Shown one piece after another: positions 1 to 64,000 of a stretch of DNA of 64,000 nt. Both the position numbers and the translations under genes were made by a program. Position 1 is the first letter of the stretch. The number at the start of each line of letters is the position of its first letter. This DNA comes from an uncultured Isosphaeraceae bacterium (lineage in GTDB: Bacteria > Planctomycetota > Planctomycetia > Isosphaerales > Isosphaeraceae). The stretch is from positions 124,001 to 188,000 of the forward strand of contig CAMFLR010000006.1 of the NCBI GenBank assembly GCA_945957605.1, written 5' to 3'. The notes under the pieces are model-generated. The model was not told the DNA's origin. It made no database searches and was given only the letters and a program-made list of their open reading frames with translations.

Positions 1-1393
1 TACCGCGCGAGCGTGCCGCCTGACTGCGAACCTCGGCATTCTTATCGCCAAACGCCTGGCGAATTGCGGTCGCGGCATCGGCTGAAGGAATCGCGTCGAG
101 CGTCCAGACCGCATGAATTCGTGACGTCGCACCGGCCTCGCTTGCGAGCAGTTTCGCGAGCCCTGGAACGGCGCGGTCGCCCAACTTTGCGAGCGAACGC
201 TGCATTTGCAACCTCGCGCGAAGGCTTGGGCTTTCGAGGCTCGGTTGATCTGACTTAGAAACCGCGGGCCGATCGCTGCCGACATAGCTCAGCCGATAGA
301 GCCGCCCGGTTTTCGGACCATCGGCGAGCCATTTGGCAAACGCCCAGTCGGAAATGATGAAGCTGTTCGAATTGACGTCGAGAGCGATCGACAGCGGCCG
401 AAATTCGGAGACATCACCCGCCTCGACAATCGCCACGCGCGGTTGCGCTTTGAACGTCGCGCCTTTGCGGTCGATCGCGTAGTGAAAGATCTTCTGCTGA
501 CCCCACTCGCAGAAAAACAACCCGCCGCGATACTTCTCTGGCAAGCCGCCTTCGTTGTACGACAGCCCTTGCGTCCCCGAACCACCGAGCAAGCCGGCCG
601 TGATCGGCAACGCGCGCCAAGGGGCATTCAAAAACTCGAAGGGATAGCCGTAATGGCCGCCGACGATGTGGTGCGTCAGGCTGTTTGGCCACTTCTTGCT
701 ATCGTCGTCGTTGCCGTAGGTGAAAATCTCGTCGCGATCGGTCAACGCGACCGAAAGTGGGTTCCGTTCGCCGGTTGAAACAATCTCCAGGTCGCTGCCA
801 TCGGGCCGAACGCGAACAACGCCACCCCCCTTGAGCGTGATCGTCTTACCGTCGAGACCGGTTGCCTTGGGAATCCCCTTGTCGCCGACCGCAATATAGA
901 GGAAGCCGTCCATCCCAAGCCGGACACCCGAAGCGATGTGATCGTTGACTCCGGAAAAGCCGGGAATCTTCGGACCGAGACCGGTCACCAAATCGACGCG
1001 TTCATCGGCCTTGCCGTCACCGTTGGTGTCGCGAAAACGGGAAAGATAGGGGGCATGGACGACATATAGTGCGCCGTCGATCCATTCAAGCCCCATCACT
1101 GCCCAGAGTCCCTCGGCAAACTTGGTGATCTTGCCACCCTTGATCGCCACGACTGAATCGATCGGCTGAGTCGCTGGCCCGGGCATATCCATCGGGTCCT
1201 GACCGAGATAGATCGTGCCGTCGGGGGCGACGACCACGGCCGTTGGGAACAAAATCGCCGGCGCTTCGGCGATTTGCTCGATTTTCCAGCCCTCGGCGAC
1301 TTTCGGCAGTGGGACCTGCCCCTTCACCGCGGATCCCAGCAAAAACGCCGGCAAAACGCACAGCAAGGCGCGGCGGAGGCGGGTGCAATTCAT
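1..1393 (-). CDS. PVC-type sugar dehydrogenase-like protein, 3' end beyond window
   Basis: An uninterrupted reading frame runs from an ATG at 1393 off the left edge, giving at least 464 residues. The N-terminus (MNCTRLRRALLCVLPAFLLG) is a clear signal peptide, so the product is exported. The body has the blades of a quinoprotein glucose/sorbosone dehydrogenase-like propeller, such as VVAPDGTIYLGQDP, FRDTNGDGKADERV and GMDGFLYIAVGDKG, followed by WGNDDDSKKW-like and FFCEWGQQKIFHY segments. The last ~80 visible residues look like a HEAT-type helical repeat (RLQMQRSLAKLGDRAVPGLA). In planctomycetes this order usually continues into a CxxCH haem domain, which would lie outside the window. It is divergent from the gene at 1515. 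Family assignment is fairly safe; the substrate is unknown. Confidence 0.75.
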   Translation of the reverse strand, partial: MNCTRLRRALLCVLPAFLLGSAVKGQVPLPKVAEGWKIEQIAEAPAILFPTAVVVAPDGTIYLGQDPMDMPGPATQPIDSVVAIKGGKITKFAEGLWAVMGLEWIDGALYVVHAPYLSRFRDTNGDGKADERVDLVTGLGPKIPGFSGVNDHIASGVRLGMDGFLYIAVGDKGIPKATGLDGKTITLKGGGVVRVRPDGSDLEIVSTGERNPLSVALTDRDEIFTYGNDDDSKKWPNSLTHHIVGGHYGYPFEFLNAPWRALPITAGLLGGSGTQGLSYNEGGLPEKYRGGLFFCEWGQQKIFHYAIDRKGATFKAQPRVAIVEAGDVSEFRPLSIALDVNSNSFIISDWAFAKWLADGPKTGRLYRLSYVGSDRPAVSKSDQPSLESPSLRARLQMQRSLAKLGDRAVPGLAKLLASEAGATSRIHAVWTLDAIPSADAATAIRQAFGDKNAEVRSQAARSRG

Positions 1394-1514
1394 CGGGGGC
1401 GTCTCAAGAGGGCGAGGCTGGGGATTGGCGGGCGAACGGGTTCAAATTATAATCCTGGGGCACAAAGCACCACAACGCACAGCCTAACTCATAGGGACGA
1501 GGAGTCTTCCGTCC

Positions 1515-1865
1515 GTGAGCGAAACGCCGAATTTCCCCGCCGCACTCGCGAACCCCAAGCGCAACCCCAGCTATCCCAAGCGGACGCACAGCGGCGAAGG
1601 ACCGCAATGGCGTGAACTGCTTGCGACCTGGCAAGGTAAGGTTGCGAAGGCGGCCGCTCGCCTGAAAACGCTGGGCGATAATCCCAAGAAAGCCGACTAC
1701 CTCTACGCCTACGCCCAGATGCAAGGCGCGATCGATCAGATCGCCGACGCGGTCCGCCGCCTGCCGGGTGAAGTGGGCGACCTCTACGCCGAAGACAAAC
1801 ACCGCGTCGACCAGGCCGTCGCCGCATTGGAACGTTTGCTCGCCAAGTGGGAAACGCTCGGCTAA
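1515..1865 (+). CDS. Small helical protein of unknown function
   Basis: A 116-residue protein that I do not recognise. The first 35 residues are Pro/Asn-rich and probably disordered (ALANPKRNPSYPKRTHSGEG). The rest is predicted from its pattern to form two or three amphipathic helices (WRELLATWQGKVAKAAARL, YAYAQMQGAIDQIADAVRRL, DQAVAALERLLAKWETLG). There is no signal peptide, membrane segment or cysteine. It starts 121 bases from the divergently transcribed dehydrogenase gene and ends 84 bases before the convergent protease-nuclease gene, so it probably has its own promoter. The steady codon use and the heptad-like hydrophobic spacing support a real gene. Confidence 0.55.
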   Translation: MSETPNFPAALANPKRNPSYPKRTHSGEGPQWRELLATWQGKVAKAAARLKTLGDNPKKADYLYAYAQMQGAIDQIADAVRRLPGEVGDLYAEDKHRVDQAVAALERLLAKWETLG

Positions 1866-1949
1866 TCAGGCATTGGTCACGAAACACGAATCGATCGCGG
1901 ACCGTCCGAAATTGGCGGCCCACGATCGATTTTGTGTTTTCACAGCCGT

Positions 1950-4328
1950 TTAGACTCGCACGCGCGACGTGCGTTTCGTGCGCGTCCTGCCGGGAGCAGC
2001 GCCTCCGGTAGCATTGAGCAACGGCCCGATCTCATCGATCGTGTGCGACGGCAAGAATGTGCGATCAGAGTAAAGTGCGACCAGCGTGTCGTCGTCGATC
2101 GCATCGAGATTCTTAATCGTCTGATCGCCATTCCCCTCCGCCCATGCGGCATCCCAGATGTGGGCGAGATAGCGACAACCATCGGCGATGACGGCAATTG
2201 TATCGTCGCCGAACTTATCCCAGAACTCGCCCGAAATCGCACTCGGCTTTTGCGACTTCACCGCCAGATACGCGTCGACAATATCCTTCGGGCTGATCGC
2301 ATCGAACGTTTTCTGCATCAGGTCGACGACTGAGACCGCGGCGTCATGCCCGCTGGCGATCGCTGGCAGTTTCGCGTTCTTCGCGAGCAACTTATCGACG
2401 CCATCCATGATCTCGGGCGTATGCGTATCGACCATGCCGTCTTCGTACGCGGCGTGCACGCCAGCCGCGCGTGGGACGGGCTCGGTCACCGTCTGCCCCT
2501 GCCTGTTCTTGTGCGTGACCATCTCTGTGTCGTCGGGATCGCCGTTGAACATATAAGAGATGTGGAGCGGCTGACAGGCATCACCGACGTAGTGCGAGAG
2601 AATCCCCGCCGCACAGACGAATTCGGCGGCTTTCCCCGCCTTCACGAAATCGACCATCGCGTTGTAGAACTGCCAGACGCGGAACGGCAGCAGGCCGCGG
2701 CTTTCATCCTGCACGTCGGTGTAATACTGCCGCCAGACGTCGACATTCACGTTTTGCGGCTGCCCTTTGCAGAGTTCGAGCAGCGTCGTGCCGTTCTGGT
2801 TGGCATTTGGTTTATCCATGTCGGCAAAGTGGTTGGGATGTTCTTTTTGGCCGCGATTGTGCGGGCCAATCTTCCAGGCCAGGTCGGGAACGTCGGCCAG
2901 TGGAACAAACTCAGCCTTGCTCAGACCAGTGAGATTCTTCTTGGTGATGCCGTCGACCGGGAACGTGATCTGCTCCAGGTTGGCCTGCATCAACTTGCGG
3001 AGATTCTTGTTAGCAATGACGTCGCACGCCTTGTTGGCGATCGTGTAATGGCCGACCGCTCCCCAGTATTCCGGGAAGCCAATATTCCAGTCGCGAATCG
3101 GGTCAACTTCGAGTTGGTCGCACACGGTGCTGAGGCAAGTCGCGAGCGCATAGGGCATTGCGTTTTTCGTGTTCTGGTCGACAAACACATGCCCGCCCCA
3201 CTGCACTGCAATTGGCATGAGAACCGGCTTCTTTTCCTCTTTATCCGCAGCCTTCTTCACCTTCTTAGGTGAATGCGGTGTGTCGTCTTCGACCTCGGGA
3301 CTGCGCTCAAGGAGCCAGAGCGTGCCGGAGTCGCCGGGATGTGTCTGGAACGGCTCATCCTTGCGAGGGCCGATGAGGAAGTCGGAAACGTACTCGAATC
3401 CGCCGACCGATTTGAAGCGATAGAACAAACCGTGAATCTCTCCCAGCATCTCGCGCGACGCGCAGCCGAACCCGCGGACCGGACAGCCGATCAGCCGCAA
3501 CGAAATGTTATCGATGCTGAGGTCGGCCAGGTTGTCCATTGTGCCGATGCCGAAAATCTGCGCCGTCCACCGCGTCTTGTCTTCGACTTCGATCAGGCCG
3601 ATATCCATATTCACATAGACGTTTTTTCCCGGCCAGTCGGAGTAGATTTGCTCGAACGGCAATCTCGTCAGTTGCTTGGCCGACGCCTTCCCGACCATTT
3701 CCTTTCGACCGCCGGAAATGGTGTAAACCGGCGTTCCCGGCTCGCCGGCGACGTGCCTGTTCGTTAGCGCATAAACGAGGTGGCCGTCGGTCAAAAGGCA
3801 ACCGATTGATGCGACGTGCGTTTCACCCTGTACATCGACGAGCACGGGATAGCCGCCGCCCAGCATGTTTTCGGGAAAGCTGAGGTTACGCACAGGACCG
3901 GGCGCTGTTTCATCGCGAGGCGCCAACACCACACAAACGGGCACAACGCGGCCGTCGGGCATATAGACCGCGCGAGGCACAGCATCGTCGGGGTCGTACC
4001 CGTGGTTCGCATTGAAATGGTCGGGCGCCACCCATTGGTCGACGAACACGAGAATGCACGGCCAAGAATAGGGGCGAATTTCGGAATTGCCGAGAGTTCG
4101 CGGCCCCTTCTCCTTATAGCTCTTCGAGCCATTTTTCGACGGCTCGTGCATGGTCCGATGCGTCGGCCATGGGTCGGTACACCGGATCCGGTATCGCCCC
4201 ACTGCCGTGCCGACCACGTTTTCCTTGTGCATCAGGTGCACGTGGTAATGGTCGCGTGCTTCGATCAAATCCTTGAGCGAGAGCATGTTAAACGACTTGT
4301 CGGCATGAAGCGGGTCGAGTGCTTTCAT
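1950..4328 (-). CDS. Trypsin-like protease fused to S1/P1-type zinc nuclease/phospholipase C domain
   Basis: 792 residues with no signal peptide. Residues 1-160 are an unassigned N-terminal region (KDLIEARDHYHVHLMHKENV, GTAVGRYRIR). Residues ~165-400 are a trypsin-like serine protease: His192 in TNRHV, Asp242 in MDIGLI and Ser334 in PGDSG form the catalytic triad. Residues ~420-650 match S1/P1 nuclease and zinc-dependent phospholipase C. The characteristic WGxxGH opens at Trp422 with His427, followed by Asp479 or Asp482, His500, His579/Asp583/His589 in SHYVGDACQPLH, and His625/Glu629. The spacings 427-422, 583-579 and 589-583 equal those of P1 nuclease, so all nine zinc ligands seem present. 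In that family the free amino group of the mature N-terminal Trp binds zinc; here Trp422 is internal. Inference: the protease half may release the nuclease half. It stands alone, between a small helical protein and a DUF6582-like gene. Confidence 0.8.
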   Translation of the reverse strand: MKALDPLHADKSFNMLSLKDLIEARDHYHVHLMHKENVVGTAVGRYRIRCTDPWPTHRTMHEPSKNGSKSYKEKGPRTLGNSEIRPYSWPCILVFVDQWVAPDHFNANHGYDPDDAVPRAVYMPDGRVVPVCVVLAPRDETAPGPVRNLSFPENMLGGGYPVLVDVQGETHVASIGCLLTDGHLVYALTNRHVAGEPGTPVYTISGGRKEMVGKASAKQLTRLPFEQIYSDWPGKNVYVNMDIGLIEVEDKTRWTAQIFGIGTMDNLADLSIDNISLRLIGCPVRGFGCASREMLGEIHGLFYRFKSVGGFEYVSDFLIGPRKDEPFQTHPGDSGTLWLLERSPEVEDDTPHSPKKVKKAADKEEKKPVLMPIAVQWGGHVFVDQNTKNAMPYALATCLSTVCDQLEVDPIRDWNIGFPEYWGAVGHYTIANKACDVIANKNLRKLMQANLEQITFPVDGITKKNLTGLSKAEFVPLADVPDLAWKIGPHNRGQKEHPNHFADMDKPNANQNGTTLLELCKGQPQNVNVDVWRQYYTDVQDESRGLLPFRVWQFYNAMVDFVKAGKAAEFVCAAGILSHYVGDACQPLHISYMFNGDPDDTEMVTHKNRQGQTVTEPVPRAAGVHAAYEDGMVDTHTPEIMDGVDKLLAKNAKLPAIASGHDAAVSVVDLMQKTFDAISPKDIVDAYLAVKSQKPSAISGEFWDKFGDDTIAVIADGCRYLAHIWDAAWAEGNGDQTIKNLDAIDDDTLVALYSDRTFLPSHTIDEIGPLLNATGGAAPGRTRTKRTSRVRV

Positions 4329-4671
4329 CGCGCGTCCTTTCCGTGATTGTGCATTCCCGATGTCACAACGTGTCGCAAACTGACTCGTACTGACTGGCAG
4401 TTCAACGCCCGTCTCTACCCATACGCATCAAGCGGCGCGTCGTCTTGACGACTGCACGGCTTTTTAAACCGGCGGCGACTCATGCAAAACAACGCATGAA
4501 GATTCCATGAATCCTCCCGCGTCTGAGGAAGGATTGCTCGTTGATGAATACACAAGGGCTCTTAATGAAATGCGCTCTTCAGCCTTTCCCAGCGCCAGCG
4601 CAACAAAAAAGACGGCTGTACCAATGGTGCAACCGCCTTCACAATGACTTCGACACAACAAGTCGGAATCA
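4329..4671. other. Intergenic region between protease-nuclease gene and DUF6582-like gene
   Basis: 343 bases without a convincing gene. It must hold the promoter of the protease-nuclease gene at its left end, and it contains the terminator of the upstream small gene at its right end. No operator-like palindrome was seen. Confidence 0.5.
4604..4639 (-). terminator. Rho-independent terminator of the DUF6582-like gene
   Basis: On the minus strand a 10-bp stem, AAGGCGGTTG with CAGCCGTCTT (two G-U pairs), closes an 11-base loop and runs straight into TTTTTTG. It lies 33 bases past the stop codon at 4672. Confidence 0.8.
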
Positions 4672-4923
4672 TCAGTCGGTCGAGAATTCAACCCCCGCTG
4701 CCTTGCCTGCCTGCTTGATCCGCCGCTTGATCGTGGCGACTTCTGACTTCGAGTATTCCGCAGCGTTGTCCTTGTGATTGATGTAACTCCACGCCGCGCG
4801 GATATGCTTGGGCGTGTCGATCGGGTACTTGTTGTTCACCGTATCGGCGAACTTCACGCTGCCGTATTCGGTCTTCCCGCGCTTTGGATTGACGTCCTCT
4901 CGTCGATGAATCTGTTGAGCCAT
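4672..4923 (-). CDS. DUF6582-like small basic protein
   Basis: An 83-residue protein starting MAQQIHRREDVNPKRG. The run YGSVKFADTVNNKYPIDT followed by HIRAAWSYINHKDNA and a C-terminal helix IKRRIKQAGKAAGVE resembles the small DUF6582 family, whose function is not known to me. The ATG at 4923 was preferred over the one at 4941 because a strong ribosome site (CTGGGAGG) ends five bases before it. The gene has its own strong terminator at 4604-4639, so it is a single-gene transcript, probably well expressed. There is no signal peptide or membrane segment; the high Lys/Arg content would fit nucleic-acid or membrane-surface contact, but that is inference. Confidence 0.75.
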   Translation of the reverse strand: MAQQIHRREDVNPKRGKTEYGSVKFADTVNNKYPIDTPKHIRAAWSYINHKDNAAEYSKSEVATIKRRIKQAGKAAGVEFSTD

Positions 4924-5031
4924 GACGGCCTCCCAGTGCAAATGAGCGAGTCCCGCCGCAGAGATCGAACACAGCAGGACTGAACTGGATTTACTTGCCC
5001 GTATTCATCAGCAAATAAGAGGCCGTTCGAC

Positions 5032-7347
5032 TCAAGGAGCGGTCAGACCGCGCGGCCAGTTCAGGTGCTTGGCCAGGAATGCGAACGACTCCTTGCCGTC
5101 GATCTGGTGCCCACCGTTGAAAATCGCGAGTTGCGCAAGGTCGCCGATACGCAGCCGATCGTACGTGAGCTTGACCTTGGCGAACTCGTAACCAATCCAC
5201 TCATCGGGCGCCACGCCGTCGTCGTGCCCGCGTTCGACCATGAACGGCCGAGGGGCGATGAGTGCCGCCATTTCGGCATAGTTGAACTTCTCGGCCAGGC
5301 CGAACTCGTACATATCGTACTCAATCGTGAACAGGTAGCTGTACTTGCGGTTAATGTTCGTGCACTTCACGACCCACTCATTGAAGTCGGCCGAGCAGAT
5401 CGACATGCAATAATCGGTGAGCACCGCGGGGAGCCGCATCGCCGATTTTCCGCCGTAAGAAAGCCCATAAAACGCGATGCGTTTGGCGTCGACGTCCGGC
5501 CGCGCCTTGAGCCATTCGAGCGTGCGTTCGTGCTGGCGAATGATCAGACCGAATAGCGACTTGCCCAGCGGATTCGCCTTGCGCTGAAGGTGTCGGAACC
5601 TGTCGTGGCCGGTGTAGGGATTCTGGGGTGCGTAAACAATGTAGCCGCGGTCAGCTAGCTGGGCACCAAAGCTGTTGTAGACCGACTTGATGTTCGGATC
5701 GCAAACCGGCTCGGGCGTGCCCTCGAGCCCATGCTGACAAACCACTACCGGCCGCCGCTCGCCCGGCTTTAAATCTTTCGGCAGCAGCAAGACACCGTAG
5801 GCAAACACATCCTCATAGACGGGGATCTTGATCGCGTAGCCGACGTAATTCTTCGTGTCGTAAACCTGCTTCGACTCGACCGCCATCGGCACATCGGCCG
5901 GCGGGAATTTGCCGAGAATCTCGGTCCAGAATTGCTCGCGATACGGAACGGTCGACTTCTCCCACTCGGCGACCGAACTACGATTCGCCTTGCTCCAGAA
6001 TGCCTCGCGACGCAATTCGGAGGTCGCAATGACCGACTGCGTGTATGCTTCCATGCCGCGTACGAGACGGCTCATCCGCTCGCGCGAGGAGCCATTGCCG
6101 AGACTCAATTCAAGAGGATTATCACGTTCGGACTTAATTTCTTTGGCTTCAACTTTCATCAGCGCTAGAAAACGTTTCACCGCCGCGTCGTCGGATTGCA
6201 TTTCCGAAAGCGGATCCATGCCGCCGATGTGTTCGGGGCGTTTGGCGCCAATCGCCTTGAGCGAATCAGCAATTTCGGCAAGCCGCAAGAACTCGCCGGC
6301 AGGATCGTTGGGCTTGCTCTTGATGTCGCCGGATGCAGCATCGTTGCGACCGCCAACCGCGGCGGGCTGCCCGTTGGCTGCTCGTTGTCGACACGATTCG
6401 ATAAGGAGCGCTCGCGGCAAGATCAGGCTGGCGACTTCGGCATTTCCAAAGTCCTCAAGATAACCGGCCAGATTGCGGTCGATCGTCTCATTCCACATCC
6501 CTTCGCGACGTCCGAAATACCCCGCAACCCAGGTCGCGTCGACTCTCGAATCAAGCGCAGCTGTGTGCAGGGCGATCAGACCACCTTCGCCGTAGCCAAT
6601 GACGCCGAGCGGCCGCGTCCCGCCCGATGGATTTTGCTTGAGCCAGTCGATCGCCGACCTAACCTCGTCGACTTCGTATCCAACCACATGACGGCCGGTT
6701 TCGTAGGCCATCCGATAAATCCATTCGCGATGCGGCAGGTTGGTCATCCGCACGATCGGGTTGCCAGAGAATTCGGATGTTCGATCGAGAAGTGTAGGCA
6801 TCAGCACGCGAAGTCCATGAGCGGCTATCAATCGCGCGAGTTGAAAATCGGTTGGCAACCCGCCGAGACCAGCCAGCTGCTCAGGTCCATCATCACCGTC
6901 GGCAATCACGATTACATCGCCACGCGATTCCCCAAAAGGTTGCAGCAGAAGCCCTTCGGCGTCGAATCCCGGATACACGTTCCAGCGTACCGGCGACACG
7001 GTCACGTTACCGGATAGTCCGCGCGGACCCGCTTTTTCGCCGTCGAACACCCGCGTCAATATCGGCTTGGCAACGCGTGTTCCCGTCGCCCCAAGAACCT
7101 CGGCCAACCGCTTTCGTTTCGGCTCGATCGACGCCTCATAAGCCTCGCGCGAGGTGGTCACGCGTTTCCAGCGAGCCGGGCGATTCGCCGCCGCGGCAAC
7201 GGTCTGCCGGTCCAGATATCGATGAAGCCCTTCGACCATCTCGGCGGCCGGATCTTTGGGCATGTCCCACGGTTTCGTATCCGGCAGCGGCGCAGCGGCG
7301 ATGAGGGAAACGCTCAGTGCCAGATAGGCGAAATGCAGCATCTTCAT
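5032..7347 (-). CDS. Exported alpha/beta hydrolase with two hydrolase-like lobes
   Basis: 771 residues from the ATG at 7347, chosen because AGGAG sits nine bases upstream and a signal peptide follows directly (MKMLHFAYLALSVSLIAAA). There are two hydrolase-like halves. The first (~150-320) carries GVIGYGEGGLIALH near residue 250, where the usual nucleophile serine of GxSxG is replaced by Glu. The second (~500-770) has the oxyanion segment VVCQHGLEGTPEP, an intact nucleophile elbow YGLSYGGKSAM near residue 630, and a C-terminal VERGHDDGVAPDEW and NGGHQIDG that would supply Asp and His. It resembles acetyl-xylan esterase/dienelactone-hydrolase-like enzymes frequent in planctomycetes. Likely an exported esterase; the substrate is unknown. 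The promoter region is shared with the divergent gene at 7677. Confidence 0.75.
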   Translation of the reverse strand: MKMLHFAYLALSVSLIAAAPLPDTKPWDMPKDPAAEMVEGLHRYLDRQTVAAAANRPARWKRVTTSREAYEASIEPKRKRLAEVLGATGTRVAKPILTRVFDGEKAGPRGLSGNVTVSPVRWNVYPGFDAEGLLLQPFGESRGDVIVIADGDDGPEQLAGLGGLPTDFQLARLIAAHGLRVLMPTLLDRTSEFSGNPIVRMTNLPHREWIYRMAYETGRHVVGYEVDEVRSAIDWLKQNPSGGTRPLGVIGYGEGGLIALHTAALDSRVDATWVAGYFGRREGMWNETIDRNLAGYLEDFGNAEVASLILPRALLIESCRQRAANGQPAAVGGRNDAASGDIKSKPNDPAGEFLRLAEIADSLKAIGAKRPEHIGGMDPLSEMQSDDAAVKRFLALMKVEAKEIKSERDNPLELSLGNGSSRERMSRLVRGMEAYTQSVIATSELRREAFWSKANRSSVAEWEKSTVPYREQFWTEILGKFPPADVPMAVESKQVYDTKNYVGYAIKIPVYEDVFAYGVLLLPKDLKPGERRPVVVCQHGLEGTPEPVCDPNIKSVYNSFGAQLADRGYIVYAPQNPYTGHDRFRHLQRKANPLGKSLFGLIIRQHERTLEWLKARPDVDAKRIAFYGLSYGGKSAMRLPAVLTDYCMSICSADFNEWVVKCTNINRKYSYLFTIEYDMYEFGLAEKFNYAEMAALIAPRPFMVERGHDDGVAPDEWIGYEFAKVKLTYDRLRIGDLAQLAIFNGGHQIDGKESFAFLAKHLNWPRGLTAP

Positions 7348-7676
7348 GAGGCGCGACTCCTGGGGGTTGCTCGCCCTAAGACTGCCCGAGCGGACGCCGG
7401 CTTGCAACCATTTGTTCAACTTTCCAGAAGCGGGTTGGGGCTCTTTCCTTTGGCCAATTTGCCTCGACAGATTTGTTCATTCTTCGCCAAAGCAAGGATA
7501 AAAGCTCATGAACTCGTTCAAGCGATTGTTCACGTGGTTCGCGTGTTCTTGAGAAAAAATCTAAAAAAGCGCGCAACGAGAGCCCGTTTCTCCGTAAAAC
7601 ACTTCGAAATCGGCACAATTGATCAAGTTCGCCGATTCGTGTTCCGCCGGCACTTTCAGATCCCGGAGAAATTGGC
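7348..7676. other. Divergent intergenic region
   Basis: 329 bases between the divergent hydrolase and sulfatase-like genes. The middle (7470-7570) is AT-richer than its surroundings and is the natural place for both promoters. I see no confident -35/-10 pair and no gene. Confidence 0.45.
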
Positions 7677-9617
7677 ATGGATGCCCATTTCCGCCCGTTC
7701 TCGCTGATTTCCGTTGAACATACATACAAAAAAGATCGTGTCGACTTGCTTCTGAAACCTCGTTCGGTGTTCTGGCTGTCGCTCTGGTTTGGCATTCTGG
7801 CGGGGATCGTGGAAACCGCGGGACTTTTTGGCAAAACGTACCTGTTTCACGCGGGTGCACTCGGTAACCTGCAGATGAACCGGCACGCCTTTTGGATGAT
7901 CTCGGCGGCGAATGCTTTGGTGTTCGGTACACTCGGAATCGTGCTGACGCCACTCGCCCTTTCCAAGCGGTCGCGACTTTCGTTCGCAATCATCTTCCTG
8001 GTCGCGTCGCTGGCGGTATTGTGCGTCCTCTTCACTGTTGCGACCGGTCTCGCATTGGCGGCATATCTTCTGCTTTCATGCGGAATCGGTCTCTGCATGG
8101 CGCGAGGAATCGCTGCCCGTTATGCGCGATTTGAACGAGTCAGACGGCGAACAACGCCCGTATTTCTCGCCGCTTTGCTCGGAATGATCGGTCTATCGCT
8201 CTGCGCCGAATTTTTCGGCGACAAGGTTGTCGCCAAGGGCAGCCGTCCCGCGAAAGGCTCGCCAAACGTCCTTTGGATCGTGCTCGACACAATTCGCGCG
8301 GATAGCCTGAGCCTTTACGGTTACGAGCGGCCCACCTCGCCGCACCTCGAAGCGCTGAGCCGCGCGGGGATTCGCTTTGACAACGCGCGTTCGACCGCCT
8401 CATGGACGCTCCCTTCGCACGCCAGCATGTTCACCGGAAAGTGGCCGCACGAGCTCTCTGCGCGCCTCGGCGTGCCGCTCGACGATCAGGAACCGACGAT
8501 CGCCGAGTATCTCGAATCGAAGGGATACGCCACGGCAGGCTTCGTCGCCAATACCTTCTTTTGCAACGCTTGGTACGGCCTGGGAAGAGGCTTTGGCCAC
8601 TACGAAGACTCATCAATCAATCTCGACACGATCCTGCGAAGTTCGGGATTGGGCCGCAGGCTCGTGAAGGCAATCGGCAATGCTCCGCACGATCGTCCTC
8701 AGGCCCATCGACCACGTCTCAACGCGAAGAGCATCAATCAATCTGCGCTCGATTGGATCGCCGATTGTGATGATCGCCCCTATTTCGTGTTCATGAACTA
8801 CTTTGATGCTCACGACCCCTATTTGCTCCCCGAAGGTGAGGATTCGCCGCAAAACTTTCGGTCATTGGAAGAGACGGACGAGCATCGCGAGATTCTCAGA
8901 AACTGGCATCAAAATCCCCAACGCGACTCGCCCGAAGCGATTCAACTCGCCCGCGACGCCTATGACGAAGGAGTGTCGTATCTCGACGAGCAGGTGGGAC
9001 GATTCGTCGCCGAATTGCGGCAGCGCGGCGATCTGGAAAACACGCTCATCATTGTGACTGCCGACCACGGCGAGCTCATTGGCGAGCATGGTGAGTTCGG
9101 TCACGGCAGCAGCCTTCGACGCCAGCTCACGCACGTGCCGCTGCTGATTATCCCACCTAGCGAGAATTCTTCGCCGCGAGCCGTTTCTCATCCCGTGAGT
9201 CTCCGCGACTTGCCGGCCACGGTCGTCGATATGGCTGGATTGGCGAAAGATTCCCCCTTCCCGGGATGTTCATTAGCGAGGCATTGGTCGGCGAAATCGC
9301 ACGAGTTGAGGGAAACCGATCTCGTCCTGTCGGAGGTCGAACAGATTTATGGTGCGAAAATTCAGGCGGGCAAGTTGCCTCGTGCGCTGGTCGCTGAAGG
9401 CCGGACATACATTCGCCTCAACGATGGACGCGAGGAGCTTTATGACCTCGAAGATGACCCGCAGGAAGCGAAAAATTTGATCCATGCACATGACGAGCAA
9501 GCGGTGATCGCGCGGTTTCGTCGGCGGCTGGAAGCCTTTGAAGCGCGAGAGTCGAATGGCAGAGCGGAAGAGGCGGTTGAAGCGGATCGAGCGCCGGACG
9601 AAAAGTCTCCGGGATAA
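7677..9617 (+). CDS. Membrane-anchored sulfatase-like hydrolase/transferase (Thr at nucleophile site)
   Basis: 646 residues; GGAG lies about eight bases before the ATG. Residues 30-180 contain four or five membrane helices (SVFWLSLWFGILAGIVETAG, FAIIFLVASLAVLCVLFTVA). The rest is an alkaline-phosphatase-superfamily domain: NVLWIVLDTIRAD (metal Asp204, Asp209), TSPHLEALSRAGIRFDNA, WTLPSHASMFTG, VTADHGELIGEHG (metal Asp/His) and the usual C-terminal ELYDLEDDPQEAKNL. In true sulfatases the motif is C/S-x-P-x-R with a formylglycine; here it is Thr244-Leu-Pro-Ser-His248, as in the phosphotransferase and phosphodiesterase members that use Thr. Sulfatase activity is therefore doubtful; a phospho- or phosphonate-ester hydrolase or head-group transferase at the membrane surface is more likely. 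Confidence 0.8.
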   Translation: MDAHFRPFSLISVEHTYKKDRVDLLLKPRSVFWLSLWFGILAGIVETAGLFGKTYLFHAGALGNLQMNRHAFWMISAANALVFGTLGIVLTPLALSKRSRLSFAIIFLVASLAVLCVLFTVATGLALAAYLLLSCGIGLCMARGIAARYARFERVRRRTTPVFLAALLGMIGLSLCAEFFGDKVVAKGSRPAKGSPNVLWIVLDTIRADSLSLYGYERPTSPHLEALSRAGIRFDNARSTASWTLPSHASMFTGKWPHELSARLGVPLDDQEPTIAEYLESKGYATAGFVANTFFCNAWYGLGRGFGHYEDSSINLDTILRSSGLGRRLVKAIGNAPHDRPQAHRPRLNAKSINQSALDWIADCDDRPYFVFMNYFDAHDPYLLPEGEDSPQNFRSLEETDEHREILRNWHQNPQRDSPEAIQLARDAYDEGVSYLDEQVGRFVAELRQRGDLENTLIIVTADHGELIGEHGEFGHGSSLRRQLTHVPLLIIPPSENSSPRAVSHPVSLRDLPATVVDMAGLAKDSPFPGCSLARHWSAKSHELRETDLVLSEVEQIYGAKIQAGKLPRALVAEGRTYIRLNDGREELYDLEDDPQEAKNLIHAHDEQAVIARFRRRLEAFEARESNGRAEEAVEADRAPDEKSPG

Positions 9618-9697
9618 ATCCTTGGTCACGAGACATCGAACACACCAAAGCGATTTCAAGGCGTTTTTTCCGCGGTTCACTAAAGTCTCTGCGCAGC

Positions 9698-9731
9698 AAA
9701 AAAGGCGAGGGACGGAAAACCGTCCCTCGCC
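9698..9731 (-). terminator. Rho-independent terminator of the giant surface protein gene
   Basis: A perfect 12-bp stem GGCGAGGGACGG with an AAAA (minus strand TTTT) loop at 9704-9731, followed on the minus strand by six T. It lies 35 bases after the stop codon at 9767. Confidence 0.9.
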
Positions 9732-9766
9732 CTCGAAGTTTTACAGCAGGTGAGTCGCGTTGCGAC

Positions 9767-12700
9767 TTACTTGCCCTTCTTGGCAGCGGCCTTCACGCTG
9801 ACGTGAGCCAGCGCGGCGTCGTGCACGGCGTGTGCCTTCGCCTTGGCAGCAGCCTTGACCGCAGCTTGGTGCTGGGCCTTGGTCTGGTGGCTGCTGGGCG
9901 TCGGGTAGCCGGTCGGCTTGTGGCCCGGCGGGGTCTTCGGCGAAGCGCTCGAATCCGTCGGGAAGGGGCGGAACGTGTAGCTCGAGCTGGAGACCAGCAG
10001 AGCCTGGAAGTTACCGCCGGGCGTACCGTTGCCCGAGGGCTGGTAGCCGTAGAACTCGCCGTCGAGCGGGTTGCCGGCGATGTCAGAGACACCGTTGCCA
10101 GGCGTGCCGGACTTGATGGTGAGGACGTAGCGGCCAGTGCGGAGCGGGTGACCATTGTTGATGGTCAGGATCGCTTCGACCGGATCGGTCGGGCTGCCCG
10201 AACCGACGATCTGGATCTTGGTGATCAAGTTCGGCGGATACGAGGCCTTCGCGTAGACGCTGAACCGGAAGAAGCTGCCGTCGAGCACGGTCTTGGGATC
10301 GAAGCCGTAGCGGACGCCGAGATCCTGGAAGGCGATGATGATCTGGCCGAGCGGACGACGGAAGATGGTTTCCGTAACCGTGGGGCCAGTCGTGTCGATC
10401 ACCAGGTCCGGGCCGCCGGTGCCGCCGAAGCCGAGGAGAACCACCGGCCCGGTGACATCGTTCAGGTTGTTCGGATCCGTCGCCGTCGCGGTGACGACGT
10501 AGGCGTTGTCAGCAAGAGCAACCGTCGAGCGGATCGACCAGTGGCCCGAGGCGTCGGTCACACCCGAACCGATGAGCATCGGCGGGTTCTGGTTCGACAC
10601 GTACAGGTTGATGATCGAGCCAGGCTCGCTGGTGCCGTTGAACGTCGGCTGAACAACATTGGTGATGTTGTCGCTGTTCGAGATACCGCTGTCGCTGGCC
10701 GGGTCGAGACGACCGGTGATGACGAACGGAACCTCGGAGATCGTGGCGGTGGTAACGACATGGAGGCGAGCGCCGCCGTCGTCGGTCACCACGACGTTCA
10801 CGTTGTACACACCAGGCGATTCGTAGGTGTGCGAGCCGAGAACGGTGAAGGTCACCCCGTCAGAACCAAGCACGATCGTGCCGGTGGTGGTGGGCTTGCC
10901 ATCGCCCCAATCGATGGTGGCGACGTAGTTGAGCGGATCTTCAGGACCGCCCGAGTCGGTGAACGTAGCGACCGGAACGTTGCTGAGCGGCACGCGTTCC
11001 TTGCCGGTGATGGGCACACCCTGGCCGACGAGCGGAGCGTCAACCACCGTGGCGATCGACGTGGCCGAGGCCGTCGATCCGCCGAGGTCATTGATCGTCG
11101 TGGTGACGACGTACTGACCTTCTTCGGCGTAGGTGTGGGTGCCAGTGACCTTGAAGGCAGCGCCCAGAACCGTCGAGCCGCCAGACGCGGTGACCACGCC
11201 AGCGCTCGTCGTGCCGTCACCCCAGTTGATCGAGACCGTGAAGTCGCTGGGCACGCCCAACGGATTCGAGTCGATGAACGTGGCGACGAGCAGGTTGGAG
11301 TTCTGACCTTCAACCGCGACGATCGGCTGCGTCGTGGCGAGCAGCGGAGCGTCAGCAATCGTGGCCGTCGCGTTCAACGTGGCGGTGACGCCAGCGGTGC
11401 TCTTGACGGTGACGACGATCGCATACGGCGTGGCGCCCGACTCTTCAGCGTAGGTGTGGTTCGACGAGACGTAGAACGTTCCGTCCGGAGCTTCGACGAT
11501 GGTCGCGGTCGAAACCGGCGTACCGTCGCCCCAGTCCACAGAAGCCGTGAAGTCGCGGGCGGTCGCCAGCGGGTTGGCGCTGGTGAAGGTACCAACAACC
11601 AGGCCGCTGAGAGCCGCACCTTCGGTTCCAGTCAGAGCCGCGTTCGAGCCCGGCGTGAGAGCCGCGCCGGTGACGGTGGCCGTGCTGGTGGCCGTCGCAA
11701 CCGAACCGCCGTTGTCAACGATCGAAACCGTGACGGGGAAGGTGCCGAACTTGTAGGTGTGCGTACCGGTCACCACAAACGCGGTGCCCACGCCACCCGG
11801 CTGGGTGACGGTGCCCGAGCTCACGATACCGTCGCCCCAGTTGATCGCAACCGTGAAGTCGCTGATCGGAGCGTTCGGATTCGCGTCGGTGAAGGTCGCA
11901 ACCTGACCGGTGAACGGAGTGCCTTCGACCGCCGAGACGGCAGTGCCCGTCGCGGTGAGCGCGGCGTCGGCAATCGTGGCCTGGCTGGCCGCGGTTGTGC
12001 CGCTGCCGCCGGCGTCGCTAATCGCGACCGTGATGCTGTACTTGCCGCTTTCGAGGTACGTGTGCGGAGTTCCGCTCGTCACCTGGAAGCCGGAGATTGC
12101 ACCACCAGCGACCGAGATCACACCGGCGCTCGACGTGCCGTCGCCCCAGAAGATCGTCGCGGTGTAGTCACCAACAGCACCGGCGGGATCAGCGTCGGCG
12201 AAGTTGGCAACCAGCGTACCAGCCGGGATTGCAGCACCTTCGACACCCAGCACGTTCACGCCAGCCGACGACAGCGGAGCGTCTTCAACGACCGCCGAGG
12301 CGGTGATCGTCGTGGTCGGCCCGTTGATGTCGTTGACAGTGACTGTGATCGGGTTCGACGCCGATTCCTCAGCGTAGGTGTGCGTACCGGTGACGGTGAA
12401 CACACCAGCCGAAGACTGCGTGATCGTACCGGTCGATGTCGAGCCGTCGCCCCACGCGATCGTGGCCGAGAACTGCAGGATATTCGCGATCGGGTTGCCG
12501 GTGGTGAACTCGCCAAGCTGAGCGGTGAACGGCTGGCCTTCGACGACGGTCAGGGCAGCGCCCGGGCCGTTCGGAGCCAACGTGGCCGCGCTCACAGTGG
12601 CGGTCGAGGTCGCGGTAGCGGTCGATCCGCCAGCGTCGTTGATCGTCACCGAAATCGGGTACGATCCAGCCTTGTAGGTCTGCGAACCGGTGACGACGAA

Positions 12701-15700
12701 CGCGGTGCCAACGCCGCCCGGCTGCGTGATCGTGCCGGAGGTGATAACGCCGTTGCCCCAGTTGATCGTCGCGGTGAAGTCGCTCAGCGGAGCGGTCGGG
12801 TTGGCGTCGGTGAACGTCGCAACCTGGCCGGTGAATGGATTGCCGTCGACGGCGAGAACGGCGGTGCCGGTCGCGCTCAGCGGAGCGTCAGCGATGGTCG
12901 CATTGCTGCTGGCCAACGTGGTGGCGCCACCGACGTCGTTGATGGTGACGGTAACCGAGTAGTTGCCCTCTTCCGCGTAGGTGTGGGCAGTGCCACTGCG
13001 AACGAGGAAACCGGAAATCGGTCCGCCGGCGACGGTGATCACACCAGCGCTCGTCGTGCCGTCGCCCCAGTCGATCGTCGCGGTGAACTCGCCCACGGTC
13101 GCAGCCGTGTTGGAGTCGGAGAACGTCGCAACCAAGGTTCCGACGGCGATCGGAGCACCTTCGACACCCAACACATTCACGCCGCTCGAGCTGAGCGGAG
13201 CGTCTTGAACGGTCGCGGTCGAGTTGATCGTCGTGGTGCTGCCACCGTTCGTCTGCAGCGTCGTGACGATGCCGTTCGACGTCGCAGTGCTCTTGCTCTG
13301 GTTGTGCGTGACAGTGATGACGATGTCCGGAGTCGATTCATCAGCATACGTGTGTGTGCCGATGACGTCGAAGCCGCCGGTGCCATTGGCAACGATCGTG
13401 CCCGCGGAGGTCGTGCCGTCGCCCCAGGCGATCGACGCGGTGAAATCGCTGGCCGCTTCGATCGGGTTGACCTGGTTCGGAACCGGCGCCGGATTTGAGG
13501 CCGAGAACGAACCAACGATACCGCTGAACGTGCTGCCTTCAACCGCCGTGATGGTCGCCGCGGTGTTCACCAACGGCAGGTCAAGGATGTTGTTGACGGC
13601 GACGTTGGTGAAGCCAAGATACGTGAGCGTCGGCGAGGCGCCGGCGATCAGCGTGGTCGTGGTCTGCGCGGTCGTCGTATTGCCAGCGTCGAAGATCAGG
13701 TTGTTGACGCCCGGGCCACCGTTAACAGTCGCAGCAGCGCCGAGGCCAGCCGCGTTCACGTTGACCGTGTCGGAGCCGTTGGCGGTGTTGACCGTGACGG
13801 GCGCACCCGTCGGAGTGGCAATCAGGGTGACGAAGTCGGTGCCGCCACCGGTGTTGATCGTCAGGGTCGCGAGACCTTGCGTCACGCCGGGGTCATTCAC
13901 TGAGACCGTGGCGTCGAGAGGGCCGGTCGAGTTCACGGTGACGTTGGTCTTGTTCGCGATCGCCGCGGACTCAAAGCCCGGAGGCGTATCAGCGCTCGCG
14001 ATCAACGTGCCGGGAAGGCCGTTTGCGGTGGTCGGGGTCAGCGAGATCGTGTTCGGCGCGGCCGGGGCGTTGAACGTGTAGTTCGTGACGCTAACCGTGT
14101 CGATCACGGGGCTCAGGCCGGTGAAGCCAATGGTCGAGCCATCGAGGTCGATATTGCCAGCACCGGGGCCGGTCGCGGTGTAGGTCTCGTTGGTGAACGA
14201 GGGCGCACCACCCGGAAGATCGTTGACGAGCACGAGCGTGTTGTTCGTGCCGCCACCGCCGCTGAACGTTTCGCCGCCAGCCGGAATCGGGTTGCCGCCG
14301 CTGAAGTCGATCGTCGCGGTCGAATCGCCCGAGCCACCGTTCAGCTCGATCGAGTTCATACCGGTCGAAGTGACGGTGTGAGCGGTCGGGTCGGTGATGG
14401 TCGTCTGCACCGTGGCGCCGACAACGACCTGATTGAAGTTATCGCCGCCGCTGCTGGCGGAGATCTGGAGATCGTCGGTACCACCGTTGCCGACGACGGT
14501 CACGTTTCCAGCACCAGCCGGAATGATGAACGTGTCGTTACCGCTGCCACCGGTCAGGGTCGAATCAACACCAACCGGAGCGGTGAAGGTGTTGCCACCC
14601 GAACCACCGATCGCGTTCTCGATGTTGGCACCCGTTCCGATGCCCGTCGCAGTTTGCGGGCTGGCATTGAGGTCGACCGATACGGCGGTCGTGTACGCCG
14701 AGTAGTCGAGCGTATCGACGCCGGCCTGACCGTCGATCGCGCCGCCGCCGGTCGAAGCACCGTCAGCGAAGACGAGGGAGTCGTTGCCGGTTCCCATGTC
14801 GATCGAGATGGGGTAGCCAGGCGAACCGTCGGTGTTCAGGTTGTAGGTATTGCCGCCCGAACCGCCCTTGAGCAGCAGCGAGCTGAGAGCGCTCGAAGCA
14901 TAATTCACCGGCGATGCAGCGACGCCGAGCATACCAGTGACCGAGTCGGCCGCGATCGCCACGCTGAGGGCGGTCGTGTCGTTCGAGTCGTCGATCACCA
15001 GCGCCGCCGTGGTGGCGCCAGACTTGGTGATGTTGACGCTGTTGGCAAGAATGCTGGTCGTCAGGCCAAGAGCGTGATTCGCGCTGCTATCACCCAGGAA
15101 GATCTGGTCTGCGCCAGCGCCGCCGTTCAAGTTGAGCGTGCTACCGGTGCCCGCGCCCGAAACGTAGACCGCATCAGCGCCGTCACCCGTGAAGAGCGAG
15201 GTGGTGTTGCTGGCCTGCGTGCTCTGAACGTCGAACGTGTTGCCGCCCGAACCGCCGCGAACGGTGAGAGCACCGACGGCGTTGAACGTCACGTTGCCGG
15301 TCGCGTTGAAACCGGTGATTCCGGTCGACTTGACGACGAACGTGCGAGCCGTGGAATCGACCGAATCGTCGACTTCCATCGTCGCGTTGTTGGTGTTGTT
15401 CAGGTCGACGTGGCCGAGGACAGCGCTCGTGTCGCCGGAATTGCCGACCTTGACCGCACCGTGGGCCGCGGTGATATCAAGGGTTGCAGTCGAAGAGAGC
15501 GAGCGAACGGTCGTCGTCCCTGCACCCGTGCCCGTGTTCAGGGCCATCGTGTTCGTCGGCGTGCCCGTGAACGTCACGTTGTCGTTCTGAGTGCCGCCGA
15601 AGATATTCAAGGCCGAAAGCGAACCGGTGGTGATATTGACCGATCCACCACCGAGAATGTTCGAGATCGACGTACCGCTCACGGTTGCCGACGTCGTCAC

Positions 15701-16252
15701 CGCGGTGTTCGCCGAGTCGTCGACATTCAGCGTCGTCGTGCCCAGCGCGTTGTTGATCGAGACGTTATTGGTAATGTCCTGAACGCCGTGCAGCGCATTA
15801 CCCAGGAAGACCGTCTGGGTGCCACCGGCGTTGTTTGTCGGCGAGATCGACAGCGGTTCGATGACCGACTGGATGTGGAACGTGTCGGTGCCGTCACCGG
15901 TGTTCATGATGATCGAGCCGACCGGACCGTCGGGGATCGTCGCCGTGTGACCCGAAGGATCGACAGTGACGCCCGCCGCGATCGCATTCGCGGTCAAGAC
16001 GATCGTGTCGCCGGAGTCGCTCAGGATGTCAGTGTTCGTCGCTGAGTTAAACGCGAACGTGACATTGTTGTTGTTACCCGACGCGGCGCTGTACGAGAGA
16101 ACGCCGGAGGTGAGATCGAGGGTCGAAAGGACCTGTCGCTCTTCCAAACGCTCTAATCGGACGTTGGCCTCCAAACGACGCAGAGTGCGCTTGCTCTGTC
16201 GCTTTTTGTGATTCCCGCCGGGGGACCAAAAATCACTGGCTGACGCTTTCAT
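9767..16252 (-). CDS. Giant exported protein with nine PKD-like domains (probable cell-surface protein)
   Basis: 2161 residues from the ATG at 16252, preferred over 16294 because GGAGAA sits just upstream. The basic N-terminus ending in RLERLEERQVLSTLD resembles the planctomycete leader that precedes huge exported proteins. Residues ~45-900 are Gly/Asn/Thr/Asp-rich beta-repeats (GGAGADQIFLGD, GGSGNDTFIIPAG). From ~900 to 1830 there are nine PKD-like domains of ~103 residues, each with a core such as DFTATINWGDG and a later GTHTYAEE; the WGDG motifs fall every ~310 bases from about 13430 to 10905. They form a three-domain super-repeat (see findings). One bacterial Ig-like domain follows (TFNGTSEPGSIINLYV), then a C-terminal beta region and a Lys/Ala/His-rich tail (KAAAKAKAHAVHDAALAH). 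Probable adhesion or cell-envelope role. No cysteines or sortase motif noticed. Confidence 0.85.
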   Translation of the reverse strand: MKASASDFWSPGGNHKKRQSKRTLRRLEANVRLERLEERQVLSTLDLTSGVLSYSAASGNNNNVTFAFNSATNTDILSDSGDTIVLTANAIAAGVTVDPSGHTATIPDGPVGSIIMNTGDGTDTFHIQSVIEPLSISPTNNAGGTQTVFLGNALHGVQDITNNVSINNALGTTTLNVDDSANTAVTTSATVSGTSISNILGGGSVNITTGSLSALNIFGGTQNDNVTFTGTPTNTMALNTGTGAGTTTVRSLSSTATLDITAAHGAVKVGNSGDTSAVLGHVDLNNTNNATMEVDDSVDSTARTFVVKSTGITGFNATGNVTFNAVGALTVRGGSGGNTFDVQSTQASNTTSLFTGDGADAVYVSGAGTGSTLNLNGGAGADQIFLGDSSANHALGLTTSILANSVNITKSGATTAALVIDDSNDTTALSVAIAADSVTGMLGVAASPVNYASSALSSLLLKGGSGGNTYNLNTDGSPGYPISIDMGTGNDSLVFADGASTGGGAIDGQAGVDTLDYSAYTTAVSVDLNASPQTATGIGTGANIENAIGGSGGNTFTAPVGVDSTLTGGSGNDTFIIPAGAGNVTVVGNGGTDDLQISASSGGDNFNQVVVGATVQTTITDPTAHTVTSTGMNSIELNGGSGDSTATIDFSGGNPIPAGGETFSGGGGTNNTLVLVNDLPGGAPSFTNETYTATGPGAGNIDLDGSTIGFTGLSPVIDTVSVTNYTFNAPAAPNTISLTPTTANGLPGTLIASADTPPGFESAAIANKTNVTVNSTGPLDATVSVNDPGVTQGLATLTINTGGGTDFVTLIATPTGAPVTVNTANGSDTVNVNAAGLGAAATVNGGPGVNNLIFDAGNTTTAQTTTTLIAGASPTLTYLGFTNVAVNNILDLPLVNTAATITAVEGSTFSGIVGSFSASNPAPVPNQVNPIEAASDFTASIAWGDGTTSAGTIVANGTGGFDVIGTHTYADESTPDIVITVTHNQSKSTATSNGIVTTLQTNGGSTTTINSTATVQDAPLSSSGVNVLGVEGAPIAVGTLVATFSDSNTAATVGEFTATIDWGDGTTSAGVITVAGGPISGFLVRSGTAHTYAEEGNYSVTVTINDVGGATTLASSNATIADAPLSATGTAVLAVDGNPFTGQVATFTDANPTAPLSDFTATINWGNGVITSGTITQPGGVGTAFVVTGSQTYKAGSYPISVTINDAGGSTATATSTATVSAATLAPNGPGAALTVVEGQPFTAQLGEFTTGNPIANILQFSATIAWGDGSTSTGTITQSSAGVFTVTGTHTYAEESASNPITVTVNDINGPTTTITASAVVEDAPLSSAGVNVLGVEGAAIPAGTLVANFADADPAGAVGDYTATIFWGDGTSSAGVISVAGGAISGFQVTSGTPHTYLESGKYSITVAISDAGGSGTTAASQATIADAALTATGTAVSAVEGTPFTGQVATFTDANPNAPISDFTVAINWGDGIVSSGTVTQPGGVGTAFVVTGTHTYKFGTFPVTVSIVDNGGSVATATSTATVTGAALTPGSNAALTGTEGAALSGLVVGTFTSANPLATARDFTASVDWGDGTPVSTATIVEAPDGTFYVSSNHTYAEESGATPYAIVVTVKSTAGVTATLNATATIADAPLLATTQPIVAVEGQNSNLLVATFIDSNPLGVPSDFTVSINWGDGTTSAGVVTASGGSTVLGAAFKVTGTHTYAEEGQYVVTTTINDLGGSTASATSIATVVDAPLVGQGVPITGKERVPLSNVPVATFTDSGGPEDPLNYVATIDWGDGKPTTTGTIVLGSDGVTFTVLGSHTYESPGVYNVNVVVTDDGGARLHVVTTATISEVPFVITGRLDPASDSGISNSDNITNVVQPTFNGTSEPGSIINLYVSNQNPPMLIGSGVTDASGHWSIRSTVALADNAYVVTATATDPNNLNDVTGPVVLLGFGGTGGPDLVIDTTGPTVTETIFRRPLGQIIIAFQDLGVRYGFDPKTVLDGSFFRFSVYAKASYPPNLITKIQIVGSGSPTDPVEAILTINNGHPLRTGRYVLTIKSGTPGNGVSDIAGNPLDGEFYGYQPSGNGTPGGNFQALLVSSSSYTFRPFPTDSSASPKTPPGHKPTGYPTPSSHQTKAQHQAAVKAAAKAKAHAVHDAALAHVSVKAAAKKGK

Positions 16253-17417
16253 GAACACTTCTCCGAGGATGGATGGAGAACTTCGACCGGTCACCGCGCA
16301 GGGGCAGCGGCGCCCTCACGCGGGTATACGCTTGAGGATCCTTCCTCGGAAAACGCTCCTCGCACGACAGAAGCTCAGATCTCAGACACGAATTGATGGC
16401 CAATTCGACGAAGCGGGAGACGGGCCAAAATGCGAGTCGGCGGACCAACCAAGCAGCGAAACGTCAAGTGGTAGGCAATATGACTTGGGGGCGAGGTGTA
16501 AACCGATGTATGCGTGCACAAACCGACGAGTCACCGCGCGACTAACCCCAATTCTATCCCACACAGAACGCCGTGCCGGGGTGCCTAAAGAAACACAGCC
16601 CAAACTCGCCATGTTGACGAGATTCAACCTGTGCCCTCATGCCTGTCGCACTATAGCCACACCGAAAACCCATTGCATCTTTTTTTTTTGAAAAAAACCT
16701 TCCAAACCCCCCAAAGCCCCATCGCTACCACCTAACTACTCTTTCATACGTAAACTGAGTCAATGCAAAAAATGCTTCAAATAAAGGGAAATAACGATGG
16801 AAATTTAGACCGCGAGCCAAAACACAAACCTGAACCGTGTTGCAAAAAAACAACATTCTTAAGCTAGGCGCGCGGACCGACAACGCTGAATTTGGGATGA
16901 CTAAGTAGACTAGCGAAATGTTTTCGGCATTAACGAAGATAAAAGCGACCCCAAAAAATGGCCGCAGAAACCGCGCGTTTTCGCAGCATTAAAGTTTGAT
17001 CGACGGCGTGCCGACAGCCTGTTTTCCCAGGTATTCACGAGGAGCTCACGAGTTCTTTACCAGCTCGTCAACTCGAAAAGCAGGTGTTTTTCCACTGAAC
17101 ACACAGACAGATCACTGGCAAAAAGACGTAACGCACAGATAAGTGCAAAGATGTCTCAATATGTTCGTTTTTGTTCGGAATGATCTGAAGCGACCGGTAA
17201 GCCTAAATAGCAAATAACGACGATCTTCTCCGCCAAATTCCTCCATCCTGACCGCCCATGGCTTCAAGCATGCACATCCCGGGCCAAGTGTATGTCTGTT
17301 TAGAAAAACGTAAAACGCGCGCGGCTGCTCCCCTTCTCCGGTAAGCCAGAAAAGGCGGGCGCAACCTTGTGCGTCGTAGATCTGCGTGTTATGGGCTCGT
17401 TCGAAAAGGCACAGCCA
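16253..17417. other. Long AT-richer non-coding stretch
   Basis: About 1.17 kb with no convincing gene, clearly lower in GC than the surrounding genes (homopolymer runs near 16680-16695). Its left end must hold the promoter and untranslated leader of the giant surface protein; on the minus strand a TATAGT at 16650-16655 is a weak -10 candidate. No tmRNA, RNase P or SRP signature was recognised. Confidence 0.5.
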
Positions 17418-17455
17418 ATAAAAAAGCCACCTCGGCCAAGGGACCGAGGTGGCTT
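17418..17455 (-). terminator. Rho-independent terminator of tRNA-Phe
   Basis: A perfect 12-bp stem (AAGCCACCTCGG with CCGAGGTGGCTT, 17424-17455) with an 8-base loop. On the minus strand it runs into TTTTTTATT. It begins 16 bases past the 3' end of the tRNA gene. Confidence 0.9.
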
Positions 17456-17470
17456 CAAGCTGATCAAAAG

Positions 17471-17543
17471 TGGGCAGAGCCGGGATCGAACCGGCGACAC
17501 CAGGATTTTCAGTCCTGTGCTCTACCAGCTGAGCTATCTGCCC
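17471..17543 (-). tRNA. tRNA-Phe (anticodon GAA)
   Basis: A complete 73-base cloverleaf: acceptor GGGCAGA/TCTGCCC with discriminator A, D arm GCTC-AGCTGGTA-GAGC, anticodon stem CAGGA/TCCTG with loop CTGAAAA, five-base variable loop, T arm GCCGG-TTCGATC-CCGGC. CCA is not encoded. It is a single-gene unit ending in the strong terminator at 17418-17455. Confidence 0.95.
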
Positions 17544-17957
17544 GCGTCAGCGGGTCTTACATTAAACCATCACACAGTTGAAGTCAACGACCTAGCGGAC
17601 AAGATCGCAGGATTTGTGGCCTTCCTCGACCATTCCCCAAAAAAGAAGCCTTCTGAGTCTCGGCTGATATCTCTTTCCAGCACGAATGAAGCGCTCTGGT
17701 GAGTCGGCACATAACGCTCGGGGACCTACCAGGCGCAACGGCCAGCTCGCGAAAGGTCTATCAATGAAGAAAGGCTCGCCACACCATAAGAGTGCAGCGA
17801 GCCTTATCGCATCATTTTGAGATACGAGAATATCTACCTTCGCGACAGTAACAGCGTTCAGCCGTCAGTGAATCGCAGAATTCAGGAGTAGGTTGTTGAC
17901 TCGGCCCTGCAGTCGATTAGAATACAACCCGTCGACGCAAGCCGACGAATGACGATT
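17544..17957. other. Non-coding region between the divergent tRNA genes
   Basis: 414 bases between tRNA-Phe (minus) and tRNA-Ile (plus), expected to hold both promoters. Apart from the hairpin at 17771-17805 I see no gene or other structure. Confidence 0.5.
17771..17805. other. Inverted repeat (hairpin) between tRNA genes
   Basis: Perfect 9-bp arms, AAGGCTCGC (17771-17779) and GCGAGCCTT (17797-17805), enclosing 17 bases. On the plus strand ATCGCATCATTTT follows; on the minus strand TCTTCATT. It could terminate a small transcript, but no gene next to it accounts for that. Confidence 0.45.
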
Positions 17958-18031
17958 GGGCGCATAGCTCAGCTGGCTAGAGCGTACCCCTGATAAGGGT
18001 AAGGTCCCAGGTTCGACTCCTGGTGCGCCCA
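17958..18031 (+). tRNA. tRNA-Ile (anticodon GAT)
   Basis: A complete 74-base cloverleaf: acceptor GGGCGCA/TGCGCCC, discriminator A, D arm with AGCTGGCTA loop, anticodon stem TACCC/GGGTA with loop CTGATAA, T arm CCAGG-TTCGACT-CCTGG. CCA is not encoded. No 16S or 23S rRNA flanks it, so this copy is outside an rRNA operon. It ends 20 bases before the stop of a convergent gene. Confidence 0.95.
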
Positions 18032-18051
18032 CTTCATCATCCTGCCTCGCC

Positions 18052-18564
18052 TCACTCCTCGTCTTCCTCTTCTTCAACGTCGTTCTCGACGTCCTCTTCC
18101 TCTTCAATATCCTCTTCGTCATCAATCGCGACGGATTCCTTCGTTGCGACGGGCTTTTCGCTCGCAACGGGGCGCGGCAGTGCGGCACCAATTCCCGGCG
18201 CATCGTCGGGCATCGGTTCCTTGCTGCGCTGGACGAAGTGAACGCCCTTGCCGCGTTCAGTCAGCTCTTTCGCACGCGCTTCGGCCTGCTCCTTCTGGGA
18301 GTATTCGAAGGTCGCGATTTGCTTGAACGCGTCGTTCACGACGATCCAGACGATCCGCATCCGCGCGGCCGGCTTGGCCGCCTTGGGAGTCTTCGTCTTG
18401 GCCTTCGAGGCGGCTTTGGGCTTGCGCTTTGGCTTTCGTTCACCCGAATCCTCATCGTCGGTATCGTCAGCAAGATCGTCCGACTCATCTTCCATCGGGT
18501 CGAGCGGCTCCGCCGCGTCGTACTGTCTGCGCAACTCGCGGCGGTTCTGTGGTTTGCCAGCCAT
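18052..18564 (-). CDS. Charged protein with acidic C-terminal tail, unknown function
   Basis: 170 residues from an ATG with AGGACGG upstream. There are three parts: an acidic then Lys/Ala-rich N-terminus (ESDDLADDTDDEDSG, KPKRKPKAASKAKTKTPKAA), a short folded core of ~60 residues (RIVWIVVNDAFKQIATFEYS through GKGVHFVQRSKEPM), and a C-terminus that is almost only Glu and Asp. I do not recognise the family. The core alternates strand and helix and could be a small alpha/beta binding module; the charged tails suggest contact with a basic partner or nucleic acid. It is convergent with tRNA-Ile. Confidence 0.65.
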   Translation of the reverse strand: MAGKPQNRRELRRQYDAAEPLDPMEDESDDLADDTDDEDSGERKPKRKPKAASKAKTKTPKAAKPAARMRIVWIVVNDAFKQIATFEYSQKEQAEARAKELTERGKGVHFVQRSKEPMPDDAPGIGAALPRPVASEKPVATKESVAIDDEEDIEEEEDVENDVEEEEDEE

Positions 18565-18777
18565 TCAACCGTCCTTCTCTACTGGGACCGTGGACATATT
18601 GAGGGAGACCATTCCCAGCCCGGAGCCAAACGTGCTTCCGCACCGGCCCGGGCCGCTTCGTTTCGCGATCTTATACCATTATGTCAGGCTTGAACAGCGC
18701 CACAAGCGGTCCCTCCGCCCAACATCCGGTTGTCGTAGAGGTTTCCGTCGCGGGACTGGCGATGCGAACCAGGGCGA

Positions 18778-19041
18778 TCAGCCTGTTTGAGTCGTCGGTG
18801 AAATCGACGGTTTTGGCGAACTTTCGGAAGTGCCGCGCATGCCTCGTGATTGGGGCATATCATTCGGATTCCGGTTGACGCCCAGAGCGAGACAAAGCTG
18901 AGCTATCACGACGTGCTTCGTCACGTTGATTGCAACAAGGCCAAGTAGCCCGCTGATGCGAAAGCACCAGATATTGATGGCGACGCACGCCACCAGGGCT
19001 AACATGCCACGAATGCTGAGCTGAAGTCCACGGCGTTCCAT
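18778..19041 (-). CDS. Small membrane protein, unknown function
   Basis: 87 residues from an ATG at 19041. RGLQLSIRGMLALVACVAIN followed by a second hydrophobic stretch (RISGLLGLVAINVTKHVV) gives two probable membrane helices. The opening 'LSIRGMLALVA' pattern is common in small planctomycete membrane proteins. The start is uncertain: the frame is open further upstream and includes another hydrophobic run (ARGLAFACALAAVIS), so the real protein could have three helices and begin as far up as the nuo promoter region. No good ribosome site supports any start. Low confidence. Confidence 0.4.
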   Translation of the reverse strand: MERRGLQLSIRGMLALVACVAINIWCFRISGLLGLVAINVTKHVVIAQLCLALGVNRNPNDMPQSRGMRGTSESSPKPSISPTTQTG

Positions 19042-19337
19042 ATCAGTATTATGGCTCCGAACCGTTCGCTCGAAAAGAGCCAGGCCAACCATCGTTACGG
19101 GCTTTTGCGAACTGATGACCGCAGCCAGTGCGCACGCAAAGGCGAGACCACGCGCCGTAGAAAGCGAAGACCAGGCGGTGCCCCCTAGTATATGCGAGCA
19201 TCGGTGTTTAGGATGGGCCACATGTTTGGGCCCCCGCCCGGCGAAAGTTCCCAAAAACTGAAGCGATGTGACACGTCCCGCTTCGGTTTTGGGGCTAGTT
19301 TTATCACGAATTCGCGAGTTCCAGAGCGATCTCAACG

Positions 19338-22007
19338 ATGTCGACTCCGACGATCACGCGCCCCGAGTGGAGCACGGTTATTGATCCCGTGCTCCAGAAG
19401 GAATTGGAGCAGCACGTCCTTGTGACGACTTGGGATAAGCTGCTGGGAATGGTCGACACCGTTTACAACTGGGGCCGGCGATCGAGCTTGTGGCCTCTCG
19501 GTTTCGGCCTCGCGTGCTGCGCGATCGAGATGATCTGTACGGCATCGAGCCGCTTCGACATCGCCCGCTTCGGCGCAGAAGTGTTCCGCGGATCACCCCG
19601 CCAGGCCGACGTGATGATCGTCTCCGGCACCGTCACCAAGACGATGATGCCGATGATCGCCCGGCTTTATGACCAGATGCCCGAACCGAAGTATGTCATC
19701 TCGATGGGTGCCTGTGCCTCCGGCGGCGGCCCCTTCAAAGAAGGCTACAACGTCGTTTCAGGCGTCGACAAATACTTGCCGGTTGACGTTTACGTCCCCG
19801 GTTGCCCGCCGACACCTCAGGCCCTGCTCAACGGCCTGATCATGCTCCAGAAGAAGATTGACGGCGAGCGGTTCACACAGGCCCCTTGGTATCGCGGCGA
19901 AGTCGAACGCGACATCCCCGTTCCCGTGCTTGGCCCCGACCTGATCGACCTTCGACTGCTCGAAATCACCGCCGAACGCACGGCTCAGGGGCTCGTCGAA
20001 GCTCGCGAAGAGACGCTCGAAAAGCCGCCGATCATTCCGGCGCCGCAGCCCGAAGTCGAGGAAGCACCGGCCGAGGCAGCTCCCGCCGCTCCCAAAGCGC
20101 CGAGCAAGCTCGATTTGATTCGCGCCAAATCCGCTGCGGCCGCCGCTGGCACTGAAGCTCCCGCAGAAGCAGCCGAGGCCCCCAAGCCTGCGGCCAAACC
20201 GGCTGCGAAGCCCGCCAAGAAAGTGAAGAAGGCCGAAGCCAGGCCGAGCCTTTGCTGGCTGGGTGATGCCGGCCTCAAGGAATTGAACGATCGCCTGAAC
20301 AGCAAGTTTGGTGCTGGCACGTCGACGATCATTCAGGCCGCTTTGCTGATTCCCGCCGACAAGCTCGTTGCGGTTTGCCTCTATCTCCGCGACGAAAACA
20401 CGATTAAGTACGACTACCTCGCCAGCCTTCAGAGCGTTCACTTCGAAGACTGCATCGAAGTGAATTACCAGCTCGATAGCACGATCAATCAAGGCAAGCT
20501 GATTGAAGTGCGCGTTCGGACGTCGCAGGTCGAGGGTGAAGGCGAAGTTCCCTCACTCAACTCGGTCTGGCGCGGAGCTGATTTCCAGGAACGCGAAGTT
20601 TACGACATGATGGGCGTGAAGTTCACGGGTCACCCGGAACTGAAACGCATCCTCATGTGGGATGGATATTCCTACTGGCCGCTGCGTAAAGACTTCCTCG
20701 AGCCCTATTACGAAGGGCCAACGAAGGTCTTCGACAGCCGCTGCGAAGATGGCCGCCACTTCCGCGCTGAAGAGTTCAACCCTTACGGATCGAATACCAA
20801 GATCCCCAAGGGTTGGAACGGGTGGGGCGAGCTCGATCCCGGCGACGACACGAAGGGTAAGACGCTTCTTCCCTCGGGCGTTGAGATCAGCGAACTCGGC
20901 ACCGATCAGTTCATGGTGAGCATGGGGCCGCAGCACCCGTCGACGCACGGCGTGTTCCGTATGAACCTGCGAGTCGACGGCGAAACGATCGTCGGCCTCA
21001 AGCCGGTCATGGGCTACATGCACCGGAACCATGAAAAGATCGGCGAACGTAACACGTTCTTGATGAATTTCCCGTTCACCGACCGGCTCGACTACCTCAC
21101 GAGCATGGGTAATAACTTCGGTTACGCCCTCGCGGTCGAGCAACTGATGGGTGATGACTCGAAGCCGCCCGAGCGGGCCGAGTACATCCGCGTGATCATG
21201 GCGGAGCTGACGCGCGTCGCCAGCCACATGTGGTCGATCGGCTTCTTGCTCAACGACCTTGGCGCGTTCTTTACTCCGGCCCTCTACGCCATCGAAGAAC
21301 GCGAGTTGATCCTCGACCTCTTCGAATGGGCGTCGGGCAGCCGGATGATGTGCAATTACTTCCGGTTCGGCGGTGTTGCGTTTGAACTGCCGCCAGGCTG
21401 GATCGAACGTTGCCGCGGGATTGTTAACGATCGTCTCGACAAGAAGATCGACGAACTCGACCGCTACCTCACGAACAACGAAATCGTTGGCGATCGTGCG
21501 AAGGGCGTCGGCATCCTCACAGCCGAGCAGGCGATCAACTTCTCGATGGCCGGTCCTGTGCTCCGTGGCTCGGGCGTGTCGTACGACGTTCGTCGCGCTG
21601 CCCCCTACTCGATCTACGACCGATTCGACTTCAAGGTCCCGGTCGGCAAGACGGGCGACATGTTCGACCGCTACATCGTGCGTCTCGAAGAGATGCGCGA
21701 GAGCGTGAAGATCCTCAAGCAGGCCTGCAAGGATATCCCCGCAACGGGGCCGATCCTCGCCGGCAAGAAGACCTATCAGATCAAGGTTCCGGCCGGCGAG
21801 GCTTACTCACGCGTCGAGAATCCCAAGGGCGAGCTGGGCTATTACGTTTATGCCGACGGCTCGGCGACGGCGTATCGTTACCACGTTCGCAGCCCAAGCT
21901 TCATCAACCTGACGGCACTCGAACAAATGTGTCTTGGTCACTCGATTGCCGACGTCGTCGGCATTCTGGGAAGTCTCGACATCGTGCTCGGCGAGGTCGA
22001 CCGCTAA
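19338..22007 (+). CDS. nuoBCD: NADH-quinone oxidoreductase subunit B/C/D triple fusion
   Basis: One 889-residue frame encodes three complex I subunits of the hydrophilic connecting module. Residues 1-215 are NuoB with all four ligands of cluster N2: Cys60-Cys61 (LACCAIEM), Cys126 (GACASGG) and Cys156 (VPGCPP). Residues ~225-303 are a linker of Ala, Pro, Lys and Glu ([20 protein letters not shown]). Residues ~303-480 are NuoC ([20 protein letters not shown], then YWPLRKDF). Residues ~515-889 are NuoD ([19 protein letters not shown], ending DIVLGEVDR). NuoCD fusions are familiar from E. coli; adding NuoB in front is rarer. It is first in the operon; no strong ribosome site precedes the ATG. Together with NuoI it carries electrons to quinone. 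Confidence 0.95.
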
Positions 22008-22061
22008 TCGGCGGTCGGCTGGCGTCCTCCACCGAATAACCACTCAAGGCACAGGGTCATC

Positions 22062-22778
22062 ATGGGTTACGGCCGAGGTATCATCGTCGGGCACTGGGTT
22101 ACCCTCCGGCGGTTTCTGCGAACCTTCTTCATCGGTCACGGCGCGACGCTCAAGCGGCGCGGCGGCGGTCACCAGCTTTTCGATCTCTGGCCCGGCAAAA
22201 AGAAGCGTGGCGAGGAGCCGACGGTTCAGCAAGACGCCACCACCGAAGGTCTGTTCACCGTCGAGTATCCCGACGAGCGCCTTCCGGTCTACGAGCGATT
22301 CCGCGTGCTGCCGGTACTCGTGTACGACGATTCCGACGGCAACGTCCGCTGCACCTGCTGCAACATTTGCGCGAAGGTTTGCCCGCCGCAGTGCATCTGG
22401 ATGACGCACGCCGCGGGCCCCGACGGCAAGCCGGTACCGCTGCCCGAAGATTATTACATCGACATGGACGTGTGCATGAACTGCGGGCTTTGCTCGGAGT
22501 ATTGCCCGTTCGACGCGATCAAGATGGACCAGAACTTCGAGTTGTCGAACTACGAGCGGCACCAGTCGCACATCTTCTCGCTGCAAGACCTCCTCGTTTC
22601 TTCCGAGTTCTATGCCAACACGCATCCTGAAGCTTACGCTTCGGACGAACAGGTTGTGGAACGCGGTAAGGTCGCGAAGAAGAAGGACCAGCGGCTACAG
22701 AAGGCTCTTGGCGTTGGTGCAAAGCCGGCGTCGAACCCGAAGCCAGCCGCGAAACCCGCTGCTACTCCCGCAACCTAA
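22062..22778 (+). CDS. nuoI: NADH-quinone oxidoreductase subunit I
   Basis: 238 residues. Two complete 4Fe-4S motifs are visible: Cys97, 100, 103, 107 (CTCCNICAKVCP, with an extra Cys99) and Cys138, 141, 144, 148 (CMNCGLCSEYCP). These hold clusters N6a and N6b, which pass electrons towards N2 in the NuoB part of the fusion 54 bases upstream. The N-terminal amphipathic helix (GIIVGHWVTLRRFLRTFF) is as in other NuoI proteins. The C-terminus is extended by a Lys-rich then Ala/Pro/Lys-rich tail ([18 protein letters not shown]), similar to the linker in the NuoBCD fusion and not needed for the fold. Confidence 0.93.
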   Translation: MGYGRGIIVGHWVTLRRFLRTFFIGHGATLKRRGGGHQLFDLWPGKKKRGEEPTVQQDATTEGLFTVEYPDERLPVYERFRVLPVLVYDDSDGNVRCTCCNICAKVCPPQCIWMTHAAGPDGKPVPLPEDYYIDMDVCMNCGLCSEYCPFDAIKMDQNFELSNYERHQSHIFSLQDLLVSSEFYANTHPEAYASDEQVVERGKVAKKKDQRLQKALGVGAKPASNPKPAAKPAATPAT

Positions 22779-22922
22779 GTTCAAACGCTCGACCCTCTTG
22801 CCGAGCGTTTTGGCTCGCCTTATGATGTGGCCTCTTCGGACTTCGGGATTCGATTTTGCCGCAGATTTCTTGCGGATTTTGACGACTCCCGGCTCGGTTT
22901 CTCCCTGGATCTCCAAACGTTC

Positions 22923-23183
22923 ATGATACCCACGCCCTCAAAGCCGAAGTTCGAGCCCGGTACCCGCGTTCGAGTCATTCAGTCGGTTCGCGTTGGCCAC
23001 CAATCGTGGAAAACGCAGGTGATTGGCGTCATCGAACGCGAAGGGATTCGTCCCGTCGGCGGTATGGAGATGGGCGGTAAGGCCCGCTACTGCAACCAGC
23101 CGACCCTACGGCTCCGCAAGGAAGATGGCGAGGTCACCGTCGTCACGCTTGACGACGATACGACCGTCCAGCCTATTTCCTGA
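22923..23183 (+). CDS. 86-residue protein inside the nuo operon, unknown
   Basis: Starts at the ATG at 22923 (MIPTPSKPKFEPG). The sequence is dominated by short beta-strand patterns: GTRVRVIQSVRVGH, KTQVIGVIEREGIR, ARYCNQPTLRLRKEDG and VTVVTLDDDTTVQPIS. It looks like a small SH3-like or OB-like barrel. It has no membrane helix and a single Cys, so it is unlikely to bind a cluster. It lies 144 bases after nuoI and 55 bases before nuoA, on the same strand, so it is most likely co-transcribed with complex I genes. I do not recognise the family; a role in assembling or regulating complex I is inference from position only. Confidence 0.7.
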   Translation: MIPTPSKPKFEPGTRVRVIQSVRVGHQSWKTQVIGVIEREGIRPVGGMEMGGKARYCNQPTLRLRKEDGEVTVVTLDDDTTVQPIS

Positions 23184-23238
23184 TCGCAGGTCTCGGCCGA
23201 TTTCTTGATCCGCGCGACGAAAGAGATCAGATCGATCC

Positions 23239-23598
23239 ATGATTATTTACAACTACGTCTTCATCGGCATGCTTCTGCTCGGCGCAATTGGCTTCGCCAT
23301 GGCGCCGGTCATCGTCATGGGCATTCTCGGCCCGAAGAAGCGATCGAAGAGCAAGTCTGAGATTTACGAATGCGGCCTGCTGACGACCGGGGAAACCTGG
23401 GTTCGCTTCCGTATTCAGTATTATATTTACGCGATCATGTTTCTCGTCTTCGATATTGAAACCGTGTTCCTCTATCCATGGGCGGCGGCCTACGAAAGCT
23501 TGGGCCTGTTCGCACTCGTGGAGATGGTCATCTTCTTGCTGATTCTCGCCGTCGGCCTGGTTTACGCCTGGGCGAAGGGCGTGCTCAAGTGGGTGTGA
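23239..23598 (+). CDS. nuoA: NADH-quinone oxidoreductase subunit A
   Basis: 119 residues with three membrane helices, the usual size. The diagnostic loop KSEIYECGLLTTGETWVRFR with the conserved Cys is present, followed by YYIYAIMFLVFDIETVFLYP, the conserved acidic segment near the quinone channel. Part of the membrane arm next to NuoH and NuoJ. It is preceded in the operon by the 86-residue unknown, an odd place for nuoA, which normally comes first. Confidence 0.95.
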   Translation: MIIYNYVFIGMLLLGAIGFAMAPVIVMGILGPKKRSKSKSEIYECGLLTTGETWVRFRIQYYIYAIMFLVFDIETVFLYPWAAAYESLGLFALVEMVIFLLILAVGLVYAWAKGVLKWV

Positions 23599-23695
23599 GC
23601 AAGCGGTTCTGATTGTTGGCGGTTGAACACAGGGCGTATTGATCGATTCCGGGCCGAACGTCGGCCATGCCAGGGCTTGAGGGGAGATTCTCACG

Positions 23696-24943
23696 GTGAA
23701 TGTCGCGACCGACTGGGCCTTGCCGCTCGTGTGGGCCCAGCAATCCGAGTTGGACTCGATCCCCTGGCTCAAGTGGATCATCGTTCTGGCCGTCGTGTTC
23801 TTCGGGATTTTCCCTGGAATCGTGGCCTACATGGTTTGGGGCGAACGCAAGGTCGCCGGCCGGTTCCAGGACCGTATCGGTCCCAACCGTGTCGGTCCCT
23901 TCGGCCTGCTTCAGCCGATCGCCGATGCAATCAAGCTCATCACCAAGGAAGACATCGTCCCCCGGACGGCCGATCAGTGGGTTCACCTGCTCGCGCCAGT
24001 GATGATCCTGGTTTCGGCCTTCCTCGTGCTGCCGGTCATCCCGTTCGGCCTGGGACTCGCGGCAGTCAATCCGCCCTCGGGGCTGATTTACCTGATCGCC
24101 GTTTCGAGCATCTCGGCTCTCGGCATCTTCCTCGCAGGCTGGTCGAGCCGTAACAAGTATTCGCTGCTCGGTGCCATGCGTGCCGTTGCTCAGCTTGTCT
24201 CGTACGAAGTTCCACAAGTCATGTCGGTCATCCCGGTAATCTTGTGGACCGGTAGCCTGAGCATGGTCGCCATTTTCGACCGCCAGGTAGAATATGGCTG
24301 GTTCATCTTCTCGCCGCCTGGCCTGCTTGCATTCATCTTGCTGACGATCGCCAACATCGCGGAAGTGAATCGCACGCCGTTCGACTTGCCCGAAGCCGAG
24401 TCGGAAATCATCGCCGGCTATCACACAGAATATTCGGGCATGCGGTTCGGCCTGTTCTTCCTGGCCGAATACCTCAGCGTCTTCGCTGTGAGCTGCCTGG
24501 GAACTGCTGTGTTCCTCGGTGGCGGTACCCTGCCCTGGCCGTTCACCGGTGAGCCGGTGGTTACGCTGGGCAGCGGTCAAGGTTTGCTTTCACTCATCCT
24601 CGTGAACTTGCCGCTCATCGGCATCTTCATGGCAAAGGTCGGCCTGTACGTCTTCCTGATGTTCTGGATCCGCTGTACCCTGCCTCGCCTTCGCGTCGAC
24701 CAGCTCATGTCGTTCGCGTGGAAGGTGATGGTGCCGCTGTCGATCATCAACGTGTTCATCGCAGCCCTCTGGTACGAGTTCGTCTTCCGTCCCGGCCGTC
24801 CCAATTACTTGCTCGGCTGGGGCGTGACCGCACCGCTCGTGCTGATCTCGGTGATCGTCGTGCTGTCGATTTACAAGGCACAGATGAAGGCAGACCTTGC
24901 TGCGTCGCCGACGTCACGCCGCCGGATCGCCACGGCGAACTGA
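23696..24943 (+). CDS. nuoH: NADH-quinone oxidoreductase subunit H
   Basis: 415 residues from a GTG at 23696; GAGGGGAGA lies about ten bases upstream and supports this start. Eight or so membrane helices with the family landmarks: WGERKVAGRFQDRIGPNRVG, LLQPIADAIKLITKED and NRTPFDLPEAESEIIAGYHT with the following EYSGMRFGLFFLAEY. This subunit forms the quinone-binding chamber with the NuoB and NuoD parts of the fusion. The C-terminus is about 60-80 residues longer than the minimal family length and ends in a Ser/Arg-rich tail. Confidence 0.95.
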   Translation: MNVATDWALPLVWAQQSELDSIPWLKWIIVLAVVFFGIFPGIVAYMVWGERKVAGRFQDRIGPNRVGPFGLLQPIADAIKLITKEDIVPRTADQWVHLLAPVMILVSAFLVLPVIPFGLGLAAVNPPSGLIYLIAVSSISALGIFLAGWSSRNKYSLLGAMRAVAQLVSYEVPQVMSVIPVILWTGSLSMVAIFDRQVEYGWFIFSPPGLLAFILLTIANIAEVNRTPFDLPEAESEIIAGYHTEYSGMRFGLFFLAEYLSVFAVSCLGTAVFLGGGTLPWPFTGEPVVTLGSGQGLLSLILVNLPLIGIFMAKVGLYVFLMFWIRCTLPRLRVDQLMSFAWKVMVPLSIINVFIAALWYEFVFRPGRPNYLLGWGVTAPLVLISVIVVLSIYKAQMKADLAASPTSRRRIATAN

Positions 24944-25050
24944 CGCTGCTGTTTTCAAGATTGCCAATCGTAGCCAGGACGAATCCGCTCCTTTGACTTT
25001 GCCTGGCCGCCCTTGCCCTGGCGGCCCAAATCCGGCCGGAGTTTCAGACC

Positions 25051-25698
25051 GTGAACCAGATTCTGTTCGGGGTGATCGCAACCTTGGGGGTGCTGGCCGC
25101 CCTTGGCACCGTCCTTGCCAGAAACCTGGTCCACGCTGCACTCTTTCTGGTGGCGTTCTTCTTTCTCGTCGCCTGCCAGTTCGTGATGCTCGAGGCTGAG
25201 TTCCTCGCAGCGGTCCAGGTGCTGGTCTACATCGGCGCCGTCGCGATCATCCTGATGTTCGGCATCATGCTGACGCGGAACATCCAGGGCGACGACACGA
25301 CGACCGTTTCCAAGGCTGGTTTCATCAGCGGTGGGCTTGCGGCTGCAGGCCTTCTCGCCGTTCTCGTCTTTGGCATCCTCGATGACGAAGGGCGTACAGG
25401 CCGTGCTGGCTGGCGCGACGTTACGACGCGTCCTGCGGTTTACCCCGTCGCTGCTCGTGCCTCTGCCGAGCAAACAAAGGCCGTGAACAACATGGGCTTT
25501 GTCGTTGGTCGCGAGTTGCTCACGCGTTACCTCATTCCGTTCGAGGTTGCGGGTGTGCTGCTGACTGCCGCTCTCGTGGGCGCGATCGCCCTGGCCGTTC
25601 AGGACGGTCCGAGCACCGACGATCCGGCCGAACGAGCCAAGAAGGCTGCCGAACACACTGCGGCCGCCGAAACCGAACCACAATTGACCTCAGCGTGA
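25051..25698 (+). CDS. nuoJ: NADH-quinone oxidoreductase subunit J
   Basis: 215 residues from a GTG. The N-terminal three helices have the expected NLVHAALFLVAFFFLVACQF, LEAEFLAAVQVLVYIGAVAI and LMFGIMLTR segments, including the pi-bulge helix region conserved in this subunit. Two further helices follow (FISGGLAAAGLLAVLVFGIL and IPFEVAGVLLTAALVGAIAL), then a hydrophilic Ala/Glu-rich tail. It links the quinone module to the proton-pumping arm and precedes nuoK by ten bases. Confidence 0.93.
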   Translation: MNQILFGVIATLGVLAALGTVLARNLVHAALFLVAFFFLVACQFVMLEAEFLAAVQVLVYIGAVAIILMFGIMLTRNIQGDDTTTVSKAGFISGGLAAAGLLAVLVFGILDDEGRTGRAGWRDVTTRPAVYPVAARASAEQTKAVNNMGFVVGRELLTRYLIPFEVAGVLLTAALVGAIALAVQDGPSTDDPAERAKKAAEHTAAAETEPQLTSA

Positions 25699-25708
25699 GC
25701 CCAGGACG

Positions 25709-26035
25709 ATGCACGACATTCCCTTGACCTGGTTTCTGATCTTCGCGTCGGCCTGTTTCGTGATTGGGCTGCTCGGTGTCCTCGTGCGCCGCAACGCGAT
25801 CGCGGTGCTCATGGCGATCGAGATCATGCTGAACGCGGCCAACATCAACATCATCGCCTTCTGGCGCTACAGCGTTCCCGGTCCGGAAGAGAGCCCGGTT
25901 TCGGGCCCAATGTTGGCGATCTTCGTGATCACCATCGCCGCGGCTGAAGTCGCGGTGGGCATCGGCCTCATCCTGCTCTGCTACCGCCGCCGCGCCAGTG
26001 CCGACGTTGACCAGTACGATAGCCTCTCGGGCTGA
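25709..26035 (+). CDS. nuoK: NADH-quinone oxidoreductase subunit K
   Basis: 108 residues, three membrane helices, normal length. The two conserved membrane glutamates appear in AVLMAIEIMLNAANINIIAF and TIAAAEVAVGIGLILLCYRR, both part of the proton-conducting axis. It lies ten bases after nuoJ and 72 bases before nuoN. Confidence 0.95.
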   Translation: MHDIPLTWFLIFASACFVIGLLGVLVRRNAIAVLMAIEIMLNAANINIIAFWRYSVPGPEESPVSGPMLAIFVITIAAAEVAVGIGLILLCYRRRASADVDQYDSLSG

Positions 26036-26107
26036 TTTCGCCGTTTTCGCTCGCGAGATTTCGCCTGCCGCAGCGAATCGATCGTCCGCAACCAAGGGTC
26101 CGAGCCG

Positions 26108-27748
26108 ATGTCTTCAGAGCTGCTTTTCGAGTTCGTTTACTTCATCCCCGAGATCGTTCTCGCGTTCTGGGGTCTGCTCGTCATTCTGCTCGACGTGGCC
26201 CTCCTGCGCGGACGGCCGTCGGAAACGCGCGGCAAGATTCTCGGCATGGTCTCGCTGGTCGGTGCGATTCTGGCGCTCGTTTCGGTCTTCGTGCCCGACA
26301 TGCTCAGCTTCGGCTCGGCGACCGGCGCCCCCGAAACTTCGATCTTCTTCGGCGCGATCTTCCAGGGGCCGGTGGTTGAACGCTTCTCAGCGTTCATCAT
26401 CATTCTGCTGATGTTCGTGATCGCTCTGTCGACGACCTGGAACTTCACCGAACACTGGGGCGAATACTTCGGCCTGCTGTTCTGGACGGCCGTCGGCATG
26501 ATCATGCTGATCGCCGCTGAGGAACTAGTCACGCTGTTCCTGACTCTGGAACTGATGACCATTTCGCTCTACATCATCACGGCGTTCGAGAAGGACCTGA
26601 ATCGTTCGTCTGAAGGCGCACTCAAGTACTTCGTTTACGGTTCAGTATCGTCGGCGCTGTTCCTCTTCGGCCTCAGCTTGCTCTACGGTCTTGCGGGCAC
26701 CACGCGACTTTCTGCGATTGGCGCCGTGCTCGAGCCACAGCAGAGCGTTGCTGGCCTGGGACGTAACATTGCTGGCGCGATGTCGGTTCTGCTGATTCTC
26801 GTCGGATTCGGATTCAAGATCTCGGCCGTACCGTTCCATCAGTGGGCGCCTGACGCTTACGAAGGTGCCCCTGCTCCCGTCTCGGCATGGTTGGCTACCG
26901 GTTCAAAGCTCGCGAGCATGATCGCCCTGACCAAGGTCCTCATCCAGGCCCTCGGCGCATGGGCCAGCGGCGACGGTAATCTGGCCTCGCCCGGCTGGGT
27001 TGGAATTCTCGCCGTGATCGCGGCACTGACGATGACCTACGGCAACTTCGCCGCGCTCGCTCAGAAGAACCTCAAACGCATGCTGGCGTACTCATCCATC
27101 GCTCACGCAGGCTATATGCTTGTCGGTGTGATGGCCGTCGCAGTTGCCGCGGGAAGCCGGGTTGCGGCTGGCCCCATTCTCTTCTACCTTGTCGTCTATT
27201 CGGTCGCGAACATCGGTGCGTTTGCAGTCGCAGCCTGGTTGTTCCGCGACAAAAAGACCGACGAAATCGAAGACCTCAACGGGCTATTCGCTCAATATCC
27301 CTTCCTCGCTGTTTGCACGCTCTTGCTGATGCTTTCGCTCATCGGCATTCCGGGTGTCGCGGGGTTCTGGGGTAAGTTCTTCATGTTCTCCGAGGCACTC
27401 ACTCAGGGCGAAGACAAGCACCGGCTCACGTTCCTGTGGCTGGTTGGTCTCGGCCTGATGAACAGCGTGATCTCGGCGTTCTACTACGTACGCGTGCTGC
27501 GGGCGATGTTCCTCCGTCCCTCGACCGGTGCTCCGCTCAAGCCACCCACATTCGCGATCCGAGTTGCGGTAATCGGCTCGGCGCTCGTTGTGATCATCTT
27601 CGGACTCTATCCCACGCCGCTGACCGACGAGACCGACCGCCTGGCCGACTCGCGGATCTTCGACAGCAGGCTGAAGCACACGGGGCCGGCCCCCAAGGTC
27701 GCCTTGAATGGCGGGCTGCAGCCAGTTGCGTCGCCGGTGGGCAAATAA
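26108..27748 (+). CDS. nuoN: NADH-quinone oxidoreductase subunit N
   Basis: 546 residues with about fourteen membrane helices, an antiporter-like proton-pumping subunit. Landmarks include the conserved Glu in LFLTLELMTISLYIITAF, KYFVYGSVSSALFLFGLSL, FKISAVPFHQWAPDAYEGAP (conserved Lys and broken helix), and KNLKRMLAYSSIAHAGYMLV. In most operons nuoL and nuoM come between nuoK and nuoN; here they are missing, so these must be encoded elsewhere if the enzyme pumps with three antiporter subunits. NuoN appears to be the last nuo gene; the next gene starts 78 bases on and is unrelated. Confidence 0.93.
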   Translation: MSSELLFEFVYFIPEIVLAFWGLLVILLDVALLRGRPSETRGKILGMVSLVGAILALVSVFVPDMLSFGSATGAPETSIFFGAIFQGPVVERFSAFIIILLMFVIALSTTWNFTEHWGEYFGLLFWTAVGMIMLIAAEELVTLFLTLELMTISLYIITAFEKDLNRSSEGALKYFVYGSVSSALFLFGLSLLYGLAGTTRLSAIGAVLEPQQSVAGLGRNIAGAMSVLLILVGFGFKISAVPFHQWAPDAYEGAPAPVSAWLATGSKLASMIALTKVLIQALGAWASGDGNLASPGWVGILAVIAALTMTYGNFAALAQKNLKRMLAYSSIAHAGYMLVGVMAVAVAAGSRVAAGPILFYLVVYSVANIGAFAVAAWLFRDKKTDEIEDLNGLFAQYPFLAVCTLLLMLSLIGIPGVAGFWGKFFMFSEALTQGEDKHRLTFLWLVGLGLMNSVISAFYYVRVLRAMFLRPSTGAPLKPPTFAIRVAVIGSALVVIIFGLYPTPLTDETDRLADSRIFDSRLKHTGPAPKVALNGGLQPVASPVGK

Positions 27749-27826
27749 CAACTTCAACCAGGCTGCCGAGGCCTCAGGCCAGGCTCGCCGATTCGATCGA
27801 CAGTCTCGCGGAGAACGTTCACGCCG

Positions 27827-28240
27827 ATGGCGATCATCAACACCCTGAGCAAGTGCCTCGATAGCCCGTACCTCTTTGAAGACAAGGAGGCACCGAAGCG
27901 GGTCGGCACGCTCATGGCCACTGCGGCCGACCGTCTCGAAGCGGCCGCGAACATTCATTCGAGCGGCCAGGGCGACCAGGCGGACGTCAGCTTCCTCAGC
28001 TATGAGGCGATGTTTTCCTGCCTTCGCGCTCTGGTCTATACGAAAGGCTATCGCGAAGCCGGCCTGCGTTGCCTGATGCTGGCGTGCGAATCGCTCTACG
28101 TCCGGCAAGGACTGCTCGACGTCGAGTTCATTCACACGTTCGAGCGGTCGCAGGGGCTCAAGCTCAAGCCGGATGAAGCGCTCGCGGGTGCTTCGCGGTT
28201 TGTGAAGCGAACGATCGAGTTGCTGAGCGCCGCTCAGTAA
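27827..28240 (+). CDS. Helical (possibly HEPN-like) protein, unknown
   Basis: 137 residues, all predicted helical. The middle, FLSYEAMFSCLRALVYTKGY followed by REAGLRCLMLACESLYVRQG, resembles the core helices of HEPN-type bundles, but the RxxxxH catalytic motif of HEPN ribonucleases is not visible. The C-terminus (ALAGASRFVKRTIELL) closes the bundle. It lies 78 bases after nuoN on the same strand and may share its transcript. Function unknown; the HEPN link is a weak visual impression. Confidence 0.55.
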   Translation: MAIINTLSKCLDSPYLFEDKEAPKRVGTLMATAADRLEAAANIHSSGQGDQADVSFLSYEAMFSCLRALVYTKGYREAGLRCLMLACESLYVRQGLLDVEFIHTFERSQGLKLKPDEALAGASRFVKRTIELLSAAQ

Positions 28241-28414
28241 GTACGCCTGATTTGACCGAAGTTTCGATCCGTCTTGACCGATCGGAACAAAGAGTAGATA
28301 ACTCGGTTCGTGCGTTTGACGGATCGCCCGCGCGCACCTCACGCGAATCGACGCGCAGAATTGGCGTCAATTGCGCAACTTGCACAACCGCTCCGCCAAG
28401 GATGGGGGATCCGG

Positions 28415-29986
28415 ATGGGGAACGACTCGACCCGCACCGACGCGCTACGTCCCACGATGCTCCCGCACCGTTGGACACGCGTCGACGACCCCGAGAGCGT
28501 CGCGGTTGTCGCGTCGTATTCGACCGTTATCGCCGGCGCTGGCCCTGCCGGGCTCACCGCGGCGTATGAGTTGACCAAACACGGCCACCCGTGCGTTGCG
28601 CTCGAAGCCGATAAAAATCTCGTCGGCGGAATCAGCCGGACCGACCAGTATAAAGGCTACCGCTTCGATATCGGCGGCCATCGCTTCTTTTCGAAGAGCG
28701 AAGAGGTCAATCAGCTCTGGGAAGAGATCCTCGGCGACGAGTTGATCACCCGGTCGCGAATGAGCCACATCTTCTATAACCGCAAGTTCTTCCACTATCC
28801 GCTCAAGCCCGCCGACGCCCTCCTCAAGCTCGGCCCCTTCCGCGCGACGACGATCCTGCTCAGCTACATCAAGGCGCGGCTGATGCCGATCAAGCCCGAG
28901 CGTAGCTTTGAAGATTGGGTCGTGAACCGCTTTGGACGGCAGCTCTTCGAGATCTTCTTCAAGACCTACACCGAGAAGGTCTGGGGGATGTCGACGAAGG
29001 AAATCTCCGCCGACTGGGCCGCCCAGCGCATCAAGGGACTAAGCCTCGTCAACGCCGTGCTCAACGGACTCTTCGGCGGCCGCGGCAAGAACAAGAACGG
29101 CGAGGTCATCAAGACCCTCATCGAAACCTTCAAATACCCCCGTCTCGGCCCTGGCCAGATGTGGGAAGTCGCGCGTGATAAGGTTCGCGCCGGCGGCTCG
29201 GCCGTGAACATGGACGCACGAGTCGAATCGATCGAGCACGACGGCACCGCCGTGCAGGCGTTCGTCACAACAGACGCACGCGGGAGAAAGACACGCTATC
29301 TCGGCAATCACTTCATCTCGACGCTCCCGATCCGCCACCTCATTCGGTCGATGACCCCCGCAGCGCCGCCGGAAGTGGTGCAGGCCGCGGAATCGTTGCG
29401 TTATCGCGACTTCCTGACCGTCGTCCTCATCGTGAACAAGGCCGAAACGTTTCCGGACAACTGGATTTACATCCACGAGCCCGAGGTTCGCCTGGGACGC
29501 GTGCAGAACTTCAAGAACTGGTCGCCCGACCTCGTTCCCGATCAGTCCACTTCAAGCCTTGGCCTCGAATACTTCTGCTTCGAAGGCGACGACCTCTGGT
29601 CGATGTCGGACGAGGATCTGATCGCGCTTGGGAAGAGGGAAATCAACGCGATCGGGATCGCCAATGCGGCCGACGTCACCGACGGTTGCGTCGTCCGAAT
29701 GCCGAAGGCGTACCCGGTTTACGACGACGTCTACCTCTCGCATTTGCAGGTCATTCGCAACTGGCTGGCGAACTTCTCGAACCTCGAACTTGCCGGCCGC
29801 AACGGCATGCACAAGTACAATAACCAGGATCATTCGATGATGACCGCGCTCCTTGCCGCGCGAAATATCCTGGGCATGGGCGAGTTCGACACCTGGAAGG
29901 TGAACACCGACGCCGAGTATCACGAGGAAGCGACCGAATCGGCCGAGACCGGTCGCGCGGTACCTCGCGCCATCGCCGCGGAATAA
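28415..29986 (+). CDS. FAD-dependent oxidoreductase, UDP-galactopyranose mutase-like
   Basis: 523 residues from the ATG at 28415 (purine-rich GGATGGGGGATCC just upstream); an earlier start at 28310 adds a low-complexity stretch and is less likely. The dinucleotide-binding motif [20 protein letters not shown] is followed by [16 protein letters not shown] and [10 protein letters not shown], as in the UDP-galactopyranose mutase/protoporphyrinogen-oxidase-like flavoproteins. The stretch [20 protein letters not shown] and [20 protein letters not shown] is typical of the cell-surface sugar branch. The C-terminal [20 protein letters not shown] also fits. Likely acts on nucleotide- or lipid-linked sugars, consistent with the glycosyltransferase at 32976; the exact substrate cannot be told. 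Confidence 0.8.
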
Positions 29987-30088
29987 TCAACGCGCGGCAA
30001 ATTCCATCGCCACCTTCTCCCTCTGTGCGCCCGTTTTGCTAGCATGGTGTGAACCTTGCGATGCCGCATCGGGCGTAAAGGGGGAATC

Positions 30089-31000
30089 GTGCGCGAAGTT
30101 GGAGTCGTCGAAAACGAGCCGGACGCGCTTCTCTTGCGCGATCATCTCATCGCCCAGGAAATTCCGGCAAAGGTGATGCTGGAAAAAACCGGGTGGGGCA
30201 TCTGGATTCATCGCGAAGATCACCTCACACGTGCCAAAGAAGAGTTCAAACGGTTCGTCGCGACTGAAGATAAGTCGATCTATCTCCCCTCGCGCGATGC
30301 GGCCAAGGCGATCAACAAGTCGAACGCCGCCAAGGAAGCCGAGTACCGCAAACGCGTGAGGCGCATGAGCGACCTCTGGGGCGACCCGATGTGGAAACGG
30401 GTCCCCATCACCTTCGGTATCATCGTCATCTGCTGCGCGGCTGCCGTCTGGACTAATGCAGGAAACGGCGACATTGAGCCATTTCTTTATTCGACGATGA
30501 ACGTTGAAGTTAAAATGAACGGGGACGATCCCGTCATTCTTTACTCAACCCACGGCTTCAACGATATTCTCCATGGACAGGTTTGGCGGCTCATCACGCC
30601 GATCTTCCTCCACTTCGGCATCTTTCATCTCGTCTGCAACATGTCGGCGATGCGCGCGTTCGGCAGCATGATTGAATATCAAAAAGGCTGGATCAAACTC
30701 CTCACTCTCGTACTCGTCTCAGCCGTCGTCTCGAACACTGCGCAATTCGCGGCCGATATGCGGGGCGATATCCCGCATCCGTTCGGCGGAATGTCGGGCG
30801 TCGGCTTCGCGCTATTCGGCTACCTCTGGGCCAAGGGGCACTGGCGTCCCGAAGAACGGATCGGGCTTCAGCCCAACACCGTCTACATGACGATCGCCTG
30901 GTTTCTCCTTTGCATGACCGGCCACCTGGGCCCAATTGCCAATACCGCCCACGGCGCAGGGCTTATTGTGGGAATCATCATGGGTCTTACGCCGTTTTAG
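30089..31000 (+). CDS. Rhomboid-family intramembrane serine protease
   Basis: 303 residues from a GTG at 30089, chosen because AAGGGGGA lies four bases upstream. A cytoplasmic N-terminal domain (residues 1-95) resembles that of GlpG. Six membrane helices follow. The catalytic dyad is Ser236 in FGGMSGVGF and His288 in NTAHGAGLIVG; the oxyanion residues His180 and Asn184 lie in HFGIFHLVCNMSAM. All landmarks are intact, so it should be active. It cleaves membrane-spanning substrates; these are unknown. It is 102 bases downstream of the flavoprotein gene. Confidence 0.9.
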   Translation: MREVGVVENEPDALLLRDHLIAQEIPAKVMLEKTGWGIWIHREDHLTRAKEEFKRFVATEDKSIYLPSRDAAKAINKSNAAKEAEYRKRVRRMSDLWGDPMWKRVPITFGIIVICCAAAVWTNAGNGDIEPFLYSTMNVEVKMNGDDPVILYSTHGFNDILHGQVWRLITPIFLHFGIFHLVCNMSAMRAFGSMIEYQKGWIKLLTLVLVSAVVSNTAQFAADMRGDIPHPFGGMSGVGFALFGYLWAKGHWRPEERIGLQPNTVYMTIAWFLLCMTGHLGPIANTAHGAGLIVGIIMGLTPF

Positions 31001-31201
31001 ACAACGCCTGGCATAAGTATCAGACATGATTTCATGCATAAAATGGGCCACGCGCCCGATGTTTGTCGCTTTTTATCGACAATGCGCATTGTTGAGATAG
31101 CAAACGTGTGTAGATTCCGTGGACGAACGTAGTAGAATCATCGGCCTTGTTGAATTAAACGCGTAACCGCGATGTGTTAGCGATGATTCGGGAGGGATTC
31201 T

Positions 31202-32119
31202 ATGCAACTGGGATTCGTATCAGCCATCCTGCCCGATCACAGTCTTGAAGACGTTGTCAGGTTCGCCGCGGCGTCGGGATTTCGAAGCGTTGAGATCATG
31301 TGCTGGCCTCCCGGCCGCGCCGACCGTCGTTACGCGGGCGTCACGCACATTGATGTAACGTCGCTCAATCCGGGCGCGATCGAGCGAATTCAGACGCTTT
31401 TCAAGCAACACAATGTGCAGATTTCGGGGCTGGGCTATTACCCCAATCCGCTCTCGGCAGAACCGCATGAAGCACAGACCGCAATTGCACATATCCATCA
31501 GGTGATCGACGGCGCGGCCGACATGGGCGTGAACGTCGTGAACACGTTCGTCGGCCGCAATCCCAAGCTGACGGTCGAAGAAAACTGGCCGAACTTTCTC
31601 GAGGTTTGGCGGCCGATCGTCCGCCACGCCGAACAGCGCGGGATTTTCATCGGTATCGAAAACTGTCCGATGCTCTTCAGTGAAGATGAATGGCCCGGCG
31701 GCAAGAATCTCGCGACGACGCCAGCGATCTGGCGGAAGATGTTCGCCGATATCCCCAGCCCCCACTTCGGTCTCAATTACGACCCTTCGCACCTCGTCTG
31801 GCAGCAAATCGATTACATCGCGCCGCTCTACGAATTCCGCGACCGTCTCGTGCACGTGCACGCCAAGGACGCCCGTATCGATCCTCGCGGGCTGCAAGAT
31901 CATGGCGTACTGGGCTATCCCAAGCACTGGCACACTCCCAAGTTGCCAGGCCAGGGCGATGTTCGATGGGGTGCGTTCATCGGCGCGCTGAATGATGTCG
32001 GCTATAGTGGGCCGGTGGCAATCGAAGTCGAAGACCGCGCGTTTGAAGGCTCGACCGAGCGACGCAAGGAATCGCTTCTGATTTCACGACGCTATCTCAA
32101 GCAATTCATCGTCTCGTAA
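31202..32119 (+). CDS. Sugar phosphate isomerase/epimerase-like TIM-barrel protein
   Basis: 305 residues; GGGAGGGA precedes the ATG. A xylose-isomerase-like TIM barrel with metal-site landmarks: [11 protein letters not shown] (Glu), [14 protein letters not shown] (Asp, His), [11 protein letters not shown] (His, Asp) and [12 protein letters not shown] (Glu). The family covers isomerases and epimerases of sugars and inositols. The 201-base gap upstream suggests its own promoter. It is followed after ten bases by an alpha/beta hydrolase gene. Confidence 0.85.
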
Positions 32120-32129
32120 TCGCGCGAGA

Positions 32130-32831
32130 ATGACACGAATGAGTCGCGATATTCCGATTATCCTGCTTTCGGGCATGGCGTCGGACGAGCGGCTCTTCCC
32201 TGCTCAAATTGCGGCGTTCCCCCGTCTGAAAGCGCAGCCGTGGATTCCGCCGTTGCCAGGCGAGTCGCTACGAAGTTACGCACAACGGCTCGCGCGGATT
32301 GTTGATCCGGGCGAGCCTTGCCTCATTGGTGGTGCGTCGTTTGGCGGAATCGTGGGGCTCGAGATGTCGGCGCATCTTCCCGCGTTAGGCTGCATCCTGA
32401 TCGGCAGCGTTCGCTCTCCGGCTGAATTGCCAAGAAGTTGGCGAGCGATGCGCCCGCTTGCTGTTTTTGGGGCGGATGCGTTGCGTACGCTCGCCACAGC
32501 TGCACTGAAGTTCGGTCATCGCTGGCTCAAACCAACAACTGCCCGCCAGCTACGTCGCCTGGCTCATCCAGATGCGACATTCATGCGCTGGGCAGTTTGT
32601 GCTGTTTCGAACTGGCGACCAAGCGCCAATGCACGCCACGTTCCGGTGTTTCAAATTCACGGCTCGGACGATCGCGTTCTGCCTGTCGCACTTGGGAAGC
32701 CCGATGTGATTGTGCCAGGCGGCAAACATGCGCTCTCGCTGTTCAGCCCCACGGAAGTGAATGATTTCATTGCGAAAGTTGTGCAATCAGTATCAACAAT
32801 TCCAAATGTGGAACCGCGCAACGCTCATTAA
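32130..32831 (+). CDS. Alpha/beta hydrolase
   Basis: 233 residues, a compact hydrolase without signal peptide. The nucleophile elbow is GGASFGGIVG (Ser70); the acid and histidine are in IHGSDDRVLP and PGGKHALSL. The oxyanion region is ILLSGMASDERLF. It begins ten bases after the isomerase-like gene, so the two are probably co-transcribed. Substrate unknown. Confidence 0.8.
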   Translation: MTRMSRDIPIILLSGMASDERLFPAQIAAFPRLKAQPWIPPLPGESLRSYAQRLARIVDPGEPCLIGGASFGGIVGLEMSAHLPALGCILIGSVRSPAELPRSWRAMRPLAVFGADALRTLATAALKFGHRWLKPTTARQLRRLAHPDATFMRWAVCAVSNWRPSANARHVPVFQIHGSDDRVLPVALGKPDVIVPGGKHALSLFSPTEVNDFIAKVVQSVSTIPNVEPRNAH

Positions 32832-32975
32832 TTTGCCATCCGCAACGCCTCGTGCGATTCATCGTGGCCGACGTCGGGTGGAAGTTGCCGCGACTTGTCG
32901 ATACGCTTGATAGGTCCCTCGTCACCCGATGTATTCCGCGTTCTCGATCTGCCAAACGAAGGGTCGCCGACCTCC

Positions 32976-34013
32976 ATGTCCTCAACGACGCAAGCCGACG
33001 TGGCCCCCCTCGACCTCTCGGTGCTCGTCCCCGTTTACAACGAGGTCGACAACGTCGTTCCGCTGCACGAAGAGCTCGACCGCGTGCTCAGCACGAGCGG
33101 CCTGCGCTACGAGCTGATTTTCGTAGACGACGGGTCGCGCGACGGCACCGCCGCAAAACTTCGCGCGATTCATCAGGCCGATCCCGATCACGTTCGCGTC
33201 GCGTTCCTCCGTCGCAACTGCGGCCAGACTGCCGCCCTTTCCGCCGCACTCGATCTCGCACGCGGCAATATCCTCGTGCCGATGGACGGCGACCGCCAGA
33301 ACGACCCCGCCGATATCCCCAGATTGCTCGCCAAGGTCGACGAAGGTTTTGACGTGGTCTCCGGCTGGCGAAAGAACCGGCAAGACACGCTCGTCACCCG
33401 CAAGATTCCCTCGCAGATCGCCAATCGACTCGTCGCGCGAATCTCCGGCGTCGAGCTGCACGACTTCGGCTGCACGATGAAAGCCTATCGCCGCCGCGTG
33501 CTCGAAGGGGTACGTCTCTACGGCGAAATGCACCGCTTCATTCCGATCTTCGCGACCTGGCAAGGCGCCCGCGTCACCGAGCTTGTGGTAAACCACCGCG
33601 CCCGAACCGCCGGCAAAACGAAGTATGGCCTGGGCCGGACGTTCAACGTCGTCCTCGACCTCATCCTCATTCGCTTCTTCCAGCGCTACTCCCAACGCCC
33701 GATTCACCTCTTCGGCCGCGTGGGATTATGGTCGATACTGCTCGGAATCATCTGCTTCGTTGGCATGCTCTATTTCAAATACATTTACCCATTTCCATTT
33801 CCCTTTGCTGAAGGTCCAAAGTCGTTCGTCGAGACTCCCCTGCCCTTGTTGACAGTGATGTTTTTCCTGGGCGGAATTCAGAGCATCTTGCTCGGCGTGC
33901 TGGCCGAGATGGTGATGCGCACGTACTACGAATCGCAGTCGAAAACGACGTATCTCATCGACGAGGTTCGCCAGCGCGACAATGGTGAATCGAACGGGCA
34001 TGCGAGCCACTAA
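32976..34013 (+). CDS. Glycosyltransferase family 2, polyprenol-phosphate sugar transferase type
   Basis: 345 residues from the ATG at 32976, where the conserved part begins soon after. The GT-A fold motifs are LSVLVPVYNEVDN, YELIFVDDGSRDGT, RRNCGQTAALSAALDLARG and VPMDGDRQNDPADIP (DxD-type metal site), then HDFGCTMKAYRRRVLEG. Two membrane helices close the protein (LFGRVGLWSILLGIICFVGM and LLTVMFFLGGIQSILLGVLA). This layout matches dolichyl- or undecaprenyl-phosphate glucose/mannose transferases such as GtrB or ArnC. It likely supplies lipid-linked sugar for envelope glycans. Confidence 0.9.
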   Translation: MSSTTQADVAPLDLSVLVPVYNEVDNVVPLHEELDRVLSTSGLRYELIFVDDGSRDGTAAKLRAIHQADPDHVRVAFLRRNCGQTAALSAALDLARGNILVPMDGDRQNDPADIPRLLAKVDEGFDVVSGWRKNRQDTLVTRKIPSQIANRLVARISGVELHDFGCTMKAYRRRVLEGVRLYGEMHRFIPIFATWQGARVTELVVNHRARTAGKTKYGLGRTFNVVLDLILIRFFQRYSQRPIHLFGRVGLWSILLGIICFVGMLYFKYIYPFPFPFAEGPKSFVETPLPLLTVMFFLGGIQSILLGVLAEMVMRTYYESQSKTTYLIDEVRQRDNGESNGHASH

Positions 34014-34091
34014 CGGCTTGCATGCTCAGGATTGCTTCTGCGAAGGCGAACGAATCGATCATCGACGAATCTGCGAGTTCGGAGGAGTGCG

Positions 34092-35066
34092 ATGCGTTGG
34101 CCCCAGGTCGTCATTGCAATCCTTGCGACCATCGTTGTCTTGATTGGTGACACAAAGCACGCTGGAAGTGCGGATCTGCCCGCTCCTCCCGTTCCCCGCA
34201 AATCCCTACCGGCCTGGCCTGGAAGTCACGAAACCGCACTCGCGGGTGATCTCGCCCCAAGCGAACGGGTTCAGTTTTATCACGATCAGGCCATAGTGCA
34301 GGGTGAGTTGGAATCGTCCCATCGGGCCGCCGCCAGCGCGTCGCTCTCGAAGCTCGGGGAGCGAACCGCCGCCGATCGCCTGTCGGTGTATTTCAGAGCG
34401 GAGGCCGATCGTGAGGAAATGGCGGCCAAATATCATAATCGGCTCAAGAATTCGTATTTGGACTTGGAGGCCGATCCAACCAAGCCGTTCCGACCCGATC
34501 TCCCCCCGCTGCCGACCGCCCGCGGGCAAGAGGAGGATCGTGCTGTCCTCGAAGCTGTTTTGAAGGATTTGCTGGATCAATCGGACGCGGCGGAGCAACG
34601 ACCAGGCGCACGCCGTGAATTCGTCCTCAACACTTTCTCCCTCAGCGATACGATGCCGGGGGACTTCGACAGAGTTTTGGACGGAGTAGCGGTGTCGAAG
34701 AAGTCGGCAATGCAATTGAAATCCGACCTGGCGCGACGCAATGCCGGTGGTCCAACAACATTCGGGAGACTGAAATTCAAGGATGCGAGAATTGTTATAA
34801 AGGACCTGAACATAATCACGGACGCAAGCACCGGCGAGCGTCTCTTCGAGATGAACCCTTATGAGTTTCGCGAAAAGTATCCGAATATTGAATATTATGC
34901 AGAAACATATCTTCCTGGTTTTTCCGAAGACGGGAAGACGGCGCTAGTGCGCATGACGCTGGGACCTCCCTCAGATACTCACGGCCTCGCGAGATACACC
35001 GGGGTCGTCGGGAAGTCGCAGGGCGAATGGAAGATCAAATGGAGTTCGATCACCCTTCGCGAATGA
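34092..35066 (+). CDS. Secreted protein of unknown function
   Basis: 324 residues from an ATG with GGAGGAGTG directly upstream. A signal peptide is clear (MRWPQVVIAILATIVVLIG). The rest has a helical middle (ASLSKLGERTAADRLSVYF, EEMAAKYHNRLKNSYLDLEA) and a C-terminal beta part (FKDARIVIKDLNIITD, TALVRMTLGPPSDTHG, GEWKIKWSSITLRE). The last part, with its short strands, recalls nuclear-transport-factor-like or lipoprotein-like domains, but I cannot assign a family. It ends 140 bases before the convergent glnE. Confidence 0.65.
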   Translation: MRWPQVVIAILATIVVLIGDTKHAGSADLPAPPVPRKSLPAWPGSHETALAGDLAPSERVQFYHDQAIVQGELESSHRAAASASLSKLGERTAADRLSVYFRAEADREEMAAKYHNRLKNSYLDLEADPTKPFRPDLPPLPTARGQEEDRAVLEAVLKDLLDQSDAAEQRPGARREFVLNTFSLSDTMPGDFDRVLDGVAVSKKSAMQLKSDLARRNAGGPTTFGRLKFKDARIVIKDLNIITDASTGERLFEMNPYEFREKYPNIEYYAETYLPGFSEDGKTALVRMTLGPPSDTHGLARYTGVVGKSQGEWKIKWSSITLRE

Positions 35067-35206
35067 GCCGCGCGACGCAGGCGAGCGCGGGGCTTTCCGT
35101 CGCACTCATCAGCGGGTTTGTGACGAGGTTTCGTCCGTAAGTGCTGAGTCTGACAGCATCAGCAATGCTGAATGAGCCAGACAATCAAACCGGGTCCGCA
35201 CAGGAC

Positions 35207-38200
35207 CTAACGCGTCTGCCCAACAAGCGTTTCGAACCAATGCCGCGTCCGCGCTGCATGATGTTCAGCATCGGCCAGGAGTGACTTCACGAGCGTGGCG
35301 TTATCGCCTTCGGGGTACGACATTCGCCGCGCCAATTTGGCCAGTTCGCTCGGGTTTTCCGGCATTTCCGACGTCGTGCAGTTATGCACGATGCGTAGCC
35401 GGCTCTCAACCGTCCGCACGAAATCATAGCTGTCGCGCAACTCCACAGCCGCGTCGCGCGCGAGCTGGCCGCCACGTTTGAGATGTTCGAGCGCATCCCA
35501 GACGTTGGGACGAACGAGCAACGGCTCGCCTTTCGCCTGGCGAAGTGCCAGAGTTTGCACGATGAACTCGACGTCGGCGAGACCGCCCGGCCGTCGTTTG
35601 AGATCGCGTTTCCCTGCTGATTCTTCGAGTCGTTTGCGCATCGCCAGCACGTCGCGCGCGATCAGGGCATGATCGACCGGCCTGCCCAGCACCTCGCGAA
35701 TTGCCTCGGTGACGTCGAACCCAAAATCGCCGGTGCCATGAATGACGCGGGCACGCGTGAGTGCCATGCGCTCCCACACTTGCGCGGAGTTGTGGAAATA
35801 GTCGGTGAAGGCATCGAGCGTCACCGCCAGAGGACCGGATGCCCCGTGCGGCCGGAGACGCGTGTCGATTTCGTAGAGCCCATCGCCGACTGCACGCAGC
35901 AACCGCTTCATCATCTCGATGACGAATTGATTATTGGAAATCGACGCCGAGCCGCCCTTGGTCATCCCTTCTTCGTCGTAGAGGAAAATCAAATCCAGGT
36001 CGCTGTGGTAGTTGAGCTCGCGGCCGCCAAGTTTGCCCAGGCCGATGATCGCCCAGTTCAGCCGTTTGCCGTCCGAAGCACGCCGTGGCGTACCGTATTT
36101 CGCGACGCGCGTGTTCCATTGATCCTTGGCGACCTGCACGACAATCGCTTCGGCGACGTCGGAAAGTTCGCGTGTGACATCGCGAATCGGCTCGCGGCCG
36201 AGAATGTCACGCGTGGCGATTCTCACCCATTCCTTGTTGCGGAAACTCGAAAGAATCGGCGTCAAATCTTCCGCGCCGTGACATAGCTCGATGAGCTCGC
36301 CCTTGATCGCCGTCGCCGGCTGCGAACGATCGACAACGAGCGAATCCATCAACTCATCAATCATACCTGGATTATTGATAAGAATCTCAGAGAGAAACTG
36401 GCTCGTCGCGCAAAGATCGACAAACAGCCGCAGAGTCGGCGGATTGAAGTTGAACAGTTCCCACAAAACCGCTTTGGCGCCTAGCGAAGCCGAGACTTTT
36501 TCGAGATTTGTGAGCGCCATGTCGGGATCGGGTGCCCGACAAACGGCTTGGAGCAATCGAGGGGCGATGGCTGCCAAAAAGTGCCGGCACCGGGCGTCGG
36601 AAAGGAATGGGCTTCCTTCACGCGCGAGCGCCATCAGATTCTGATACGCAAGTTCGTGATCGCGAAACGGATACGATTTTAGAGCCGCCGCAATATGCTC
36701 GGCGTCGGGGGCGGGGTCAAGTACAAGGTCGACAATCGGGTCGGCCATCGCACCCTCATCGTCCTTGAAAGCATCATGGAGCAAGTGATTGAGAATTTTT
36801 CGATTTAATTCTGTTTTTGCGCGATAATCAATGATAAAACGCTCGGCCGGACCTGTGCGATCTTCCCAGAGCGTCGCCGGAGCATAACCAAGACGGATCG
36901 CCAGTGTACGTCGTTCTTCGAGATCGCGCGGCATTTCGTGCGTTTGGCGGTCGAACATCACCTGAAGCCGGTGCTCGACGAGACGCAGGAAGCGATACGT
37001 GTCTTCCATGATCCCGCGTTCTTCGGCCGTCAAACAGCCGACTTCTTCGAGCCGTGCCATCGCTCGTAGCGAGTTTGCCTGCCGCACGTTGGGATACTGA
37101 CCGCCGTGCAGGAGTTGCAAGAACTGGACCACGAACTCGACGTCGCGAATACCGCCGCGGCCGGTTTTGACTTCGACCTCCGACGTCCCTTCTTTCAGTG
37201 TGCGCTGTTCGATCCGCCGCTTCATCGCCTTGATTTCGCCGATTTCGGTTCCGCTCAAATAGCGGCGATAGACGAACGGGCGCATCGCGTTCAAGAAGTC
37301 GTTACCGAGCGAAAGATCGCCGGCGATCGGCCGGCACTTGATCATCGCCTGCCGTTCCCAGGTTCGGCCCGATGTCTCGTAATAGCCGAGCGTTCCCGCA
37401 AACGATCGCGCGAGCGGTCCCTGATCACCTTCCGGACGCAGCCGCATGTCGACGCGATAGGCCATGCCAAGCGACGTATGATCAGATAAAAGCCGAACGA
37501 TTTCGCTGCCCAAACGTGCGAAGTATTCCGAGTTCGAAGCGACGCGCGGCCCTTTGGTTTGGCCTTCGACGTCGTAAAGAAAGATCAGATCGATGTCGGA
37601 CGAATAATTGAGCTCATCACCGCCAAGTTTTCCAAGCGCGAGAATCACGAATCGCGCGGGCGTGTCTTCATTCTCGCCGGCGGGTGGTCCGTGGCGCTCG
37701 TCGGCATGTTTGCGAGCGAGACGATAGGCGGCTTCGACGCAAACATCGGCCAGTCGCGAAAGTTCGCGCGTGATCAGTTCGAGCGGCATCGATCGCACGA
37801 TGTCGTTGTAACCGATGCGCAGCAATTCTCTGCGACGGAAGCGACGGATGATGAGACGTGCTTCCTCATCCGTCTTGGCTCGCTTCAACTCGGCCCACAG
37901 TTCCTCAGCGAGTGTCGCGGGTTCCTTATGATCGCCACCGCCGCGCAGCCAGCTCAGCAGCGAAGGGTCGCCGATCATCAATTCGCTGAAATACTGGCTC
38001 GTACTGAAAAGCTGAATCACCACTTCTGCAGTACGGGCCGACTGCACGACGATGCTGGCAATCGCTTCGGAATCATCGCCGCCGGAGACGAATCGCTCCA
38101 GGTTCGTCAGCGCCATCCCGGCATCGGGACAGCGTGGAAGTAGCCGGGAAAGCTGTTCGATCAACGCCCTCGATGTCTCGTTCGAAAGCCGTCGCGATGC

Positions 38201-38341
38201 GAGATCGCGCACGTCGCGCAGGCCGCGTTCGGCATCGCGCACGCCGAGTCCCAGCAGCCAGATCTTCGATTGATTCGCATCTTTCAGGAACGCCCACGGG
38301 CCTTCCCAGCGCGGCTCGGTTGCGGTCGAGGTCGGCGGCAT
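35207..38341 (-). CDS. glnE: Bifunctional glutamine synthetase adenylyltransferase/adenylyl-removing enzyme
   Basis: 1044 residues, close to the usual ~950-1000. Two nucleotidyltransferase domains are obvious: ILALGKLGGDELNYSSDIDL in the N-terminal (adenylyl-removing) half and IGLGKLGGRELNYHSDLDLI in the C-terminal (adenylylating) half, each with the GG...S.DxD metal site. Helical linkers with RRGPGGIRDVEFVVQ-like and RRPGGLADVEFIVQ segments follow each. The enzyme adds AMP to and removes it from glutamine synthetase in response to nitrogen state. It is the last of the long minus-strand run and follows the SUKH-like gene by 45 bases. Confidence 0.95.
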   Translation of the reverse strand: MPPTSTATEPRWEGPWAFLKDANQSKIWLLGLGVRDAERGLRDVRDLASRRLSNETSRALIEQLSRLLPRCPDAGMALTNLERFVSGGDDSEAIASIVVQSARTAEVVIQLFSTSQYFSELMIGDPSLLSWLRGGGDHKEPATLAEELWAELKRAKTDEEARLIIRRFRRRELLRIGYNDIVRSMPLELITRELSRLADVCVEAAYRLARKHADERHGPPAGENEDTPARFVILALGKLGGDELNYSSDIDLIFLYDVEGQTKGPRVASNSEYFARLGSEIVRLLSDHTSLGMAYRVDMRLRPEGDQGPLARSFAGTLGYYETSGRTWERQAMIKCRPIAGDLSLGNDFLNAMRPFVYRRYLSGTEIGEIKAMKRRIEQRTLKEGTSEVEVKTGRGGIRDVEFVVQFLQLLHGGQYPNVRQANSLRAMARLEEVGCLTAEERGIMEDTYRFLRLVEHRLQVMFDRQTHEMPRDLEERRTLAIRLGYAPATLWEDRTGPAERFIIDYRAKTELNRKILNHLLHDAFKDDEGAMADPIVDLVLDPAPDAEHIAAALKSYPFRDHELAYQNLMALAREGSPFLSDARCRHFLAAIAPRLLQAVCRAPDPDMALTNLEKVSASLGAKAVLWELFNFNPPTLRLFVDLCATSQFLSEILINNPGMIDELMDSLVVDRSQPATAIKGELIELCHGAEDLTPILSSFRNKEWVRIATRDILGREPIRDVTRELSDVAEAIVVQVAKDQWNTRVAKYGTPRRASDGKRLNWAIIGLGKLGGRELNYHSDLDLIFLYDEEGMTKGGSASISNNQFVIEMMKRLLRAVGDGLYEIDTRLRPHGASGPLAVTLDAFTDYFHNSAQVWERMALTRARVIHGTGDFGFDVTEAIREVLGRPVDHALIARDVLAMRKRLEESAGKRDLKRRPGGLADVEFIVQTLALRQAKGEPLLVRPNVWDALEHLKRGGQLARDAAVELRDSYDFVRTVESRLRIVHNCTTSEMPENPSELAKLARRMSYPEGDNATLVKSLLADAEHHAARTRHWFETLVGQTR

Positions 38342-38386
38342 GATGATTCGATCGACCTTGCGATTTCCAACTATTCCCGCGTCCGC

Positions 38387-39139
38387 TTACAACGCCTTGC
38401 GGCTAATCGGCTGAACTGCCGTGTGCAAGCCAACGTGCTGGCCGTACCGCACGATCGCTTCGACATCGAATGTTGAGATCCGCAGCCGCTCCGAAATCGA
38501 CCGCTCGGATATTCCCTCGCGCACCCAGGTCAAAACGCGCGGTGAAAACGGCCGCAACGGCTCCGCGAGATCAGGCGCGGCGACATATCGGCGGTGTTCT
38601 TCCCACGGGTCGCCCAGCGAAGGAAAATTGGGGGCGAGCCAGTATTCGCTGCCGCCCGATTTGAGCACACCCAGAAACCACGACTCGAAGCTATAGGCGA
38701 TGATCCGAGGTGTCGTGCCCTGTTCGTCGTCGCCCGACGTGAAGATCGGGTAATCGCCGCCGGGCATTTGATAGCCGAGGTCGATGCACACCGTCTCTCG
38801 ATTGGGATTTCCGAGCTCAAACCAGCTTTCCGGCTGAATGAACAACTCGGGCACAGCCGCGAACGGCACCATCGGCCCGATCGCCGAGAGCGGGTGAACC
38901 AGCGGCGCGTCGGCAAATAGGCCGTCAGAGAGGCTCAGCCAGGTTTTCAGAGCGTGCGGCAGCTTGTAGCCGTGCCGGAATTCCCAGGAGAGCAAGGCCG
39001 ACGATTCGGCAGGCGGGCGACAGGCACGCGGATTTCCGCCGAAACTCGTGTCGAGCAACGCAGGCTCAGGGCGGTCGCCGGGCGCAATCCCGCAGCGCTC
39101 GCACCAGGCGTCCACAAGCTCAACGAGCTGCCTTATCAT
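38387..39139 (-). CDS. SMI1/KNR4 (SUKH)-like protein
   Basis: 250 residues. The segment from LPHALKTWLSLSDGLFADAP through SAIGPMVPFAAVPELFIQ to VCIDLGYQMPGGDYPIFTSG and IAYSFESWFLGVL follows the SUKH fold order: an early helix before an LxxSDG-type turn, then strands ending in a helix before the C-terminus. SUKH proteins in bacteria are often immunity proteins against toxins, but many are housekeeping proteins of unknown role. No toxin gene is adjacent; it sits between miaB and glnE, so a regulatory or metabolic role is as likely. Confidence 0.65.
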   Translation of the reverse strand: MIRQLVELVDAWCERCGIAPGDRPEPALLDTSFGGNPRACRPPAESSALLSWEFRHGYKLPHALKTWLSLSDGLFADAPLVHPLSAIGPMVPFAAVPELFIQPESWFELGNPNRETVCIDLGYQMPGGDYPIFTSGDDEQGTTPRIIAYSFESWFLGVLKSGGSEYWLAPNFPSLGDPWEEHRRYVAAPDLAEPLRPFSPRVLTWVREGISERSISERLRISTFDVEAIVRYGQHVGLHTAVQPISRKAL

Positions 39140-39174
39140 CCCAGCACATCCTTACGTGACTTGTCCACGGCCCA

Positions 39175-40614
39175 TCAGGCGGAGACCGATCCAACGCCCG
39201 CCAACTCGTGCGTTTCCACCTTGCCAAACAACGTAACGGCCGTGACTTCCTCAATCTGCACCGGCAAGAACTGGCCAATCAGCCGCGTATGCCCGTCGAA
39301 GATCACAATCCGGTCGCACCACGTGCGTCCCGTGAGTTGAGTGATGCCATCGACCGGAGCATCGCCCGCCGTGAACTTGCTCGGCCCTTCAAACATCACC
39401 TCGACAGCTTTGCCGATAAACCCACGATTGTCTTCCAGGCTGATCCGATTCTGCACCGCAAGCAGGTCGTTGTTGCGATGCTTCTTCACATCTTCAGGGA
39501 TATCGTCGTTGAAGAGCGTGTCGGCCTTGGTGCCGGTTCGCGGACTGTATTTGAAGATGAAGCTATTCTTGAATCGCGCGCGTTCGACGAGGTCGACTGT
39601 CTTCTGGAACGACGCGTCGGTTTCGCCGCAGAAGCCGACGATGAAGTCGCTCGACACCGCGACGCCGGGAATCGTTTCGCGAATCCGCTGCATCATGTCG
39701 TCATAAAGCGCGACCGAATACATCCGCTTCATGCGTTTGAGCACGTCGTCGCAACCGCTCTGCGCGGGGACGTGCAGGTAACGCGAGACGCGTGGGAGGT
39801 CCCGAACGGCCTGGAGCAGGTCGTCGGTCATGTCGTTGGGGAAGTTCGTCACGAATTTGAGCCGGCGCAGCCCGTCGATTTCGTTCAATTGTTCGAGGAG
39901 GTCGCTGAGTCGCGTGGTTCTACCATCGCCCGACTGGAACTTGTAGCTGTTCACCGTCTGACCGATCAGGGTGATTTCCTTCACCCCCTGGTCGATGAGT
40001 TGGCGGGCCTCGGCGACGATGATTTCGGGCGAGCGAGATTGCTCGGGACCGCGAACCGAGGGCACAACGCAGTACGTGCAAAACTTGTCGCACCCCATCA
40101 TGACGCGAACGAACGCCTGATGCGGACTTGGCCGCATGGCGGGTTCGCGCATCGGGTCGTACTCGGCGAAGCTCGAAGTCACAAAGTCCTTCGAGCCCGC
40201 GTTTCGCGCCAGGCTGACGGCCATTTGCGGCTTGCCGGATGTTTTGGCCTCGGTCAGCAGTTCAGAAACTTGCGCGAGCTGCCCTGGTCCCACCACAATA
40301 TCGACATGCGGCGCGCGGCGAAGAATCTGCTTTTGATCCTTCTGCGCCATGCAACCCAAAACACCGATTGTGACTTCCGGTCGCTCTTGCTTGATGCTTT
40401 TGATGCGACCGAGGGCGCTATAGATCTTGTTTTCCGCCTGTTCGCGGACGGAACAGGTGTTGTAGAGAATCGTGTCAGCCTGATCGATGTCGTTAGTCAG
40501 CACATAGCCTTCGTTGCGCAGTTTCGCCACAACGAGCTCGCTATCGAGCACGTTCATCTGACAACCCACTGTCTCGATGAACAGCTTCTTCCGTGCCGCT
40601 TGCGGCTCCGACAT
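39175..40614 (-). CDS. miaB: tRNA-2-methylthio-N6-dimethylallyladenosine synthase
   Basis: 479 residues with the normal three parts. The UPF0004 domain has its three cluster Cys in ETVGCQMNVLDSE, LYNTCSVREQAEN and VLGCMAQKD. The radical-SAM motif is MGCDKFCTYCVVPSVRG (CxxxCxxC), and the C-terminal TRAM domain includes GKAVEVMFEG and VFDGHTRLIGQF-like strands. It inserts sulphur and methylates A37 of tRNAs that read UNN codons, including tRNA-Phe, whose gene is also in this window. The 168-base gap upstream separates it from fmt and may carry its promoter. Confidence 0.95.
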   Translation of the reverse strand: MSEPQAARKKLFIETVGCQMNVLDSELVVAKLRNEGYVLTNDIDQADTILYNTCSVREQAENKIYSALGRIKSIKQERPEVTIGVLGCMAQKDQKQILRRAPHVDIVVGPGQLAQVSELLTEAKTSGKPQMAVSLARNAGSKDFVTSSFAEYDPMREPAMRPSPHQAFVRVMMGCDKFCTYCVVPSVRGPEQSRSPEIIVAEARQLIDQGVKEITLIGQTVNSYKFQSGDGRTTRLSDLLEQLNEIDGLRRLKFVTNFPNDMTDDLLQAVRDLPRVSRYLHVPAQSGCDDVLKRMKRMYSVALYDDMMQRIRETIPGVAVSSDFIVGFCGETDASFQKTVDLVERARFKNSFIFKYSPRTGTKADTLFNDDIPEDVKKHRNNDLLAVQNRISLEDNRGFIGKAVEVMFEGPSKFTAGDAPVDGITQLTGRTWCDRIVIFDGHTRLIGQFLPVQIEEVTAVTLFGKVETHELAGVGSVSA

Positions 40615-40782
40615 CGTGGCGCAAACTCCAAGTCAGGGCTGGCTGAGGGGAACGAACCGGAGTGAATTTGCACGAAAATCCACGTTGAGTGTAACAAATC
40701 AGGTGCGACTTGCCTACCAGACGTGCCGCCACTTCCACTGATTCATGCATGCGACGAGACAACGGCTTTGTCGGTTTCGTCT

Positions 40783-41745
40783 CTAGCTTAGACGCGTTCC
40801 AACGGCCTTATGTCCGCGGAGGAATTCCTGCGCGGTGGCCGGCTTCTTGCCTTCGAGCTGGACTCGGACGAGTTGTAGCGCCCCCTCGCCCGTCGCCACG
40901 ATGAAGCGATCCCCTTCGGCGACGATTACCTCGCCAGGCGCGGCAGTGGTTTCAACGTCAGACGCAAGACGCGTTTCGTGAATGATCAGCCGCAACGCGG
41001 TTTCCGGCGTTTTGTGCCAGGTTGTGGAACAGAGCGGCCAGGGGTTCATCGCACGAATGAGGTTGTGAATGATGGACGCTGGCAGGTTCCAGTCGATCAG
41101 GCCGTCTTCTTTTTTGAGCTTGGGGGCTCGCGTCGCGAGTGTGGCATCCTGGGGCAGGAACTTCGCAGTCCCGGTGGCGATGGCGTGAATTGCATCAGGA
41201 ATCAGCGGAGCACCAAGCACGGCGAGCCGGGCTTCGAGTTCGGCCGCGGTCTCATCGGGATCGACGGGCGTGGTCGCGACTTGCAGCATGCCGCCGGCAT
41301 CGACCTTGGGATTCATTTGAATCACGGTGACGCCAAACGTTGTTTCGCCGTGTTGAATTCCTCGCGCGACGGGGGCAGCGCCGCGGTATTTGGGCAGGAT
41401 CGAACCGTGCAGGTTGATCCCGCCGAATTTCGGAATACCCAGCACCTCGCTCGAGAGGATTTGGCCGTATGCCGCGGTGACGAGCAGGTCGGGAGCGAGC
41501 GAACGTAGTAGAGCGACGCCTTCGGGCGAATTGATGCTTTCAGGCTGTTCCACACGCAAGCCGCGTTCGACGGCGAGAGCTTTGATCGGGCTCGTGATGA
41601 TTTCCTGCTTGCGCCCCTGCGGCTTGTCGGGCTGCGTGATGAGCGCCAGCACCTCGATTTCGTCGGGACGATCGAGGATCGCGGCGAACGTCGGAACGGC
41701 GAAATCCTTCGTGCCGAGCATCACCACGCGAGTACGGTTCGACAT
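40783..41745 (-). CDS. fmt: Methionyl-tRNA formyltransferase
   Basis: 320 residues, family length. Catalytic landmarks: INLHGSILPKYRGAAPVARG (Asn, His and the SLLP-like loop, here SILP) and NPKVDAGGML (catalytic Asp). The N-terminal RVVMLGTKDFAVPTFAAIL has the Rossmann-type start, with GTKDFA in place of the usual GTPxFA. It formylates initiator Met-tRNA. It lies 53 bases downstream of def, the enzyme that later removes the formyl group, the classic pair. Confidence 0.95.
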   Translation of the reverse strand: MSNRTRVVMLGTKDFAVPTFAAILDRPDEIEVLALITQPDKPQGRKQEIITSPIKALAVERGLRVEQPESINSPEGVALLRSLAPDLLVTAAYGQILSSEVLGIPKFGGINLHGSILPKYRGAAPVARGIQHGETTFGVTVIQMNPKVDAGGMLQVATTPVDPDETAAELEARLAVLGAPLIPDAIHAIATGTAKFLPQDATLATRAPKLKKEDGLIDWNLPASIIHNLIRAMNPWPLCSTTWHKTPETALRLIIHETRLASDVETTAAPGEVIVAEGDRFIVATGEGALQLVRVQLEGKKPATAQEFLRGHKAVGTRLS

Positions 41746-41798
41746 ATTTCGTTCGCTTGAGAAGGTAGTTTTGCTTTCTTTAATGAGTACAAAGCCTG

Positions 41799-42401
41799 TC
41801 AGGCAACGGGGCCAAATTCGGGCCAGGCGTCGAGCTGGCGGCGGATCTCGTCGTCCGAGGGAAACTCACCGCGTTCTTGTGAGGCGCGGAAGCCGGCTTC
41901 GACCTCGGCGATTTTTGGGTTGAGCGCCGTGCGAAGATTGGGCTCGAACAGATCGATGTAGAGCTTGCCGTGCAGGTGATCTGTTTCGTGCTGGAGCGCG
42001 CGGCTGTATAGCTCGTCGGCGTCGACAATCACTTCGTTGCCGCTCAGGTCGAACGCGCGAACTCGCACCTTGCGCGGGCGCCGAATCTTGGCGTAGATGC
42101 CGGGAAAGCTGAGGCAGCCTTCTTCGTAATCGTCGGCCGAGTGGCGTTTGATGATCTCGGGATTGATGAAGACCTGTTCGGCCTCAGGCTGTTCGGGATC
42201 GGCGGTGAGATTGAGCACGAAGAACTGCAGCGGAATCGCCACCTGGTTCGCAGCGAGGCCGATGCCGTGCGCGTCGTACATCAGGTCGAACATCGCCCGG
42301 ACCGCGGTTCGCAGGCGGTCGTCGATGTTCGTGACTGGCCGGGATTCATAACGAAGCGCAGGGTGAGGGTATTGAACGATCCGCAGCACGGAAAACTCCA
42401 C
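41799..42401 (-). CDS. def: Peptide deformylase
   Basis: 200 residues. All three family motifs are present: GIGLAANQV, EEGCLSFPG (metal Cys) and QHETDHLHG (HExxH, two metal His and the catalytic Glu). It removes the formyl group from nascent proteins. It stands 102 bases after the DUF4340 gene and 53 bases before fmt. Confidence 0.95.
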   Translation of the reverse strand: MEFSVLRIVQYPHPALRYESRPVTNIDDRLRTAVRAMFDLMYDAHGIGLAANQVAIPLQFFVLNLTADPEQPEAEQVFINPEIIKRHSADDYEEGCLSFPGIYAKIRRPRKVRVRAFDLSGNEVIVDADELYSRALQHETDHLHGKLYIDLFEPNLRTALNPKIAEVEAGFRASQERGEFPSDDEIRRQLDAWPEFGPVA

Positions 42402-42503
42402 TCATAAGGCAAATGGCACGAACTCGCATTGTAACGCAAGTGCGTGCCATCGGCCAAGATCGGTGAGCAGGTTCGCCTGCGCTGCAATCGCCTGCCAAAT
42501 GTC

Positions 42504-44939
42504 CTACTTCTTCGCCTCCGCCGGCTTGGTGGCTGGCGTTTCGGCTGGTTTTGCAGCAGGCGTCGCAGCCGGCTTGGGCGTCGGTGCATCCGCAGGCTTG
42601 GGAGCCTCCGCAGGTTTTGCTGCTGGAGCTTCGGCCGGCTTGGGTGCGGCAGTCTCGATCTTGGGGGGAACGATCCACGGCTGCCAGCCGCTCAGGGGGA
42701 GTTGAAACACAGGGCCCGACTTGTCGAGCATCGTCGTTGCCTGGAGGTAGCCGTCGCTCGTTTGTTTGCCCAAGCTGAAGCGGCTCATCGTGCCGTCGGT
42801 CATGTGCACGTCAATACGCAGGCGCGGTGGGAAAAGCTGCTCTTCGGGTTTGATCGGCCCGCTGTATTGCGTAAAGCGGAATGTTTGCAACCGCGAAAGC
42901 GCCTTCACCAGTGTCTTCAATCGCGATGGGTCGAAATTGAGCCCGGCGGGCGGGTCGATGACCGCCCACTGCGGTTCGTTTGTCTTGGAAGACGCGTCTG
43001 CAATCGGCCGGAACGAAAGGGCGATCGCAGGCCAGCCGATCACGACCTTTTCAACTTTTGTCGGGTCGAACGTGAGGACGTGACGGTCGCGCCACTCCGA
43101 GTTGAATGTCTCGACAATCTCGGGCGCGAGTGTGAAAACGATCGGGCTCGACGAGATTTTCGCGTAGCGCTTGCCCGTCTTGTCGCGTAACGCCTTGCCG
43201 ACCGTGAGCGTCGTTTTCACTGGCTCGACGATCCGCATCGGCGGCTCGGGCGATTTGGAACGTGTTACCCACGTAGCGATCAAATAAGGAGCATCGAACC
43301 CGAAATCGGCGCCCGGGACGTCGGCCTTTTCGGCGACAAGTGCGTCGGCACGGAGGTTCGAGAGCACGAAGATCAAGCGGCCGATCGATTCCGAATCGGC
43401 CCTTGCGTCGATCGGCTGTTTCATCCTCCAGCCGTTGGGATCGGGCTTTTCGGGAGCCTGGAGCGAACGAGCGGTGTCGCCCACCTTGATATCGATATGG
43501 TCGACTTCCGGACCAGGCGTGCTGGCAATGATCCGATCTCGGAACGCGAGCGGCCCCGAAGGAAGATCCTTCACGAACGGCAGGGGCACCGACATGATCG
43601 CCGGGTCGGATTCGGTCTGGCAAATTGCGATCTTATTGAGCGCATCGCGACGGCCGACCTTGATCGCCGTGCGCGGCGGACTCTTGGGATTCCCTTCACT
43701 GTCGAATGCAGTTTCGTGCCAGATTTCGACGACCGCCCACGGCTTATCAAGTTGAGGGTCAGGCGCCTTGCCAGGAGCAAAGATCGTACTCGCTTCAGCC
43801 TCGTCGAGCTTCTTCAGCAAGTCGTCCACCTGCGACTTATCAGCGCGGTCGACGAGAGGAATCACCCGCTGCCAACCCTCTCCTCGCTTGCGAATCGCAA
43901 CCGTGGAGTCGCCGGTCTTCACGCGGAAGTAGGTAACACGGTCGGCCTTGAAGTCGGCGAGTTTTTTGGAGTGAAGATCGAGCACATTGGTGCCAACGCC
44001 GGCGAGCAACTTGCCCTCGACCGCAACCACCTCGTCCTGATCCGAACGCCTAGCGTAAATGCGGCTCGTCTGACCGCCTTCGACCGCCTTGCCGATTTCG
44101 TACGATTGAACCTCTTCCTTGCCGTCCTTGCTGGTGGTTTTCACCTCGAATTTCGCGACCGGCGGTGCCAGCCCGTATTTGGCGAAGTCAGTCACGTTAT
44201 CGGCGACGAATCCGACATCTTCGGCGACTCGGGCCGAAACGACTTCGGAGACCGCACCATCGACGCGCATCGCGTCGCCCAGGAAGCGATAAGGCTCGGT
44301 GACGTGCCAGAGTTCTCCCTCACGCTCGGCCTTGAACTTCTCCTTGCCGCGCGTGATTTCCAGCGTACTCACGATATGGCTGGGCATGCGAACGAGCATT
44401 CGGTCGCGCCAGCGGGCAGGCGCCAGGTCGGCCGAGGCAAGCGGCTTGGGGTCGACGACCTCAACAAATTCCGACGACTTCGACTTCACATAGCGCATCC
44501 CTTGCGCGGTTTTTCCCAGATCCAAGGATGCGATCGGCTTGCCCGCATCCTTGCCGAAAACCGAGATCGTTCGCTCAGGCTTTTCGAGGCCGAAGGATTC
44601 GAGCGAGCCTTCGAGATGACCGACATCGCGCTGTTTTGTAAGTTCCTTGAGCGTGAATGCCAGGGCTTCGACCATCCCCGGATCGGCGGCAGTATCGACC
44701 GGCTCGCGCATTTGCCACTTGTTGCGATCGCTTCGTTCGAAAACGATCTTCTTGGCGCCTCCGGCGATTTCGATGCGCTGGACGTCGTCGGACTTGGCGT
44801 CGAGCAGTTCGGGCAAGATGCGCGGCTCAGCACGCTCGCGATCTTTGCGCGTGGGGAGTTTCCACTGGTCGGCGGCCCAGAGACCGGCCAGGGCAGCGAA
44901 AAACAGGAAAAGCAGTACAAAGTTCGATCGGTTTTTCAT
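42504..44939 (-). CDS. DUF4340 protein of the Gld-type ABC system
   Basis: 811 residues from the ATG at 44939. An N-terminal membrane helix (NFVLLFLFFAALAGLWAADQ) anchors a large periplasmic-type domain with repeated beta units, each starting with patterns such as VQRIEIAGGAKKIVFERSDR, KWQMREPVDTAADPGMVEAL or KVEKVVIGWP. This is the DUF4340 layout. The C-terminus is a ~55-residue Ala/Pro/Lys/Glu repeat (PAEAPKPADAPTPKPAATPA). DUF4340 genes are often found beside GldG-type ABC transporters, exactly as here: it follows the GldG-like gene by 49 bases. Probably an extracytoplasmic partner of that transporter. Confidence 0.8.
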   Translation of the reverse strand: MKNRSNFVLLFLFFAALAGLWAADQWKLPTRKDRERAEPRILPELLDAKSDDVQRIEIAGGAKKIVFERSDRNKWQMREPVDTAADPGMVEALAFTLKELTKQRDVGHLEGSLESFGLEKPERTISVFGKDAGKPIASLDLGKTAQGMRYVKSKSSEFVEVVDPKPLASADLAPARWRDRMLVRMPSHIVSTLEITRGKEKFKAEREGELWHVTEPYRFLGDAMRVDGAVSEVVSARVAEDVGFVADNVTDFAKYGLAPPVAKFEVKTTSKDGKEEVQSYEIGKAVEGGQTSRIYARRSDQDEVVAVEGKLLAGVGTNVLDLHSKKLADFKADRVTYFRVKTGDSTVAIRKRGEGWQRVIPLVDRADKSQVDDLLKKLDEAEASTIFAPGKAPDPQLDKPWAVVEIWHETAFDSEGNPKSPPRTAIKVGRRDALNKIAICQTESDPAIMSVPLPFVKDLPSGPLAFRDRIIASTPGPEVDHIDIKVGDTARSLQAPEKPDPNGWRMKQPIDARADSESIGRLIFVLSNLRADALVAEKADVPGADFGFDAPYLIATWVTRSKSPEPPMRIVEPVKTTLTVGKALRDKTGKRYAKISSSPIVFTLAPEIVETFNSEWRDRHVLTFDPTKVEKVVIGWPAIALSFRPIADASSKTNEPQWAVIDPPAGLNFDPSRLKTLVKALSRLQTFRFTQYSGPIKPEEQLFPPRLRIDVHMTDGTMSRFSLGKQTSDGYLQATTMLDKSGPVFQLPLSGWQPWIVPPKIETAAPKPAEAPAAKPAEAPKPADAPTPKPAATPAAKPAETPATKPAEAKK

Positions 44940-44988
44940 CGCGGGCAAACCAAAGGGGCCGGGTGGCGGACCGCCGGAAAACGGCTCG

Positions 44989-46815
44989 TCACGCGCGACG
45001 CGCCAGGTAAAGAAGCACGCCGAAGCCGACAATCAAGACAACCGAAATGATCGTGGGAACCAGATGAAGCTTGGTGCGAAGACTCGGGTCAGCCGTGAAG
45101 AGCACCGCGGTGTGAACCTTGGGCGCGACACCCAAACTCTCTTCCTTTCCCTTGAGCCATTCGACGGCGTTCATCAAGAGATCCATGTTCGCCGGGTCGT
45201 TTCGCAGGGTCGTATTGAGCGCCATGTAGGGACTCGAAAACACGACGAGGCGCGGTTTTGGCTTCGCGCCGTTGATCGCTTCCACGCGTTCCATCGCCGC
45301 CATGCCGACAACGAGCGGTCCCTTGGCATCAACCCCGGCGTCGAACTGGTACGACCCTTCCTTCGTTTCCGACCACGATCTCGGGCTCGTTCGAAGAAAT
45401 GGAGCCGCGATGATTGCCGGGTTCACCTGCGGTTTGGATTCCCCCTGCCGTAAGGGTGCCGAGCCGATCACGCTCAGGGGTGAAGCGACCGGGAACAGGA
45501 AGCTCTGCTTGCCGAGCGCGGCGATGATCGGATGTTCGGGAATGGTGATGGGCGGGGTGACGATCTGGTCCATTTGCCGCGCGGCATTCCATTCGGGGTC
45601 AAGGATCCGACCGGCGTCGAAAGTGATGTTGTGCATCGCTAGCAGACCTTGCAATCCGCCGAGGTTCTGTGCGTTGGTCACAACAATCATCGGCTTGCCC
45701 GAAGCGAGATACTTTTTCAGGTGCTCGAGCTCAGACTCGGAAAACGCAGCTTTGGGCCAAACGATCACGACGAGCGAAACCTCGGCCGGCACGCCCTCTT
45801 TCACCAGATTCAGGTCAGTTGCGACAGCACCGAGCGAAGCCAACCGCGACTTCCAGAGGCCAAGCCCCATTTCTCGCGGATCGACCTGATCGAGCGATGG
45901 CTCGCCGTGGCCCGATGTGAAGCCGACAATCGTACGCTTCCCTTCGATGAAGCGGGCGACCGTTGAGGTGATCGCATCTTCGCCGCGGAACGCAGTGGCG
46001 AGGCGTCCTTCGGCTGTCGGTGCGCCGGGAGTAGCGAGTTGAAGGAGATCGACGACGGGTATCACCGAACGGCCGGCGGATGCGCCCTCGCCATACTCGA
46101 GGACGACCGCATCGCCTCGGCTCATCATCAGATCGGGGTTGCGCTTCATGATGTCGTCGAGATCGGCGGCCTGGTTCGGGTTGAACGCAGCGAGCTCTTT
46201 GATCTCGATCTTCGACGGATTCTCGCGTTTATAAAGGTCGGCAAGCTGGCGAACGCGATCGCGTGAACGTCTGGCAGATTCGTCACGACCGAGTACGAGC
46301 GTCATGTGCAACGTACGCTCGAGTTTTTGCATGCGCCCCGAGCTGAGCGTCGACAGCGTGAACGCTTCATCGTGCGTGAAGTCGATCGGGTTGCCGCCAT
46401 ATTTGAATGCGAAGATATTCACGATCAGCAGGAGACCGGCGAGCAGCGTGAACCTGAGCGAAGTCTGCGCGAACTCAACCGTTCGTCTCAGGCTCGGACT
46501 GACGTGCCGGTACGAACTGTATTTCGAGATCGTGCGGAAGATGAGCGCGTAACCGACGCCGAACGGCAGCAGCGACCAGGGGATGCCGTATGCGACCGCA
46601 ACGTAGGCGCCGGCCAGCACCAGAATCAGGCCGAGAACCGCGAATGCGGCGGCCCGGTCGCGAAAGCCGGTCGACGGTGCTTCGGAAGGCTCGGCCGGCG
46701 CGGACTGACCGATCGGCGCTCCGCGAACCAGCCAGTAGAACGCAAGGAAGAGCGAGACCGCCAGGCCGAGAATCATCATCTCGGTTCGACCGACAAGCTC
46801 AAGAATCGAGGTCAT
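44989..46815 (-). CDS. GldG-like component of an ABC system
   Basis: 608 residues. The N-terminus has several membrane helices (MMILGLAVSLFLAFYWLVRG, AAFAVLGLILVLAGAYVAVA, LLAGLLLIVNIFAFKYGGNP). The central domain matches the GldG/ABC-type uncharacterised transport family: DFTHDEAFTLSTLSSGRMQK, LADLYKRENPSKIEIKELAA and IVGFTSGHGEPSLDQVD. A C-terminal helix (VPTIISVVLIVGFGVLLYLA) ends the protein. It sits between the permease and the DUF4340 protein in a compact operon. In Bacteroidetes GldAFG supports gliding; elsewhere its cargo is unknown. Confidence 0.85.
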   Translation of the reverse strand: MTSILELVGRTEMMILGLAVSLFLAFYWLVRGAPIGQSAPAEPSEAPSTGFRDRAAAFAVLGLILVLAGAYVAVAYGIPWSLLPFGVGYALIFRTISKYSSYRHVSPSLRRTVEFAQTSLRFTLLAGLLLIVNIFAFKYGGNPIDFTHDEAFTLSTLSSGRMQKLERTLHMTLVLGRDESARRSRDRVRQLADLYKRENPSKIEIKELAAFNPNQAADLDDIMKRNPDLMMSRGDAVVLEYGEGASAGRSVIPVVDLLQLATPGAPTAEGRLATAFRGEDAITSTVARFIEGKRTIVGFTSGHGEPSLDQVDPREMGLGLWKSRLASLGAVATDLNLVKEGVPAEVSLVVIVWPKAAFSESELEHLKKYLASGKPMIVVTNAQNLGGLQGLLAMHNITFDAGRILDPEWNAARQMDQIVTPPITIPEHPIIAALGKQSFLFPVASPLSVIGSAPLRQGESKPQVNPAIIAAPFLRTSPRSWSETKEGSYQFDAGVDAKGPLVVGMAAMERVEAINGAKPKPRLVVFSSPYMALNTTLRNDPANMDLLMNAVEWLKGKEESLGVAPKVHTAVLFTADPSLRTKLHLVPTIISVVLIVGFGVLLYLARRA

Positions 46816-46845
46816 CGACGGCAGCCCTTTCGCACCACGGACAAA

Positions 46846-47613
46846 TCACGCACGACGCCACTCTACGACCTTGATGGTCAAGAACAACATGAGCGCACAT
46901 ATCGAGAAATGAACACTGAGAATCCGCAAGTCGAGCTGACCGATCGCGAATGCGTGAACCTGGTTGAGCACCGAAAGAAACTGCATCAGCTCCGCCCAGC
47001 GCTCTTGTTTCGCCAAGGCATAGCCGTAAGCGGCTTCCGTCAGAAAGATGAACAGAAAAAATGTGAGAAACGTCCAGATCGCCGCGACGATCTGGTTCCG
47101 CGTGAGCGAGCTAAAAAACAGGCCGATCGCAACGAACATCAAACCTAGCGATAGCATGCCGATTGATAGCGAGATGAACGGACCGATGTCGAAATGGAAC
47201 TTGCCCTGAACATAAAGGAATGGCAAGTAAATGATGAACGGCATGAGCATGACGATATACATCACCACACCTGCAAGCCATTTCGAGATCACCACCTCGC
47301 CCTCGGTGATCGGCACAGTGAGGAGGGTTTCAATCGTCCCCGAGCGATTTTCCTCGGAAATCAGCCGCATCGTGAGCGCCGGCAGGGCGATCATGAGGGC
47401 GATCCAGAACGGAACGCTACCCGAGAGATAGAAGTTGAGCGGATCGCGCAGGCCCGAAACGGTGGCGCGATTGCGATCGAGCCGTTCGAGCAGGTCCCAG
47501 AAGTTGAACCAGGCAATCCCCTGGAACGCGAGCAGCACAAGGAACGCCATTGGCCCTAAAAAGTAGGAAGCCAGCTCGCGGCGAAAGAGAGGAAAAAGGT
47601 GTCGCACGCTCAT
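46846..47613 (-). CDS. ABC transporter permease, GldF/NosY-like
   Basis: 255 residues with six membrane helices. The segment FRRELASYFLGPMAFLVLLA opens it, and MRLISEENRSGTIETLLTVP followed by ITEGEVVISKWLAGVVMYIV is diagnostic for ABC-2 permeases of the GldF group. Its start is two bases from the end of the ATPase gene, so translation is probably coupled. Confidence 0.9.
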   Translation of the reverse strand: MSVRHLFPLFRRELASYFLGPMAFLVLLAFQGIAWFNFWDLLERLDRNRATVSGLRDPLNFYLSGSVPFWIALMIALPALTMRLISEENRSGTIETLLTVPITEGEVVISKWLAGVVMYIVMLMPFIIYLPFLYVQGKFHFDIGPFISLSIGMLSLGLMFVAIGLFFSSLTRNQIVAAIWTFLTFFLFIFLTEAAYGYALAKQERWAELMQFLSVLNQVHAFAIGQLDLRILSVHFSICALMLFLTIKVVEWRRA

Positions 47614-47615
47614 GA

Positions 47616-48572
47616 TCAGGCGGCCCCGCTTTCCGGTTGATCGACTCGAACCGACGCGTCGGCCACGGCACGCACGAACCGCTCTTCGAGCGACGAACGC
47701 CGCAAATCAAGCTGCCGGAGCGCCCAGCCGTTATGCACGAGCCGGTGAGCAAGCTCCTCACGCAGGTCGACGCCGTCTTCGGTTTGAATCTCGAACGTCG
47801 CCACGCCGCCGGAATCATTGAGCGTCGTCACGCGACGAACTTTTGGCGCGGATTCAAGCGCCTTTTTCATCGCGTTTTCGGGTCCACGCGCCTGCAAGAC
47901 GATCGCATTTTCGGTCTGGATTCGCTCGATGCGATCGTCGATCGCAATGCGTCCGGCAGCGATCAAAATCACGCGGCCGCACACCGCTTCGACTTCAGTC
48001 ATGATGTGGGTCGAAAGCAAGATCGTATGCTTGCCGCCCAGCTCGCGAATCAAGGCTCGAACTTCGCGTACCTGAATCGGGTCGAGACCAGCGGTCGGCT
48101 CGTCGAGAATGAGCAAGTCGGGGTCGTGAATCAACGATTCCGCCAGGCCGACACGCTGACGATACCCTTTGGAAAGCTGTCCCAAAATGCGGCGATCGAA
48201 GTCGGCGAGACCGCAGCGTTCCAGCACGTAGTCGATGGCCGAGCGTCGCTTGGAGCGAGGTACATCTTTAAGTTGAGCGCGATAGCTCAGGTATTCGCGC
48301 ACCCGCATTTCGGGATAGAGCGGCACGTTTTCAGGCAAATAGCCAACTTTTTTGCGGACCTCGAGCGCTTCATCGAGTACGTCATGCCCGGAAATCGACG
48401 CTCGCCCGCTGGTTGGAGTGAGATACGTCGTGAGCATGCGCATCGTCGTCGTCTTCCCCGCGCCGTTGGGGCCGAGGAAGCCAACGATTTCACCGCGATC
48501 GACGTGGAACGTCAGCTTTTTGACGGCTTGAATCGTTCCGTATTGCTTGGACAAATCGGCAACTTCGATCAT
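47616..48572 (-). CDS. ABC transporter ATP-binding protein, GldA-like
   Basis: 318 residues from the ATG at 48572. Walker A GPNGAGKTTT, ABC signature LSKGYRQRVGLA, Walker B LLILDEPTAGLD and the switch His in LLSTHIMTEVEAV are all intact. The ~90-residue C-terminal part (beyond DDRIERI) is typical of the GldA/CcmA-type export ATPases. It energises the permease, and presumably the GldG and DUF4340 partners, encoded downstream. Confidence 0.93.
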   Translation of the reverse strand: MIEVADLSKQYGTIQAVKKLTFHVDRGEIVGFLGPNGAGKTTTMRMLTTYLTPTSGRASISGHDVLDEALEVRKKVGYLPENVPLYPEMRVREYLSYRAQLKDVPRSKRRSAIDYVLERCGLADFDRRILGQLSKGYRQRVGLAESLIHDPDLLILDEPTAGLDPIQVREVRALIRELGGKHTILLSTHIMTEVEAVCGRVILIAAGRIAIDDRIERIQTENAIVLQARGPENAMKKALESAPKVRRVTTLNDSGGVATFEIQTEDGVDLREELAHRLVHNGWALRQLDLRRSSLEERFVRAVADASVRVDQPESGAA

Positions 48573-48681
48573 AACCACACGTCTCGTTCGACGATGTCCC
48601 ACACACCCGCGCTCTGTTACGCAGTTCAACGACCAGGAGAGACACCCGGTCTTCAGATTTTTATCGAATCGTCTGCCGGAC

Positions 48682-49728
48682 TCAATGAATCGCCGGCTTC
48701 GACCGTGTCGTCAGCCAAACGATCACCGGGACCGCGCCTTCGTTCGTCCGCGTAGAAACCGGCGGACCAACAAAACCGCTCGGCGCCTGCACAACAGCGT
48801 TCCCGCGAACGCGAGCGGGCGGGTCTGGAGGGAAAACTTCAGGCTGATGCGGCTGACGACGAATCGCCAACTTCTCTTGTTCCGGCCCCTGCCCCAACCC
48901 CGCAGCGCGACGGCCAACACCCATCTGAACTCCACTCATGTCGGCAAGTTGCAGGCCAACATGCGGGTCGACCACGGTTTGATCGATGACCGTCTTGAAT
49001 TCATCTTCAAGCTTGTCGAGCAACTGGCGGCGTTCGGGCCAATCCATCACCGTCGCGAACACTTCAGCTTCGCCAGGATAGGTCGGGTCGAGCACGATCC
49101 CCTGCGCCAGTTTCACATTCGTGAATTCGGGATTCTTGCGTGGCAAGAGCATGAGTGCATCATTGACACTTGCCCGCGCGGCTGGATCAATCGCATCGAC
49201 CACAATAACGATCCGGCGCACACCGGGGCGGTCGAGCATCTGCAGCATTTGATCACGCGCGTGCAGGTTTGCATCCGGCATCGGCTCGGTGTACTTCACC
49301 TCAGCGATGACCGGCGGACCAACCGGCTCAACGGGTGCCACAGTCTCATCTTTCGCTGTCTCGACATGAGGCGTGGGGACGTTCGTCACCACAACATCTT
49401 GCCCGTTCTTGGGCGGATGGCCGAGCTCGAGCGGCTGGACCCAAATGGCGAGCGCAAATAGGAGGCTGGCGGCCGTGGCGATCCAGTAGTAGGGGCGGCG
49501 ATTGGCGGCAGTCCGGTCGCGCTCGATCCGGTTCAGGACAGCGCCGGCCAGGTCGACCCCGATCGCAGGGCGGCTCAGCGAACTCACTGCACGCTTGGTT
49601 TCGCCGAGCAGTCGCAGGCGTTCGGCGAGCGCCGGGTCGGCCGCAATTGCGGCCTCGACGGCTTCGCGCACGGCTCCGCTGAGCTCGTCGTCGAGATGCG
49701 CAGAGAGTAGTGTGTCGTCGAATATCAT
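48682..49728 (-). CDS. Probable anti-sigma factor, membrane-spanning
   Basis: 348 residues. The N-terminus (MIFDDTLLSAHLDDELSG then AAIAADPALAERLRLLGETK) is the usual short helical domain that grips an ECF sigma factor, but without the zinc-binding His/Cys motif. One membrane helix follows (YYWIATAASLLFALAIWVQ). The outer domain of ~230 residues has no family I know. It begins 28 bases after the sigma factor gene, and the pair is almost surely co-regulated. The outer domain probably senses an envelope signal; that is inference. Confidence 0.75.
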   Translation of the reverse strand: MIFDDTLLSAHLDDELSGAVREAVEAAIAADPALAERLRLLGETKRAVSSLSRPAIGVDLAGAVLNRIERDRTAANRRPYYWIATAASLLFALAIWVQPLELGHPPKNGQDVVVTNVPTPHVETAKDETVAPVEPVGPPVIAEVKYTEPMPDANLHARDQMLQMLDRPGVRRIVIVVDAIDPAARASVNDALMLLPRKNPEFTNVKLAQGIVLDPTYPGEAEVFATVMDWPERRQLLDKLEDEFKTVIDQTVVDPHVGLQLADMSGVQMGVGRRAAGLGQGPEQEKLAIRRQPHQPEVFPPDPPARVRGNAVVQAPSGFVGPPVSTRTNEGAVPVIVWLTTRSKPAIH

Positions 49729-49756
49729 GGGGTTCTTGGGGTTAAGGCCAAAAAAT

Positions 49757-50416
49757 TCATCGGCCTCGTGCCTCTGCGTGAACGATCAGTGGTGGATTCG
49801 TTGTGGGCTCGGCCACATTGGACGGTGTGCTTGGGGGCGATGCGGGCGGCTCCGCTTCGTCGTAATCGCTGAGCAGGCCTTTCAACTCGCAACGCGCTCG
49901 ATGGAGCCGGCTGCGCACCGTGCCAACCGGCACATTGAGTGCGGCGGCAATCTCCTCGTAACGCATGCCGTCGAATTCCTTCATGACGACCACCACGCGG
50001 TGATCCGGCGCGAGTTTACCGAGGGCGCGCTGAACGGCCGCCTCGCGTTCCTGGCGATCAACCTGTGCTGTGGGATTGCCAAGGTCCGAGGAATCGGCGG
50101 GGTCGCTGGCTTCAGGGAGCGGCTCATTCCGAAATAGCTTCGGCAATCGCTTTCTGCGCTCGCTGAGGGCCAGGTTGACCATAACGCGGTACACCCAAGT
50201 GTAAAACGAACTCTCGCCATGGAACCGGTTGAGCTTCCGGAACGACTGGAGGAAGGCGTCCTGGAGCAGGTCCAGAGCATCTTCCACGCTACCGGTCAAC
50301 CGAAGCGCCGTCGGGTAGAGCCGATCCTGGTAACGCTGGACCAGCGACCCGAAGGCGTCAGTTCGACCCGCGCGACACTCCGCGATCAGTGTGAGATCGT
50401 CGGTTGGCCCGGTCAT
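49757..50416 (-). CDS. ECF-type RNA polymerase sigma factor
   Basis: 219 residues from the ATG at 50416 (a TTG three bases earlier is less likely). Region 2 is DAFGSLVQRYQDRLYPTALR and EDALDLLQDAFLQSFRKLNR with SSFYTWVYRVMVNLALSERR. Region 4 is LAPDHRVVVVMKEFDGMRYE and IAAALNVPVGTVRSRLHRAR. The C-terminal ~30 residues are a Pro/Ser/Thr-rich tail. It precedes the anti-sigma factor on the same strand. Regulon unknown; the ABC system downstream is an obvious candidate. Confidence 0.93.
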   Translation of the reverse strand: MTGPTDDLTLIAECRAGRTDAFGSLVQRYQDRLYPTALRLTGSVEDALDLLQDAFLQSFRKLNRFHGESSFYTWVYRVMVNLALSERRKRLPKLFRNEPLPEASDPADSSDLGNPTAQVDRQEREAAVQRALGKLAPDHRVVVVMKEFDGMRYEEIAAALNVPVGTVRSRLHRARCELKGLLSDYDEAEPPASPPSTPSNVAEPTTNPPLIVHAEARGR

Positions 50417-50597
50417 CAAATACCTTGGACGTTCGTCAGTTGGGGAGAGTTCCCAAGTTCACCTTAAATCATATCCATCATACGGTTCCAAGGCGACTCT
50501 CCCCGCGCGAACTTGCCGCTGGAACCGCCCTGCGCCTAAGATGACAGGTCGACGGCAGTCCTGTTTTTTCCCTAAATCGCGAGCGGCCTGGCCTATC

Positions 50598-51731
50598 ATG
50601 GATCTTCGGGTGGATTTTCACGGCGGCTCTGTTTCGTTCGAGGCCGACCCCGCAATCGTCGTTGCCGCCTGGACCGGACCGCTGACACAGGTGTCCGATC
50701 TTTCCCATCGGATCGCCGAGGCTCTCGAATCTCCCCTCCATTTTCCGCCGCTTCGCCAGGTTGTCGTGCCAGGTGATCGTGTCGTCATCGCCTTCGATGG
50801 TTCGCTGTCGCAGCACCCCGAAGTCCTCGCGGAAGTCTGCAAGGTCTTGCGATCGGTGGAGGTCGATTCGATCACGGTTGTCATTGATGGACGAGAGTTC
50901 TCCGCGACAGAAGTTGCATTTCCCGATGGTGTTACGCTCGTCCACCACGATCCGTCCGACCGCGAAAGCCTGGCCTACCTGGCAACGACCGAGGCTGGCC
51001 TGCGGATCTACCTTAACCGCTTGCTGCCCGACGCCGATTGCGTCATTCCTATCGGCGGCGTGCGTTTCGGCGATGACGGATCGGTGCGCGGCCCCTGGTC
51101 GGTGATCACACCAGGCTTGAGCGATGCAACCGAGCCGCGCACACCGCTTTTTGCAGCCAAGCCGGCTCGTAAGATCACGAAAGAGAAGCCGACCGAAGCC
51201 CCTTCGAGCACGGAAGTCGCCTGGCTTCTCGGCTCTCAATTTGAGATCGCGATCGTTCCGGCCACCGAAGGGATCGCCGAAGTGATCGCTGGCGAAGCCG
51301 AGCCTATCGCAGTCGAAGCGGAAGCTCGACTTCGTGCGACCTGGTTGCTCGAACCCGAAAGCCGGGCCGATCTTGTGATCACCGGCGTGGGCGCGACCGA
51401 CCGGCCTGCTTCACCCAACGATTTTGTTCGAGCCTTGCGCCAGTCGCTTGCGGCGGTTCAACGTGGCGGGAAAATCGCCCTGCTCTGCGATCTCGACCTT
51501 CCCGCGCTTCGCGACGCCCTCGGCCCCAATCACATCGTTGCAGACGATTTCGCTCATGCCCTCGCCTGGGCCGACATTTATTTGCATTCGCGTGCCTCGG
51601 CGGACGACGTTGAGGAGTTGGGAATGCTGGCAATCGACCGTCTGACTCAGGTCGGCAAGCTCGCGGCGGCGACGCATTCGCTTATTACCATCAACCAGGG
51701 CGATCGCACCTTCGTGCACGCCCGATCCTGA
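50598..51731 (+). CDS. LarA-like (DUF2088) protein with altered active-site segment
   Basis: 377 residues from the ATG at 50598. The N-terminal part contains VVVPGDRVVIAFDGSLSQHP and DSITVVIDGREFSA, as in the N-domain of lactate racemase LarA. The segment DADCVIPIGGVRFGDDGSVR followed by GPWSVITPGLSDAT corresponds to the LarA region that carries the nickel-pincer lysine (GGxK-type) and its histidines, but the lysine and nearby histidines are not seen here. The C-terminus (HSLITINQGDRTFVHAR) is also unlike known catalysts. Probably a non-racemase member; no larB, larC or larE gene is near. It is divergent from the sigma factor gene. Confidence 0.6.
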   Translation: MDLRVDFHGGSVSFEADPAIVVAAWTGPLTQVSDLSHRIAEALESPLHFPPLRQVVVPGDRVVIAFDGSLSQHPEVLAEVCKVLRSVEVDSITVVIDGREFSATEVAFPDGVTLVHHDPSDRESLAYLATTEAGLRIYLNRLLPDADCVIPIGGVRFGDDGSVRGPWSVITPGLSDATEPRTPLFAAKPARKITKEKPTEAPSSTEVAWLLGSQFEIAIVPATEGIAEVIAGEAEPIAVEAEARLRATWLLEPESRADLVITGVGATDRPASPNDFVRALRQSLAAVQRGGKIALLCDLDLPALRDALGPNHIVADDFAHALAWADIYLHSRASADDVEELGMLAIDRLTQVGKLAAATHSLITINQGDRTFVHARS

Positions 51732-51774
51732 TAGGAGTTACGCGGTTGGGATAACGCCGTGGGAAGGATTGGAC

Positions 51775-51889
51775 GGGTGGCCTGGACAACTCGTTGTCCA
51801 GGAGGCGCAGCCACAGGAGGCTCAACTGAACACTTCGCGATGCCCTCTTGTCGCTTCGCGACCGGGACAACGAGTTGTCCCGGCCACCC
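51775..51889. repeat. REPIN-like pair of inverted hairpin repeats
   Basis: Two 28-base units in inverted orientation, at 51775-51802 and 51862-51889, 59 bases apart. Each contains a perfect 9-bp stem with a four-base loop around GGACAA-loop-TTGTCC, flanked by GGGTGGCC or GGCCACCC. The two units agree at 26 of 28 positions, and the two differences pair with each other in the stem (T-A in one, G-C in the other). It lies between two plus-strand genes. Confidence 0.8.
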
Positions 51890-51937
51890 CCCTTGCTTCC
51901 AGCATGAGTTGCGCAATCCTGGCCTGAATCTCAAATC

Positions 51938-52897
51938 ATGAACGCTCTCACCGACTCAAATAAGATTACTCAGGCCGACCGAACCGATCGCGTGCGCATC
52001 GAAGTGACAGGCCCGGATCGCGCCAAGACGCTCCACAACCTGACGACCCAGGAAATCAAGCGCCTCGCTGGCGGCACGGGTTGCGAAGCGTTCGTGACGA
52101 CGCACCAGGGAAAAACCTTAGGGCTCGTGACGATCCACAACCTCGACGATCGCCTGTTCCTTCGTGCCGACGCTGCCTCGGCCGAGCCGATTTTGGCTCA
52201 CTTCCGCAAACAGGCGGTTTTTGATGACGTCGAGTTCGCCGACGTTTCCGATCGTACTTCAGAAACCCACATTTTCGGCCCAGGTGCAGAAGTAAAACTG
52301 GCGGCACTCGGCCTGAAACTGCCAACTGGCGATTTAGGAATTGTGTCCAGTGAGGCCGGTAAGTCTGTCGTCCGTGTAATTCGTGAAACTCCGACCACCG
52401 AACCTGGATTCACGCTGATCTACGATCGCAATGAAGCGGCCGATCTTTCGGATATTCCCACGCTCGATTCCTCAAGCTTTGACGCGTTGCGAATCGAAGC
52501 GGGTACACCGAAGGGCGGGCAGGAAGTCACTCCCGATCGTCTGCCTCAGGAACTGAATCGAGATGCGCGGGCGATCAGCTTTGTGAAGGGCTGCTATCTC
52601 GGCCAGGAAACCGTCGCGCGACTTGACGCTCTGGGCCACGTGAACAAGATCGTCATGGCGGGAGTGGTTGAAACCGCGGAAGTTCCGGCGCCTGGGACGA
52701 AACTGCTCAACGGCGACGCCGAGGTCGGTGTAGTTACCTCGAGCGCATACTCGAGCAGCCTCGAACGAGGAATCCTGCTCGGGATCGTCAAAGTCGCGTT
52801 CGCCAAGGCGGGTACGAAGCTCGGCTTCGCTGGGGCGAATGGACCGGTCGGCGTGACCGTTCAGACACCGCCGCTGCGCACGATCGCAAACGATTGA
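51938..52897 (+). CDS. ygfZ: YgfZ/CAF17-type folate-binding protein
   Basis: 319 residues of the GcvT-like fold. The diagnostic signature is FVKGCYLGQETVARLDALGH (K-G-C-Y-x-G-Q-E). The N-terminal RVRIEVTGPDRAKTLHNLTT matches the aminomethyltransferase-like start with the domain that binds tetrahydrofolate. In bacteria the family helps to build or repair iron-sulphur enzymes, including radical-SAM MiaB, whose gene is also in this window. Complex I, encoded here too, is another iron-sulphur client. Upstream lies the REPIN-like repeat. Confidence 0.88.
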   Translation: MNALTDSNKITQADRTDRVRIEVTGPDRAKTLHNLTTQEIKRLAGGTGCEAFVTTHQGKTLGLVTIHNLDDRLFLRADAASAEPILAHFRKQAVFDDVEFADVSDRTSETHIFGPGAEVKLAALGLKLPTGDLGIVSSEAGKSVVRVIRETPTTEPGFTLIYDRNEAADLSDIPTLDSSSFDALRIEAGTPKGGQEVTPDRLPQELNRDARAISFVKGCYLGQETVARLDALGHVNKIVMAGVVETAEVPAPGTKLLNGDAEVGVVTSSAYSSSLERGILLGIVKVAFAKAGTKLGFAGANGPVGVTVQTPPLRTIAND

Positions 52898-52957
52898 CTT
52901 CCGATCAAGAACCGGCGGGCCGCTGTCAAAAGACCGCGACCCGCCTCATCATCTCGC

Positions 52958-53224
52958 TCAATTTTCGTTGATCTCGCCGATCCCATCGTCGGGAATCGAG
53001 GCAATTTGCAGAATCGTATCGGGACCGGGCGCGAGCCCCAGTCCTTCGAGCACGAGCACGCCAAACGGCGAGTCGATTCTCTTCCGGCAATCGGGATCGC
53101 TATCGGTACGCGACAGGCGGCCGAGATAAGCGGTTCCGCCGTAATCGACGCGAATGAGCGGCGAGTTGGTGCCCTGGCTTTGGCGGATCTGCAGAAGCCG
53201 CTCGTGGCATTCGTCGACGGTCAT
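52958..53224 (-). CDS. Small conserved-looking protein of unknown function
   Basis: 88 residues; the ATG is preceded by GGAGGAAC at ideal spacing. A first helix (VDECHERLLQIRQSQG) is followed by strands (PLIRVDYGGTAYLGRLSR, DSPFGVLVLEGLGL) and an acidic end (IPDDGIGEINEN). The family is not one I recognise. There is no signal peptide or membrane helix. It is convergent with the ygfZ gene, 60 bases apart. Confidence 0.65.
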   Translation of the reverse strand: MTVDECHERLLQIRQSQGTNSPLIRVDYGGTAYLGRLSRTDSDPDCRKRIDSPFGVLVLEGLGLAPGPDTILQIASIPDDGIGEINEN

Positions 53225-53399
53225 GGTTGTTCCTCCATGCGGACTGAGCCGTTCAGGATCGACGAGGCGTCGTGGATGATCCTTTCCCCTCCTCGTCGAA
53301 GGCGAGCCGGATGATGTCCCGATCCGGCAGATTGGTCAAGGCGGACTACGCAAATGCGAACGGCAATCGCTGGACCAACATGAATATATTCTGCTCCAT

Positions 53400-53948
53400 T
53401 CAGCGCGTTGCAGTGATTGTCGGCGAAACGGCGGCTGGCACGCGACTCTGCCCCTCCACTTCGATGCGCCAACGTCTGAGTCTCGAGTAGCCCACCACGC
53501 TCCATTTCCCGTGCGAGTAGCTCGAAGCTTCGAGGTCACCGGACGTAACATCTTGATTCCGTCGTGGATGAGCCGTTTTCCCTTCTCCGGTGAACTCCAG
53601 CATTAATGCCAAATCGGTTCGAACGATATGCCTTCGAATGGGATCGTTTCCGCACCAATGATCAACTGAGATCAAACCGTAGACGCGTCCATCCGTTGCG
53701 ATCTCAACGCCACGTCTGGTGGCTGCTGCCAAACGCTCAGACACGTCGGGAAGCGAGCTCATTCCAGGTGGCATGAGAATGCGGCCGTCGGCAAGCCTTA
53801 AGCCGTCCGTCTTCCAACTGACAACTTTCACAGGCGAGTCTAGCCTATCGATAAGATCTCGCCGGCCGCCGGTCAGAAGGACCGTCGCAAACGCTGACGC
53901 TGCGACCAGTATCATGAGACGGCGCACAGTGAAGCACGGCACTCGCAT
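53400..53948 (-). CDS. Single-helix anchored protein of unknown function
   Basis: 182 residues. The ATG at 53948 was chosen because GGAGG lies eight bases upstream; a start at 53963 would overlap this site. An N-terminal membrane anchor with a common planctomycete opening (FTVRRLMILVAASAFATVLL) is followed by a soluble domain (GVEIATDGRVYGLISVDHWC, IRRHIVRTDLALMLEFTGEG). No family recognised. About 56 bases separate it from the upstream Gfo/Idh gene, so co-transcription is possible. Confidence 0.6.
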   Translation of the reverse strand: MRVPCFTVRRLMILVAASAFATVLLTGGRRDLIDRLDSPVKVVSWKTDGLRLADGRILMPPGMSSLPDVSERLAAATRRGVEIATDGRVYGLISVDHWCGNDPIRRHIVRTDLALMLEFTGEGKTAHPRRNQDVTSGDLEASSYSHGKWSVVGYSRLRRWRIEVEGQSRVPAAVSPTITATR

Positions 53949-54004
53949 GATCACAACCTCCAAAAGAAGTCGTGTCGATCTCCGCCGCTACCTTTTGACG
54001 GCTA

Positions 54005-55156
54005 CTAACTTACCGCTGAACCATTACGTTCGACTTCGGCCCGCATCACAACACGATTCTCGTCCACTGCCTTGCGTACCATCAACCCTGTGACGGTCGC
54101 AGCCCGAGCCATTGCCAGGCTAACTGGCACCTCGACCGGCTCCTTGCTCCGAACCGCATTCATGAACGCGGCAATCGACAGCGCCGTGTCGGCATGATTG
54201 CCGGGCTGAACGACCTGACGCGGCTGCGAGCGATCGCGGAACGTCATCGCACCTGTGGCGAAATCAAAACCGCCATCCGCTCCCACCACGCGAGTGGCCG
54301 CGCCCGTGAACGCATCATCGGCCGGAGCGATCCAGGTTTGCGAGAATTCGAGCGAGAAACCGTCGCTCCACTGGAGCATCGCCTGGTACGTATCGGTCAC
54401 GTCACGATCGGGTTGCGACTTGCGGAAAACGTCGCGCCGGCCGCGACCATAAGCCTTCATCGGCACACCACGTGTCAACCAGTGGTAGACGTCCCAAACG
54501 TGCACTGCCTGCTCGACCATCCAGTCGCCAGAACGAGCGCGGGAACCGAGCCAGCCGTCGTGACCGGAGATCGGACCATTTGAACTGGCGAGCGTCGCCG
54601 AACCGCTGAGCAGTTCGCCGAGGTCGCCGCGATGGATCGCCGCAATGGCATCGCGATATCGTGGATTTGACCGTCGCTGGAAACCAACGTGAAGCGCCTG
54701 CTCGGGGTGACGAACCGACTCGGCGATCAAGCGGTCGCACTCTTCGAGGGTCAGGCCAAGCGGCTTTTCGGCGTAAACATGCTTGCCGGCCTTCAAGGCA
54801 CGCTCATAAACATTCGCATGCAGGTCGCACGGCAAGGCGACGACCACCGCTTCGATTTCGCTACGTTCGAGCAACCGATCGATCGATTCGAGCGCCTCAG
54901 GCTTTTCTTTGCGCGCCTTTTCGACGATTCCAGCCGCGCGAACGCGATTCTTGAGATCGAGATCGGCGACGGCGGCAACGGTGACATTGGGGTCGTCGAG
55001 GCAGGCACGAAGCAGAGTCGTGCCGCGATTCCCCAGGCCGATCATGCCGATGCGTACGGGGCGAGTCGAGTCGGCCCCTTTCGCCTGGGTGAGGGCGAAG
55101 CCGGCGGCGGCGGAACAGCTCAAGAACCGTCGGCGATTGAGCTGAATCGGCGGCAT
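54005..55156 (-). CDS. Tat-exported Gfo/Idh/MocA-family oxidoreductase
   Basis: 383 residues from the ATG at 55156. The N-terminus has a twin-arginine signal (LNRRRFLSCSAAAGFALTQA). The Rossmann domain is RIGMIGLGNRGTTLLRACLD, and the conserved AGKHVYAEKPLGLTLEEC carries the EKP motif with the catalytic-type lysine. The C-terminal domain has VEQAVHVWDVYHWLT. Exported members are abundant in planctomycetes and may use tightly bound NAD(P) on sugars. Upstream is the divergent pyrG. Confidence 0.9.
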   Translation of the reverse strand: MPPIQLNRRRFLSCSAAAGFALTQAKGADSTRPVRIGMIGLGNRGTTLLRACLDDPNVTVAAVADLDLKNRVRAAGIVEKARKEKPEALESIDRLLERSEIEAVVVALPCDLHANVYERALKAGKHVYAEKPLGLTLEECDRLIAESVRHPEQALHVGFQRRSNPRYRDAIAAIHRGDLGELLSGSATLASSNGPISGHDGWLGSRARSGDWMVEQAVHVWDVYHWLTRGVPMKAYGRGRRDVFRKSQPDRDVTDTYQAMLQWSDGFSLEFSQTWIAPADDAFTGAATRVVGADGGFDFATGAMTFRDRSQPRQVVQPGNHADTALSIAAFMNAVRSKEPVEVPVSLAMARAATVTGLMVRKAVDENRVVMRAEVERNGSAVS

Positions 55157-55323
55157 ATCGAAAAGTCTCGCAGAGTCGCGATGCGCGTCAGTTACGCCAC
55201 CTTCAAATGTACCCAGTTTTGGCCGACTCGACAATCAAAACGGCGGCGAAAAGACTTGCCTCGTTTGTTATACTGGCTCGTTTGGGTCAGACTTCGAGTT
55301 TCTGAACTCCTTTGAGGGAGAAC

Positions 55324-56955
55324 ATGGCGAAGCATATCTTCGTGACGGGCGGCGTCGTTAGCTCGCTTGGAAAAGGCCTCACCTGCGCATCCATCGGCAT
55401 GCTTCTCGAACGACGCGGCCTGAATGTTCGCCTGCAAAAGTTCGACCCTTATATCAACGTCGACCCCGGCACGATGAGCCCCTACCAGCACGGCGAGGTT
55501 TACGTTCTCGACGACGGCGCTGAGACCGACCTCGACCTGGGCCACTACGAGCGCTTCACCAACGCTCCCCTCACCCGCGACTGCAACTACACCACCGGCA
55601 AAATTTATCTGTCCGTCATCAACAAGGAACGCGAAGGCAGCCACTACGAAGGCAACACAGTTCAGGTCATTCCGCACGTCACCGACGAAATCAAAGCGGC
55701 CGTTCATAGCCTTGCCAAGGATGACGTCGACGTCGTGATCACCGAGATCGGCGGGACCGTTGGCGACATCGAAGGCCTGCCGTTCCTCGAAGCGATCCGC
55801 CAATTCGCGCTCGATGTCGGACGCGAAAACGTTCTGTACATCCACCTGACACTCGTCCCCTATCTCAAAGCAGCGGCTGAGCTTAAGACAAAGCCCACGC
55901 AACACTCGGTTGGTGCTCTTCGGCAAATCGGTATCCAGCCCGACATTCTCATTTGCCGCACCGAGCATCCGATCTCGTCGAGCGACAAGGACAAGATCGC
56001 CCTCTTCTGCAACATCGATCGCAAGGCGGTCATTGAAGAGCGCGACAAGGAATTCACGATTTACGAGGTGCCGATCAGCCTCGTGAATAACGGCCTCGAC
56101 GACCTGATCGTCAAGCGGCTGAATCTGAAGGCTGCTGCCCTCGACTTCTCGTCCTGGCGCGAGATGGTCGATCGCGTGATCCACCCGAATAAAGAGGTGA
56201 ACATTGCCGTCGTCGGCAAATACATGAAGCATCGCGACGCGTACAAGTCGGTGTATGAGTCGCTCGATCATGCGGGTATTGCCAACCGCTCGCGCGTTGT
56301 TTTGCGGCGGGTTGAAGCGGAAGACGTTTCGCGCGAGGGTGCGGCGAAGATGCTGGCGGGCGTCGATGGCGTGCTCGTGCCCGGCGGCTTCGGCATGCGA
56401 GGGATCGAAGGGAAAATCGAAGCGATTCGCTACGCGCGCACGAAGAAGATTCCATTCTTCGGTATTTGCCTGGGAATGCAGTGCGCAGCGATTGAATTCG
56501 CTCGCGACGTGCTCAAGCTAAACGATGCCAACAGCACCGAGTTCGCGACCGATACGCAGAATCCGGTCATCGCGCTGATGGAAGAGCAGGAAAACGTCCG
56601 CCAGCGCGGCGGGACGATGCGCCTCGGCGCCTGCCCGTGCGACCTCACACCTGGCAGCCTGGCGCAGAAGGCATATGGCCAGCCGCGAATCAGCGAACGG
56701 CACCGCCACCGCTACGAATTCAACAACGCGTATCGCACGGCGTTTATTGATGAAGGCTTTGTGCCGACAGGACTTAGCCCCGATGGAACGCTCGTCGAAA
56801 TCGTCGAGTTGAAGGATCACCCCTGGTTCCTGGCCGTGCAGTTCCATCCTGAGTTCAAGAGCAAGCCGACGGCCGCGCATCCGCTGTTCCGCGACTTCAT
56901 CGCTGCCTCACTGGCGCGTCGCGAGTCGAACCGGACGGAGACGGAAACGCGATGA
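55324..56955 (+). CDS. pyrG: CTP synthase
   Basis: 543 residues from the ATG at 55324, with GGGAG just upstream. The synthetase half starts [20 protein letters not shown] and has [20 protein letters not shown] and the LGHYERF segment. The glutaminase half has its nucleophile Cys in [18 protein letters not shown] and the His/Glu pair in [11 protein letters not shown]. It makes CTP from UTP with glutamine. The stop codon overlaps the start of nagA by four bases, so the two are translated in coupling. Confidence 0.97.
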
Positions 56956-58115
56956 CGAAGATTCGGGCTCACGACGTGACGCACGGTTGCGACGTCGAGT
57001 TGGCGATCGACGGATCCCGGATCGCCTCGATCCAGCCGCTCGATCGTCTCGAGCCCGAAGCCAACGGCCGCCGGCTTTGCGTCGCCCCAGCGTTCTGGGA
57101 CATCCAGACGAACGGTCGCTGGGGCATTTCATTTTCCGACCCGACGATTACGCCCGAACAGGTGATCGAAATCGTGCGGGCGCAGGCCGAAATTGGCACA
57201 GCCAGGCTCTGCCCGACTCTAATCACCGCGCCGTTCGACTCGATGCGGCATGGAGTTGCGACGATTGCGGCGGCGGTCGCACAGGACGCCGAAGTCAAAC
57301 GGATGGTGCTCGGCCTTCACCTCGAAGGTCCGTCGATTTCCGAGTTGGACGGCTACCGAGGTGCACACCCGATCGACGCAGTTCGCGGCCCCGATTGGGG
57401 TGAATTCGAGAAACTCCAGGAGGCAGCGGACGGCCTTGTGACGTTGATCACGCTCGCCCCCGAGCGTCCGGGCGCAATCGAGTTCATCAAACGCGCGGTG
57501 GCTGCGGGGATCACGATTGCGATCGGCCACACCGCAGCCGATTCAGACACGATTCGCAAGGCGGTCGACGCCGGAGCCCGATTGTCGACGCACCTTGGAA
57601 ACGGCATCTCTTCGCCTTTGCCGCGGCATCCCAACGCGATCTGGACGCAAGCGGCCGAGGATCGATTGATGGCGTCGGTGATTTCCGACGGCCACCATCT
57701 CGACCGCGACGTCTTGCGGGTGATCGTTCGCGCCAAAACCCCCGCCCGCACAGTATTGGTTAGTGACGCCAGCCCCCTCGCTGGCCTGCCTCCTGGCGTG
57801 TATGGACCGTGGGAAGTCAGCGAATCGGGCAAAATTGTTGTTGCGGGCACGCCCTACCTGGCGGGGTCAAATCGCGACCTTCCCGAGGCGATTGGCGAGT
57901 TGAAGGCGACCGAACCCGAGCTATCGGCCTGGGAAATTCTCGCCATGACGAGCGCCAATGCTGCAATCGCCGTCGGTTGCATGATTCCGCGCATCCAGAA
58001 CGGATGGGTGGCGAATCTCGCGTTCTTTCACTGGGACGACGCCGGGTTCGAGCTCGTGCAGACGATCGTTGACGGCCGAATCGTTCCCCGCGGCCGCGCG
58101 GAGCGATCGAAGTAG
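56952..58115 (+). CDS. nagA: N-acetylglucosamine-6-phosphate deacetylase
   Basis: 387 residues of the amidohydrolase family. Metal and catalytic residues are in [20 protein letters not shown] (Glu), [11 protein letters not shown] (His), [11 protein letters not shown] (His), [10 protein letters not shown] (His) and [15 protein letters not shown] (catalytic Asp). The C-terminus includes [10 protein letters not shown]-like and [12 protein letters not shown] segments. It removes acetate from GlcNAc-6-P in amino-sugar recycling. The coupling to pyrG by a four-base overlap is unusual; both touch nucleotide- and amino-sugar supply. Confidence 0.88.
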
Positions 58116-58177
58116 CAAAGCACGCACATTGGGACGTTGCGTCCGTCGCTGTGTCTCGTTCATCGCAAATCAAAGAA

Positions 58178-58220
58178 GAACTCCGCGATGTGCCTTGAGG
58201 AGGAAGGCTTCGCGGAGTTC
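58178..58220. terminator. Long hairpin between nagA and the PEP-CTERM gene, possibly bidirectional terminator
   Basis: Outer arms of 11 perfect base pairs (GAACTCCGCGA, 58178-58188, and TCGCGGAGTTC, 58210-58220) enclose a smaller GCCTT/AAGGC stem. The two genes converge here. On the minus strand TTCTTTGATTT follows, a modest T-tract. Confidence 0.6.
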
Positions 58221-58262
58221 TCGTTCGTGAAGACAGTTTTCGCGGCGAACTGGCGGCTCGGC

Positions 58263-58874
58263 TTAGCGAGCGCGACGGCGACGCATCACGCCGGCGACCA
58301 GCGTCATGCCAACCACGGCCGATGCCAACGTGGCGGGCTCGGGAGTCGAGACCGGCGGGGGCGTGTTATCCGGGTTAAGGTTGATGCCCTGTGCGCTGGT
58401 CTGGAGATCTCCGCCCTTGAAGAAGTACTGCTGCGACCCGTTGGTTCCCGTCGTCGACGTGAGGACGATCGAGTAATTGCCCGCCAGCAGGTTGAGGCCG
58501 GACATCGTGAAGTTCTGCGACGCGTACTGATTGGTCACAGTCGATTGCGAAACCGCCACGCTGGCGAGCAAGTTGCCCAAGGGCGTGAAGGTACCGCTCT
58601 TGTGGCCGGTGGTGTTGAGTGTGTCGTAGAGTGACAACACGATCGGGGCCGACGTGCTGTTGCCGTCTTTGACCACGAACTGACCAAGGATTTGCGACAC
58701 GGCAAAGGCATTGGACGTTACAGCGAAATCCCAAACCTGGCTGTTTCCGGAATCAATCTGAACGTTGCCACCAGCTTGGGTCGTGGTGAACGTAACCTGA
58801 CCGGCTTGCGCCGAAACCCCAAAACCAAGAATAGCTAGGCATGTGGCAAACAATCGAAGGCGCATTTGAAACAT
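58263..58874 (-). CDS. PEP-CTERM-type exported protein
   Basis: 203 residues. Signal peptide at the N-terminus (LRLFATCLAILGFGVSAQAG). The C-terminus is a textbook sorting signal: STPEPATLASAVVGMTL, a membrane stretch, then the basic RRRRAR. In between lies a beta-rich domain (QVWDFAVTSNAFAVSQILGQ, FTMSGLNLLAGNYSIVLTST) like other secreted choice-of-anchor domains. The protein is presumably exported, cleaved at the PEP site by an exosortase and fixed in or released from the envelope. No exosortase gene is in the window. Confidence 0.85.
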   Translation of the reverse strand: MFQMRLRLFATCLAILGFGVSAQAGQVTFTTTQAGGNVQIDSGNSQVWDFAVTSNAFAVSQILGQFVVKDGNSTSAPIVLSLYDTLNTTGHKSGTFTPLGNLLASVAVSQSTVTNQYASQNFTMSGLNLLAGNYSIVLTSTTGTNGSQQYFFKGGDLQTSAQGINLNPDNTPPPVSTPEPATLASAVVGMTLVAGVMRRRRAR

Positions 58875-59216
58875 TCACTCCTCTTTTTTGTCGTACCGAA
58901 AAAACAACACGATTCTTGCGTTTGCGAATCGACGCTCATCGTCGTCGCTACGAGCAGCAGGCCCGTTCAATCTCCGCAATAAACCGTATAGGCCACGACA
59001 GAGTACTTACAAGAGCATCCATGATTACGTGACTCTGCGACCTCAATTGCGTTTCATTTTCACATCGTTTCGTTGTTTCATACGTTGTAACGTCCATTTC
59101 CAGACGTTTTTTTTAACTGCAATGCGTTCTTAGTAGTCGTCCTGAAGCACGCGCGATTACTTAAATCGGTTCCAGGACGACACACCACGGGCCTTATTGA
59201 AACCTGCCCGCGGGAA
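58875..59216. other. Intergenic region, AT-richer
   Basis: 342 bases between two minus-strand genes. AT-rich (long TTTT runs near 59108), expected to hold the promoter of the PEP-CTERM gene. No gene, hairpin or tRNA seen. Confidence 0.5.
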
Positions 59217-59585
59217 TCAGAGCACGCGATTTTTACACTTGTTTACTTGAGCGATATTCTCGTCCGTCTTCGGCAGAACTTTGATCAACTGCATTTGTTC
59301 GTTTATGAAGTAGATGTAGTCCACGCCCTGCTTGGGAAAAGTTTCGCGACTACTCGCCGTAACGCCAAAACTTGCAAGTGACGCGGGTCGCCCCTTCAAT
59401 ATCAAAGAATGTTCCAGTGATACGCTACCAAAGGATGAGGCGCCGGAGCCCAAAATGAACTCGCGTTCAACAATCTTTGCAACCAAGATGACCTGAGCAT
59501 GTGAGGATGCTTCCGCCAGACTCAACCTGCTTCCCGGCAATTCGACCTGACCAATAACGATGCTCGCGATGACGGCTGCAATCAT
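59217..59585 (-). CDS. Small secreted protein of unknown function
   Basis: 122 residues; the ATG has a near-perfect ribosome site, AAGGAGGTC, five bases away. A short signal-like N-terminus (MIAAVIASIVIGQVELPG) is followed by a beta-rich part (SHAQVILVAKIVEREFILGS, FGSVSLEHSLILKG, GVDYIYFINEQMQLIKVLPK) that recalls small secreted domains carrying a 'VVxGxVVxxxx' strand pattern. A lone Cys near the C-terminus. Family not known to me. Confidence 0.65.
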   Translation of the reverse strand: MIAAVIASIVIGQVELPGSRLSLAEASSHAQVILVAKIVEREFILGSGASSFGSVSLEHSLILKGRPASLASFGVTASSRETFPKQGVDYIYFINEQMQLIKVLPKTDENIAQVNKCKNRVL

Positions 59586-59684
59586 AAAGACCTCCTTGTG
59601 TTAAGTTGCGACCGTTGGGACGGTAACACAAGTCGGGATTTGGCGGGAGGCGATTCGAAACGCGCCGATACATTGAAGCCGACA

Positions 59685-59727
59685 AATAAAAAACGCCCCG
59701 CCCAGCAATTTGCCGGACGGGGCGTTT
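59685..59727 (-). terminator. Rho-independent terminator of the second Gfo/Idh gene
   Basis: A 10-bp stem AAACGCCCCG (59691-59700) with CGGGGCGTTT (59718-59727). On the minus strand the arm ends in TTTTTTATTTG. It starts 31 bases after the stop codon at 59758. Confidence 0.85.
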
Positions 59728-59757
59728 CAATTTCACTTCGCTTTCAGGAGCAGACGA

Positions 59758-61266
59758 TCAAGCCTTGGCGGCGGGATCCTTGCCGTCGATCCAGTCGCCT
59801 TCGAGCGCCTGGTAGGCCGGAGCCTTGACGGTCGAACCTTCGAGCGGATCGGCCTTCCAGCCTTGAATCTGGTTCGGCTTGCCGCGCTCGTGGCTCACCT
59901 GCTCCCAGCGCTTCGACCAGGCCTGATCGGCCTCGGAAACCTTGCCGGTCGCCTTGTCGAAGTAGTAGGCCTTGCCGTAGCGGTACGAGTCGACACCGAG
60001 GTTGACGGTGGCGATCGCCGCGTAGCCGGTTTCGGCGGGGCAGAGCGTTTCGGGGTTGCGCGAGCGGATGCAACCGATGAAGTGCTCCCACAAGGCGCGG
60101 GTGTCGCGGTCGCCGCCGCTGTTGAAGTTGGTCGAAACCAACTCGCCGCCGTCGCCCTTGTTTTCGCCGGGCTTGGCGGGGGCATTGCCGGTGCTTTGCG
60201 GGATGACGCGGAAGGCCTTTTCGCCCTCGAACTTGATGGTCGCGTTCTTACCGCGAATCACTTCGCCGAGCTGAACGTCGTTGCACATCGTGGCCGAGAT
60301 GATGACCTGGCATCCTTCATCATAGTCGGCAACCACGGTGGCAACGTCGGGAACGTCGCGGCCGTCGTATTCGAGATAGAGACCGCCCGCACCAACGACG
60401 CGCTTCGGGAAGCGAACGCCGACCGCCTGAATCAGGTGGGTGAGTTGGTGAACGAACAGGTCGGTGTACATACCACCGCCGAAATCCCAGTAACAACGCC
60501 ACTGGGCGTAACGGGCGCGGTTGAAGGGCTGATCCGGGGCGAGACCGAACTCGGTACCCAGGAACATCTTCCAGTCGACCGTCTTGGGATTCATATCCTC
60601 GGTCAACTGATAGTAACGCCACTGGCCGACGTTGCTATTGCGATAATAGCTCGTCTGGGCCTGCATGACGTGGCCGATCTTGCCCGAGGTGATGACGTCG
60701 TTCGCCATCTTCCATATCGGGCTCGCAGTCGACTGCACGCCGACCGTCATGATCTGCTTCGTCTTGGCCTGCGTCTCGGTGATCCGACGTGCCTCGTCGA
60801 TCGTATGGCACATCGGCTTTTCGCAGTAAACGTCCTTGCCGGCTTCCATCGCCTGGATCGCCATGGTGGCGTGCCAGTGGTCAGGAGTGGCGATGACGAC
60901 CGCGTCGATGTCCTTGTTCTCGATCAACTTGCGATAGTCTTTGGTGACCTTCGTCTTATCGTTGGCGTCGAGACCGCAGCGTTCGGCCGACGGGTAGAGA
61001 CCACGGCCGACCTTCTTGTTACCGTCCCACACGTCGGCAACGCCGATGATGTCGACCGGCTTGCCCTCTTTCTTCATGTCGAGCAAGTGGCCGATGTGGG
61101 CCTGAGCGCGACCACCGGGGCCAAGAATCGCGAAATTGAGCCGTTCGTTCGCTCCCTTGACCGCACCGATCGCCGGGTGGGCGAACGTCGACGCGGCGAC
61201 GACGGCGCCCGTGGCGCCCGAGGTCTGGAGGAATTCGCGGCGAGTCACCGACCGCTTGTCAGTCAT
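59758..61266 (-). CDS. Tat-exported Gfo/Idh/MocA-family oxidoreductase (long form)
   Basis: 502 residues. Twin-arginine signal SVTRREFLQTSGATGAVVAA. The Rossmann start is NFAILGPGGRAQAHIGHLLD; KDIDAVVIATPDHWHATMAI and AGKDVYCEKPMCHTIDEARR carry the family's EKP motif, here EKPMCH. The C-terminal domain has WDFGGGMYTDLFVHQLTHLI with a conserved His. About 120 residues longer than the other exported member at 54005, as in the planctomycete subgroup with an extra C-terminal part (SKRWEQVSHERGKPNQIQGW). Substrate unknown, probably a sugar derivative. Confidence 0.9.
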   Translation of the reverse strand: MTDKRSVTRREFLQTSGATGAVVAASTFAHPAIGAVKGANERLNFAILGPGGRAQAHIGHLLDMKKEGKPVDIIGVADVWDGNKKVGRGLYPSAERCGLDANDKTKVTKDYRKLIENKDIDAVVIATPDHWHATMAIQAMEAGKDVYCEKPMCHTIDEARRITETQAKTKQIMTVGVQSTASPIWKMANDVITSGKIGHVMQAQTSYYRNSNVGQWRYYQLTEDMNPKTVDWKMFLGTEFGLAPDQPFNRARYAQWRCYWDFGGGMYTDLFVHQLTHLIQAVGVRFPKRVVGAGGLYLEYDGRDVPDVATVVADYDEGCQVIISATMCNDVQLGEVIRGKNATIKFEGEKAFRVIPQSTGNAPAKPGENKGDGGELVSTNFNSGGDRDTRALWEHFIGCIRSRNPETLCPAETGYAAIATVNLGVDSYRYGKAYYFDKATGKVSEADQAWSKRWEQVSHERGKPNQIQGWKADPLEGSTVKAPAYQALEGDWIDGKDPAAKA

Positions 61267-61509
61267 CGCTCAAGACTCCTTGATCTGTGATCTGAAACCG
61301 TGCGCGGAGCGCCTCAATCCGACCGGCCCCGTCCACTTAAGTCCCCACGAGGGCGTGCGCCTATCCTGGCCAAGCCGACGCGCAGATGCAATCGAAATCT
61401 TCTTGAAAACTCGGCCCGACCCCCTGCCGCGTCTGGACTTGCGCCCTCCGCCGTCCACAACAGTTGCGATCGGTGTCCCAAAAACTCAACCCCGCAGGAC
61501 AACTTCGCC

Positions 61510-61983
61510 ATGAAGTATGTCAAGGAATCGCACATCAACGCCTCGCCGCAAGTCGTGTTCGATTTCCATGAAAGCGAAGGGGCCCTCCTCCGGCTGACAC
61601 CCCCGTGGGAAAAAATCAACGTGATTTCTCAAGAAAACTCGATCACACCGCATGCATGCATCGTATTATTATCTAGAGTCGGCCCGTTCCCCGTGAAGTG
61701 GGTGGCGGAGCACGTCGACTACGACCCGCCCCGGATGTTTTCCGACCGGCAGGTATCGGGGCCGTTTGCGAGTTGGTTTCACCGGCACTGGTTCCTCGAC
61801 GACGGGGGTGGGGGGACGTTGTTGCGCGACGAGATCGATTACGAGGTTCCGCTAGGCGCGATTGGGCGCTGGTTGCTGGGAGGCTTCGTCAGGCAAAAGA
61901 TCGAACGAATGTTCGAGTATCGCCACGAGGCGACCCGGCGGATTGTCGAGTCCCGCGATTTCGTTCCTAGACCCTCCGGCTAA
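61510..61983 (+). CDS. SRPBCC-family protein (START/Bet v1-like fold)
   Basis: 157 residues. KYVKESHINASPQVVFDFHE opens the fold; WVAEHVDYDPPRMFSDRQVS, FASWFHRHWFLDDGGGGTLL and RDEIDYEVPLGAIGRWLLGG continue it; the long C-terminal helix is VRQKIERMFEYRHEATRRIV. This pattern is that of the SRPBCC group often fused to or found beside TIGR01777-type epimerases, where it may bind a hydrophobic ligand. No such epimerase is adjacent here. Confidence 0.8.
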   Translation: MKYVKESHINASPQVVFDFHESEGALLRLTPPWEKINVISQENSITPHACIVLLSRVGPFPVKWVAEHVDYDPPRMFSDRQVSGPFASWFHRHWFLDDGGGGTLLRDEIDYEVPLGAIGRWLLGGFVRQKIERMFEYRHEATRRIVESRDFVPRPSG

Positions 61984-62131
61984 GAAGAAATCGCGAAGTC
62001 CGTTTTCTCTGAGGTCGAGGCATCTCGAAAACAAATTCGGAGGTGGTACAATAATGGAACGTGTCATACGAAGAGACTCCCACGTTTCGGCGCGTCCCCC
62101 TCTCCCCTTCGCCCCTGGTAAAGCGCGAGCG

Positions 62132-63145
62132 ATGCCGCGAACTATTTACTGCCCCGATTGCGGTGTCTCCCTGAACGTCCCCGACGACGCTGCCGGTCGT
62201 CGACTTAAGTGCCCGAAGTGCGGGTGCAAGTTCACGGCCGACGGTGGCGCCGCGCACACAGGCGGACCAGCACAAAGCAACAAACCACACACGACGCCGG
62301 GCAAGACTCATTCTCCTGCCCGAGACTCGTCGATCACCCTGCCGACGACCGGAAACTCCAGTCACGGCGATGCCGATTTGCCGACCGCCACAGGATCGCT
62401 CCGCGAGTTGTTCGACGACGCCTCGCTGCTTCCCGACACTCCGCGCACATCCTCGAAGGCGCCAATGTCCGCCGCCCCCGAGTCGGACGCGATGAGCCTG
62501 TTCCAGGACGACGCGCCGACGACTCCGCGACGAAATCGCAACCTCGCCGAAGGCCGCGCCAAGGCAAGGCGTTGTCCCACCTGCGGGACAGTAGTCCCTC
62601 AGGGGATGTCGCTTTGCGGCACGTGCGGGCTCGACCTCGATACAGGCGCTCGCGTCGACCTGATGGAAGACATCGACCCGACGCCGACAATCCGCCGCGC
62701 CGGTCCGCCGATCGGTGTCTGGATGGTCGGTCTCATCTCGATGGCCGCCGCTGTGATCTTCTCGATCATCTCGCTTGTCAAGATGAGCGCAGGTGAATCC
62801 GCGTACGCACTTCTTCTGTGCGTTTGCCTCTTCGGCGTTTTCGCGGCGGTGAGATTTTTGCAGTCGAAGTCGGTTCGCCTGCTGTTGATCGCGCTCACCC
62901 TTGGCGCGTTCGTGAATGTGGTCGCGCTGTTGATCCTGCCGATCTACAACGCCAGCATGCACGTTGATGTTCAGGAACGAAAGATCGACGTGACGTCGGT
63001 TGAGGACGAAAACATCAAGATCTCGAACGTCGCCGACAAGCTCAATACCACCGAATTGAGCTGGGGCATCGCGATTCTGGTGACTTACGCGGCAGTGGCC
63101 GTCTATCTCAACAGCCCGCCGATTCGCCGCCACTTCGGGTCGTAA
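62132..63145 (+). CDS. Zinc-ribbon membrane protein
   Basis: 337 residues from the ATG at 62132. The N-terminal zinc ribbon, IYCPDCGVSLNVPDDAAGRR then KCPKCGCKF, is the CPxCG-type finger common in planctomycete membrane proteins. A long disordered Ser/Thr/Pro part follows. A second ribbon, RRCPTCGTVVPQGMSLCGTC, lies near residue 150. Three or four membrane helices make up the C-terminus (GVWMVGLISMAAAVIFSIIS, ALLLCVCLFGVFAAVRFLQS, LLLIALTLGAFVNVVALLIL). Role unknown. It has its own terminator at 63176. Confidence 0.8.
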   Translation: MPRTIYCPDCGVSLNVPDDAAGRRLKCPKCGCKFTADGGAAHTGGPAQSNKPHTTPGKTHSPARDSSITLPTTGNSSHGDADLPTATGSLRELFDDASLLPDTPRTSSKAPMSAAPESDAMSLFQDDAPTTPRRNRNLAEGRAKARRCPTCGTVVPQGMSLCGTCGLDLDTGARVDLMEDIDPTPTIRRAGPPIGVWMVGLISMAAAVIFSIISLVKMSAGESAYALLLCVCLFGVFAAVRFLQSKSVRLLLIALTLGAFVNVVALLILPIYNASMHVDVQERKIDVTSVEDENIKISNVADKLNTTELSWGIAILVTYAAVAVYLNSPPIRRHFGS

Positions 63146-63175
63146 TCGACGTCTTGGAATGAAATCGAAACGAAT

Positions 63176-63207
63176 CAGACCGGGTCATGCCCGGTCTGTT
63201 TTCGTTT
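63176..63207 (+). terminator. Rho-independent terminator of the zinc-ribbon gene
   Basis: A perfect 9-bp stem, CAGACCGGG with CCCGGTCTG, loop TCATG, followed by TTTTCGTTT. It starts 31 bases after the stop codon. Confidence 0.88.
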
Positions 63208-63223
63208 AGTGAGCGCGGTGAAA

Positions 63224-64000
63224 TCATCGTCGCTGGACAAATTCGGGAGGGAGAATCCCGATCGCGAGCTGTGATTCGACCAGATCCTCAACATGTCCGG
63301 CGACGTCATGCCGGTGAGAACGCGAAAGGTTCACCCAGCGATCGGCCGACAGTTCAGAAAGCACTGCGCTCGCGAGATCGTCCGTCAGTGCGGTTGAACC
63401 CGCACGATTGAAGTGCATGGAATCGACGAACATGGACGATTGGTAACCCGAGCGACGTGCGTCGATGATCCTGACATTCGCGAATTTAGTCTGAATGCTT
63501 CTCAATAATTCTTCATACTTCTGCGCCGTCCCATAAACACCGCTGTCGATATACGATTGCTGGACGGGGTCGATAGGCGGAATTAGCAAGTAAACAGTGA
63601 TCGACTTTTGGGCCGTAAGGTCGAGAAACCGCTCCATGTAGGCGAGCATCGTGGAATCCCAGTTGCGCACCATCCAGTCGTCTCGGTTCCAATCAAATTG
63701 CGTGGTTTGGGCAGACTCTGGCGGCACCAAGGCACCTTTGTTGGCACGAAGGTTCCATCGGGTAACAAACGCCTGACACTGAGACGGTCGCACTGCCCCC
63801 TTGAAGGCCCAGTTGATCGCTTCTCGAATGTCGTCTCGAAACCGCACCGAGTTCAGAAAGCTGCGAATAACGATCTCGGCAGCATAGCCAGGCGCGCGAC
63901 TATAGGTTGCTAGATCGTATAACTCACTTGAGTGCAAAAAGTCGGCCCAGAGAGAAACTCGGGCAACCTTGAGATGGGCGGGAGGATCAAGTTGAAACGG
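63224..64000 (-). CDS. SGNH-hydrolase-like protein, 5' end beyond window
   Basis: At least 258 residues; the frame is open to the right edge, so the true start lies outside. The visible part has ITVYLLIPPIDPVQQSYIDS and KFANVRIIDARRSGYQSSMF followed by VDSMHFNRAGSTALTDDLAS, where Asp and His of a DxxH motif near the C-terminus match SGNH/DUF1574-like exported proteins linked to envelope sugar acetylation. The nucleophile block would be upstream. The stop is 17 bases from the T-tract of the convergent terminator at 63176. Confidence 0.6.
   Translation of the reverse strand, partial: PFQLDPPAHLKVARVSLWADFLHSSELYDLATYSRAPGYAAEIVIRSFLNSVRFRDDIREAINWAFKGAVRPSQCQAFVTRWNLRANKGALVPPESAQTTQFDWNRDDWMVRNWDSTMLAYMERFLDLTAQKSITVYLLIPPIDPVQQSYIDSGVYGTAQKYEELLRSIQTKFANVRIIDARRSGYQSSMFVDSMHFNRAGSTALTDDLASAVLSELSADRWVNLSRSHRHDVAGHVEDLVESQLAIGILPPEFVQRR

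Follow-up and report, generated by a model that had tools for sequence, protein, structure and literature searches.

Arrays of repeated protein domains often expand by several domains at once, frequently near the array's centre, and each family has its own unit size: seven domains in nebulin, four in fibronectin III and five in cadherin, with units of two being the commonest overall (Bjorklund, Ekman and Elofsson 2006, PMC1553488). Genes longer than 5 kb are typical of planctomycetes, and the products of giant genes are for the most part surface proteins or polyketide/peptide synthases (PMC5352709, PMC5177795). PKD is absent from both of the latter texts, neither of which examines how PKD arrays are built from repeats, and our literature search returned no paper on PKD with Planctomycetes, nor any under the term 'super-repeat'. 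Here we describe an array of PKD-like domains encoded in a 64,000-nucleotide stretch of DNA from an uncultured Isosphaeraceae bacterium (hereafter, the window). As in the arrays of PMC1553488, its internal similarity peaks at a multi-domain lag and the copied block lies in mid-array, and its relatives peak at two, three or five domains. The window array is a case of an established way for domain repeats to grow, the tandem duplication of several domains together; it differs from the published cases in belonging to planctomycete PKD-like domains, a family unmentioned there, and in carrying a single clear duplication. For the window array itself, this is an ordinary result, an ordinary lengthening route for rod-like proteins; together with its orthologue and a family-wide survey, it provides a worked bacterial example of block-wise array growth. 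The sole point beyond the published mode is a three-domain phase that is common to giant proteins of different genera.

The gene (9767..16294, minus strand) comprises 2175 codons from a GTG start, with an internal ATG 14 codons downstream as a possible alternative. At 6.5 kb, it exceeds the 5-kb criterion for planctomycete giant genes, and it resembles those described previously (PMC5352709, PMC5177795) in being repeat-rich, in encoding Ig-like domains and in coming from an Isosphaeraceae genome. Near the N-terminus, the protein carries the LExRxLLS-like motif LEERQVLS (16124..16147, minus strand), and similar motifs close to the N-terminus are common to most array proteins of the family. The motif is followed by a beta-type region, nine PKD-like domains, a Big_13 domain, a C-terminal domain and a basic tail. 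The beta-type region (residues 57-905, about 850 aa) is rich in Gly, Asp and Thr and gave no Pfam match. The nine-domain array spans residues 907-1855 (10730-13576, minus strand), and the Ig-like Big_13 domain (10472..10714, minus strand; Pfam E 4e-16) comes after it. An NCBIfam profile search of the window protein yielded no usable family; the pilus protein PamR (NF058578) reached 75.5 bits, below its curated cut-off of 300, in eight short stretches of the PKD-like part.

We denote the PKD-like domains of the window protein D1-D9 and those of the orthologue from a genus-mate G1-G9. All nine are encoded on the minus strand: D1 (13199..13576), D2 (12884..13198), D3 (12584..12883), D4 (12278..12583), D5 (11963..12277), D6 (11663..11962), D7 (11348..11662), D8 (11036..11347) and D9 (10730..11035). 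The domains are about 100 aa long, and D1, with extra insertions, has 126 aa. Each contains one WG[DN]G core, which is WGDG in eight of the nine domains and WGNG in D3; the respective codons are at 13415-13426, 13058-13069 and 12749-12760 (D1-D3), 12443-12454, 12137-12148 and 11828-11839 (D4-D6), and 11522-11533, 11213-11224 and 10898-10909 (D7-D9), all on the minus strand, which bears out the nine domains and the WGDG positions given in an earlier note on this DNA. The whole protein passes the Pfam gathering scores for PKD_4 (PF18911; 52.5 bits against 27) and PKD (PF00801; 30.3 against 23.5). The strongest matches to these two profiles are in D8-D9 and D2, and the D5-D7 piece alone stays below the cut-off.

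An AlphaFold model of D2-D4, built from an alignment of 56 three-domain stretches, is nearly all beta (pLDDT 96.9, pTM 0.85), and these domains are confidently predicted to form a row of Ig-like beta-sandwiches. The best VIA-align row is titin I67-I69 (Z 11.1, rmsd 8.7, 254 residues aligned), and the bacterial adhesin extender 6xi3 is matched at Z 9.2 (rmsd 6.9, 272 aligned); further structural neighbours include cell-adhesion Ig chains and cadherins (about Z 9), and the top Foldseek rows are cadherins and an RTX adhesin. Many Ig-like rods tie in these comparisons, and a common fold is no proof of function. The predicted row of sandwiches resembles titin I-band Ig domains, cadherin ectodomains and RTX adhesin extenders, unlike them in sequence, to which the window domains are only 7-20% identical; a sequence search of the PDB found nothing significant (best 2kpn, E 0.61). 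Judging from the LEERQVLS motif, the extracellular-type domains and what is known of giant genes, the window protein is probably located on the cell surface, and the product is most likely an extracellular spacer or adhesion rod, or a matrix component.

When the domains are aligned one by one, D2 is 69.5% identical to D5 and D3 is 73.0% identical to D6, whereas every other pair is in the 32-57% range (all-pair mean 44%; the third-highest pair, D6-D8, reaches 57%). The matching of D2 with D5 and of D3 with D6, as had been noticed from the sequence, is therefore confirmed, and the domains are not equally distant from one another. D2 and D5 also share a two-residue insert, and D3 and D6 share TQPGGVGTAFVVTG. 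D8 is nearest to D6 and D2 (53.5% to the latter), D1 is closest to D8 (51.5%), and D9 is an outlier, the most divergent of the nine, at 32-40% identity to any other domain. At the DNA level, the repeat appears as a diagonal at offset 921, where the best 300-nt window is 75.0% identical (57.3% at the runner-up offset; median of the offsets, 30%); a direct-repeat search also found a 300-nt pair of 75% identity on this offset. The strong stretch of the diagonal joins about 12600..13260 (most of D3, all of D2 and the end of D1) to about 11680..12340 (most of D6, all of D5 and the end of D4), both on the minus strand. Along the constant offset, identity is 62-81% across about 11,690-12,350, that is, D5-D6 against D2-D3, 42-52% at about 11,450-11,690 (D7 against D4) and 22-36% in nearly all of the remaining array; D1 and D4 match at offset 972 (up to 50%) because of an insertion in D1. 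The period of about 920 bases that had been attributed to a domain triplet is thus real, but it is strong over two domains only. Tandem Repeats Finder, with a longest period of 500, reported no array in the PKD-like region. Over the nine domains, mean identity at lag 3 is 52.7%, the highest of all lags (per-lag permutation P 0.009; P 0.07-0.11 for the whole array when the choice of lag is allowed for). High-identity duplication is clear for two domain pairs only, 2/5 and 3/6.

The same note had described the copy of the first triplet as the most recent event. When matched codon boxes are compared, the fourfold-degenerate sites are 51% identical for D2-D5 and 47% for D3-D6, against 46.9% in the all-pair pool and 44.2% expected by chance from codon usage, whereas 74-86% of codon positions 1 and 2 are identical in these pairs. 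Thus, it is these two positions that carry the diagonal, and the copy is not a recent one. Nine domains are already present in the genus-mate: its orthologue, a 57% identical protein, shows the same layout, with domain spacings of 127, 105, 100, 104, 110, 101, 105 and 107, compared with 126, 105, 100, 102, 105, 100, 105 and 104 in the window protein. A search of the public genome collection gave one full-length relative only, on the MAG contig JANXSY010000152.1, apparently of the genus-mate. G3 and G6 are 69% identical, and G2 and G5 only 40%. In the tree, D3, D6, G3 and G6 form a clade (95/85), as do D2, D5 and G5 (99/96), and G2 falls beside the latter on a long branch (69/76); G2 has either diverged fast or been subject to later homogenisation or replacement. 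By these sequence comparisons, the block copy is old and predates the split of the genus's two known species.

A three-domain period requires a third pair, for which 1-4 and 4-7 are the candidates. Within the window protein these are about equally similar (D1-D4 49.0%, D4-D7 46.0%). The mean identities for the window species and the genus-mate are 71.0% for 3-6, 54.0% for 2-5, 47.0% for 4-7, 46.8% for 6-8 and 43.8% for 1-4, so that the three top pairs are collinear at a single lag; pair 4-7 ranks above pair 1-4 with a column bootstrap of 0.76. The best tree unites domains 4 and 7 from the window species and the genus-mate as sisters, albeit weakly (54/81); of the constrained trees, neither the one with a 1+4 clade nor the one with 1+4+7 is rejected (p-AU 0.54 for the latter). 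The similar ends of D1, D4 and D7 noticed earlier do exist, as all three carry HTYA[DE]ES, but these domains are only 45-49% identical to one another, and D1 has its closest relative elsewhere. D4 is a candidate third member of the duplicated block, with D7 or D1 as its partner. A copied unit 2-3-4, yielding 5-6-7, is slightly preferred over 1-2-3, yielding 4-5-6; the latter, which had been proposed originally, is equalled or surpassed by the former in the species-averaged identities.

The history we favor, and regard as likely, is a tandem copy of a three-domain block in the middle of the array, made before the genus's two species split, in a likely extracellular Ig-like rod. Three adjacent domains of about 102 aa each (about 921 bp) would have been copied in tandem, mid-array, by unequal recombination or slippage; recombination is the mechanism that we infer. 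The copied block would most likely be 2-3-4, giving rise to 5-6-7, and nearly as possibly 1-2-3, giving rise to 4-5-6, and the copy would have been made before the separation of the two known species. Afterwards, synonymous sites would have become saturated, domains 3 and 6 would have stayed similar in both species, domains 2 and 5 would have done so in the window's species but not in the genus-mate, and the third pair would have blurred. Copying by blocks would lengthen the rod and keep unlike domains adjacent. The growth by a three-domain block put forward in the earlier note is supported in so far as it means block copying with period three, but the specific 1-3, 4-6, 7-9 history is not.

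The strongest competitor of the mid-array block copy, in our view an unlikely one, is an older A-B-C series in which later gene conversion (concerted evolution) preserved or created the likeness within the pairs 2/5 and 3/6. Such series, in long form, are seen in other giants of the family, and conversion would fit the observation that D6 is 73% identical to D3 and to G3 and 68% to its positional orthologue G6, and that D2 is 69.5% identical to D5 and 66.7% to G5 compared with 48.6% to its own positional orthologue, G2. The best tree accordingly splits D6 from G6 and D2 from G2, yet trees that unite D6 with G6 (p-AU 0.44) or D2 with G2 (p-AU 0.48) are not rejected, the distance between D2 and G2 would be accounted for by a fast-evolving G2, and the chance-level fourfold sites in both pairs argue against recent conversion. 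That the whole array consists of a single triplet present three times over (1-3, 4-6 and 7-9) appears quite improbable. The common end of D1, D4 and D7, the lack of rejection of a 1+4+7 clade and the top rank of the lag-3 mean all agree with such a series, in which 1/4/7, 2/5/8 and 3/6/9 should each be a clade; we found, however, that a 3+6+9 clade is rejected (p-AU 0.024) and that 2+5+8 is unsupported, at a cost of 3.9 log units (p-AU 0.13). D8, for which no triplet partner is established, is nearer to D5 than to D3 or D6 with a bootstrap of only 0.10, and D9, about equally far from all domains, is not a copy of D3 or D6. A diverged third triplet in D7-D9, as suggested previously, is thus not supported by these comparisons. 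Finally, the likeness within 2/5 and 3/6 might stem from convergence, or from domains that resemble the family consensus and evolve slowly: D3 and D6 lie close to that consensus, and in other proteins many last domains find their best match in these two. The collinearity of two adjacent pairs, both at exactly the same offset, the indels and motifs that the members of each pair share, and the high identity at the first two codon positions make this explanation extremely improbable compared with block copying.

The window protein was matched in 39 of the 59 related genomes. We surveyed the 31 arrays with at least six PKD-like domains at lags 1-6, permuting the domain order and using the highest value at any lag for the null distribution. 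A significant block period was detected in 10 of the 31, some of which are homologous to one another and do not represent independent events. The period is three domains in four arrays (L039 with 35 domains, L046 with 27, L048 with 26 and L047 with 9), two in five (L058, L065, L068, L071 and L051, a paralogue within the window's own genome) and five in one (L044). Lag 3 is also the peak for the window array and for that of its orthologue, below significance in this test (P 0.07 and 0.09) because the repeat extends over only part of the array. The three-domain rhythm is clearer in the related proteins than in the window array.

The triplet phase is common to L039, L046 and L048, which come from three genera: for each pair, 0 of 2000 permutations reached the observed value, and the offsets are mutually consistent. 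It follows that their triplet is older than those three genera, and three giants in shared phase offer a handle on whether the rhythm is structural or a trace of copying. It is possible, if rather doubtful, that the A-B-C triplet is an ancestral, phase-conserved unit of giant Isosphaeraceae surface proteins, reflecting selection either for dissimilar neighbours or for a structural repeat of the rod every three domains, with the window array as a short, eroded member. Phase comparisons of the window array gave P 0.0045 with L046 and P 0.0055 with L047, among 28 tests. We dropped the placement of the window array in phase with the triplet of the giants, given that its offset to L039 contradicts its offset to L046. 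D9 was also considered as a conserved last domain and discarded, since in only 3 of about 30 arrays did the last domain match it best; in the tree, D9 and G9 join the last domain of one further relative, G027, at 94/92.

Three giant array proteins from three genera, L039 (4188 aa; G019:C92), L046 (3613 aa; G016:C561) and L048 (3397 aa; G004:C552), each contain 25-35 PKD-like domains arranged in a clear three-domain rhythm. Identities between domains three and six places apart (lags 3 and 6) are 36-48% in these proteins, compared with ~29-33% at the remaining lags, and the phase of the triplets is common to all three. The array of L044 (2184 aa, 21 PKD-like domains; G030:C409) has a period of five domains, with 43% identity at lag 5 as opposed to 35-39% at the remaining lags, a value reached by no permutation of the domain order. 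L051 (1240 aa; G000:C9), a paralogue encoded in the window's own genome, shows a two-domain super-repeat, with 53% identity at lag 2 and a domain spacing that alternates between ~107 and ~100 residues.

In most members of this family with domain arrays, an LExRxLLS-like motif lies close to the N-terminus (16124-16147, minus strand, in the window protein). Several terminate in an 'HDxAlxxl' motif and, after it, a basic tail, as in the window protein (VHDAALAHVSVKAAAKKGK; 9767-9830, minus strand), L046 (VHDHALASVTVPKKKHH) and L045 (HHDVAISHVSVKHIARHK). These motifs, noted in the window protein and among L038, L041, L045, L046 and L047, possibly form a sorting or anchoring pair.

The genus-mate orthologue, L056 (G001:C91), lies next to oxidoreductase-like, MoeA-like and ABC transporter genes, whereas the window gene adjoins a sulfatase-like ORF (7677-9617). 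These neighbours differ, so a rearrangement has affected either the array gene itself or the region around it. Antisense to the domain array, there is a 1231-aa open frame (9803-13498, plus strand), probably a shadow frame that arises because third codon positions in this gene are rich in G+C.
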